Below, piece by piece: positions 1-32,886 of a stretch of 32,886 nucleotides of DNA (positions are counted from its first letter, which is position 1; every line of letters starts with the position of its first letter). The notes beneath the pieces were generated by a model. The model did no database searches and was not told the DNA's origin. It saw nothing but the letters and a program-made list of their open reading frames with translations. Position numbers and translations under genes: made by a program. Source of the DNA: Methanobacteriota archaeon (GTDB taxonomy: Archaea; Thermoplasmatota; Poseidoniia; Poseidoniales; Poseidoniaceae); the NCBI GenBank assembly GCA_018666575.1, contig JABIYX010000017.1, forward strand, positions 1 through 32,886. Direction: 5' to 3'.

Positions 1-551
1 ACAATGTGTATGGCCATGGGGAAGTACGTGCCCTCGATGCAGTTCTTGAAGCAGCACAGGAAGATTATGAGTTTGATACATCAATCTCTATTGTTGTCTC
101 AACAATGGCTGGCGAGCATAATAGAATCCATCTCGACAGTGGCGATTCCGTTTCGTTTGATGTCGTAGGAGATCTTGAAACAGTCCAATGGAGGAGTAAT
201 CATCTTCGCGATGATTGGTCAAATATCCACGGATTCGACCACGGAAGCCCTTCGGGTGAACTTTTCCTCATCGACATAGTTCATCAATTAGAACACCTTC
301 CTGGCACAGATGTACTCGGCAATCATACCATTTCCCTACGTGGGATTCAATACAATGAATCAGGAGGCCAGTCTTCCTCAACTCCTCTTGCTACTGCGGA
401 CATTATGATCATGGATGCAAACACTGAGAAGCCTGCAGACCCTGATAGTGAAGGTCTTCCAGCAGTTGGTGTGATTGGGACGATGGCGATTATTATCCTT
501 GGAATTGCGGCATCATCTCGAGAAGACGAAGATGAGGCTGATGAGCAGTAA
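1..551 (+). CDS. C-terminal part of a probable membrane-anchored subtilisin-like (S8) peptidase, 5' end outside window
   Basis: The reading frame is open to the window edge, so the start is missing and about 182 residues are visible. The first visible residues (YGHGEVRALDAVLEAA) resemble the motif that closes the S8 subtilase catalytic domain, where a G-x-G-x-(V)-(N/R)-A-(L)-x-A-V helix follows the catalytic serine. A roughly 110-residue beta-rich, Asp/Ser-rich region follows, then a Pro/Asp/Glu linker, one hydrophobic segment (VGVIGTMAIIILGIAA) and a short acidic tail. This is the usual layout of surface-anchored exported proteins in this window, with the enzyme outside the cell. No catalytic residue lies inside the window, so the peptidase assignment rests on one motif. 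It could also be another large extracellular protein. The next gene begins 55 bases downstream. Confidence 0.5.
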   Translation, partial: NVYGHGEVRALDAVLEAAQEDYEFDTSISIVVSTMAGEHNRIHLDSGDSVSFDVVGDLETVQWRSNHLRDDWSNIHGFDHGSPSGELFLIDIVHQLEHLPGTDVLGNHTISLRGIQYNESGGQSSSTPLATADIMIMDANTEKPADPDSEGLPAVGVIGTMAIIILGIAASSREDEDEADEQ

Positions 552-605
552 TAACAAACCCTATGTTGATATGCGGATTTGATTAGGTAAGGATGGGCGA
601 GTCAT

Positions 606-1208
606 ATGGTTGGAGAAGCACACGTATCAATGATACCAACAACACCCAAGAAGGTGTGGTCAGCGAATGTCAATGGATATGCCGTACAAGCACTCGCACC
701 CTCAAACGCCATTCTACTCGACGTTTTACGTGACGAAGTAGGAATGCTCGGGGTTAAGCGTGGATGCGATCTTGGAACCTGTGGCTGTTGTACAGTTCTT
801 GTCAATGGAGAGCCTCGCCTTTCTTGTCTCTGCCTTGCAGGTCAAGTTGAAGGTGATGATATTACCACTGTAGAAGGACTCGCAGAAGGAGCTCATTTAG
901 CGCCAATTCAAACCTGCTTTGCAACGCACGGAGGTTCTCAATGTGGTTTCTGTACGCCTGGGTTCCTGATGGCAGCAGAAGCATTACTCGATTCAAATCC
1001 AAAACCCTCTCGAGAAGAGATCTCTTGCGCAATCGATGGGAATCTGTGCAGGTGTACGGGATATCAGCAAATCATCGATTCAATAGAGGCTGCTGCTGAA
1101 ATTAAGCGTGGTGACGCTCCTGCTCCAGCACCTGCTAGCGACCCTCATCCTAATCCTCATCCTGAAGGGCCAGAAGAGCCATCGATGCCTCCGGGCCATG
1201 CGAGATGA
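606..1208 (+). CDS. hcrC: [2Fe-2S] small subunit of a molybdenum hydroxylase (4-hydroxybenzoyl-CoA reductase gamma / CoxS type)
   Basis: This is the electron-transfer subunit with two [2Fe-2S] clusters of a xanthine-oxidase-family enzyme. The N-terminal plant-ferredoxin-like domain has Cys54, Cys59, Cys62 and Cys74 (motif GCDLGTCGCC). The C-terminal helical domain has Cys113, Cys116, Cys148 and Cys150 (CGFC and CRC). The family norm is about 155-170 residues. Here 200 residues end in a Pro/His-rich tail (from about residue 170) that other CoxS proteins lack. It is the first gene of a three-subunit operon: the large subunit starts 4 bases after the stop and the FAD subunit follows. The ATG at 606 is used; an internal ATG at 630 is a possible alternative. 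The family assignment is secure. The choice of 4-HBCR over CO or xanthine dehydrogenase comes from the FAD subunit. Confidence 0.88.
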   Translation: MVGEAHVSMIPTTPKKVWSANVNGYAVQALAPSNAILLDVLRDEVGMLGVKRGCDLGTCGCCTVLVNGEPRLSCLCLAGQVEGDDITTVEGLAEGAHLAPIQTCFATHGGSQCGFCTPGFLMAAEALLDSNPKPSREEISCAIDGNLCRCTGYQQIIDSIEAAAEIKRGDAPAPAPASDPHPNPHPEGPEEPSMPPGHAR

Positions 1209-1212
1209 TTTC

Positions 1213-4017
1213 ATGTCAGGCGGATACAAACAACAACCAGGTGCGGCACGTGGAACCACCCGAAAGGATGGAAAGCGTGTAGCTGGGAAACAAAAATTCC
1301 CTCCTCCTGGCTCGGGTGGTTCCAATCCAAACATGGCGCCTCGTGATCTTGATTGGATACCAGAATCAGTCGGTGGAAAGGAGCCGCAACCTGCGGGCTC
1401 TCACATCCACGACAGATATCGAACTGGAACTTCTGTCGGTAAACCTCGAGCTTTGGTTGATTCACATGCTAAAGTTACGGGACAAGCATGGTACGGAGAC
1501 GATGTGCGCTTACAAAACGAAATCATTGGAAAAATTCTCCGTTCCCCTCATCATTATGCTAAGATCAAATCTATTGATACATCCAAGGTTGAAGCACTGC
1601 CTGGCGTTCTTGCTGTTGCAACAGGCCAAGATGCTCCGAACACATTTGGAGTTCTGCCAGTTACAAAAGACGAACACGCAATGGCTGTCGAGAAAGTACG
1701 ACACGTTGGAGACTTAGTAGCATGCGTTGCTGCAGTCGATGAAGCAACAGCAATGGAAGCATTGAACCTCTTCGAAATCGAATGGGAAGTTCTTGAACCA
1801 GTTTTCGATCCAAAGAAAGGATTGGAAGACCAAGATGAACCAATTCATTGGCGTGGCAAGTACCATGTCGGAAAGACAAACGTTCAGAAGCGTGTATTCC
1901 AGGAATTTGGAGATCGTTCCTTGGTTGAAGAACCATCAGCCTCTTCACACGGAAAATGGCGAATGGAAGGCGTCCATCACGGGTTTACTGAACCTCACGC
2001 TGTCGTTGCCCATTGGGATCCAAACGGACGGTTGCAACTCTACACTCCTCAACAAGTTCCGCATTACGCTCATCGTGCCTTATCGACTGTGCTCGAAGTT
2101 CCAATGCACCAAATCAACGTTATCCGAACCTTTGTTGGCGGTGGATTCGGTGGAAAATCAGATCCATTCCCTCACGAGATGTGCGCTGCGATTCTAGCCC
2201 GCAAGGCAGGTCGTCCAGTTCGCATCAATTTCAGCAGAGAGGAAGTTTACTGGATTAACCGTGGCCGTCACCCGAGCCACATTGAAGTGAAGATGACTGC
2301 TGATGAAGATGCAAGAATTTCTGGGTTTGATATTGACGCCCTTATTGACGGAGGAGGCTTTGCATCCTTCGGACACGTTACCTCTTACTACAACGGCGTC
2401 CTTGCGACTGCTCCCTACGAACTGGGTTCCTTTCATTACACAGGTGCACGAGTTTGGACCAACAAACCAGCCAGTGGTGCAATGCGTGGCCACGGTGCAG
2501 TGAACACAAGATGCGCAGTCGAAGTAGGACTTGATGAAATGTCCGAGCAACTTGAAGTTGACCCGATTGATTTGCGTCTTGCAAACCTTTTGCCACCTCA
2601 CAGCCGAACAATTTCTGGCTTCAGGATTACATCCAACGGGATGAGAGAAGCCCTTGAGCGAGTACGTGAAGGTTCAAATTGGGATCAGAAATTCAGACAA
2701 ATGCCGCTTGGAAAAGGGATCGGAATTGGATGTGGATTCTTCATCTCAGGTTCGGGATTACCTATCCATTGGGATCCAAACCGATTCCCTCATGCAACTG
2801 TTCACATGCAAATTGACATGGATGGGGGCGTAACTGTTCATACAGGTGCTGCAGATATTGGACAGGGTTCCACGACTGCAGTTGCTCAAGTTGTCTCTGA
2901 AGTCTTGGCATTACCGATTGAAATGATTCACGTGCGCTCTCATGAGAGCGATACAAGCCCAGTAGATTTGGGTTCATATTCGAGTAGAGTTACATTCATG
3001 AATGCTAATGCTGCCATACGAGCTGCACTTGATATTCGGGAAAAGTTGCTTAATGCTGCTTGGGAAATGATTGGCTACCACCCAGACGTTTTGGTTCTCA
3101 ATGACCGCAGAATCTACTACAAACATGACCCTGCTGTAGGTGTCTCATATCTCGAAGCGCTCCATAAAGCCCAGGAAGACAAAGGTTCGCTAATTGCAAG
3201 TGGTGCGTATCGTTCACCTCCTATGGGCGGTGTTCACAAAGGTGCTGCTGCTGGTCTAGCCCCTGCTTATTCTTTCTCTGCATACGTTGCTGAAGTTGAT
3301 GTAGATGTTGAAACGGGTCTCATCTCTTGCACAGATGTTTGGGCAGCACACGATTGTGGGAAGGCTCTCAACCCTCTTGCAGTTGAGGGTCAAATCATTG
3401 GCTCCTGCCACATGGGGCTTGGTCAAGTATTGTCTGAAAAGATGGTCTACGGCCGAACCGGACACCTTCAGAATCCAAATCTTTTGGAATATAAGATTCC
3501 TTCCGTTCACGAAATGCCAAATGTAACACCGATTATCGTCGAATCATCAGATCCGGAAGGACCATTCGGAGCGAAGGAAGCAGGAGAAGGTCCTTTGTTG
3601 CCCATTCTTCCTGCTGTTGTGAATGCAGTGTATGATGCCATAGGAGTTCGAATTAGAGAACTACCACTGACTCCTGATGTGGTTTGGAAAGCCATTTCTG
3701 CAAAAACAAAATCAATGGATGGTATTGACCCAACCGATTTGCCAGCACCACGTTTGAATCACGGACCTCTTCAAGCAACATTGGTTGAACGAGGAAATGA
3801 GCACAGAGAGCGTGACAAAAAGCGACAAAGAAGCGAAGATACTTCTGCATACGTTAATGGCGTTCTCTTTGGTTTCGATCCAGAACGGCCGATGGAAGAC
3901 CAAGTTGAAGGATGGAAGACTGCAGTAGAGCCTGTTCCAGAACAACTTGCAGAACTTGGATTGGCTGGAAAAGCATGGCTCAAGAAAGAGCAACGTCACA
4001 TGGGAGGTGAGCAATGA
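1213..4017 (+). CDS. hcrA: molybdopterin-binding large catalytic subunit of a xanthine oxidase-family enzyme, 4-hydroxybenzoyl-CoA reductase alpha-like
   Basis: This is the molybdenum-cofactor subunit that carries the active site. Visible landmarks are GGGFGGK (about residues 309-315), the GAMRGHG loop (422-428), the cofactor motif IGQGS (549-553), and GAKEAGEGP near the C-terminus with the catalytic glutamate at about residue 792. The CO-dehydrogenase active-site loop AYxCSFR is absent, so this is not a form I CoxL. At 934 residues it is longer than the typical 750-790: an N-terminal Gly/Pro/basic extension of about 90 residues and a charged C-terminal tail of about 100 account for the excess. 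ATG 1213 is chosen because GAGATGAT lies 2 bases before it; an in-frame ATG at 1198 would overlap the previous gene. The stop overlaps the next start as ATGA, which implies translational coupling. The substrate cannot be read from the sequence alone. Confidence 0.85.
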   Translation: MSGGYKQQPGAARGTTRKDGKRVAGKQKFPPPGSGGSNPNMAPRDLDWIPESVGGKEPQPAGSHIHDRYRTGTSVGKPRALVDSHAKVTGQAWYGDDVRLQNEIIGKILRSPHHYAKIKSIDTSKVEALPGVLAVATGQDAPNTFGVLPVTKDEHAMAVEKVRHVGDLVACVAAVDEATAMEALNLFEIEWEVLEPVFDPKKGLEDQDEPIHWRGKYHVGKTNVQKRVFQEFGDRSLVEEPSASSHGKWRMEGVHHGFTEPHAVVAHWDPNGRLQLYTPQQVPHYAHRALSTVLEVPMHQINVIRTFVGGGFGGKSDPFPHEMCAAILARKAGRPVRINFSREEVYWINRGRHPSHIEVKMTADEDARISGFDIDALIDGGGFASFGHVTSYYNGVLATAPYELGSFHYTGARVWTNKPASGAMRGHGAVNTRCAVEVGLDEMSEQLEVDPIDLRLANLLPPHSRTISGFRITSNGMREALERVREGSNWDQKFRQMPLGKGIGIGCGFFISGSGLPIHWDPNRFPHATVHMQIDMDGGVTVHTGAADIGQGSTTAVAQVVSEVLALPIEMIHVRSHESDTSPVDLGSYSSRVTFMNANAAIRAALDIREKLLNAAWEMIGYHPDVLVLNDRRIYYKHDPAVGVSYLEALHKAQEDKGSLIASGAYRSPPMGGVHKGAAAGLAPAYSFSAYVAEVDVDVETGLISCTDVWAAHDCGKALNPLAVEGQIIGSCHMGLGQVLSEKMVYGRTGHLQNPNLLEYKIPSVHEMPNVTPIIVESSDPEGPFGAKEAGEGPLLPILPAVVNAVYDAIGVRIRELPLTPDVVWKAISAKTKSMDGIDPTDLPAPRLNHGPLQATLVERGNEHRERDKKRQRSEDTSAYVNGVLFGFDPERPMEDQVEGWKTAVEPVPEQLAELGLAGKAWLKKEQRHMGGEQ

Positions 4018-4994
4018 TGCTTATGCCTCCGTTTGAACTCCATCATCCAAAATCCGTAGAAGAAGCCTGTGAACTTGTATCTTCATTCATGGACTCTGGA
4101 GAGTCCTTTGATTGGGTTGCTGGAGGTACTGACTTGCTTCCAAATTACAAGTGGCATATCAACGTGAAAAAGCATGTGATATCGCTCGCTAAGATCTCTG
4201 GTACAGATGTTATTTCAATGACCGAAATTGGAGCAATGTCTCGCCTTGGGGCGATTACAGAATCAAAGGATGTTCACCCACTTATCGCTGAAGCTGCAGC
4301 CAAGGTTGCTTCTTCTTTAATTCGCAATAACGCTACTCTTGGAGGAAATCTTTGTGTCGATACTCGTTGTTTCTGGTTCAATCAAAGTGAAGATTGGCGC
4401 CGTTCGATCGATTGGTGTCATAAAGAAGATTGTGGCACTGGATCTGATTGCAGAGTGATTCCAAATCAAAATACTCTCTGCGTTGCAACCTATCAAGGTG
4501 ACCTCGCCCCTTCATTGATGGTTCTCGAAGGGACCATTCATCTCATTGGCCCGAATGGCTCTAGGGAAGTGCCTGCGGAAGAGTTCTTCCAACTTGATGG
4601 GATTACAAGGAATGTTTTGCAGGAAGGTGAATTTGTCCTCAAGGTTACGTTCCCAGAAAATGTATCGGAAAGAGTTGGTTCTTACCACAAGCTACGTGTT
4701 CGGGAATCATGGGATTTCCCCGAAGCTGGAGTCTCTGCAGCATGGATTCCAGGCCAAAGCGAAACCCTGCGAGTTGCTTCTACAGCGCTTGAATCCATTC
4801 CTCGTCTTCATTCTGAGCAAGTTGCCGAACTCTCGGGTGATTTCTCTGCAAGCAAGATTACAGATTTGTCAGTAGCGGTCATGAAATCAATCAAGCCAGT
4901 GAACAATACTGCCCTTAATCCACGATACAGGAAAGCAATGGTAAAGGTGTTAGCGAAACGTTCCCTTCGTAAGATACTGGAGGCTTCTGAATGA
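4014..4994 (+). CDS. hcrB: FAD-binding medium subunit with extra 4Fe-4S loop, 4-hydroxybenzoyl-CoA reductase beta-like
   Basis: This is the FAD subunit of the molybdenum hydroxylase. The flavin-binding motifs VAGGTDLLP (36-44) and the ATLGGNLC region (107-114) are intact. From residue 114 an insertion of about 40 residues carries DTRCFWFNQSEDWRR, then WC, DC and LC. It contains Cys119, Cys135, Cys140, Cys146 and Cys156. This matches the extra loop that binds a [4Fe-4S] cluster in the beta subunit of 4-hydroxybenzoyl-CoA reductase and is absent from ordinary xanthine or CO dehydrogenase FAD subunits. The C119-C135 spacing of 16 equals that of the characterised enzyme. After the loop comes ATYQGDLAPSLMVLEG, also as in HcrB, and the CO_deh_flav_C domain ends the protein. 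It overlaps both neighbours by 4 bases (ATGA). Confidence 0.85.
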   Translation: MMLMPPFELHHPKSVEEACELVSSFMDSGESFDWVAGGTDLLPNYKWHINVKKHVISLAKISGTDVISMTEIGAMSRLGAITESKDVHPLIAEAAAKVASSLIRNNATLGGNLCVDTRCFWFNQSEDWRRSIDWCHKEDCGTGSDCRVIPNQNTLCVATYQGDLAPSLMVLEGTIHLIGPNGSREVPAEEFFQLDGITRNVLQEGEFVLKVTFPENVSERVGSYHKLRVRESWDFPEAGVSAAWIPGQSETLRVASTALESIPRLHSEQVAELSGDFSASKITDLSVAVMKSIKPVNNTALNPRYRKAMVKVLAKRSLRKILEASE

Positions 4995-5950
4995 AGATGA
5001 AATGCCTACTTGTTATCTCATTGCTCATGATGGCTTTCACTCCTAATTCATCTGCTCAATTCCCTGATAACAATCCATGGGAATTTGGTTGGGAAACTGA
5101 TGTAGAGCCGAGTTATCTGCTCATGCTTGACGGTGAAAAGTGGGAAATTGAAGACACTCTCTACTTTTATGTTGAAAATCCTCGTATGAATGGCCTCTCT
5201 CTAACAATTACAGTTGAATTTGATTCAGAAGATGAACTACTCGAAGCTACATATGATGAAGAAATCAGTATTGCGTCCCAAGAGAACAAAACATTCCCTG
5301 TTGAATTGCTCAGTTCAAATGCTGATGATGTACGGGCCTTCTCTCCGGATACCTCTTTTTCGATTAAAATTACAGCAACGGAAACAGCCGGTTCAGCGGA
5401 ACTCGAAACTAAAGATATCGATGCGGATCTCAAAGTTCCTCGTTCACACAAACTCGTGCCGGATGCAACAACGCCAACTTATGCTGTTTCAGCAGGGACT
5501 TGGGTTGAGGCAACCCTGCATCTCAATAACATGGGGAATTCAGTGGATGCGGCAAAGGCAATAGAAGCCGATGTACGAAGTTGCCCTCTTCTTGACATAA
5601 AAGGTCTCGATTCTGCTCTGAATGTACAGGTGAAGCCAACAGGTGTCAACGGCCAGGAAGCTGAATCGTTTACCTTCAGAATCGAACCATCTTCTGCTCA
5701 CCCCAGCCGCACGTGTGAGGTTACTATTTCTGTCACATCTGAAGGAGACAATAATCAACGAAGTGTTGTGTTTGATGTTGAGATTCAGGAAGCAGGTGAT
5801 TCAGACTCAGATTCGAATTCAGGAACAGATTCAGGTTCCTCTAGTTCAGGCTCAACCGATGGAGCCTCTTCGGCGTTACCTTCGTTGAGTTTCGCTATGA
5901 CTTTCATTTTAGTAGGAATCGCTGCTCTAACCCGTTCTGAAAACGATTGA
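4991..5950 (+). CDS. secreted, membrane-anchored protein of unknown function, coupled to the hcr-like operon
   Basis: 319 residues. An N-terminal signal peptide is visible (MKMKCLLVISLLMMAF, followed by an SSA-Q cleavage-like site near residue 23). Next comes a beta-rich body of about 230 residues that resembles tandem Ig-like/CARDB folds, with a Cys pair around 192 and 246. A Ser/Asp/Gly linker (about 270-293) leads to a C-terminal hydrophobic helix (LSFAMTFILVGIAAL) and a short charged end. The protein is therefore predicted to sit outside the cell, tethered to the membrane. Its ATG overlaps the FAD subunit stop (ATGA), so it is the fourth gene of the molybdenum-hydroxylase operon. No catalytic motif was recognised. 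A role in holding or delivering substrate near the membrane is speculation from context only. Confidence 0.8.
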   Translation: MKMKCLLVISLLMMAFTPNSSAQFPDNNPWEFGWETDVEPSYLLMLDGEKWEIEDTLYFYVENPRMNGLSLTITVEFDSEDELLEATYDEEISIASQENKTFPVELLSSNADDVRAFSPDTSFSIKITATETAGSAELETKDIDADLKVPRSHKLVPDATTPTYAVSAGTWVEATLHLNNMGNSVDAAKAIEADVRSCPLLDIKGLDSALNVQVKPTGVNGQEAESFTFRIEPSSAHPSRTCEVTISVTSEGDNNQRSVVFDVEIQEAGDSDSDSNSGTDSGSSSSGSTDGASSALPSLSFAMTFILVGIAALTRSEND

Positions 5951-5980
5951 GTACCCCGAAAAGTGGTAGGATTCTGGACG

Positions 5981-5990
5981 TATTTTATAC
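5981..5990 (+). promoter_or_regulatory. candidate archaeal TATA box for the DUF4350-MoxR-DUF58 operon
   Basis: TATTTTATAC lies in the 136-base spacer after the secreted protein and is the clearest TATA-like stretch there. It would place transcription start near 6010 and leave a leader of about 75 bases before the ATG at 6087. It is flanked by a short inverted repeat, GACGT at 5977-5981 and ACGTC at 6004-6008, which could be a regulator site. This is pattern reading only. Confidence 0.5.
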
Positions 5991-6056
5991 CAAATAGGAC
6001 TAAACGTCAAGGGAGAATCATTATGTGTGTCACGAGGTTCCGAAGAAAGGAACATA

Positions 6057-6085
6057 CTACGCTTGTCGTAGAAATGAGGTGTAAA
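6057..6085 (+). promoter_or_regulatory. leader hairpin (CTACG/CGTAG) followed by GAGGTG ribosome binding site
   Basis: The leader contains CTACG at 6057-6061 and CGTAG at 6067-6071, able to form a 5-bp stem with a CTTGT loop. GAGGTG (6076-6081) follows, 5 bases before the ATG at 6087. A very similar arrangement, with TTGTCGTAG and GGTGTAAA in common, precedes rpoK on the other strand. The stem is short, so formation in the cell is uncertain. Confidence 0.4.
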
Positions 6086-6086
6086 T

Positions 6087-7667
6087 ATGGCAGAAGCTGA
6101 GAAATCAAAACTCTCTGTCGAAAAGAAATTATTAGCAGGTCTAGTCGTTTCTATTCTTCTCTCGACTACGCTCATTGTTCTTGCAAGCTCCTCTAAGGAA
6201 ACGGTGTTTTCACCTTATGTGCGAGACGCTGATGGCGCGTACCAATACCAACAACTTACTAAGATGCGAGATTCTCTTGGCGATGGCGATGGCTATGACA
6301 TATACAACACAATGTCGACCCCAATGCTCGTCAATGACTGGCAAGATCCTCACAGAACTATGCTCATCATCACAGCACCAGAGAAACCATTCGATGCTGC
6401 TGAGGCAAGTGCAATCCATGATTTTGTAACTGAGAAAGGTGGAAAGGTCATTCTTGCAGCAAGTTCAACCAACGCCCAGCGTGTTGCAGAAGAATTTGGA
6501 GTCCTCTTTTTCGATGCCCCTGTATCAGATTCAAAATGGTTCTATGAGGTCGCTAACGAAGTCGGTGAGAGAGAGCCTCCTCAAGAAACACGTTTGTGGT
6601 CTGTTGCCTCTGTAAGCGAAGACATCGACTCAATGGATGAAGCATCTCTCCGCACACCATGTACTGAAGAATTAGTGGCAAATGCTCAGACAGAGAACTG
6701 CCGAATGCCAGTTCTGTTCCATTCACCTACAGCAATTCAAGTCCTTGACATTGAAGATGATAGCAGAGAAGTAAATGTCCTTGCTTCAGCGAGTGACCAA
6801 GCATTCGTTGCTCGTTCTGGATTCGATATCAATAACGTAGCAAATCCTAAGACTGGTAAAACTGATTTGATTGTACGAATCGATTATCCTGGAATTGAAG
6901 CATACGATAAAGTCTCAGACAAGGACATCGATAAGATTGACGTCACAGGAAGTATTGTTTTCGTATCTGACCACTCTGTTCTGGCGAACCATCTCTGGGA
7001 CGAGGCAGACGCTGATCTAACCGGTAAGCAACAATGTGGTTCAGATTTGTACCAAGAAAATGGTCACACCTGCTGGTCCACAGACCCAAGCGGCCTTGTA
7101 TCTGCTCAAGGTGACACAAAATGGAGCGGTAACCAACTCTACTTCCGTGCTCTTATTCGAGACATGATGGAATTCGATAACGAGGAACTTTCAACCACAG
7201 TCACTCGATATAACGACGAATTTAACATCGTATTTGACGAAAGCCGTCACGTTTCCAGTGCGGTTACACAACCATTCACAGAAGCGATTGGAGCAGTTGT
7301 TCTCCTCACAAGCGACACATACCTGAAGTGGCTTATCATCCTCAATCTGTTTGCACTCCTTGCAATCGCTATCATGGTTGTTCCAGAAAAGGAAAATTGG
7401 AGGCACGTCTTCGATTTAACCCGATTCAGAGAACGACCAACAAAGATTGATTCATCATTGTATCAAGTCCGTGTTCGAGAGGCTTTCCTTTCCAAGGTAC
7501 GGCAATTTAATGACCTCACGCGAGACGAATTCGTCCGCAAGACCCCTGCTGAAATCATGCAGATGGTTCGCGAACCCCGCCTTGTTGAACTCGTAAGTTC
7601 AGCAAGATCATATTCCAACGAAGAACTAAGGGAAATTATACCCATAGTCCGACGTTGGGGAAACTGA
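6087..7667 (+). CDS. membrane protein with DUF4350-like domain, first gene of a MoxR-DUF58 operon
   Basis: 526 residues. One N-terminal membrane helix (about 14-34) is followed by a large extracytoplasmic region. Its early part has the Rossmann-like DUF4350 pattern: RTMLIITAPEKPFD, then IHDFVTEKGGKVILA (about 87-128). Two hydrophobic segments follow near 395-430 (AIGAVVLLTS and WLIILNLFALLAIAIMVV). A cytoplasmic tail of about 100 charged residues ends in RRWGN. DUF4350 proteins recur beside moxR and DUF58 genes in archaea and bacteria, and here the order is DUF4350, MoxR, DUF58, polytopic protein. The gene has its own TATA box and a GAGGTG site 5 bases before the ATG. The family function is not established; a membrane partner of the MoxR chaperone is the usual idea. 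Family assignment comes from context plus the fold pattern. Confidence 0.65.
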   Translation: MAEAEKSKLSVEKKLLAGLVVSILLSTTLIVLASSSKETVFSPYVRDADGAYQYQQLTKMRDSLGDGDGYDIYNTMSTPMLVNDWQDPHRTMLIITAPEKPFDAAEASAIHDFVTEKGGKVILAASSTNAQRVAEEFGVLFFDAPVSDSKWFYEVANEVGEREPPQETRLWSVASVSEDIDSMDEASLRTPCTEELVANAQTENCRMPVLFHSPTAIQVLDIEDDSREVNVLASASDQAFVARSGFDINNVANPKTGKTDLIVRIDYPGIEAYDKVSDKDIDKIDVTGSIVFVSDHSVLANHLWDEADADLTGKQQCGSDLYQENGHTCWSTDPSGLVSAQGDTKWSGNQLYFRALIRDMMEFDNEELSTTVTRYNDEFNIVFDESRHVSSAVTQPFTEAIGAVVLLTSDTYLKWLIILNLFALLAIAIMVVPEKENWRHVFDLTRFRERPTKIDSSLYQVRVREAFLSKVRQFNDLTRDEFVRKTPAEIMQMVREPRLVELVSSARSYSNEELREIIPIVRRWGN

Positions 7668-7690
7668 AAAAAATATAGGAGGAAATTGAC

Positions 7691-8824
7691 ATGCAACCCC
7701 CCGCACCACCAGCAACCCCGCCCGCGCCAGCACCTGCAGCGCCAGCGGCACCAGCGCCACCAATGCCAGCAGCGCCAGCGGCTCCAGCCGCACCTGCAGC
7801 ACCAGTAGCGCCAGCCGCACCTGCAGCACCGGCCGCTCCGGCACAGCCGAAGCACCAGAGCACCCCTGAGATCCGAGAACGCCTAACAGCTGTCGGCGCA
7901 ATCGCAAATGCGATCAGCGCTGAAGTACAGAAGGTAATTATCGGTAAGAGCCACGTTATCGACAACGTTCTCATCAACATTCTCTCCAATGGTAACCTTC
8001 TGTTCGAAGATTATCCTGGATTGGCTAAGACATTGATGACAAACACGTTTGCTGATGCTCTTGGTTGTGACTTCAAGCGTGTACAATTCACGCCTGACTT
8101 GCTACCAGCCGACATTACAGGTACCAACATCTATGACGCTAAGAAGGGCGAATTTACGTTCAAGCCAGGACCTTTGTTCTGTAACCTTCTCCTTGCTGAC
8201 GAGATTAACCGTGCTCCTCCAAAGACTCAAGCTGCTTTGCTTGAAGCTATGCAAGAGAAACAAGTCACTATCGGTACTGTAACTCACAAACTTCCTGCAC
8301 CGTTCATTGTTATGGCAACACAAAACCCTGTCGAACAAGAAGGTACATACCCACTTCCAGAAGCACAACTTGACCGTTTCATGTTCAAGATGAGTGTCGG
8401 TTACCCTGACCGTGCTGATGAAGACGAAATCCTTGCTCGACGTATCGCTCGTGGAAAGGACGCAGTCGATGTTGACGTCATTACTGACCCACAACGTGTT
8501 ATTGCTATGCAACAAGCGTGTGAAGATGTATACGTTGACCCTGCAATTCGTATGTACATGGTAGAATGTGTCGCAAGAACTCGTGAAGATCCACGTGTTC
8601 TCGTTGGTGCTTCTCCTCGTGGTTCCCAAGCTCTCTTGAAGACATCTCGTGCTGCAGCAGCAATGCGTGGACGCGACTTCGTCACACCAGACGATGTCAA
8701 GGCTATCGCAGAACTTGCTATCGCTCACAGAATCATCCTCAAGCCAGAACATCAAATCAAAGGACTCGAAGCTGGCGAAGTTATGCAAAGCATTCTTCGC
8801 GAAGTACCTGTCCCTACTGTTTGA
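7691..8824 (+). CDS. MoxR-family AAA+ ATPase with Pro/Ala-rich N-terminal extension
   Basis: MoxR ATPases are cytoplasmic AAA+ chaperones that mature or activate other proteins, often those with VWA domains. The AAA+ core is complete: the Walker A variant EDYPGLAKT (106-114), normal for MoxR, Walker B LLLADEIN (166-173), sensor 1 in MATQNP (208-213), and the EQEGTYPLPEAQLDRF signature (about 215-230). A C-terminal lid domain follows. The first roughly 54 residues are almost only Pro and Ala, encoded by a GC-rich tract with a 27-base repeat. This is absent from typical MoxR proteins of about 320 residues. AGGAGG at 7677-7682 is an excellent ribosome binding site for the ATG at 7691, so the extension is very likely translated. 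The next gene, DUF58, is the usual MoxR partner. Confidence 0.92.
   Translation: MQPPAPPATPPAPAPAAPAAPAPPMPAAPAAPAAPAAPVAPAAPAAPAAPAQPKHQSTPEIRERLTAVGAIANAISAEVQKVIIGKSHVIDNVLINILSNGNLLFEDYPGLAKTLMTNTFADALGCDFKRVQFTPDLLPADITGTNIYDAKKGEFTFKPGPLFCNLLLADEINRAPPKTQAALLEAMQEKQVTIGTVTHKLPAPFIVMATQNPVEQEGTYPLPEAQLDRFMFKMSVGYPDRADEDEILARRIARGKDAVDVDVITDPQRVIAMQQACEDVYVDPAIRMYMVECVARTREDPRVLVGASPRGSQALLKTSRAAAAMRGRDFVTPDDVKAIAELAIAHRIILKPEHQIKGLEAGEVMQSILREVPVPTV
7784..7830 (+). repeat. 27-base tandem repeat inside the moxR Pro/Ala tract
   Basis: The 20-base string beginning ccagccgcacctgc occurs exactly at 7784-7803 and again at 7811-7830, offset by 27 bases, which is nine codons in frame. It sits in a longer run of CCA, GCA and GCC codons from 7691 to about 7851, clearly richer in GC than the flanking coding sequence. 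This suggests growth by slippage or unequal recombination that keeps the frame. Confidence 0.8.
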
Positions 8825-8860
8825 GATTCACTTGAATAATTTCGAAATGGAGGTTTCTAT

Positions 8861-10174
8861 ATGTGGAGTCGTAAATCAGCATTGCTAGGAAGCATGGCAG
8901 TTGCCATGTATCTTCTTGGTCTTACACTACGTAACTCACAGTTGGTCACAATTGCTGTGGTCATCTTTGTGTTCTTAACGTGGGCTGCCTTGTTTGGTGG
9001 CCATGCTGACGTAGCTTCCAGTGGTCGCCGGGCCGATGAATGGACCGGTGAAGAAGGCGTAGCCCTTGGCAGCGTTCTTGCCATGAGGAAACTTTCAGGT
9101 GCTCGTATATTCGAGGATGGAGAACTTACTGTTACGTTACGTATGCAGAATAATTCAGGACTTGCCAAGATTCTCGAAGTTCGAGATCGAGTTCCAGAAG
9201 TTATGCGAATCAAGCAAGGGTCCAATTACATCCTAATGGAATTGGGTCCTCGTCGTGAAACATACATCGAGTATACAGTTGAATGTCCTCTGAGAGGATT
9301 CTACAGCGTTGGTCCTGTTGCGGTACGTATGCAGGATCCGTTCGGACTATTCCACAAGGAAAAGGAATTGCATGTCTACAACGACTTCCTTGTGTTCCCG
9401 AAGATGGAAGATCTCAAAGATACATTCGTGAAATCTCGAGTTCCGAAGATTTTCACCGGTGCTGTTAACATTCGACAACCAGGTCCAGGTTCTGAATTCT
9501 ACTCTCTCAGAGAATATTTCGAAGGAGACTCTTTCAGGGCGATTAACTGGAGTGCATATGCACGTTCAGGTAAACTGATGGTCAACGAACGTGAACGTGA
9601 CGCTGTTTCAGACGTCATCATTATCATCGATTCGAGAGCTGTCAGCGAAACAGGTCCTGTAAGCCGTAATGCTCTGGTGTATTCCACCCGTGCAGCAGCA
9701 TCGCTTGCAAAGTACTTCTTAGGAAGGCGTGATTCAGTAGGTGTTGTTGTTTATGGTGATGAAGTTGTCAGCGTAGACCGAGATACTGGTAAGAAGCAAC
9801 TCTACGTGATTCTAACCAAACTTGCAGGTGCAGTCGCACGTGGGAATATCCCACTGCAAGTTGTTGTCAACAGAATCCTACCACACATCAACAAAGGTAG
9901 TCCAATCATTTTCCTATCAAATCTAGAAGATGATCCTACAATTGTAAACGCATTGAGAGATTTCCGTGCTCGTGACTTTGACGTCACTGTACTCTCTCCT
10001 TCTTCCCTTGAGTTCGAATTTGACGCTCGACGTCTTGACCGAACTGGATACGAAGTCATGAAGACTGAGCGAGACGTTCTCCTAGGAGAGCTTCGCGGCC
10101 TTGGTGTCAACATTATGGATTGGGAGCCTGATATGCTCTTGTCAACTGCACTTGCTGGTGCTAGAGGGTTCTGA
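8861..10174 (+). CDS. DUF58 protein, partner of MoxR
   Basis: 437 residues. Two N-terminal hydrophobic stretches (about 5-23 and 28-47) anchor the protein in the membrane. A beta-rich region follows, then the DUF58 hallmark from residue 212: EFYSLREYFEGDSFRAINW, followed by ARSGKLMVNERE. A VWA-like core follows, with DVIIIIDSR (about 251-259), an RRDSVGVVVYGD strand and FLSNLEDDP. DUF58 proteins are nearly always encoded next to MoxR and are thought to be its substrates or effectors. The ribosome binding site GGAGG (8849-8853) is 7 bases before the ATG. The stop is followed 6 bases later by the next gene. Function beyond membership of the MoxR system is not established. Confidence 0.9.
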   Translation: MWSRKSALLGSMAVAMYLLGLTLRNSQLVTIAVVIFVFLTWAALFGGHADVASSGRRADEWTGEEGVALGSVLAMRKLSGARIFEDGELTVTLRMQNNSGLAKILEVRDRVPEVMRIKQGSNYILMELGPRRETYIEYTVECPLRGFYSVGPVAVRMQDPFGLFHKEKELHVYNDFLVFPKMEDLKDTFVKSRVPKIFTGAVNIRQPGPGSEFYSLREYFEGDSFRAINWSAYARSGKLMVNERERDAVSDVIIIIDSRAVSETGPVSRNALVYSTRAAASLAKYFLGRRDSVGVVVYGDEVVSVDRDTGKKQLYVILTKLAGAVARGNIPLQVVVNRILPHINKGSPIIFLSNLEDDPTIVNALRDFRARDFDVTVLSPSSLEFEFDARRLDRTGYEVMKTERDVLLGELRGLGVNIMDWEPDMLLSTALAGARGF

Positions 10175-10180
10175 GGTGAT

Positions 10181-11104
10181 ATGATGACAATGAGAAAAGC
10201 ATCCTCCGATACAGCCCACTTGTATGATGGTAAGACAGTTCGATCATCTGCGCCAAGTCGTAAGAAACTGGCAGGACAAACAGGTATCGGTTCAGAAATT
10301 CCAAAGGACGCAATTCCAGAGTTGGAAATGCCTTCATTCATTGAAAGCCTCATTGGCGGACCCATTGTTCCAAAGATGAAATTCCTACCTCCAGATAAGT
10401 TTGTACAAAACATGCAACTTGGAGTCTATGTCATCCTTGTTGGATTGGCATTGCTGACCTACATCATCTCTCCTCCAGAAGGAACCATTTGGTTCATGCT
10501 TCTCGGAAGCTCAGAACTTGCGCTTATCTTCCAGATTGGAATCATTGCAGGTGCTACAGGATTAGGGTTCTGGGGTGCATACCAACGGGACGCCCGATAT
10601 ATGCTTGGTTCATATTCACTCTTCATTCTTGCAATCATGCGATTTGCATCTTCCAAAACAAGCGTAAACGATCTTTTCGGATTAGCTGATTCGCCGACGC
10701 TTCTTGCATCACTGGTTGTTATTTACTCAGTTCTGCTGATTATGTACTTTGAATTGTCAAACGGTGTTATGCGTTACTCAATGCTTGATACGAGTATCAG
10801 AACAAACGAAGTTTACGTCATGAATCCTAAGAAAATCGTTGGCAAGTACCACCGTTCTCTTATCATCAATCCGATAATTGCTACAGTACTCGCAACCATT
10901 GTTCTATCAGCAAACACAATCTTGCCGTGGTTTGTTGGAATTCTTTCAGAAGATACAGCCACTCGACTTCGTGAATCTGTAGAACTTGGTTCAGTATACG
11001 GTGTCGCACTTGGAACACTCTTTGTCTTCCTCATCGTTGGAGCTCTTTTCGCTCTGGACTTACCGACATACATCCAGAAGAGAAGAGAATCGAGTGACGA
11101 ATGA
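10181..11104 (+). CDS. polytopic membrane protein of the MoxR-DUF58 operon, function unknown
   Basis: 307 residues with a hydrophilic N-terminus of about 75 residues and about six membrane segments (roughly 80-97, 105-133, 141-155, 172-191, 228-254 and 271-293). It ends in a short charged tail. GAGGTGAT directly precedes the ATG at 10181, and only 6 bases separate it from the DUF58 stop, so it is the last gene of the operon. No catalytic motif was recognised. Position suggests a membrane component or client of the MoxR system. It ends 1 base away from the aspartate kinase stop on the opposite strand, leaving no room for a terminator outside coding sequence. Confidence 0.8.
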   Translation: MMTMRKASSDTAHLYDGKTVRSSAPSRKKLAGQTGIGSEIPKDAIPELEMPSFIESLIGGPIVPKMKFLPPDKFVQNMQLGVYVILVGLALLTYIISPPEGTIWFMLLGSSELALIFQIGIIAGATGLGFWGAYQRDARYMLGSYSLFILAIMRFASSKTSVNDLFGLADSPTLLASLVVIYSVLLIMYFELSNGVMRYSMLDTSIRTNEVYVMNPKKIVGKYHRSLIINPIIATVLATIVLSANTILPWFVGILSEDTATRLRESVELGSVYGVALGTLFVFLIVGALFALDLPTYIQKRRESSDE

Positions 11105-11105
11105 G

Positions 11106-12437
11106 TCACGATTGCTCAATCATCGGTTGGCTCGATTCTACTTGTCGAACCATTATTCGATTCAAGAGTTCAAGAGCCAATGGCAATTCCTCACCATCGA
11201 GAGCAACTCTTGCAGAATGGGAAGTCTTGCTCAACCATGTCAATTCAAAATTCGCATCTTCGAGTAAGGTGTCGATTGTCTCAAACATCTTCTCATCACA
11301 TCCGATGAGAGAGATCAAGCCTAGATGTTGGTGGATATCAGGCGAAATATTGGATTTGGTGAATACTTCCTTTGCTCGATGCATATCGTGTTGTGAGACA
11401 ATGAGCCTAGAGTCACCCATTCTCGACTCTAACCCCCACCAATTGATGCCTTCTTTGGCAAGTTTCCCCAGAAGTTCGACAAGATGCCTCTGATGAGCAT
11501 CAACATGATTATGTGAGAATCCTAAACTCATCACATTTGGTAGGCAGCCAATACCTTTGAGCAAATGATTTTGTTTTTGAGGCCCTATGGTTGTAAATCC
11601 TGAATCGTCCTCATGGTACAAGTGTTTGACATGAAGAGGTATTCCAAATTCGATAAGTGGTTCAATTGTAGAGGGATGTAGGATAGGCGTGTCCATTAGT
11701 GATAATTCGATTGCTTCTTGATACCCAAGATATGGGATTGTTTTCGAGCGTACACCCCATCTAGGATTGATGGAGAATATTCCATCAACGTCTTTCCAAA
11801 GAATGACTTCATCTGCTTTTACGAGATGTGCTATGGCGGTGGCAGAGTGATCTGAACCCCCCCTGCTAAGAACTGCGAGTTCCCCATTATGTCCTTCACC
11901 AAACCATCCCGTAATGACAGGAGTTCCTTTCAATGTGTCTCTGTTTAACTTCGTACTTGAGGCTTGCAGATCAACATGCGTCGCTGAATAATTACCATCG
12001 AGGGTAATGCCTATGTCTTCAGCACCAAGTGGATATGCATCAATGCCTTTTTGTTGGAGTCGATGTGCTACAACGAGTGCACTAAGCCGTTCGCCTGATG
12101 CTAATAATCGGTTTAATGCTGCTTTGTCCTCTGGCCGTTGGGCAAGTTCACGTAGGGAATCTTTGATACTATGCAGGACTAAAGAAAACAAATGAGCATT
12201 TGTCGACTTATCTAATCCAGGGGCAAATCGAAGATGTTGTGCGGACAAGTCATGAACCAACCGACTCGCATACCGTGGTTCTTTTGCAGCCCGATACAGA
12301 CGATCTGTCGTACCCCAAAGGGCCGATACGATAACAATCGATTGATGATCACCTTGGATTACTTCTGCAATGCGGTCTAAATCTGCAGAGTCCCTGAGGC
12401 AAGAGCCTCCAAATTTGTGAACAACTCGATAACTCAA
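11106..12437 (-). CDS. lysC: aspartate kinase
   Basis: Phosphorylates aspartate, the first step towards aspartate semialdehyde, lysine, threonine and methionine. The 443-residue protein has KFGGSCL (8-14), the SRGGSDHSATAIA substrate loop, WKDVDGIFSINPR, and PYLGYQEAIELS followed by HPSTIEPL, all diagnostic of aspartokinase. The C-terminal third has the pattern of ACT regulatory domains (VMSLGFSHNHVDAHQRHLV), so feedback control by an amino acid is likely. The start is a TTG at 12435-12437 that overlaps the chorismate synthase stop (TTGA). No ATG lies near the kinase motif, so TTG is probably real and translation coupled. It is the last gene of the aromatic operon, where its product leads to a substrate of the first enzyme. 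Confidence 0.93.
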   Translation of the reverse strand: MSYRVVHKFGGSCLRDSADLDRIAEVIQGDHQSIVIVSALWGTTDRLYRAAKEPRYASRLVHDLSAQHLRFAPGLDKSTNAHLFSLVLHSIKDSLRELAQRPEDKAALNRLLASGERLSALVVAHRLQQKGIDAYPLGAEDIGITLDGNYSATHVDLQASSTKLNRDTLKGTPVITGWFGEGHNGELAVLSRGGSDHSATAIAHLVKADEVILWKDVDGIFSINPRWGVRSKTIPYLGYQEAIELSLMDTPILHPSTIEPLIEFGIPLHVKHLYHEDDSGFTTIGPQKQNHLLKGIGCLPNVMSLGFSHNHVDAHQRHLVELLGKLAKEGINWWGLESRMGDSRLIVSQHDMHRAKEVFTKSNISPDIHQHLGLISLIGCDEKMFETIDTLLEDANFELTWLSKTSHSARVALDGEELPLALELLNRIMVRQVESSQPMIEQS

Positions 12438-13507
12438 AAAGCATCCCTTTTCCGTAATAGGAGGTCAGCAAGGACGATTTTTGTCATAGCAATTGCCACA
12501 CTTACGCCCCTCGGTCCTAACACAGGGTCGTGTCTGCCCTTTACAACCAGTTGTTTTTGAGCATCTTCCTCTAGGTCGAGGGTCGTCTGTTCTTGTGCAA
12601 TGCTCGAGGGAGGTTTGAGGGCAATTCTTGCATGAATGTCGGAGCCAGAAGTCATTCCTGCGAGGCTTCCATCAGGCCGTTCCCCTAATTGCTTAGGATT
12701 TGAAGATGAGCCTCCCCACGGACTGTTGTGTTCAAGGCCAGTCATTGAAACAGCTTGGAAACCCTTTCCGAATTCGACTCCTCTGCAAGCAGGAATTGCG
12801 AAATATGCTCTGCCAAGGGCTGGTTCAATTCCATCAAACCATGGCTCACCAATTCCAATAGGCAGATTTGTGACATGAACATCAATACGACTTCCAATTG
12901 AATTTCGTTCGCTTCGAACCCTTTCGATACTTTCCTTCATGGCTTCAGCAGCAGAAGGGTCTCTGCATCGTAGTGACTTGCAAAGTTCGTTTTCCCATTC
13001 AGGGGGGCATGATTCGATTGGTTTGGCTTCGATTTCTCCTATTGCTCCGACATGTGCGTTTATTTTGATGTCTCCAAGCAGTGGGCTAATGACTGCAGCG
13101 GCTGCAACAAGCCCTGCTGTTAATCTGGCTGATGATGATCCTCCGCCTCTTAAGTCAGCGTGACCATCTGTCCTGATGTTCATGACCATATCTTGATGGC
13201 CGGGGCGAGGGTGATTGGGAATGAAACTGTAATCAGAAGAGCGGGCGTCATTATTGCGGATGATGAGTAAGATTGGTTGTCCTGTCGAAACTCCTTCGTA
13301 GACACCAGTTGACACTTCGACAATATCGCTTTCATTTCGCTTACTGGCGAAATGCCCCCCTGGTCTTCTCATGTCCATACATTGTTGGATGTATTCTTCA
13401 TCAATGGCCACACCTGGTGGGATTCCTTCGATTAATGCGCCAACCATGGCACCATGGCTTTCGCCAAACAGTGTGACAGTCAGTAATTTACCAAGGCGCA
13501 TATGCAT
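12434..13507 (-). CDS. aroC: chorismate synthase
   Basis: Converts EPSP to chorismate using reduced FMN, the last common step of aromatic amino acid synthesis. The 357-residue length is normal. Motifs include LFGESHG (13-19), MRRPGGHFASKRNESD, RPGHQDMVMNIRTDGHAD, RGGGSSSARLTAG and the C-terminal RHDPVLGPRGVSVAIAM. Two in-frame starts exist (MHMRLGK). The first ATG, at 13507, is used because GGAAGGA lies just upstream; a start at 13501 would differ by two residues. It overlaps aspartate kinase by 4 bases and follows shikimate kinase after a 30-base gap. Confidence 0.96.
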   Translation of the reverse strand: MHMRLGKLLTVTLFGESHGAMVGALIEGIPPGVAIDEEYIQQCMDMRRPGGHFASKRNESDIVEVSTGVYEGVSTGQPILLIIRNNDARSSDYSFIPNHPRPGHQDMVMNIRTDGHADLRGGGSSSARLTAGLVAAAAVISPLLGDIKINAHVGAIGEIEAKPIESCPPEWENELCKSLRCRDPSAAEAMKESIERVRSERNSIGSRIDVHVTNLPIGIGEPWFDGIEPALGRAYFAIPACRGVEFGKGFQAVSMTGLEHNSPWGGSSSNPKQLGERPDGSLAGMTSGSDIHARIALKPPSSIAQEQTTLDLEEDAQKQLVVKGRHDPVLGPRGVSVAIAMTKIVLADLLLRKRDAF

Positions 13508-13537
13508 TGGACTCAGTCCTTCCGACTTGTTTGCTGT

Positions 13538-14443
13538 TCAAGAACTTGGGGTTTTGTCCTCATTATCCTCATTTTGTGGATTTAGGAAATTAGTTTCGAT
13601 AAGTTCAACTCCAGGATATTTACCCTCATACCATTGTTTCAAGCGATCCATTATGCCTCGAAGAGATTTTGGTACGACGATTACTATGGCGGTGCCTGAG
13701 CCAGTTATTCCAGCAGCACGAGCACTATTGACCAGTGCATCATTGGTCATAATCCGTCCTTTCACATCTCCAGTTGCTCCGATGACACCTCTGCCGTTCA
13801 TTGTCAATGCTACAAGTTCGTTTTCTTCTTGTAAGGCATTGAGGGCTTGGATGAAATGTTGCTGGTGAGGAATGAAATCTTCAAGTGAAGGCCGCTTTTC
13901 TCGTGGGCCTCTTGAAACGATAAGAACATCCCAATCCTCTTGTTTCGGGCCACTTCCTTCGAGAAGGATTCCTTGCCGTACATCTGGTTGGTTCGCATCA
14001 ATGAGTTTCCATCCAGGAGTAGCACAAGCCCATGTATCGTCAACACTTCCAGTCAATGTGATGCCAGACTCTAATTGAGCATCAACTGCTATCGCTACAA
14101 TATCTGCTAATTCGAGTTGAGTTTCTGTGGCATCACAAAGTGCTCGGACTGCTGCGACACATAGGGCAGAGGATGATTTCAGACCTTGTGCGATTGGAAT
14201 TGTTGACTGGACGGCCCAATTGATGTTTTCCTCAGGAATTGGTAATTCGTGTCCAGCCTTCTTCCATGATTGAACAACGAAGGAGAGAATTCTGTCTCCA
14301 TCGTCAAGATCCCGTTTGCTTGGTTTATCCAACAAACGAATCGCCAATGGTAGGTCAAGAGACATGCTAGCACCATATCCAGTGCCTGCGGCATGAAGTA
14401 GGCTACAGGCGCCATGTGCGCGACCTCTCCCTAGTATTGCCAT
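13538..14443 (-). CDS. aroK: archaeal GHMP-type shikimate kinase
   Basis: Phosphorylates shikimate to shikimate 3-phosphate. The protein belongs to the GHMP (galactokinase/homoserine kinase) fold used by archaea, unrelated to the bacterial P-loop AroK. The ATP-binding motif IPIAQGLKSSSALCV (82-96) is intact, and a Gly-rich third motif ARAAGITGSGTAIVIVV lies near the C-terminus. Length 301 is close to the family norm of about 280-290; the extra residues form an acidic Asn/Glu/Asp tail. It starts 2 bases after the DHQ synthase stop, and GAGGAGCG inside the end of that gene serves as ribosome binding site. The operon context rules out homoserine kinase as the likely role. Confidence 0.92.
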   Translation of the reverse strand: MAILGRGRAHGACSLLHAAGTGYGASMSLDLPLAIRLLDKPSKRDLDDGDRILSFVVQSWKKAGHELPIPEENINWAVQSTIPIAQGLKSSSALCVAAVRALCDATETQLELADIVAIAVDAQLESGITLTGSVDDTWACATPGWKLIDANQPDVRQGILLEGSGPKQEDWDVLIVSRGPREKRPSLEDFIPHQQHFIQALNALQEENELVALTMNGRGVIGATGDVKGRIMTNDALVNSARAAGITGSGTAIVIVVPKSLRGIMDRLKQWYEGKYPGVELIETNFLNPQNEDNEDKTPSS

Positions 14444-14445
14444 CT

Positions 14446-15447
14446 TTAGCGCTCCTCAGACGATGCTGAGACGCTCACGCCAATATGACGGGTTTCATTG
14501 GTGTTGTAGGCAATAATCACATCGCCTTCGCTAAGTTCTGTTACAGAACAAGCAGCACCATTTTTGTCGAGCACCCTGACCGTCTCCGCTTGTTGGATGA
14601 GTACATGTGCTTCATTATGCTTTTCATCTGAATACCTCAATAGAATGAATGGGCGAGTCTCTATTTTTAAACGGCCAATTGTGCAACTACGCGTAATTCC
14701 TTGATGTGATACAACTAGGATTTTGTCTCCAGAAACCAGTTCGCTGAGATATTTTGTCGTTTTATCAGCCATCAGCGTGTAAGCTTCAACACTGCCTGCA
14801 TTTACTCGAAATGGTCGCTTCGGAACGTAGGTTGATTCAATTGTTTCGCCATGAATTAGGGCAAGACTTCTGGCAGTGGAGCCAATAAGCATGCCTTCGC
14901 CAACTTCAAGCAACGATGTTAGATCAATGCAAACTCTGTCACCGGTATGTCCAGATTCAATTGATGTGATTTTTACTTCAGACAAGGGAAGTGTGTCAAA
15001 AGTGTCGTTTTGTTGTATTTCTACGCTCTCTTCTGTCGAACCTCGAAGCGATTTAACGATTAAAGAGGCTTCAAGTTCCTGTTCAGAACAAACGATAGCG
15101 TCAACACCAATCTCGAGTGCAAAACCTGCTCCATGGGCTTGTAATGGTTCAACAATTTCAGCAGCAATCTTGGTTGGCGTTTGATCACATGCGGCGACTA
15201 TATTTTCGATAGGTATCATCGACCAATCTTCAAAAGTGAGGAATATCCATTCTACTGTCCCTGCAAGAGAGCGTGCATGCTGTTGTCGTTCTTCTGAATC
15301 GATGTGGACATGGGCGCCAATCTTTGAATTTCCTTTGTAGAGAAACTTATCATTGATGGATATCGTGGATTCAGATGGTTCTGCTGAAAAGCAGAAATCA
15401 ACACCATCACTCATTGATGGGGAATTTGATTTGAGCCAGACTTCCAT
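14446..15447 (-). CDS. aroB': 3-dehydroquinate synthase type II (archaeal)
   Basis: Converts 2-amino-3,7-dideoxy-D-threo-hept-6-ulosonate to 3-dehydroquinate by oxidative deamination and cyclisation with NAD. It replaces the DAHP-based bacterial AroB. The 333-residue protein shows the family core GDRVCIDLTSLLEVGEGM, then RPFRVNAGSVEAY, KYLSELVSGDKILVVSHQG and RLKIETRPFILLRY, and ends with a strand-rich domain. GAGGT overlapping the upstream stop codon gives its ribosome binding site. It begins 9 bases after the ADH synthase gene. The two enzymes act consecutively, so the gene pair defines the archaeal route into the shikimate pathway. Confidence 0.95.
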   Translation of the reverse strand: MEVWLKSNSPSMSDGVDFCFSAEPSESTISINDKFLYKGNSKIGAHVHIDSEERQQHARSLAGTVEWIFLTFEDWSMIPIENIVAACDQTPTKIAAEIVEPLQAHGAGFALEIGVDAIVCSEQELEASLIVKSLRGSTEESVEIQQNDTFDTLPLSEVKITSIESGHTGDRVCIDLTSLLEVGEGMLIGSTARSLALIHGETIESTYVPKRPFRVNAGSVEAYTLMADKTTKYLSELVSGDKILVVSHQGITRSCTIGRLKIETRPFILLRYSDEKHNEAHVLIQQAETVRVLDKNGAACSVTELSEGDVIIAYNTNETRHIGVSVSASSEER

Positions 15448-15456
15448 ATTTTTACC

Positions 15457-16254
15457 TCACAGATTGAATTCATCTGCGGCTTGTGTTGATGAGCATCCGT
15501 CGTGAATGATTCGTCGCAATGCCTTAGCCACTTTTGCAGGGTGTTTGTGAGCGAATACTTGCCGCCCCATGCACACTCCAGAAGCGCCCGCTTTCATTGC
15601 TTTCTCCACCATCAGTAACACGCTTCGAGTATCTCCTGTATTTGCGCCGCCTGCAACGAGCATTGGAATCGGTGCTGCCGACGTCACTTGTTTGAAGGAC
15701 TCTGAATCTCCGGTCCAAGTCGTTTTTGCTACGTCGCATCCAAGTTCAAAGGCGACGCGGGCTGCTTGGGCAACTCCTTGTGTTTGATCACCAGGAACAG
15801 GATTCAAGTTCGACCCACGAGCGTAAACCATTCCTAAGACGGGTAGTCCAATGTGATGAGCGTCGGTAGTTACATTTCCGAGCGCCTTGAGCATTCCAGC
15901 CTCACCAGTTGTGCCCATATTGACTTGAGCAGAGGCTCCGATGCCTCCACGCGACAAGATTTCGGACGGATTTCCGACCAGTACTTTCCGAGACGCATCT
16001 TCCCCTCCATGGCGAGTTGAAGCCGAAAGGTGGATGACCATGCTCGTTTCAGTACCATGGCAAAGGTGAGAATAATGGCTTACAAGTCCTTTTTGGGCAA
16101 CGATCACATCTACCTTTGCTTCGATAAGTTCACGAATCAATGCTTCGGTATCTTCCAATCCATGATTTGGATAATCGGACAATCCGTGATCGATTGGAAT
16201 CCATAGGCCCTTTCCATTTGGAAGCATTTTCTCCAGACGCAAGGCTTTGTCCAT
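15457..16254 (-). CDS. aroA': 2-amino-3,7-dideoxy-D-threo-hept-6-ulosonate (ADH) synthase, class I aldolase fold
   Basis: Condenses L-aspartate semialdehyde with 6-deoxy-5-ketofructose 1-phosphate to start the archaeal aromatic pathway. The 265-residue TIM barrel belongs to the DhnA/FbaB aldolase family. Key residues visible are Asp22 in PIDHG (20-24), Tyr144 in MVYARG, Schiff-base Lys177 in DVAKTTWTG (174-182), and phosphate-binding AGGANTGD and CMGRQVF. A class I fructose-bisphosphate aldolase is the main alternative. Direct linkage to type II DHQ synthase makes ADH synthase far more likely. A GGAGGA site (complement of 16266-16271) lies 11 bases upstream of the ATG. It is the first gene of the five-gene operon. 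Confidence 0.93.
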   Translation of the reverse strand: MDKALRLEKMLPNGKGLWIPIDHGLSDYPNHGLEDTEALIRELIEAKVDVIVAQKGLVSHYSHLCHGTETSMVIHLSASTRHGGEDASRKVLVGNPSEILSRGGIGASAQVNMGTTGEAGMLKALGNVTTDAHHIGLPVLGMVYARGSNLNPVPGDQTQGVAQAARVAFELGCDVAKTTWTGDSESFKQVTSAAPIPMLVAGGANTGDTRSVLLMVEKAMKAGASGVCMGRQVFAHKHPAKVAKALRRIIHDGCSSTQAADEFNL

Positions 16255-16323
16255 AACTTGGCCAGTCCTCCTTGCAATTCAATGCTTTGCATTTCAGCCA
16301 TGACCAGATACGTACAAAGCGAA

Positions 16324-16332
16324 TGATAAAAG
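16324..16332. promoter_or_regulatory. candidate shared TATA box between the ADH synthase operon and the YfaP-like gene
   Basis: TGATAAAAG on the plus strand reads CTTTTATCA on the minus strand and is the only clear TATA-like stretch between the divergent genes. On the plus strand it predicts a start near 16353, almost at the ATG at 16356. On the minus strand it predicts a start near 16300, leaving about 45 bases with the GGAGGA site before the ATG at 16254. Inferred from spacing only. Confidence 0.45.
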
Positions 16333-16355
16333 AAGAACTATGTTTAGGGGTGTGT

Positions 16356-17684
16356 ATGGAGACTGGTGCTTGGCTCATGGTTGGAATACTTGCAGGCGGC
16401 TTTTTTGTTGGCCTATGGTATATTCTCATTCGAGGTGATGCCGACCTTGACATGCGTCGTGGAATCGTTGCTGATGGGCTAAGAAAGCCTGCACAGAGTT
16501 CCAGTTTCTCTAGCGCCCGAGGCGAATTTGAACGCAAACTTTTGCAAATTGAAGCCGAGCGACGACGAAGAAACCTTTCAGGTGGTAGCATCAATCTCCT
16601 TGGCGATTCTACTCTCCTCCAACAGCCTGTACAGGAACAACCAGTACAAGAGCAACCTATCATGAGCCCTGCTCCTGATATTGTCGAAGACGACGATCAA
16701 GAAGAGACGGAAGAACAGATGCTCGAGCGCCGCAGACTGCGAGATGAAGAATGGGCTCGAGAATCGGGTGAAAAAGACCGCCGCCAATTGGAAGAAGAAG
16801 AGGCTGCTCTAAAGGAACAACATGAACGCCTCAAGAAAGAACAAGAAGCACAACAAGAGAAAGATCGCTTAGAAGCAGAACAAGCAGCAGAAGCAGCGAG
16901 ACTCGCTGCAGAACGTGATGCAGCTGCTCAATCAGAACGTAATGCAGAAGAGGCCGCCCGTCAAGCAGAACTCGCTGCTGCAGAGGAACAACGCTTGGCT
17001 GAAATCCAAGGTGCTCAGGAGAAAGATGCACTCGAGCGCCGCAAAGCAGCTAACAGAGCACTCGATGAACTTCGAGCTCGTCTTGAAAGAGAAGGTGCCC
17101 GTTCCTCAGATGTTCAGGTTTCTCTGATGTGGAATAACTACAACGATCTCGATCTTCACGTCGTTTGCCCATCTGGCGAACGAATCCACGGTGGTAACCG
17201 AAAATCATCATGTAATGGTGAGCTCGATGTCGACGCAAACGTTCGTCCTGACTCACGCAAACCAATTGAAAACGTCGTTTGGCCAGAAGGTCAAGCACCT
17301 GCAGGAACGTATCAGGTCTTCGTTCATTACTACAAGAAGCACAAGAAGCGACGCTCGAAAGACCCAACTAAGTTTCAAGTCATTGCGAACGCTTATGGCG
17401 ATCTTTTGGAATACTCTGGCGAACTTACCTTCGGTGAAGAGATTCAACTTGTCTGCAGTTTCAATGTTCCAACCATGGAAGAGCGAGAGGAAATCAAGCG
17501 TCAATTAGAGCAACAAGTTCGTCTTGCAGAAACCGGTGAGGTATCAGCAGACAAGATTCTCGAAGAAGAAGCAACTCCAAAACAACTCGAATTCGGCGAA
17601 TTAGTTGATGAGATTGAAAACGAATTAGTTGACGATGTTGAAGACGATGGCTCAGGTGTTCCACCTGCGCCTGACTTAGGCTGA
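16356..17684 (+). CDS. membrane-anchored coiled-coil protein with C-terminal YfaP/DUF2135-like domain
   Basis: 442 residues. An N-terminal membrane helix (WLMVGILAGGFFVGLWYILI, about 6-25) is followed by a basic segment. A long charged region (about 100-245) rich in Glu, Gln, Ala and Arg is a predicted coiled coil with a TolA-like look. The domain at about 250-375 has VQVSLMWNNYNDLDLHVVCP, then GGNRKSSCNGELDVDAN, ENVVWPEGQAPAGTYQVFVH and LTFGEEIQLVC. This is the pattern of YfaP/DUF2135 beta-sandwich domains (DLDLHV...PSGE). An acidic tail ends the protein. The ATG at 16356 is chosen for AGGGGTG (16346-16352) and the promoter position; upstream in-frame starts would precede the TATA box. The role is unknown. 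Topology, inside or outside, cannot be decided from the single helix. Confidence 0.75.
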   Translation: METGAWLMVGILAGGFFVGLWYILIRGDADLDMRRGIVADGLRKPAQSSSFSSARGEFERKLLQIEAERRRRNLSGGSINLLGDSTLLQQPVQEQPVQEQPIMSPAPDIVEDDDQEETEEQMLERRRLRDEEWARESGEKDRRQLEEEEAALKEQHERLKKEQEAQQEKDRLEAEQAAEAARLAAERDAAAQSERNAEEAARQAELAAAEEQRLAEIQGAQEKDALERRKAANRALDELRARLEREGARSSDVQVSLMWNNYNDLDLHVVCPSGERIHGGNRKSSCNGELDVDANVRPDSRKPIENVVWPEGQAPAGTYQVFVHYYKKHKKRRSKDPTKFQVIANAYGDLLEYSGELTFGEEIQLVCSFNVPTMEEREEIKRQLEQQVRLAETGEVSADKILEEEATPKQLEFGELVDEIENELVDDVEDDGSGVPPAPDLG

Positions 17685-17690
17685 TTCAAC

Positions 17691-18803
17691 TCAAGAGAGA
17701 ATGTCGTCAAGACGTTCGTTCTTCAATGCGTTCTTGATGCTGCGGGCAATACGTCGTCCAGTGGACATGCGTGTTTCGTTGATGTCAGAATAAGGTGAAC
17801 CGCCAACGAATGGATTTGATCCAGCAACAATTCGAGCGCTAATCTCAAAGACCTTGAATTCTAAAGCATCAGTGACGATTGTTTCTAAGCAGAATGGTCC
17901 AATCATGCCACGAGCACCTTCCTCAAGCTCATAGGATGCAGCAACGGTTCCTTCAGCCATTTCAAAGGCTCTTGGAAGGAGAGATTCTCTAATGACAACT
18001 GGCTGATTCCCGGTAACAACAAATGAAGGTTCCATTCCAGCTTCCCGGAGATCTCTTAACGACCCAAGTTTGTAGAATTCATCAACATTTGATTCATCTC
18101 TTCGATCCATGGAGAGAAGTTCCAAACGGCCGAGGTTCTTCCCAGCATACTTTCCTCTTCCTTGAACTTGGAATCCGTCAGTTGCAAGGGGGTCGAAGAA
18201 AAAGTGGAGGTAATACCGGCAACCTAGCACGTATTCTTGGATTGTGAATTCTTCTTCAATATCCACGTTTCTTCTAAAATCGCGGTAATCACGAGCGATG
18301 AAATATCCTCTTCCACCCTTTGCTCCTGCGTATTTTACGATAACGGGTCCATCGATGTCGTGAGGGTCCTCGAGAACCTTTGGCATTGTACAGCCTCCTG
18401 AAAGAAGCCAGTCTCTTTGCTTTGCACGACTGCTTTCCCATCGTAGAATGTCTCGATTGCCAAAGGTTGGAACTTCTAAATTGCGGAAGTTTTCGCTTCC
18501 AAGGTATTCAACAAGAGAACCGTGTGGAATAATGACCACATTTTTGCTCTTCAGCCAATCGGCGTGGTCTAACATTTCACGATAATCATCAAGCATAAGC
18601 CATTCATCTGGTTCTGCGCCTGGGAATGCCTTGTAGAATCGCCTTCGGTTTTCGCCAACTGCGATTCCTAGAGTCTTGAAACCCTCCTGACGTGCCCCAT
18701 GAAGGATCTGAAGGGATGAATGAGAAGCCACGACACCAATGGTAATGTTCTCTTTGTCGTAGTCCGCGAGCCAGGAGAGAAGTGAGGAGTGGTCTACGCC
18801 CAT
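17691..18803 (-). CDS. purP: 5-formaminoimidazole-4-carboxamide ribonucleotide (FAICAR) synthetase
   Basis: Archaeal ATP-grasp ligase that makes FAICAR from AICAR, formate and ATP in IMP synthesis, replacing the folate-dependent step of PurH. Diagnostic stretches: NITIGVVASHSSLQILHGAR near the N-terminus, VIIPHGSLVEYLG, GPVIVKYAGAKGGRGYF (ATP-grasp), QEYVLGCRYYLHFFFDP, GPFCLETI and a C-terminal FEISARIVAGSNPF. The ATG at 18803 gives 370 residues and a conserved-looking N-terminus. A GTG at 18824 would add seven residues. It runs divergently from tryptophan dioxygenase and ends 6 bases from the YfaP-like gene stop. Confidence 0.95.
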   Translation of the reverse strand: MGVDHSSLLSWLADYDKENITIGVVASHSSLQILHGARQEGFKTLGIAVGENRRRFYKAFPGAEPDEWLMLDDYREMLDHADWLKSKNVVIIPHGSLVEYLGSENFRNLEVPTFGNRDILRWESSRAKQRDWLLSGGCTMPKVLEDPHDIDGPVIVKYAGAKGGRGYFIARDYRDFRRNVDIEEEFTIQEYVLGCRYYLHFFFDPLATDGFQVQGRGKYAGKNLGRLELLSMDRRDESNVDEFYKLGSLRDLREAGMEPSFVVTGNQPVVIRESLLPRAFEMAEGTVAASYELEEGARGMIGPFCLETIVTDALEFKVFEISARIVAGSNPFVGGSPYSDINETRMSTGRRIARSIKNALKNERLDDILS

Positions 18804-18858
18804 GTCGAGGGGTTTAGTATGCACTCTATGACTGTTATCCCAATATCACGATGTTATT

Positions 18859-18869
18859 GAATAAACTTT
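18859..18869. promoter_or_regulatory. candidate shared AT box between purP and tryptophan dioxygenase
   Basis: GAATAAACTTT (AAAGTTTATTC on the minus strand) lies near the middle of the 114-base divergent spacer. It predicts a plus-strand start near 18889 and a minus-strand start near 18838, about 30-35 bases before each chosen ATG. This placement argues against the upstream GTG at 18882 as the dioxygenase start. No experimental support. Confidence 0.4.
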
Positions 18870-18917
18870 GATATCAGTGTTGTGAAGAGTTCAAGTGCCG
18901 AATGCATATCAACGAAC

Positions 18918-20012
18918 ATGGCGAGTTCCCGTACCCCTGTTAGCCGGATGACATATTCAGGATATCTACAACTCGATGAACTTCTAAAGTTGCAATCAGG
19001 GCCAGATGGTCATTCACCTTCTCCGTCAAATGACGAGATGCATTTTATTATCACACATCAAACGTTTGAGCTTTGGTTTAAGCAGATTCGTGCAGAGCTC
19101 GATGCAGTTCATAGATATCTTTCTGAAGAATCTGTGCGCGAAGAAAAACTTCCTGCAATGGTTCACCATCTTGAGCGTGTGATTGAAATCTTTCGTCTCC
19201 TATCGAATCAATGGAAAGTAATGGAAACACTGAGTCCCCAAGGTTTCTTGGCCTTCAGAGACCGCTTGGGTACGTCTTCTGGTTTCGAATCATGGCAAAT
19301 GCGAGCACTCGAAATGCGTCTTGGTTTGAAACAAGAGCAACGTGTTGCGGATATGGATCCTATGGAACACATGAAAAAGTTGCACAGTGAAAAGAAGATC
19401 TCAGACAACGCATTTGAGATTATGAAGACAATAGCAACTGAAAAGACATTGAACGATTTAGTCCTTGAGTGGCTTTCTCGAACACCTATCAACGGTTCTG
19501 TCCCTTCTGATGAAGAAGATTCAACTGTTGTAGATGACTTCATTTCAGCTCACCTAAATGCAATGAAATCTCATGCAGACCAGGTTGTCTCACACATGAT
19601 CTCCATCGGTCACGGGACTGAAGAATCACTCCGTCCTCGTATGGATGCAAACCAAGTCCAAGTAAGTGATTTCTTGTCGCCTGAAGGAAAAGCAAGTCGT
19701 TCTCGAGCTGGCTTGCTCTTCATTGAGTCATATCCTGAATTGCCACTTCTTTCCTGGCCTCGTAAATTCGTAGACGCAGTTGTTCAACTTGAACAATCGA
19801 TGCTCCTGTTCAGACATTCTCATGCTCGAATGGTTGAACGGATGATTGGACGTCGTATGGGGACTGGTGGTTCGAGTGGAGTCGATTACCTCGACAAGAC
19901 GGCAACCTACAGGATTTTCAAAGATTTGTGGGCAGTTCGAACAATGCTTTTGCCGAGGAAAAACCTTGCAGATGTCGTTTCGTCCGATTATTACGGATTT
20001 AATTCCGATTAA
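18918..20012 (+). CDS. kynA: tryptophan 2,3-dioxygenase
   Basis: Heme enzyme that opens the indole ring of tryptophan with O2 to give N-formylkynurenine, the first step of the kynurenine route. The family start MTYSGYLQLDELLKLQ is followed by DEMHFIITHQTFELWFKQI, then GFESWQMRALEMRLG. The C-terminal RHSHARMVERMIGRRMGTGG, followed by SSGVDYL, carries the heme-ligand histidine and the substrate-binding loop. All main motifs are present. The ATG at 18918 gives 364 residues; a later ATG at 18948 starts right at the conserved region. No other kynurenine-pathway gene is in the window. The stop codon overlaps that of rpoK on the other strand. Confidence 0.93.
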   Translation: MASSRTPVSRMTYSGYLQLDELLKLQSGPDGHSPSPSNDEMHFIITHQTFELWFKQIRAELDAVHRYLSEESVREEKLPAMVHHLERVIEIFRLLSNQWKVMETLSPQGFLAFRDRLGTSSGFESWQMRALEMRLGLKQEQRVADMDPMEHMKKLHSEKKISDNAFEIMKTIATEKTLNDLVLEWLSRTPINGSVPSDEEDSTVVDDFISAHLNAMKSHADQVVSHMISIGHGTEESLRPRMDANQVQVSDFLSPEGKASRSRAGLLFIESYPELPLLSWPRKFVDAVVQLEQSMLLFRHSHARMVERMIGRRMGTGGSSGVDYLDKTATYRIFKDLWAVRTMLLPRKNLADVVSSDYYGFNSD

Positions 20013-20263
20013 TCGAGATGCGGATCGATGTCGATTGGAATAAGTTCGTTATCGTATTCATAGACAGCGATCTTTAGTGGGTCGAGAACGAAGCGGACGC
20101 TTGCTTCTTCGAGACCATAGAGTGAGATAAGTTCGGCTCTGAACTCTTCGCGGAGTTCACTTTCGTTTGCGTAAAGTGGGGCGCCCATTCCGATTTGGAG
20201 TGCTCTAGCACCAATGATTCTTGCTCGTTCGAAACGTGTGTGGAGACGTGCTGGCTTGACCAT
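20009..20263 (-). CDS. rpoK: DNA-directed RNA polymerase subunit K (Rpb6/omega homologue)
   Basis: 84-residue assembly subunit of archaeal RNA polymerase. The signature TRFERARIIGARALQIGMG followed by AP (about 9-29) matches the Rpb6/RpoK/omega core. LDPLKIAVYEYDNELIPIDI near the C-terminus matches the family's conserved Pro-Leu-x-Ile-Ala strand. The usual positively charged end is replaced by an acidic IDPHLD end, and about 27 residues separate the two conserved blocks, longer than in many archaea. A hairpin ends one base inside the GGTG ribosome binding site, 6 bases before the ATG. The gene follows the thioredoxin-like gene by about 70 bases on the same strand and overlaps the tryptophan dioxygenase stop by 4 bases. 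Confidence 0.88.
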   Translation of the reverse strand: MVKPARLHTRFERARIIGARALQIGMGAPLYANESELREEFRAELISLYGLEEASVRFVLDPLKIAVYEYDNELIPIDIDPHLD

Positions 20264-20272
20264 TTTTTACAC

Positions 20273-20292
20273 CTACGACAAAACCGTCGTAG
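20273..20292 (-). promoter_or_regulatory. hairpin immediately upstream of rpoK
   Basis: On the minus strand CTACGAC and GTCGTAG form a perfect 7-bp stem around a 6-base loop (GGTTTT). The stem ends 9 bases before the rpoK ATG, and the first G of the GGTG ribosome binding site is the last stem base, so folding could limit ribosome access. No U-run follows, so it does not look like a simple terminator of the upstream gene. Part of the sequence recurs before the gene at 6087. Confidence 0.5.
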
Positions 20293-20334
20293 CGTTTCGA
20301 CTGAGGCCTTGTTCTTCAACCCATCGGAAGAACA

Positions 20335-21234
20335 TCATTCTGATTCTTCATTGTAATTATCCTCTTTACGGACAATTCGAGCGTACATGATCAACGCTGG
20401 AATGAGGGCAGCCATCGATAAACCGAAGACCGCAATGGCCATATCGTATTCACGTCCGTTGTTTTTTGTTTCATCGCGAATTTCATCATTCTTTTCATCG
20501 ATAAGCGTGTATCCTTGGGATGATAGCGTCGAGGAACTTCTCAACTCAAAACGGCCAGGTGATTCGAGAGTAACGACGATGCTAGTTGTGTTGTCGTTGA
20601 TCAGCTGGGATAAGTCAAGCGTTTGGTTGTCAGCGTCGATTGCAATGTGATGATTTATAACATGAGTTTGGTCCTGATTATTGAATTCATGAACACTGTT
20701 TTCAGTCACCCAAACATGAACTTCATCGCCGTCATCAGAGATCCATGAGAGTGTTCCGTTGTTGAGTGATATTGAAGTGAATCCACTCCATTCACGTGAA
20801 AAGTTGTCGAGAACAGGACCTAATTCCTGTGCCTGTGAAGGCCCTGTAAGCAAGCCTTCACCATTTAGTACAAGGTCTGGAACGCCCCAAAACCCATATG
20901 TTGATTCGAAACGAAATTTTGAATCACTCAGGAAATGTAAATCTGCAGGCGATGGATGATGTTGTAACAACGTGACATCCGTACGGTCTAATTCTGCAAG
21001 TTCAGCAGATACAAGGTTGCATGGCTCACACCAATCTGCGGAGAAATATTCGATTAAATGAGTGGTGGATGAGGAGAGGCATGTATCGTTTGTCAAGGCA
21101 CATTGAACATCGAATGTTTTCACATCATGAATGGAAGCAGCTTCTTCATCGTTCCCGTTACCATGTCCGATAGATGTCGGCAAGAGTATAACGAGCACAA
21201 GAGCAGAAACAAGGGCCTTTCTGAATCTCATCAT
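20335..21234 (-). CDS. exported, membrane-anchored thioredoxin-like protein
   Basis: 299 residues. The signal peptide is at residues 1-24 (FRKALVSALVLVILLPTSIG). A thioredoxin-like domain with HLIEYFSADWCEPCNLV carries the redox pair Cys69 and Cys72 (CEPC). A second Cys pair (45 and 52) lies just before it. A beta domain of about 110 residues precedes a C-terminal helix (265-288) and an acidic tail, so the redox domain should face outside. It lies divergent to ctaA-ctaB with a 51-base shared promoter. This suggests a role in cytochrome oxidase maturation, for example in handling disulfides or copper ligands, but that is inferred from position. A general extracytoplasmic disulfide enzyme is the alternative. 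Two ATG codons in tandem open the gene; the first is used. Confidence 0.75.
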   Translation of the reverse strand: MMRFRKALVSALVLVILLPTSIGHGNGNDEEAASIHDVKTFDVQCALTNDTCLSSSTTHLIEYFSADWCEPCNLVSAELAELDRTDVTLLQHHPSPADLHFLSDSKFRFESTYGFWGVPDLVLNGEGLLTGPSQAQELGPVLDNFSREWSGFTSISLNNGTLSWISDDGDEVHVWVTENSVHEFNNQDQTHVINHHIAIDADNQTLDLSQLINDNTTSIVVTLESPGRFELRSSSTLSSQGYTLIDEKNDEIRDETKNNGREYDMAIAVFGLSMAALIPALIMYARIVRKEDNYNEESE

Positions 21235-21256
21235 GGTTCTTGGACGCAGGGTCTTG

Positions 21257-21262
21257 TTAAAA
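21257..21262. promoter_or_regulatory. candidate bidirectional promoter box between thioredoxin-like gene and ctaA
   Basis: TTAAAA (TTTTAA on the other strand) lies about 25 bases from both start codons (21234 minus, 21286 plus). Archaeal transcription starts about 25 bases downstream of the TATA box, so both messages could begin at or within a few bases of their ATG, that is, leaderless. Neither gene shows a strong ribosome binding site, which agrees with this reading. Confidence 0.5.
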
Positions 21263-21285
21263 GAGGGCCGCCTTCACGCTCAACC

Positions 21286-22353
21286 ATGGACCAACCTTGG
21301 TGGAAGCGGCCTTCCACTCTGCCCCTTGTCCTTACAGGGATGGCCATACTCATCATTGTTGTTGGAGGGACAATCCGAATTAACGATGCTGGAGAATCTT
21401 GCCCTGATTGGCCTCAGTGTTTCGGGACGTGGGGTTTCACAGTCGATGAAGCAGAACAAACTGCATACTGGGAAGAACATCCAGACGAGATTGACAGCCG
21501 TGGAGCAGATCACCGATACTCAATGTTTGAAATATTCGTTGAATGGTTCCACAGAATGCTTGTTGGAATCATCGCTGTCCCAATTTTGGTGAATGTATTT
21601 GTTGCTCATAGAAAGAAAAAAACGTATGGGGACGAACTGAGGAACCTTTCCGTTGCTTCTGCTGTCTTACTCGTCGTTCAAGCGATAGTTGGTGCTGTAA
21701 CGGTGTATTTTGATAACGCAGATTGGACTGTAGCACTTCACTTATCACTAGCAAGTATCTTTACTTCCCTTCTGATTTGGCAATACATGTCAATGCGGGT
21801 AACGGAAGGCTGTGACTGGAAGTTCCTTGGCGCCTCAAAGGCCTTCATTGACAAACAAAAGAAACGGTTCATTGGCATCACCAGTTCAGTCTTCATCCTC
21901 CTCATCCTCGGCGCATGGGTTTCAAGTACAGCAGGTGGGCAATACAATCAAGGGTGCTCTGTAGGTTTTCCAAATGGATGGCCGAAGTGTCAAGGTTCAT
22001 TCTTACCCAGTATTGATGGCCCAGGTATTCTCGTTCAAATGCTTCATCGATTTGGTGCCGGGATCGTAGGTGTCATTCTTATTCTAAATGCAGCGCGTGT
22101 TCGCGTGGATTCAAGAGATTTCAATGAAGGAGAAGGCTTTTCAAAAGCAGCTGAAGTTGTCACTGGTCTATGGATTCTGAATGTGTTTGTTGGAGGAATG
22201 TACATTGTTTTTGCAAACGCAAACGAATTCCCAGAATCCTTTTCTCTCCTCCATCTTGTCTTTGGCGTTGCTTCCTTCATTGCTGCAGCGGTAACGCTAA
22301 TGATGCTGAGACTCACACATCTCAAGCAAATCGATGGTACTGAGGAAGAATGA
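21286..22353 (+). CDS. ctaA: heme A synthase
   Basis: Oxidises the C8 methyl of heme O to the formyl group of heme A, needed for aa3-type cytochrome oxidases. The 355-residue protein has eight predicted membrane helices in two halves. Each half has a Cys pair in an outer loop (SCPDWPQC, Cys39/Cys45; GCSVGFPNGWPKC) and two helix histidines (WFHRMLVG and ALHLSLAS; MLHRFGAG and LLHLVFGV), which are the heme ligands. The first loop is expanded (about 50-80) and acidic. The ATG at 21286 is chosen; an upstream in-frame extension of 61 codons would run through the divergent thioredoxin-like gene. The stop overlaps the ctaB start by 4 bases. Confidence 0.93.
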   Translation: MDQPWWKRPSTLPLVLTGMAILIIVVGGTIRINDAGESCPDWPQCFGTWGFTVDEAEQTAYWEEHPDEIDSRGADHRYSMFEIFVEWFHRMLVGIIAVPILVNVFVAHRKKKTYGDELRNLSVASAVLLVVQAIVGAVTVYFDNADWTVALHLSLASIFTSLLIWQYMSMRVTEGCDWKFLGASKAFIDKQKKRFIGITSSVFILLILGAWVSSTAGGQYNQGCSVGFPNGWPKCQGSFLPSIDGPGILVQMLHRFGAGIVGVILILNAARVRVDSRDFNEGEGFSKAAEVVTGLWILNVFVGGMYIVFANANEFPESFSLLHLVFGVASFIAAAVTLMMLRLTHLKQIDGTEEE

Positions 22354-23354
22354 TGGAACAAACAGAGTCTGCTCCTTCGATGTTTTCTCTTTTCATCAAA
22401 CTGATGAAACTAAGAGTAATTGTCCTCCTGCAGATTACAGCAATTTGTGCAATACTTGTCCATGATTCTCTTGCCCGGTATGACCTCATCGATATCGAAC
22501 GAACGTGGTTTGACACATTGTGGACCTCGACAATAACCATTATCGGAGGTACGTTAAGCGCAGGTGGTTCAAATGCAATCAATATGTGGTACGATCGAGA
22601 TATTGATACCTTGATGCGCCGTACACAGCATCGACCGTTGCCTCAAGGACATTTAGCCCCGATAACAGTTCTTCTGTTTGGTATTGCCATTTCAGTACTG
22701 GGTTCATCTTTGTTTTTCTTACTTCACTGGAAGGCTGCTTTCTGGTCTTTCTTTTCAGTATTTTTCTACGTCTTTATCTACACCATGTGGTTGAAGAGGA
22801 GAACGCCACAAAACATCGTCATTGGGGGTGTTGCAGGAGCAACTCCGCCTCTGATTGGATGGGCTGGTGCAGCAGCAGCATCGATTGATTCTCTAAATCC
22901 TCTTGATTTGGGCTCACCGATTCCATGGATGCTCTTTGCCCTCATTTTCTTTTGGACGCCACCTCATTTCTGGGCGCTTGCTTTGTATCGTTCTGGGGAA
23001 TATGCAAAAGCAAATGTTCCGATGATGAATGAAGTAAAGGGGGCGAAACGAACAGTTACAGAATCCAAATTTTACTGCGTAGGACTTTTACTACTCGGTT
23101 CCGTTCCATGTTTCTGGCCGAGTTCTGGCCTGCCGTTACTTTGGTCATTTGTCGCAGGAGGCCTTACAATCTGGTATGCGAAATCTGTATGGGGAATCGA
23201 TATCGATGAGCCATTGGATGAGAATGGTCGAATGCCTAAGGCTGCGAAGAGTTTCTTCCGTTCCCTTTTCTACTTGGGATACATGTTTTTCTCATTGGTA
23301 ATCATTTCATTCATTCCTCCAAACTGGCTTGGAATACTCGGTCCATTAGGTTGA
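22350..23354 (+). CDS. ctaB: protoheme IX farnesyltransferase (heme O synthase)
   Basis: Transfers a farnesyl group to heme B, giving heme O, the substrate of CtaA. The 334-residue UbiA-family membrane protein has the prenyl-diphosphate motif NMWYDRDIDTLMRRTQHRPL (about 78-97), with aspartates 82, 84 and 86, plus the YTMWLKRRTPQNIVIGGVAG loop and FWTPPHFWALAL. Eight to nine hydrophobic segments are visible. It is translationally coupled to ctaA (ATGA), so the two enzymes of heme A synthesis are made together. Oxidase subunits are not in the window. Confidence 0.95.
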   Translation: MMEQTESAPSMFSLFIKLMKLRVIVLLQITAICAILVHDSLARYDLIDIERTWFDTLWTSTITIIGGTLSAGGSNAINMWYDRDIDTLMRRTQHRPLPQGHLAPITVLLFGIAISVLGSSLFFLLHWKAAFWSFFSVFFYVFIYTMWLKRRTPQNIVIGGVAGATPPLIGWAGAAAASIDSLNPLDLGSPIPWMLFALIFFWTPPHFWALALYRSGEYAKANVPMMNEVKGAKRTVTESKFYCVGLLLLGSVPCFWPSSGLPLLWSFVAGGLTIWYAKSVWGIDIDEPLDENGRMPKAAKSFFRSLFYLGYMFFSLVIISFIPPNWLGILGPLG

Positions 23355-23359
23355 GAAAG

Positions 23360-23446
23360 TGGCGCGGTGAGGGAGATTCGAACTCCCGAGGGTAGAACCC
23401 ACTGGATTAGCAATCCAGCGCAATGGCCAGGCTATGCGATCACCGC
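23360..23446 (-). tRNA. tRNA-Ser(GCU)
   Basis: Read on the minus strand, the acceptor stem GCGGTGA pairs with TCACCGC, followed by discriminator G and an encoded CCA. The D stem is GCA/TGC. The anticodon stem CTGGA/TCCAG carries the loop TTGCTAA with anticodon GCT. A long variable arm (GGGT...ACCC) marks a class II tRNA, as expected for serine. The T arm is GGGAG-TTCGAAT-CTCCC. All 87 bases fit, CCA included. It decodes AGC and AGU and lies tail to tail with ctaB. Confidence 0.96.
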
Positions 23447-23514
23447 AGTAAAGCAAGCCACCGACCTTTCCGACATGAATATGACGGTTGGTAACTTAGT
23501 AAAATAGCGGGCTA

Positions 23515-26457
23515 TTAGTCGAAGAAATCTTCGAATTCTTCTGCCATATTTGCAGTGCCCATTCGACGGTTTCGAGCAGCTATGATGCGCTTGAGTCTCT
23601 TCCTTCGCTTAACCATCATTGGTATGAGTAGTGCATTCAGTACAACGAGGATCAATGCTCCCATACCTGCATATTGAAATTCCTTGACAGTCATTGAGTC
23701 TTCTAAATCTCCAATCCAATCGATGCCGAGTGGAGGTTCAGGCGGTTCTGGTTCTTCTGGAATGATGTGTTGGTTGTAATCCCACCACTGATTCTCAATT
23801 TCCACGCGCTCTGTGTTTTCACTTGGGTATTCCGCAATAACTGCTGAATTTCCTCTTCCATCAACAGGGGAGAGGACGTAGAAGTATGTTCTTTCAGGGC
23901 GTATGCCATCTGCTTCCAAACCAGATTGATTGAATGTACCTGTTTCACCTTGGACACCACTCAGGCCAGTAGCAATCGGATTCACATACCGCAAATCAAG
24001 ACCACTAGGGCGAGTGTTAAGGCGATACATATTCCATGTTACTTCGCCGTCTGCTTCATTTTGAGGCCATGTCCAGGTGAGGTTCAATTCATAGCATGAA
24101 TTCCAGTTTTTTTGCAGGTCAAAACAAGTTGTAGAATTTGTAAATCTGTATGAATGTGTGAATGAGGATACTGTGCTTTCGGGTGCGATTGCATCTCCGC
24201 ACAACATGGAGGTGCCTTGGTCGTTCATGAACACATTGATTCGAGATAAATCCGGTACGTTAGCACGATTTGCAGGAATGAGGGCATAGGACGCACATGT
24301 TCCTGTAGGGAGCGGTTCTGGATCAACCCAATTCGAAGTGGATATAGAAACCATATCTACCAAACGTCCATCGATAAGTTGTGTCCACAAACTTTCACTA
24401 TCTTCTTCAGCAGGGTTCGGGAATACTGTTCCTCCCGTTTCGGCGACAGGTAGTTTGTAGATTTTCCAGCCTCCAAGGTACGGATTTGATATATCGCCTT
24501 CTGAAGACCATTCAAGTTCTATAGAACCACCGGATAGTTTGTTGTAAGCAGTGTCGTTGGCCGTTACATTAGCATCGGGTAACGATCCAATGAAGAGCAA
24601 TACAGTATTGCTATTTAGGCTCAATGAAATGTTTTGAATTTCGTCATACACGTAGTAATCGGGAGATTCAAGATAATCCCAATACGTTCCTGTTGAATCT
24701 GGTAGTTCAAGAATTTCTACGGAATCAAACGGAATCATGTCTGGCAGGAGTGCCGACAGGTTGATGAGAATCTCCATCGATTGGATGTCTGCTGGTTGCG
24801 TATTATCTTCAAGTTGCATTACATCCAGTTCGAGAATCATCAATGGTTCTTTACCTCCTGCAATGTTGTATTCTGATCCTTGAAGTGGCAGGTAATAATC
24901 GTACGAAAATGCAGCTTTGTCTAGGGAAACAACAGATCCGGTCATAAGAGGTTCTTCTTCAATGACGACTTCATCAATAAGTTGTATGGTCCTGAATACT
25001 TCTTCTGTATTATCAAGAGCGTCCGTGACTGTTAATCCTACAATATAGGATTTCAATGGGAATAATGATGCATTGACACTTAGGAATTGTCCATGCCCGA
25101 GTTGAATAGCAGTGTCAAGTGTCCATGTGTAGTTGAGTGGATTGGCTGCAAAATTACTCGTCAATGCGGTAAATTCGATTGTATCTGCTGTTGTAAATGT
25201 GCCTGAGACCGTATTGAGTCCTATCATTGGGTTGATTGCTCCTGCGGTTATGTCAGCATATTCAATCAATGTGTTATCCGAAGGTGCAGTGTCTGCCCGT
25301 CCATCAAATGATGTTGGCATGTAGACTCGCAACTCTTTGCCATCTCCAATCTCGACGATATCGAAGGTGCATGTGATGAACTGAGATGGTCCGAGCATAT
25401 CGATATCACACATCTCAATGTGTTCAGATTCTCCTTGTGCGTCAAACATCTCAAAGTTTACAACCGTGTTAGATATTGTGAAATTACCAATGTTTTCTAT
25501 TTTCGCGGAGATCATATCCTCGCCGTAGTAGTAAGCGGGAGACGATTGGTCATGAGACGGATACATGCTAGCGATTCGTAAATCGAGAGTATTGTCTAGA
25601 ACGATTTCAATCTGCGTGAGGTCATTGAATGAATTTAGATCTCCGTCGTAGTCGCTAGAGCTACTTATGAGTCCGAATTCGAAAATGAATCTGCCTGGCA
25701 TTGAATAATTTAAGGCAGGTAGTTCTGTTGTGAACGGCTGCTCATATCCTCCTGAAAAGAGATTTGTCACGCTTCGAGTCGCATTACTGACAAGAGTTCC
25801 ATCAAGCGTTCTTAGGTTCCATCCAATGTTTGCTACAAGATTACATGTTCCACAAGTGTTTGACACACCATAGATGTCCATGATGTACTCGACTTCGGTG
25901 TTCAATACCACTTCATTATTGTAAGTGTGTAGGCCTGAAAGAGTGTCTCTTGGATCCTGTTCCATGTCCACTGCTATGTCACTGAATTCGGCTGTTAGGT
26001 TGATGTTGTACGATAAAATATCATCACTCGTGTCTACATCTGAATTCACGAATTTGAAAACCACAGTAAAGGTGCCACTGGACCCAGACGGGAACCATCT
26101 GTTGGAATCGGAGAAGTTCCCTGATTCGCCGCTAAGTAACCCAATGACATTCATGCCGCCATTTTTGATGTTATTTGAGATGCAAGGCAGTTCGTTAAGG
26201 TCTCCTTCGCACACGTACCATTTCATGGCTCGTGAGTTTGTCAATGGACTCAATGCTTGATTTTCGACCTCTACTGAGAAGGTTATCGGATCGAATGCTG
26301 AGTAAAAGCGATCCTCGACAGGAGTCTGGCCAGACACAATTGCAAGGTCTACTTGTTCCACTGCCGATGCACTCGGTACATATGCTAGCATTGAAAATGC
26401 TGAGAAAAGCATAATGAAAACCAAGCTAATGCTCTTCTTTTTCTTGCCAACGGTCAT
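23515..26457 (-). CDS. large secreted surface protein with C-terminal membrane anchor
   Basis: 980 residues. The signal peptide follows KKKK at the N-terminus (SISLVFIMLFSAFSMLAYVPSASA). The body is beta-rich and looks like a row of Ig/CARDB/fibronectin-type domains (for example NFTISNTVVNFEMFD and TYFYVLSPVDGRGNSAV), with several Cys pairs that suggest disulfides. A Glu/Pro linker precedes a single helix (MGALILVVLNALLIPMM), then a very basic cytoplasmic segment and an acidic end (EEFEDFFD). The ATG at 26457 is chosen because it starts the signal peptide with GGAG 8 bases upstream; an in-frame start at 26502 would add 15 hydrophilic residues. No catalytic motif was seen. It may be a surface adhesin or a polymer-binding protein. 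Confidence 0.8.
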   Translation of the reverse strand: MTVGKKKKSISLVFIMLFSAFSMLAYVPSASAVEQVDLAIVSGQTPVEDRFYSAFDPITFSVEVENQALSPLTNSRAMKWYVCEGDLNELPCISNNIKNGGMNVIGLLSGESGNFSDSNRWFPSGSSGTFTVVFKFVNSDVDTSDDILSYNINLTAEFSDIAVDMEQDPRDTLSGLHTYNNEVVLNTEVEYIMDIYGVSNTCGTCNLVANIGWNLRTLDGTLVSNATRSVTNLFSGGYEQPFTTELPALNYSMPGRFIFEFGLISSSSDYDGDLNSFNDLTQIEIVLDNTLDLRIASMYPSHDQSSPAYYYGEDMISAKIENIGNFTISNTVVNFEMFDAQGESEHIEMCDIDMLGPSQFITCTFDIVEIGDGKELRVYMPTSFDGRADTAPSDNTLIEYADITAGAINPMIGLNTVSGTFTTADTIEFTALTSNFAANPLNYTWTLDTAIQLGHGQFLSVNASLFPLKSYIVGLTVTDALDNTEEVFRTIQLIDEVVIEEEPLMTGSVVSLDKAAFSYDYYLPLQGSEYNIAGGKEPLMILELDVMQLEDNTQPADIQSMEILINLSALLPDMIPFDSVEILELPDSTGTYWDYLESPDYYVYDEIQNISLSLNSNTVLLFIGSLPDANVTANDTAYNKLSGGSIELEWSSEGDISNPYLGGWKIYKLPVAETGGTVFPNPAEEDSESLWTQLIDGRLVDMVSISTSNWVDPEPLPTGTCASYALIPANRANVPDLSRINVFMNDQGTSMLCGDAIAPESTVSSFTHSYRFTNSTTCFDLQKNWNSCYELNLTWTWPQNEADGEVTWNMYRLNTRPSGLDLRYVNPIATGLSGVQGETGTFNQSGLEADGIRPERTYFYVLSPVDGRGNSAVIAEYPSENTERVEIENQWWDYNQHIIPEEPEPPEPPLGIDWIGDLEDSMTVKEFQYAGMGALILVVLNALLIPMMVKRRKRLKRIIAARNRRMGTANMAEEFEDFFD

Positions 26458-26520
26458 GCTATCCGCTCCTGTCATCATACAATGGTCGCATGGATGATTC
26501 AAAGACTCATCGATTGATTT

Positions 26521-26547
26521 GGGGTCGAATTACGTTAAATTCACCCC
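26521..26547. promoter_or_regulatory. inverted repeat in the divergent spacer before the surface protein and the pilin-like operon
   Basis: GGGGTCGAATT (26521-26531) and AATTCACCCC (26538-26547) are inverted copies, 10 paired bases with one extra C on the left, around the centre ACGTTA. The element lies mid-way between start codons at 26457 and 26594, and AT-rich sequence in it could also be a TATA element. An operator for both genes is plausible. Not linked to a known regulator. Confidence 0.45.
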
Positions 26548-26593
26548 TTGATGGTTCGGCAACGTTCATGACTTCGTTTGTGTTGGTGATGTC

Positions 26594-27700
26594 ATGGAGG
26601 AGACTGAGCACACATGCATTCGCTCAGACGAAAGGGGGCTGACTGCTGTCATTGAATTCCTTTCTGCGTTTACACTTTTCCTCATGATTTTAACTGCCTT
26701 CATGTCTTTGGCACAACTTGAAATGGGGTCGAATGATACCGAAATCGATCAAGTCGATCAAGCCACAGTATCCGCTCTCGACCATCTGGTGGGTGGTCCT
26801 GGCTGGTTTGTTCCTGCTTTGGAAGACGGTGATTTTGATCATGCCAACGGGACCTCTGAATGGAACGTTGTAAGCGCTTCGGATTTGCAAAAAGGACGTG
26901 TTCAAACGGGACTTATTCTTGAAGGAGAACTCGATGTAAATCGTCTCAATGCATTATCTAATGTGACACTCGAATCCTTTTCAGAAGGGCTTGGTCTTGC
27001 TGAAGATCTCAGTGCTTATCTCCATATCAGTGTTCAAACTTCCACAAATACCACACGTGTGGGACTCGTTCTTTTCGAAGGAGGTTCGGATATCAACTCA
27101 GCTCGAATGGCTTCTACGGCCTCAAGTGTTGTTCGAATGTCGGGGGAACTCCTAACTGTTACCTTACAAGTTCATGATGCAGGGAGGCAAAGTGAGAATC
27201 TCGTAATAACAGAAGTCATGGTTCGCCCGATAGGAGGGGGGCCTGAGTGGATTGAAGTTTACAACGATAATTCCTTTGCAACAAGCCTCTATGGATGGTC
27301 TCTAAACGTAACATCTCCGAGTGCTACCAACAATGTTCTATTCCAAAGTGGTGTCATAACCGGTCATTCTATTGCATTATTTACTGGCTCAGTTTCATCT
27401 CAAGTACAAGGTAATGCGACACAAATAATTGATTTGGGAACGTTTGGAATCCTTGGTACGGGCTCTATGAATCTGCTCGATGATGGTAGCAGTGTGATGG
27501 AATTACGATTTACGCGTCCTAGTCAAACGAAACCACTTCCAAACTCTCGAGCCGAGTGGGGCGGTCAGACAGGGCTGTTACTTGGAATAAACAACGCACT
27601 TGTTTGGGACGGTGGCAGCCCACTAAACTCTGCTTCATGGAGTGTTAATCAAGTAGCAACACCGGGCGACGTGCCTTCTAGCGTAACAAATGCTTCATGA
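26594..27700 (+). CDS. pilin-like N-terminus fused to a lamin-tail (LTD) domain, exported
   Basis: 368 residues. After 12 hydrophilic residues the sequence ERGLTAVIEFLSAFTLFLMI (13-32) gives a charged-Gly-hydrophobic step, then a long hydrophobic helix with an early Glu. This resembles the class III signal and helix of archaeal type IV pilins. The middle is a Thr/Ser-rich beta region. From about residue 200, NLVITEVMVRPIGGGPEWIE, then VYNDNSFATSLYGWSLNV, matches lamin-tail domains, beta-sandwiches found on many secreted proteins. GGTGAT (26585-26590) precedes the ATG. It is followed after 20 bases by the KaiC-like gene and heads that apparent operon. A simple N-terminal membrane anchor is the alternative to a processed pilin. 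Confidence 0.7.
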   Translation: MEETEHTCIRSDERGLTAVIEFLSAFTLFLMILTAFMSLAQLEMGSNDTEIDQVDQATVSALDHLVGGPGWFVPALEDGDFDHANGTSEWNVVSASDLQKGRVQTGLILEGELDVNRLNALSNVTLESFSEGLGLAEDLSAYLHISVQTSTNTTRVGLVLFEGGSDINSARMASTASSVVRMSGELLTVTLQVHDAGRQSENLVITEVMVRPIGGGPEWIEVYNDNSFATSLYGWSLNVTSPSATNNVLFQSGVITGHSIALFTGSVSSQVQGNATQIIDLGTFGILGTGSMNLLDDGSSVMELRFTRPSQTKPLPNSRAEWGGQTGLLLGINNALVWDGGSPLNSASWSVNQVATPGDVPSSVTNAS

Positions 27701-27720
27701 ACTCGGTGGCACTGGGATAG

Positions 27721-28509
27721 ATGATACCCGTGCAGGCTGCTTCCACTTATTCACGAGACCGTTGTGTAACAGGCATCCATGGATTGGATGAAATTCTGCG
27801 AGGTGGCATCCCCTATGGTTCCACGGTTTTGGCCTCGGGAACATGTGGTTCTGGAAAAACCACCTTGGCAATGGAATTCCTCGTCCGTGGTGCTCTTGCA
27901 GGCGAAGCTTGTGCTCACTTTACAGCAACTGAGCCTTCGGTAAAACTTCTTGAAAACATTCGACAATATGCATTCTTTGACATGAATATGGTTGATACAG
28001 GTTTGATCAACGTATTTGACATGGACGTTTTGTATTCTTGGTTAGGGCTCGATAAATCTACCTTCGACTTGGATGACGTTCACGCCTTGATTAAATCAAT
28101 TACCGATATTGTCAACACAATCGGCGTTACACGATTGGTTATCGATTCAGTTACGACACTTTGTTACAAAATTAAATCTGAACAACTTATTCGAGATTTC
28201 TTGTTTACACTTGGAAAGAAACTCGCAACTCTTGGTTGTACAACCATTCTCATATCTGAAATCACATCAGCCACTGAGAATGCTCACTGGTCATCTTTCG
28301 GTGTAGAAGAGGCGATTGCAGACGGGATTGTTGTCATGGGTGACGTTGAACGTATGGGTCACTTACTGAGATTCTTGCAGGTTGTCAAAATGCGTGGTAC
28401 ATCCCATAGTCGTGCAAAACACGCTATCGAACTAACGCCACTTGGCGTCATGCTTACGCCTATGTTGAAATGGGGCTCGCAAAACGAAAACGCTCACTGG
28501 GGTGCCTGA
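27721..28509 (+). CDS. KaiC/RadA-family ATPase with single intact RecA domain
   Basis: 262 residues, one RecA-like domain. The start VTGIHGLDEILRGGIPYGST is the KaiC-type N-terminal signature. Walker A is GTCGSGKT (40-47), and Walker B is RLVIDSVTTL (138-147). A C-terminal strand pattern (RFLQVVKMRGTSHSRAKHAI, then ELTPLGVML) matches KaiC-like and ArlH-like proteins. It binds ATP and probably acts as a regulatory switch rather than a motor; the substrate is unknown. The next two genes have the same fold but no P-loop. The pilin-like gene upstream recalls ArlH (FlaH) in archaella, but no ArlI/ArlJ is present here. Confidence 0.85.
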   Translation: MIPVQAASTYSRDRCVTGIHGLDEILRGGIPYGSTVLASGTCGSGKTTLAMEFLVRGALAGEACAHFTATEPSVKLLENIRQYAFFDMNMVDTGLINVFDMDVLYSWLGLDKSTFDLDDVHALIKSITDIVNTIGVTRLVIDSVTTLCYKIKSEQLIRDFLFTLGKKLATLGCTTILISEITSATENAHWSSFGVEEAIADGIVVMGDVERMGHLLRFLQVVKMRGTSHSRAKHAIELTPLGVMLTPMLKWGSQNENAHWGA

Positions 28510-28511
28510 AT

Positions 28512-29096
28512 ATGTTTGAACTTGACCAAAGAATCGCTGAACAACTCTCGACTATCTCGCTCAACAGCGCAGTACAAGTTCGCTGTGGTAACTCAAATGC
28601 CTTCATGGTTACTGCAAGCACAATGCTTCCATTGATGCAGATGTTTGAGATGGGTGGAGTCTACATCACTGCAAGTCGTGGTGCTGTTGAGATCATTCAG
28701 GCCTTCGAATCAATCGGTGTTGATGTTTCGAATATCCAATTCATTGACCTTGTTTCTTCTGGAATTTTAGGAGGTACAGATGTTGCCTATCCCAACATCC
28801 ACTTTGTCGATAGCCCGATTATGCTGGAATCAGTACTTCTCCGCACATTGTACATTTTGCGAACAACCTCTTCAGCAAGAAATTTCGTATTCATCGACAG
28901 CGTAAATGCGCTTGCAATTTACAACGAGGATCGGATGCTTGCTGAGTATCTTCACACTTTCATCAACACGTTTAGGCAAAGAGAAGTTCTTTCAATTATC
29001 CTTAACGTTCCCGACCAAACACCTCCATTGGTTCTCTCGAACCTTGATTTGTATTGTACAGATCTTGTTGATCGTGGGCAAGTGGTCATCCATTGA
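28512..29096 (+). CDS. KaiC-fold protein lacking the Walker A motif
   Basis: 194 residues. It aligns by eye with the preceding ATPase: YITASRGAVEIIQAFESIGV matches the strand-helix after the P-loop, NFVFIDSVNALAI (about 124-136) keeps a Walker B-like Asp, and the following helix-strand (RMLAEYLHTFINTFRQREVL) also fits. At the P-loop position, CGNSNAFMVTAS has neither Gly-rich loop nor GK(T/S), so ATP hydrolysis is unlikely. The ATG at 28512 comes 2 bases after the upstream stop. A pseudo-ATPase partner of its neighbours is the likely role, inferred from fold and operon. Confidence 0.7.
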   Translation: MFELDQRIAEQLSTISLNSAVQVRCGNSNAFMVTASTMLPLMQMFEMGGVYITASRGAVEIIQAFESIGVDVSNIQFIDLVSSGILGGTDVAYPNIHFVDSPIMLESVLLRTLYILRTTSSARNFVFIDSVNALAIYNEDRMLAEYLHTFINTFRQREVLSIILNVPDQTPPLVLSNLDLYCTDLVDRGQVVIH

Positions 29097-29108
29097 TGAG
29101 GGATTAAG

Positions 29109-29912
29109 ATGAAGAAGAAGATTACATTCGATGAGGAAGATGAAGAATTCTTCGGACAAGTCGGCTCTTTTGGAGTCCCCAAGTTCGATGGTGAAATGAA
29201 CGGAGGAGTCCCTCGCGGATTTACGATGGTTGCGTTTACTGAAACGGGTTCCGGTGCTGAACTCTTCGCAAAGCAGTACGTGTCTCCTGCTGAAGAATCC
29301 GAAAATACACTTTATGTCTCAACCAATGAAGGACAACCAGAGATTGTTCGTGTGTTCAAGAAATACGGATGGCCTCTCGACATCAACGTTCGAACAATTG
29401 GCGAGGAATACAATTCAAATGTTCTCGAACGAGAGCTTTTAGCGAGCCGTTATCGCCTCGAAGGGTTCCGTTTAGAGGATATTCAACGACTTGCACAGAC
29501 TCGTTTCGTAGATGAGAATAACCAAGACTACCTCACAGAAGTGACCAATGAAATCATGGCTTTAGGACCATACTTCAGAGCAGCTATTGACAGTCTTGAT
29601 TTCTTCTTGCAACGTGATGATCCAAATCGGGTTGTTGCAATGATTCGTATGTTACAAGCACACACACAAATGTACCGTGGGCTTCTTTTAATCAGCGTTT
29701 CAGTCAATGGTTTGTCTCCTTCGATACGACAAGAACTTGCAAGTATTGCGGATATGGTACTGACCTTCGGAGTACGTACGATTGGTTCTGATTTCGAAAC
29801 ATCGATGATTGTATCAAAATTCAGAAACGCTCCTGAGAATCTGAAGATGTTGGTTTTCCGTGTTACTCCAGAAGAGGGTATTACGCCAGAAACAGTCGAG
29901 CGTATCGCTTGA
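29109..29912 (+). CDS. KaiC-fold protein with degenerate P-loop, third member of the cluster
   Basis: 267 residues. After an acidic N-terminus (EEDEEFF), FGVPKFDGEMNGGVPRGFTM (21-40) matches the KaiC start. The P-loop position reads TETGSGAE (44-51), where GKT is replaced by GAE, so the catalytic Lys and Thr are lost. A Walker B-like stretch FRAAIDSLDFFL and the final strands (IVSKFRNAPENLKMLVFRVT, then PEEGITPE) are retained. An additional roughly 45-residue helical segment lies before the Walker B region. It follows the second member by 12 bases. Three KaiC-fold proteins in a row, one active and two inactive, suggest a hetero-oligomer. Confidence 0.7.
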   Translation: MKKKITFDEEDEEFFGQVGSFGVPKFDGEMNGGVPRGFTMVAFTETGSGAELFAKQYVSPAEESENTLYVSTNEGQPEIVRVFKKYGWPLDINVRTIGEEYNSNVLERELLASRYRLEGFRLEDIQRLAQTRFVDENNQDYLTEVTNEIMALGPYFRAAIDSLDFFLQRDDPNRVVAMIRMLQAHTQMYRGLLLISVSVNGLSPSIRQELASIADMVLTFGVRTIGSDFETSMIVSKFRNAPENLKMLVFRVTPEEGITPETVERIA

Positions 29913-29967
29913 AGTTGTTTACTGGTCGAAGCGACACCTCCAAAGAGGGCGAAGCCTGCCATCAGCC

Positions 29968-30711
29968 ATGTCAAGTCGTGCAGCAACGGGTGGTTACGAC
30001 CCATCTGGAATTGATTTGGATGCTTGGACAGAGTTGGAAGAGCAACTCGAAGCAACCATTCCTGATTACGACAGAGTAAATCGATTAATGACATTCGGTC
30101 AAGACAAACGCTGGAGGCGTAATGTTCGCAATCATGCCTCAAAGGGCATGAAAATTCTCGAAGTAGGATGTGGACCAGGGAGCTTTGCCGAAGATCTCGT
30201 GGGACTAGACGTGACTTGTCTCGATCCGTCTGAAGAAATGCTCAAAGTTGCCAAAAAGCGAGTTGATGCTGCACGCAAAGAGCGTGGAGAATCACCTGCA
30301 GCATATGTCCAAGCAATTGCTGAAGAGATTCCATTGGAAGACAATTCCTTCGACATGGTATTCTGCCTCTTTTCATTCCGTGACTTTCAGGATAAGAAAA
30401 AAGGACTTGAAGAAATATTCCGTGTCCTCAAGCCAGGTGGACAGTTGGTGATGTGTGATGCTGGGAAGGCAAACGCACTTCATGGCTTGGCCGGCAGAAT
30501 TTGGATGAGTACGATGGTTCAATGGATGGCTCGTTGGGTCACGAAGACCAAAGATCACCCATGGAAAGGGCTCGCAAGATCCTACACGCATTACGGTACG
30601 AACAAATATTATCGGAATATGATGATAGAAGTGGGCTTTGAAAATGTTTCAGGCCGACTGCTGTATCCATTCCTAATGTCGAGCAGATTCCGTGGGAAAA
30701 AACCAATTTGA
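29968..30711 (+). CDS. UbiE/MenG-like SAM-dependent C-methyltransferase
   Basis: 247 residues. DYDRVNRLMTFGQDKRWRR (33-51) is the UbiE/MenG family signature near the N-terminus. SAM motif I is ILEVGCGPGSFAE (63-75), post-I is VTCLDPSEEML, motif II region is SFDMVFCLFSFRD, and motif III is RVLKPGGQLVMCD. In this family the reaction is C-methylation of a demethylated quinone, at the last step of menaquinone or ubiquinone synthesis. A menaquinone role would fit a respiring archaeon, but other small-molecule methyltransferases share these motifs. No other quinone gene is nearby. The ATG at 29968 is chosen because it starts just before the conserved region; no strong ribosome binding site is visible. 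Confidence 0.75.
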   Translation: MSSRAATGGYDPSGIDLDAWTELEEQLEATIPDYDRVNRLMTFGQDKRWRRNVRNHASKGMKILEVGCGPGSFAEDLVGLDVTCLDPSEEMLKVAKKRVDAARKERGESPAAYVQAIAEEIPLEDNSFDMVFCLFSFRDFQDKKKGLEEIFRVLKPGGQLVMCDAGKANALHGLAGRIWMSTMVQWMARWVTKTKDHPWKGLARSYTHYGTNKYYRNMMIEVGFENVSGRLLYPFLMSSRFRGKKPI

Positions 30712-30784
30712 TGCTTATTTCTTCATCGAGTCTATCCATTAGCCTCATAAACCCCCTCTCGGTGGTCGAGGCAAAGTGGTTGTA

Positions 30785-31102
30785 ATGGGTATGGAAAAAG
30801 TCCTCCAGAGCATCAAAAAAGCCGAGCAGGCTGCTGAAAAGACTCTCTCTGATGCTCAGAGTGAATCGAGTCGAATACTCAGCGATGCTCGACGTGATGC
30901 AGCAGATATGGTCTCCAAGGCCGCAGAAGATGCCCAAGCAACAATCAAGTCTACTCTTGATGCTGCTCGTGAAGCAGCTATGAAGAACGTCACCAAGGTT
31001 CAGAAAGAAGGCTCAAAATCAGTCGAAGCAGTTCAAAGCGACGCTGGTAAGAAACAAGATGCAGCAGTTTCTCTTATCGTGGAAAGACTCCTCAATCAAT
31101 GA
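30785..31102 (+). CDS. ahaH: A-type ATP synthase subunit H (peripheral stalk)
   Basis: 105 residues, almost entirely one charged Ala/Glu/Lys/Ser-rich helix, as in subunit H of the peripheral stalk (partner of subunit E) of archaeal ATP synthase. It starts with MEKVLQSIKKAEQAAEKTL, typical of the family, and shows an 11-residue-like periodicity of small and charged residues (DARRDAADMVSKAAEDAQAT). The first in-frame ATG, at 30785, is used; one at 30791 is equally plausible. Subunit I begins 9 bases downstream, and H before I is the usual archaeal operon order, so K, E, C, F, A, B and D are expected beyond the window. A TATA-like CATAAAC near 30747 may be its promoter. Confidence 0.82.
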   Translation: MGMEKVLQSIKKAEQAAEKTLSDAQSESSRILSDARRDAADMVSKAAEDAQATIKSTLDAAREAAMKNVTKVQKEGSKSVEAVQSDAGKKQDAAVSLIVERLLNQ

Positions 31103-31111
31103 AGTGATATC

Positions 31112-32886
31112 ATGTTCTCAACCGTCGACATGTCCCGCCTCACATTGGCGGCGCCTGTTGATGCTATGCATGACATCGTTCGAAAGTGCTCGGATCTTGG
31201 ATGCGTCCACATTGAAGATTACACACAATTCGAGGAAGGTATCGGTGTCGGCCGAGCAATCCAAAGCGAAGATGCTGACATGATCAGCGCTCTTCTTCTC
31301 AAAGTACGTGCAGTTCGCAGTGCAGTTTCAGTTCACAATTCAAAGGGCCCCCTCTCGAATTCAAACGCAAAGAAACTAGCAGAGAAAATGTCGTCAAAGG
31401 TTGACGCTGCTTTAGGAAACATCGAAGCAATCCGTGAGGCCGAATCCGATATTTCATCACTTAGTGACCAACTTCGTGTCTTCGAGCGTCTTGTGCCCCT
31501 CAACATTTCTCTTGATCTTCTATCTGGATACCAAGGCGTAGAAATCTATGTTGCAGAGACTCCTAATTCCTCGAAGGCACACAAGGCCTTCGCAGACATG
31601 GCATCTCGAATCGAGTATCTTTGCCCAGCAGGTCTTGTTGCAGTAGCATGTGCTCCAGGTGACGCAGCAGCAGTTCAAATCGCATTGGCCGAGTTGAACG
31701 CCAAGGCAATCCAGCTTCCTTCCGGAAAGGGAACTCCTTCTCTTAGAGTTGCAGAAACAAAAGAAGCAATTTTCAAAGCTGAGTCTTCTGCTGAATCGAA
31801 CCAGAAGTCGCTCGATGCATGGGCTGAAGAACATGGTTCTGACCTCGTGATTATCGAAGAATACCTCCGAAGAGAAGATGCTATCTATACTTCTCCAACA
31901 TCGTTGGCTGTTTCAAACCAGGCCTTTGCTCTCGATGCGTGGGTTCCAACCGAAAACGCAGAAAAAGCACGCAACTCACTGAAAGGAATTGTTTCTCACA
32001 TTGAGATCGAAGCACACGTTGACGACCACCACGGTCACGATGACCATGATAACCATCATCATGAGCCTGAACCTCCTGTCGCTTACAAAAATGCAAGCCC
32101 TGCTGAACCGTTCGAACTGGTTGTGGACCTTGTTGGCCGTCCAAAGTATGGCACATTTGATCCTACGACCTTCATTATGATTACACTTCCACTTATCTAC
32201 GGTCTTATTCTTGGAGACTTTGGTTATGGATTTGTCATCGTCCTACTCGCACTTTGGCTTCGCTCAATGCCGTTCGCTAAGGAACCAATGGGCAAGAATG
32301 CGACCACTGTACTCATGTCAATGGGTCTATGGTGCATGTTCTGGGGATTCCTTTTCGCAGAAGGCTTTGGATTCGTATGGGATGGAACCGGCCATGTAAT
32401 GGGCGATGCATCACCACTCATCGGTTTCTATGATTGGACCTATGATACCATTCACTTCCCAGCCTTTGTGACAGATACACTCGGTATGTCTCATACTCAT
32501 ATTCCATTCCATCGAGCAACAGGCGCTCTGACAGACTATGTTCTTCTTTCCGTTTACATTGGAGCTCTTCATCTCTTCATTGGATTCATTATTGGATTCT
32601 TCAATGTCATGAAAGCCCATGGAATCGTCGCAGCATTCTTCGAAAAGGGAAGTTGGATGATGATTCTTCTCGGTGGATTCTTCCACATCTATGGATACAT
32701 GAACAAGGATAATGAAGTCCTTGCAGCAACTGTCCCTGCTCTCATTATGCTTGCAGGTGTTGGATTGCTCATCATCGCTCTAGCCATCTTCGAAGGATTT
32801 GGCTGGGCAGGGGGCGTCATCATGGGGCCGATCGAAACATTCGGATTGTTGGCGAACACACTCTCTTATCTGCGTATCATGGCAGT
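31112..32886 (+). CDS. ahaI: A-type ATP synthase subunit I (membrane stator), 3' end outside window
   Basis: 591 complete codons are visible. The N-terminal soluble half (about 1-330) is alpha/beta with coiled-coil stretches. The membrane half begins with YGTFDPTTFIMITLPLIYGL, then ILGDFGYG, the family hallmark, followed by several helices. The visible end ETFGLLANTLSYLRIMAV holds the conserved Arg that faces the proteolipid ring in proton or sodium transfer. A His/Asp-rich stretch (DDHHGHDDHDNHHHEPEP, about residues 304-321) lies in the linker between the halves and is unusual. The ATG at 31112 is used, with an internal ATG at 31130 as alternative. The stop is not reached. Confidence 0.93.
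   Translation, partial: MFSTVDMSRLTLAAPVDAMHDIVRKCSDLGCVHIEDYTQFEEGIGVGRAIQSEDADMISALLLKVRAVRSAVSVHNSKGPLSNSNAKKLAEKMSSKVDAALGNIEAIREAESDISSLSDQLRVFERLVPLNISLDLLSGYQGVEIYVAETPNSSKAHKAFADMASRIEYLCPAGLVAVACAPGDAAAVQIALAELNAKAIQLPSGKGTPSLRVAETKEAIFKAESSAESNQKSLDAWAEEHGSDLVIIEEYLRREDAIYTSPTSLAVSNQAFALDAWVPTENAEKARNSLKGIVSHIEIEAHVDDHHGHDDHDNHHHEPEPPVAYKNASPAEPFELVVDLVGRPKYGTFDPTTFIMITLPLIYGLILGDFGYGFVIVLLALWLRSMPFAKEPMGKNATTVLMSMGLWCMFWGFLFAEGFGFVWDGTGHVMGDASPLIGFYDWTYDTIHFPAFVTDTLGMSHTHIPFHRATGALTDYVLLSVYIGALHLFIGFIIGFFNVMKAHGIVAAFFEKGSWMMILLGGFFHIYGYMNKDNEVLAATVPALIMLAGVGLLIIALAIFEGFGWAGGVIMGPIETFGLLANTLSYLRIMA

Follow-up and report, generated by a model that had tools for sequence, protein, structure and literature searches.

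Background and comparison with described systems

The known KaiC-type switch of the archaellum is ArlH (FlaH), a KaiC-family protein that regulates the ATPase ArlI. In cyanobacterial KaiC, which has two fused domains, CI and CII, a K-x-R element acts in trans, on the ATP of the neighbouring subunit. Other KaiC-type proteins, such as the haloarchaeal regulators GvpD and CirA, are thought to act on expression or stability, and in the Elongator subcomplex Elp456, which functions in eukaryotic tRNA modification, three distinct RecA-fold paralogues form one ring. KaiC families associated with archaeal type IV pili are described in PMC4858521, which also proposes FleN/MinD-like ATPases, often encoded away from the machinery, as general regulators of these pili. 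Inactivated KaiC (iKaiC) domains appear as archaeal signalling components in PMC5847659.

The locus analyzed here encodes three KaiC-fold proteins, B, C and D. It resembles ArlH in the association of single KaiC domains with a type IV filament system and in the fold of D, which is close to that of ArlH; it differs in having three paralogues, two of them lacking an ATP site, and in going with pili and pilins rather than with ArlI. B shares with cyanobacterial KaiC the RecA-fold domain, the P-loop and the K-x-R, but here the domains are single, spread over three genes, and two are inactive. The FleN/MinD-like ATPases are likewise regulatory ATPases proposed for pili, but belong to another P-loop family. 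Elp456 is similar in its three RecA-fold paralogues and differs in function, and we claim no common descent. Active and inactivated KaiC domains are common to the iKaiC signalling proteins and this locus, which adds a fixed B-C-D operon, complementary motif losses and a phylum-wide distribution. The first-pass annotation, which knew of no described system of this composition, was therefore too strong as to kind, since KaiC ATPases close to pili of archaea are already reported in PMC4858521, and inactivated KaiC domains in PMC5847659. The fixed three-part division of labour was not found in the literature searched, although Makarova et al. 2017 (mBio) may show the neighbourhood.

Organization of the locus

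The window, that is, the whole stretch of 32,886 nucleotides analyzed, contains four co-directional ORFs, A to D, separated by 20, 2 and 12 bases as originally described (Table 1).

Table 1. Genes and ATP-site motifs of the locus, in window coordinates
Feature	Description	Position	Strand	Remarks
A	Exported protein of 368 aa, pilin-like in its N-terminal hydrophobic helix (ERGLTAVIEFLSAFTLFLMILTAF), with a lamin-tail domain	26594..27700	+	
B	KaiC-family ATPase, predicted active, 262 aa	27721..28509	+	PF06745, 177.8 bits
B, P-loop	GTCGSGKT, intact	27838..27861	+	Lys and Thr kept in 87/87 scorable of 89 sets
B, K-x-R	KMR within KMRGTSH motif, counterpart of KaiC K-x-R	28387..28395	+	89/89 sets
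C	Short KaiC-fold protein, 194 aa; lacks P-loop, N-terminal GLD motif and K-x-R hairpin	28512..29096	+	
C, P-loop position	CGNSNAFM in place of P-loop	28584..28607	+	
D	Full-length KaiC fold with degenerate P-loop, 267 aa	29109..29912	+	
D, P-loop position	TETGSGAE, degenerate (Lys to Ala, Thr to Glu)	29238..29261	+	
D, K-x-R	KFR, kept; aligns with KaiC K-x-R	29817..29825	+	

Fold and family membership of B, C and D

The family model PF06745 (cut-off 26.6 bits) is matched above threshold by B, as expected of the complete KaiC-type ATPase first proposed, and by D (57.9 bits); C falls just below it at 26.1 bits, and reaches 27.3 bits when its neighbours in frame are included. The fold of B was assigned by sequence (141.8 bits to 1u9i). 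For C and D, AlphaFold models were compared with the structures ranked by Foldseek, so that absence from these lists proves nothing. Among the matches listed, the best for D was 7s65 (Z 24.6, 207 residues, rmsd 2.3), with FlaH/ArlH 4yds at Z 24.2, and the best for C was 2dr3 (Z 16.8, 179 residues, rmsd 3.0), with Elp456 chains at Z 14.8 and 14.7. A profile of C found no PDB sequence at E 0.01, and the fold of C is accordingly taken from its model. The earlier proposal that C and D retain the KaiC fold is borne out by these comparisons, and an unrelated fold, which would have contradicted it, was not obtained. Each of the three proteins has one KaiC stretch rather than the CI-CII pair of cyanobacterial KaiC, and C and D each combine a KaiC fold with a lost ATP site, as iKaiC domains do. 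Their membership of the KaiC family is one of fold and descent and not of ATPase activity.

ATP-site motifs

The motifs were followed through 89 distinct B-C-D sets. A working Walker A is found in B. GxxxxGK[ST] occurs in none of the 89 C proteins, one of which (L105) is partly masked. The P-loop Lys of D is lost in 83 of 88 sets and retained in five, and in 76 of 88 the position of the Thr is occupied by Glu. Since these losses recur over distinct sets, they are not errors of a single metagenome-assembled genome (MAG), and the reported lack of a P-loop in C and D holds well beyond the window. As for the K-x-R, 11 of the 89 C proteins contain a K-x-R-G string, in every case away from the hairpin position, and the C model aligns only with KaiC CI residues 24-213, short of the hairpin. 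As read from the sequence motifs, the ATP site is split: B has both P-loop and K-x-R, D has a K-x-R and no P-loop, and C has neither.

Conservation and gene order

The 30 loci of the window's family (f1, loci L008-L037, the window's own included) keep A-B-C-D in 29 cases; B-C-D was scored in 28 (window included), the other two being cut by contig edges. Among 80 named loci, the best of 173 matches to patterns drawn from seven sequences, the order B-C-D is present in 60, and most of the genes overlap or are separated by a few bases; as the patterns came from only seven sequences, this sample leans to the clades of those sequences. The 60 comprise 55 loci with B-C-D and five called C-D in which B is present and hidden by an over-long C frame. 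Three of the remaining loci are edge-cut, 16 were scored by script as lacking D (L131 does show D), and one (L184) has a fused B-C frame. B-C without D, found in 15-16 of the 80 and in several additional loci, often adjoins pilins, and its occurrence makes D dispensable in some lineages. In the 40 loci fetched first, 36 were picked by a match to D, which is therefore present by construction; five gave no C. One further locus, L075, has neither B nor D adjoining the gene labelled C, which carries GQAMIGKS and is probably another KaiC; it was included in a 37-locus set and left out of the 89 sets. C is also present in MAGs named Aciduliprofundum (L175 and L176).

The B-C-D set is older than the four-gene set; the same tight order recurs across Thermoplasmatota, with B-C only in some lineages. 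The four-gene order that first drew attention is kept within the window's family, but the more widely kept unit is B-C-D or, in some lineages, B-C. One active and two inactive KaiC-fold subunits are nevertheless kept together over a phylum, so that the objection that the genes might not stay together in related genomes fails for B-C-D.

The distance matrices of B, C and D agree (r 0.89, 0.74 and 0.86; maximum in 1000 permutations, 0.30). This correlated divergence and the fixed order of overlapping genes argue against the idea that the three do not form one complex and that C and D are independent degenerate paralogues with other binding tasks. Retention of the K-x-R in D argues the same way, as does the fused B-C frame of L184, which may be an assembly artefact since the N-terminus of C is missing there. 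Separate roles would fit the absence of D from some lineages and the slight likeness of C to B (hhalign probability 9.8%) or to D (16.8%), but on balance we regard them as decidedly improbable.

Protein A, pilins and other neighbours

Protein A was first described as combining a pilin-like helix and a lamin-tail domain (LTD), and both are seen, although its LTD match in the window is below the Pfam cut-off (E 6.7e-7; 30.1 versus 34.3 bits). Of five A homologues, three exceed the cut-off (L105, 42.3 bits; L107, 35.0; L077, 44.3), and L104 and L106 are below it. Neither A nor these homologues match Pilin_N (PF07790), and A appears to be pilin-like by its N-terminal helix only. A immediately precedes B, on the same strand, in the 29 f1 loci, and it also directly precedes B in L106 and L107 (a second Poseidoniales family) and in L077 (one other lineage). 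Among the flank clusters A occurs only in the window, L104-L107 and L077, and it was rejected as a universal partner of the module.

Pilins of the Pilin_N type were counted around 95 loci, which remained of 138 after those without a strong C, or with a C more than 90% identical to another, were dropped. Of the 75 loci with at least 1.5 kb of downstream DNA, 36 have such a gene on the same strand within 2.5 kb downstream, and none has one on the opposite strand; upstream, none was found on either strand in the 88 loci with at least 1.5 kb there. Genomes positive for Pilin_N have only 1-9 such genes. In the other 39 of the 75, the window among them, the 2.5 kb downstream contain no Pilin_N pilin, and the neighbours are unrelated genes. 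Clustering of the flanks of 129 loci gave 44 with pilins, duplicates included (e.g., L203 of L084).

Pilus machinery genes were seen at a single C locus, L219, where the C gene ends 7 bases from a convergent pilus ATPase/TadC operon; this ATPase is not its genome's best match. Two recurrent neighbours were rejected as partners, being lineage-limited or on the other strand: a HerA-like ATPase in 19 loci and, on the divergent strand, HPS/RraA in 35. Some flank clusters (e.g., cluster 10 and members of cluster 9) were disregarded, as they look like false reading frames arising in GC-rich DNA. In six loci a MetOD1/ATC-hydrolase-like protein, possibly an input domain, is encoded between C and D.

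The neighbours bear on two further readings. The module might control pilin gene expression or pilin stability, not the assembly machine; it is pilin genes that adjoin it, rather than the ATPase/TadC operon, and the KaiC-like CirA is described as affecting motility and cell shape in Haloferax (PMC13286277). However, no DNA-binding domain comes near a curated cut-off in B, C or D, and the association with the pilus ATPase given below holds genome-wide; we consider such control unlikely. It is less likely still that B-C-D is a general KaiC/iKaiC signalling hub with pilins as one output among several. Neighbours that differ by lineage (HerA-like ATPase, HPS/RraA, MFS) and the possible input domain between C and D would suit a hub, but pilin adjacency is strictly one-sided, and the presence of the module tracks pili separately in Poseidoniales and in family f17.

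Co-occurrence with the pilus ATPase and independence from the archaellum

In 194 Poseidoniia genomes, C and the C66-type pilus ATPase occur together in 117, C alone in 9, the ATPase alone in 4 and neither in 64; outside f1 the corresponding counts are 33, 1, 4 and 63. For these counts the pilus ATPase was called at E below about 1e-140 and ArlI by high identity, totals for family f2 were obtained by subtraction, and absences are unsure owing to MAG incompleteness. C and ArlI over the same 194 genomes (96 both, 30 C only, 16 ArlI only, 52 neither) are associated at p 1e-12 in a Fisher test, which ignores shared ancestry; this association is carried by f1, which has everything, and outside f1 the two are unlinked (7, 27, 16 and 51; p 0.81). 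Genera g13 and g20 have ArlI and neither C nor the C66-type ATPase, whereas in g16, g21 and family f3 ArlI is missing and both C and the pilus ATPase are present.

Phylum-wide, strong C matches compare with the pilus ATPase as 130 both, 9 C only, 69 ATPase only and 84 neither, and with Pilin_N as 135, 4, 77 and 76; here the ATPase threshold was E below about 1e-100 and that for C was E <1e-25, so that 42 of 181 C matches, being weak, count as absent. A strong pilus ATPase match is seen in just one of the 25 f17 genomes listed, G297, which is also alone in f17 in having pilins and a (weak) match to C. Families f27 (which we take to be Thermoplasmatales), f21 and f23 are pilus-positive lineages without C.

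On this pattern an archaellum link was rejected: the module is associated with the type IV pilus, and the pilus, not the archaellum, would be its target. Together with the downstream pilins, it upholds the proposed link to the cell surface. An ArlH variant regulating the archaellum is accordingly hardly credible, even though ArlH is the best NCBIfam match of D and the D model is close to 4yds. That match is 47.4 bits (B, 35.7; C, none listed) against an ArlH cut-off of 215 bits (NF052589), so that the HMM comparison originally suggested leaves B and D above the KaiC cut-off and far below that of ArlH. The D profile is nearer to B (hhalign probability 96.5%) than to the ArlH of the same genome (15%), which makes D weak as an ArlH paralogue. 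The first-pass annotation rightly saw an ArlH-like protein with no ArlI or ArlJ nearby: the genome's real ArlH and ArlI are on another contig (C110), and phmmer searches of the B-C-D loci with its ArlI and ArlJ turned up nothing close; the pilus genes of L219 alone gave weaker cross-matches. The co-occurrence in g13, g16, g20, g21 and f3 also contradicts an archaellar role.

A possible three-subunit switch for type IV pili

We favour, with a probability of roughly 0.55, a hetero-oligomeric KaiC switch that serves pili as ArlH serves archaella. B, C and D would be an ancient three-subunit module of Thermoplasmatota, in which copies of a duplicated KaiC ATPase came to divide the work between them. 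B would bind and hydrolyze ATP. D, presumably blind to ATP, could complete the active site of B from the side, because it keeps the counterparts of the KaiC Lys and Arg that act on a neighbour's ATP. C, with neither P-loop nor K-x-R, may be only structural: a cap, an adaptor or a break in the ring. The three would most likely assemble as a mixed RecA-fold oligomer (e.g., B-C-D twice) whose ATP state sets the activity of a type IV pilus, much as ArlH acts on ArlI. It could do so by way of the pilus assembly ATPase or by way of particular pilins, which would be A in Poseidoniales and the Pilin_N type in other groups. Several observations count against this reading: D is absent from some lineages and keeps the P-loop Lys in five of 88 sets, f27, f21 and f23 are pilus-positive and lack C, machinery genes adjoin C in L219 only, no Pilin_N pilin follows closely in 39 of 75 loci, and over all 194 Poseidoniia genomes C is associated with ArlI too. 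More tentatively, we can picture a dedicated pilus counterpart of ArlH in the form of a hetero-KaiC ring, with one subunit holding ATP, an ATP-blind one donating the trans-acting finger and a third setting the register of the ring or docking it to the pilus.

The control of archaeal type IV pili is poorly known, and section 16 of the review PMC4858521 offers only predicted regulators for pili. A phylum-wide, pilus-linked module in which the two halves of the ATP site are lost in complementary fashion provides concrete, testable candidates. If the proposed switch is real, it would show clearly how, in nature, a homo-oligomeric ATPase has turned into a ring with specialized inactive subunits, and would give archaea a RecA ring of three paralogues whose labour is fully divided.

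Gene content and conservation of the module

Four genes in the same direction, here called A to D, fill the segment at 26594-29912, with intergenic gaps of 20, 2 and 12 bases. Gene layout and domain matches agree with the first-pass annotation, which placed a pilin-like/lamin-tail protein first and a complete KaiC-type ATPase with an intact P-loop second. The lamin-tail domain was over the cut-off in three of five A homologues tested. The 995-residue protein encoded divergently from A gave no match in the Pfam comparison; divergent genes of similar size occupy the same place in loci L104, L105 and L107. The L105 counterpart of the methyltransferase-like gene immediately 3' to D has a UbiE match.

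Coordinates of genes in the window and in related loci
Feature	Location	Strand	Length	Description
A	window 26594-29912, first gene	+	368 aa	pilin-like N-terminal helix, lamin-tail domain
B	window 26594-29912, second gene	+	262 aa	KaiC ATPase, P-loop GTCGSGKT
C	window 26594-29912, third gene	+	194 aa	KaiC relative, no working P-loop
D	window 26594-29912, fourth gene	+	267 aa	KaiC relative, no working P-loop
Divergent gene	window 23515-26502	-	995 aa	apparent signal peptide and C-terminal membrane anchor
Methyltransferase-like gene	window 29860-30711	+		same strand as D
Pilus operon	L199:1729-6722 (contig C66, window's genome)			ATPase, TadC-like gene, 515-aa gene, two pilin-like genes
C-D insert	L073:3751-4875			gene between C and D
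C-D insert	L077:5285-6400			gene between C and D
B-C frame	L184:1-1275		424 aa	B and C in a single open frame
KaiC cluster	L222:5485-13372 (G274)		1064 aa (two-domain protein)	two KaiC domains in one protein, amid four C-like genes and another KaiC gene
C-labelled gene	L075:9284-9970			intact P-loop, GQAMIGKS

C was matched in 126 of the 194 genomes of the class Poseidoniia, and a profile search of the phylum matched 181 of 292 genomes (139 with E values of 1e-25 or lower). Among named species genomes, a scan found 173 relatives, of which the best 80 are titled Thermoplasmata, Thermoplasmatota, Methanomassiliicoccales, Aciduliprofundum, DHVE2, Haladaptatiplasma or unplaced Euryarchaeota, except for one 'bacterium' and one 'archaeon'. 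The expected conservation of neighborhood held for the order B-C-D, which was found in 28 of the 30 loci from the window's family (contig edges truncate the remaining two) and in 60 of the best 80 named loci, but D is absent in some lineages that keep B-C. Gaps within B-C-D are mostly -50 to +30 bases. Over 89 sets, the matrices of sequence distances for B, for C and for D are concordant (r between 0.74 and 0.89, against at most 0.30 on permutation), as expected from joint vertical inheritance. B-C-D is a real and ancient module found phylum-wide.

Some loci depart from this arrangement. The B-C frame of L184 lacks the N-terminus of C, and thus represents a fusion or an assembly deletion. The L222 cluster is an expanded paralogous module. 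The C-labelled gene of L075, adjoined by neither B nor D, is probably another KaiC family member.

Division of the ATP-site motifs

The claim that the third and fourth proteins keep the KaiC fold was borne out by their AlphaFold models (pLDDT 88.4 for C and 89.9 for D; pTM 0.86 for both). Among KaiC-family chains, the C model matched best to 2dr3 (Z 16.8; 179 residues, rmsd 3.0), and its alignment to the KaiC CI domain covers residues 24-213 of that domain. The D model matched KaiC 7s65 (Z 24.6; rmsd 2.3 over 207 residues) and ArlH 4yds (Z 24.2; rmsd 2.5 over 213 residues) along almost its entire chain. Foldseek gave the same fold result for both.

Motifs were counted in 89 distinct B-C-D sets, with scorable sequences as denominators. 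B retains the P-loop Lys and Thr (87/87), the Walker B Asp and K-x-R-G (both 89/89). The predicted loss of the P-loop from C and D was confirmed: GxxxxGK[ST] occurs in no C (0/89, one sequence partly masked), and the Lys is gone in 83 of 88 D sequences. The Thr position of D holds Glu in 76 of 88 and Asp in 4. The Walker B position of D is Asp (67/87) or Asn (20/87). In its K-x-R, which a profile alignment places on that of KaiC, D retains Lys in 85 of 86, and the third position is Arg or Lys, again in 85 of 86. The K-x-R residues of KaiC act on the ATP of the neighboring subunit. C has a Walker-B-like motif, DS(V/I/L)(N/S/T), in 85/89 and SPxxLE in 88/89. Judged by these motifs, B can form a full active site, since P-loop, Walker B and K-x-R are all kept, and D could complete that site from the side, since it keeps K-x-R despite losing the P-loop. 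C, with no P-loop motif and a model that stops short of the K-x-R hairpin, could do neither.

Association with type IV pili

Presence of C was compared with that of the pilus ATPase type found on contig C66 and with ArlI in the 194 Poseidoniia genomes (both, first only, second only, neither). C and the C66-type ATPase gave 117, 9, 4 and 64, and 33, 1, 4 and 63 without the window's family; presence of this ATPase thus tracks the C gene across Poseidoniia. C and ArlI gave 96, 30, 16 and 52, and without that family 7, 27, 16 and 51, showing no association. Genera g13 and g20 have ArlI and lack both C and the C66-type ATPase; the reverse pattern, both of these without ArlI, is seen in family f3 and in genera g16 and g21 (the latter a single genome). 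Across the phylum, strong C matches gave 135, 4, 77 and 76 against Pilin_N and 130, 9, 69 and 84 against the pilus ATPase. Poseidoniales genomes listed without Pilin_N are also listed without C. Among 25 listed genomes of family f17, G297 alone has a strong ATPase match, and it alone of f17 has pilins and a C match (weak, E 2.3e-22). The association is one-way: pilus-positive lineages without C include f21, f23 and f27; C was looked for and not found in f27, presumably the family holding Thermoplasmatales.

The window lies on contig C50 of G000, a MAG taken to belong to Poseidoniia. In this genome, ArlH and ArlI lie on a separate contig, C110, and other T2SSE-family ATPases on C65, C66 and C163. 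The pilin-like proteins of the C66 operon (146 and 151 aa) have weak DUF7262/DUF7261 matches. On one contig, L219, 7 bases separate the end of a C gene from a convergent pilus ATPase-TadC operon; another ATPase of that genome matches the C66 one better.

When flanking genes of 129 loci were clustered, archaeal type IV pilins, identified by Pilin_N matches on two members, formed the top cluster (44 loci, a few of them duplicates), always downstream on the same strand. Among non-redundant loci this arrangement was seen in 36/75, with pilins on the opposite strand downstream in 0/75 and upstream on either strand in 0/88. Genomes with any Pilin_N genes have 1 to 9. The window has no Pilin_N pilin downstream of B-C-D. 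Of the 30 loci of its family, 29 have A immediately 5' to B in the same orientation, at a distance of -70 to +108 bases; the remaining one, L011, is truncated by the end of its contig. L077, from a different family, has an A homologue of similar composition preceding B, and in L106 A occurs together with a Pilin_N pilin. The suggested cell-surface link is supported by downstream pilins and ATPase co-occurrence. The link of B-C-D to type IV pili is well supported.

Other neighbors were also seen. A co-directional HerA/DUF87-like ATPase, mostly of about 770-940 aa, precedes B in 19 loci (L087, L090, L092, L101, L102 and others). Six loci (L073, L077, L093, L094, L095 and L099) have a gene between C and D; its products form one cluster and have either 186-190 aa or 371-374 aa, the longer ones apparently double units. 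The L073 member alone matches MetOD1 and ATC_hydrolase, L094 and L095 having no Pfam match. This protein could be a ligand-sensing signal input in those six loci; PMC5847659 relates MetOD1 to V4R and HNOB domains.

Relation to known systems

PMC4858521 associates KaiC families with archaeal type IV pili, with a predicted regulatory role, and also names FleN/MinD-like ATPases in this connection. Separate pilin loci have a precedent, since PMC12448462 places the pilin genes of a Thermoplasmatales pilus some 500 kbp away from those of its machinery. The literature searched gave no account of B-C-D as a set; the principal study of KaiC hubs in archaea lay outside that search. B-C-D is of the same kind as regulators with KaiC and inactivated KaiC domains ('iKaiC' in PMC5847659), but differs in that the halves of the ATP site are divided among the proteins with unusual clarity. 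Beside the observed pilin association and motif pattern, we infer that B, C and D would assemble into one complex, in which D would act in trans, and that pili would be its target. By analogy with ArlH and ArlI, where a KaiC-type protein regulates a type IV filament, B-C-D, which goes with pili rather than the archaellum, would most likely form an oligomer of mixed KaiC subunits that acts on type IV pili.
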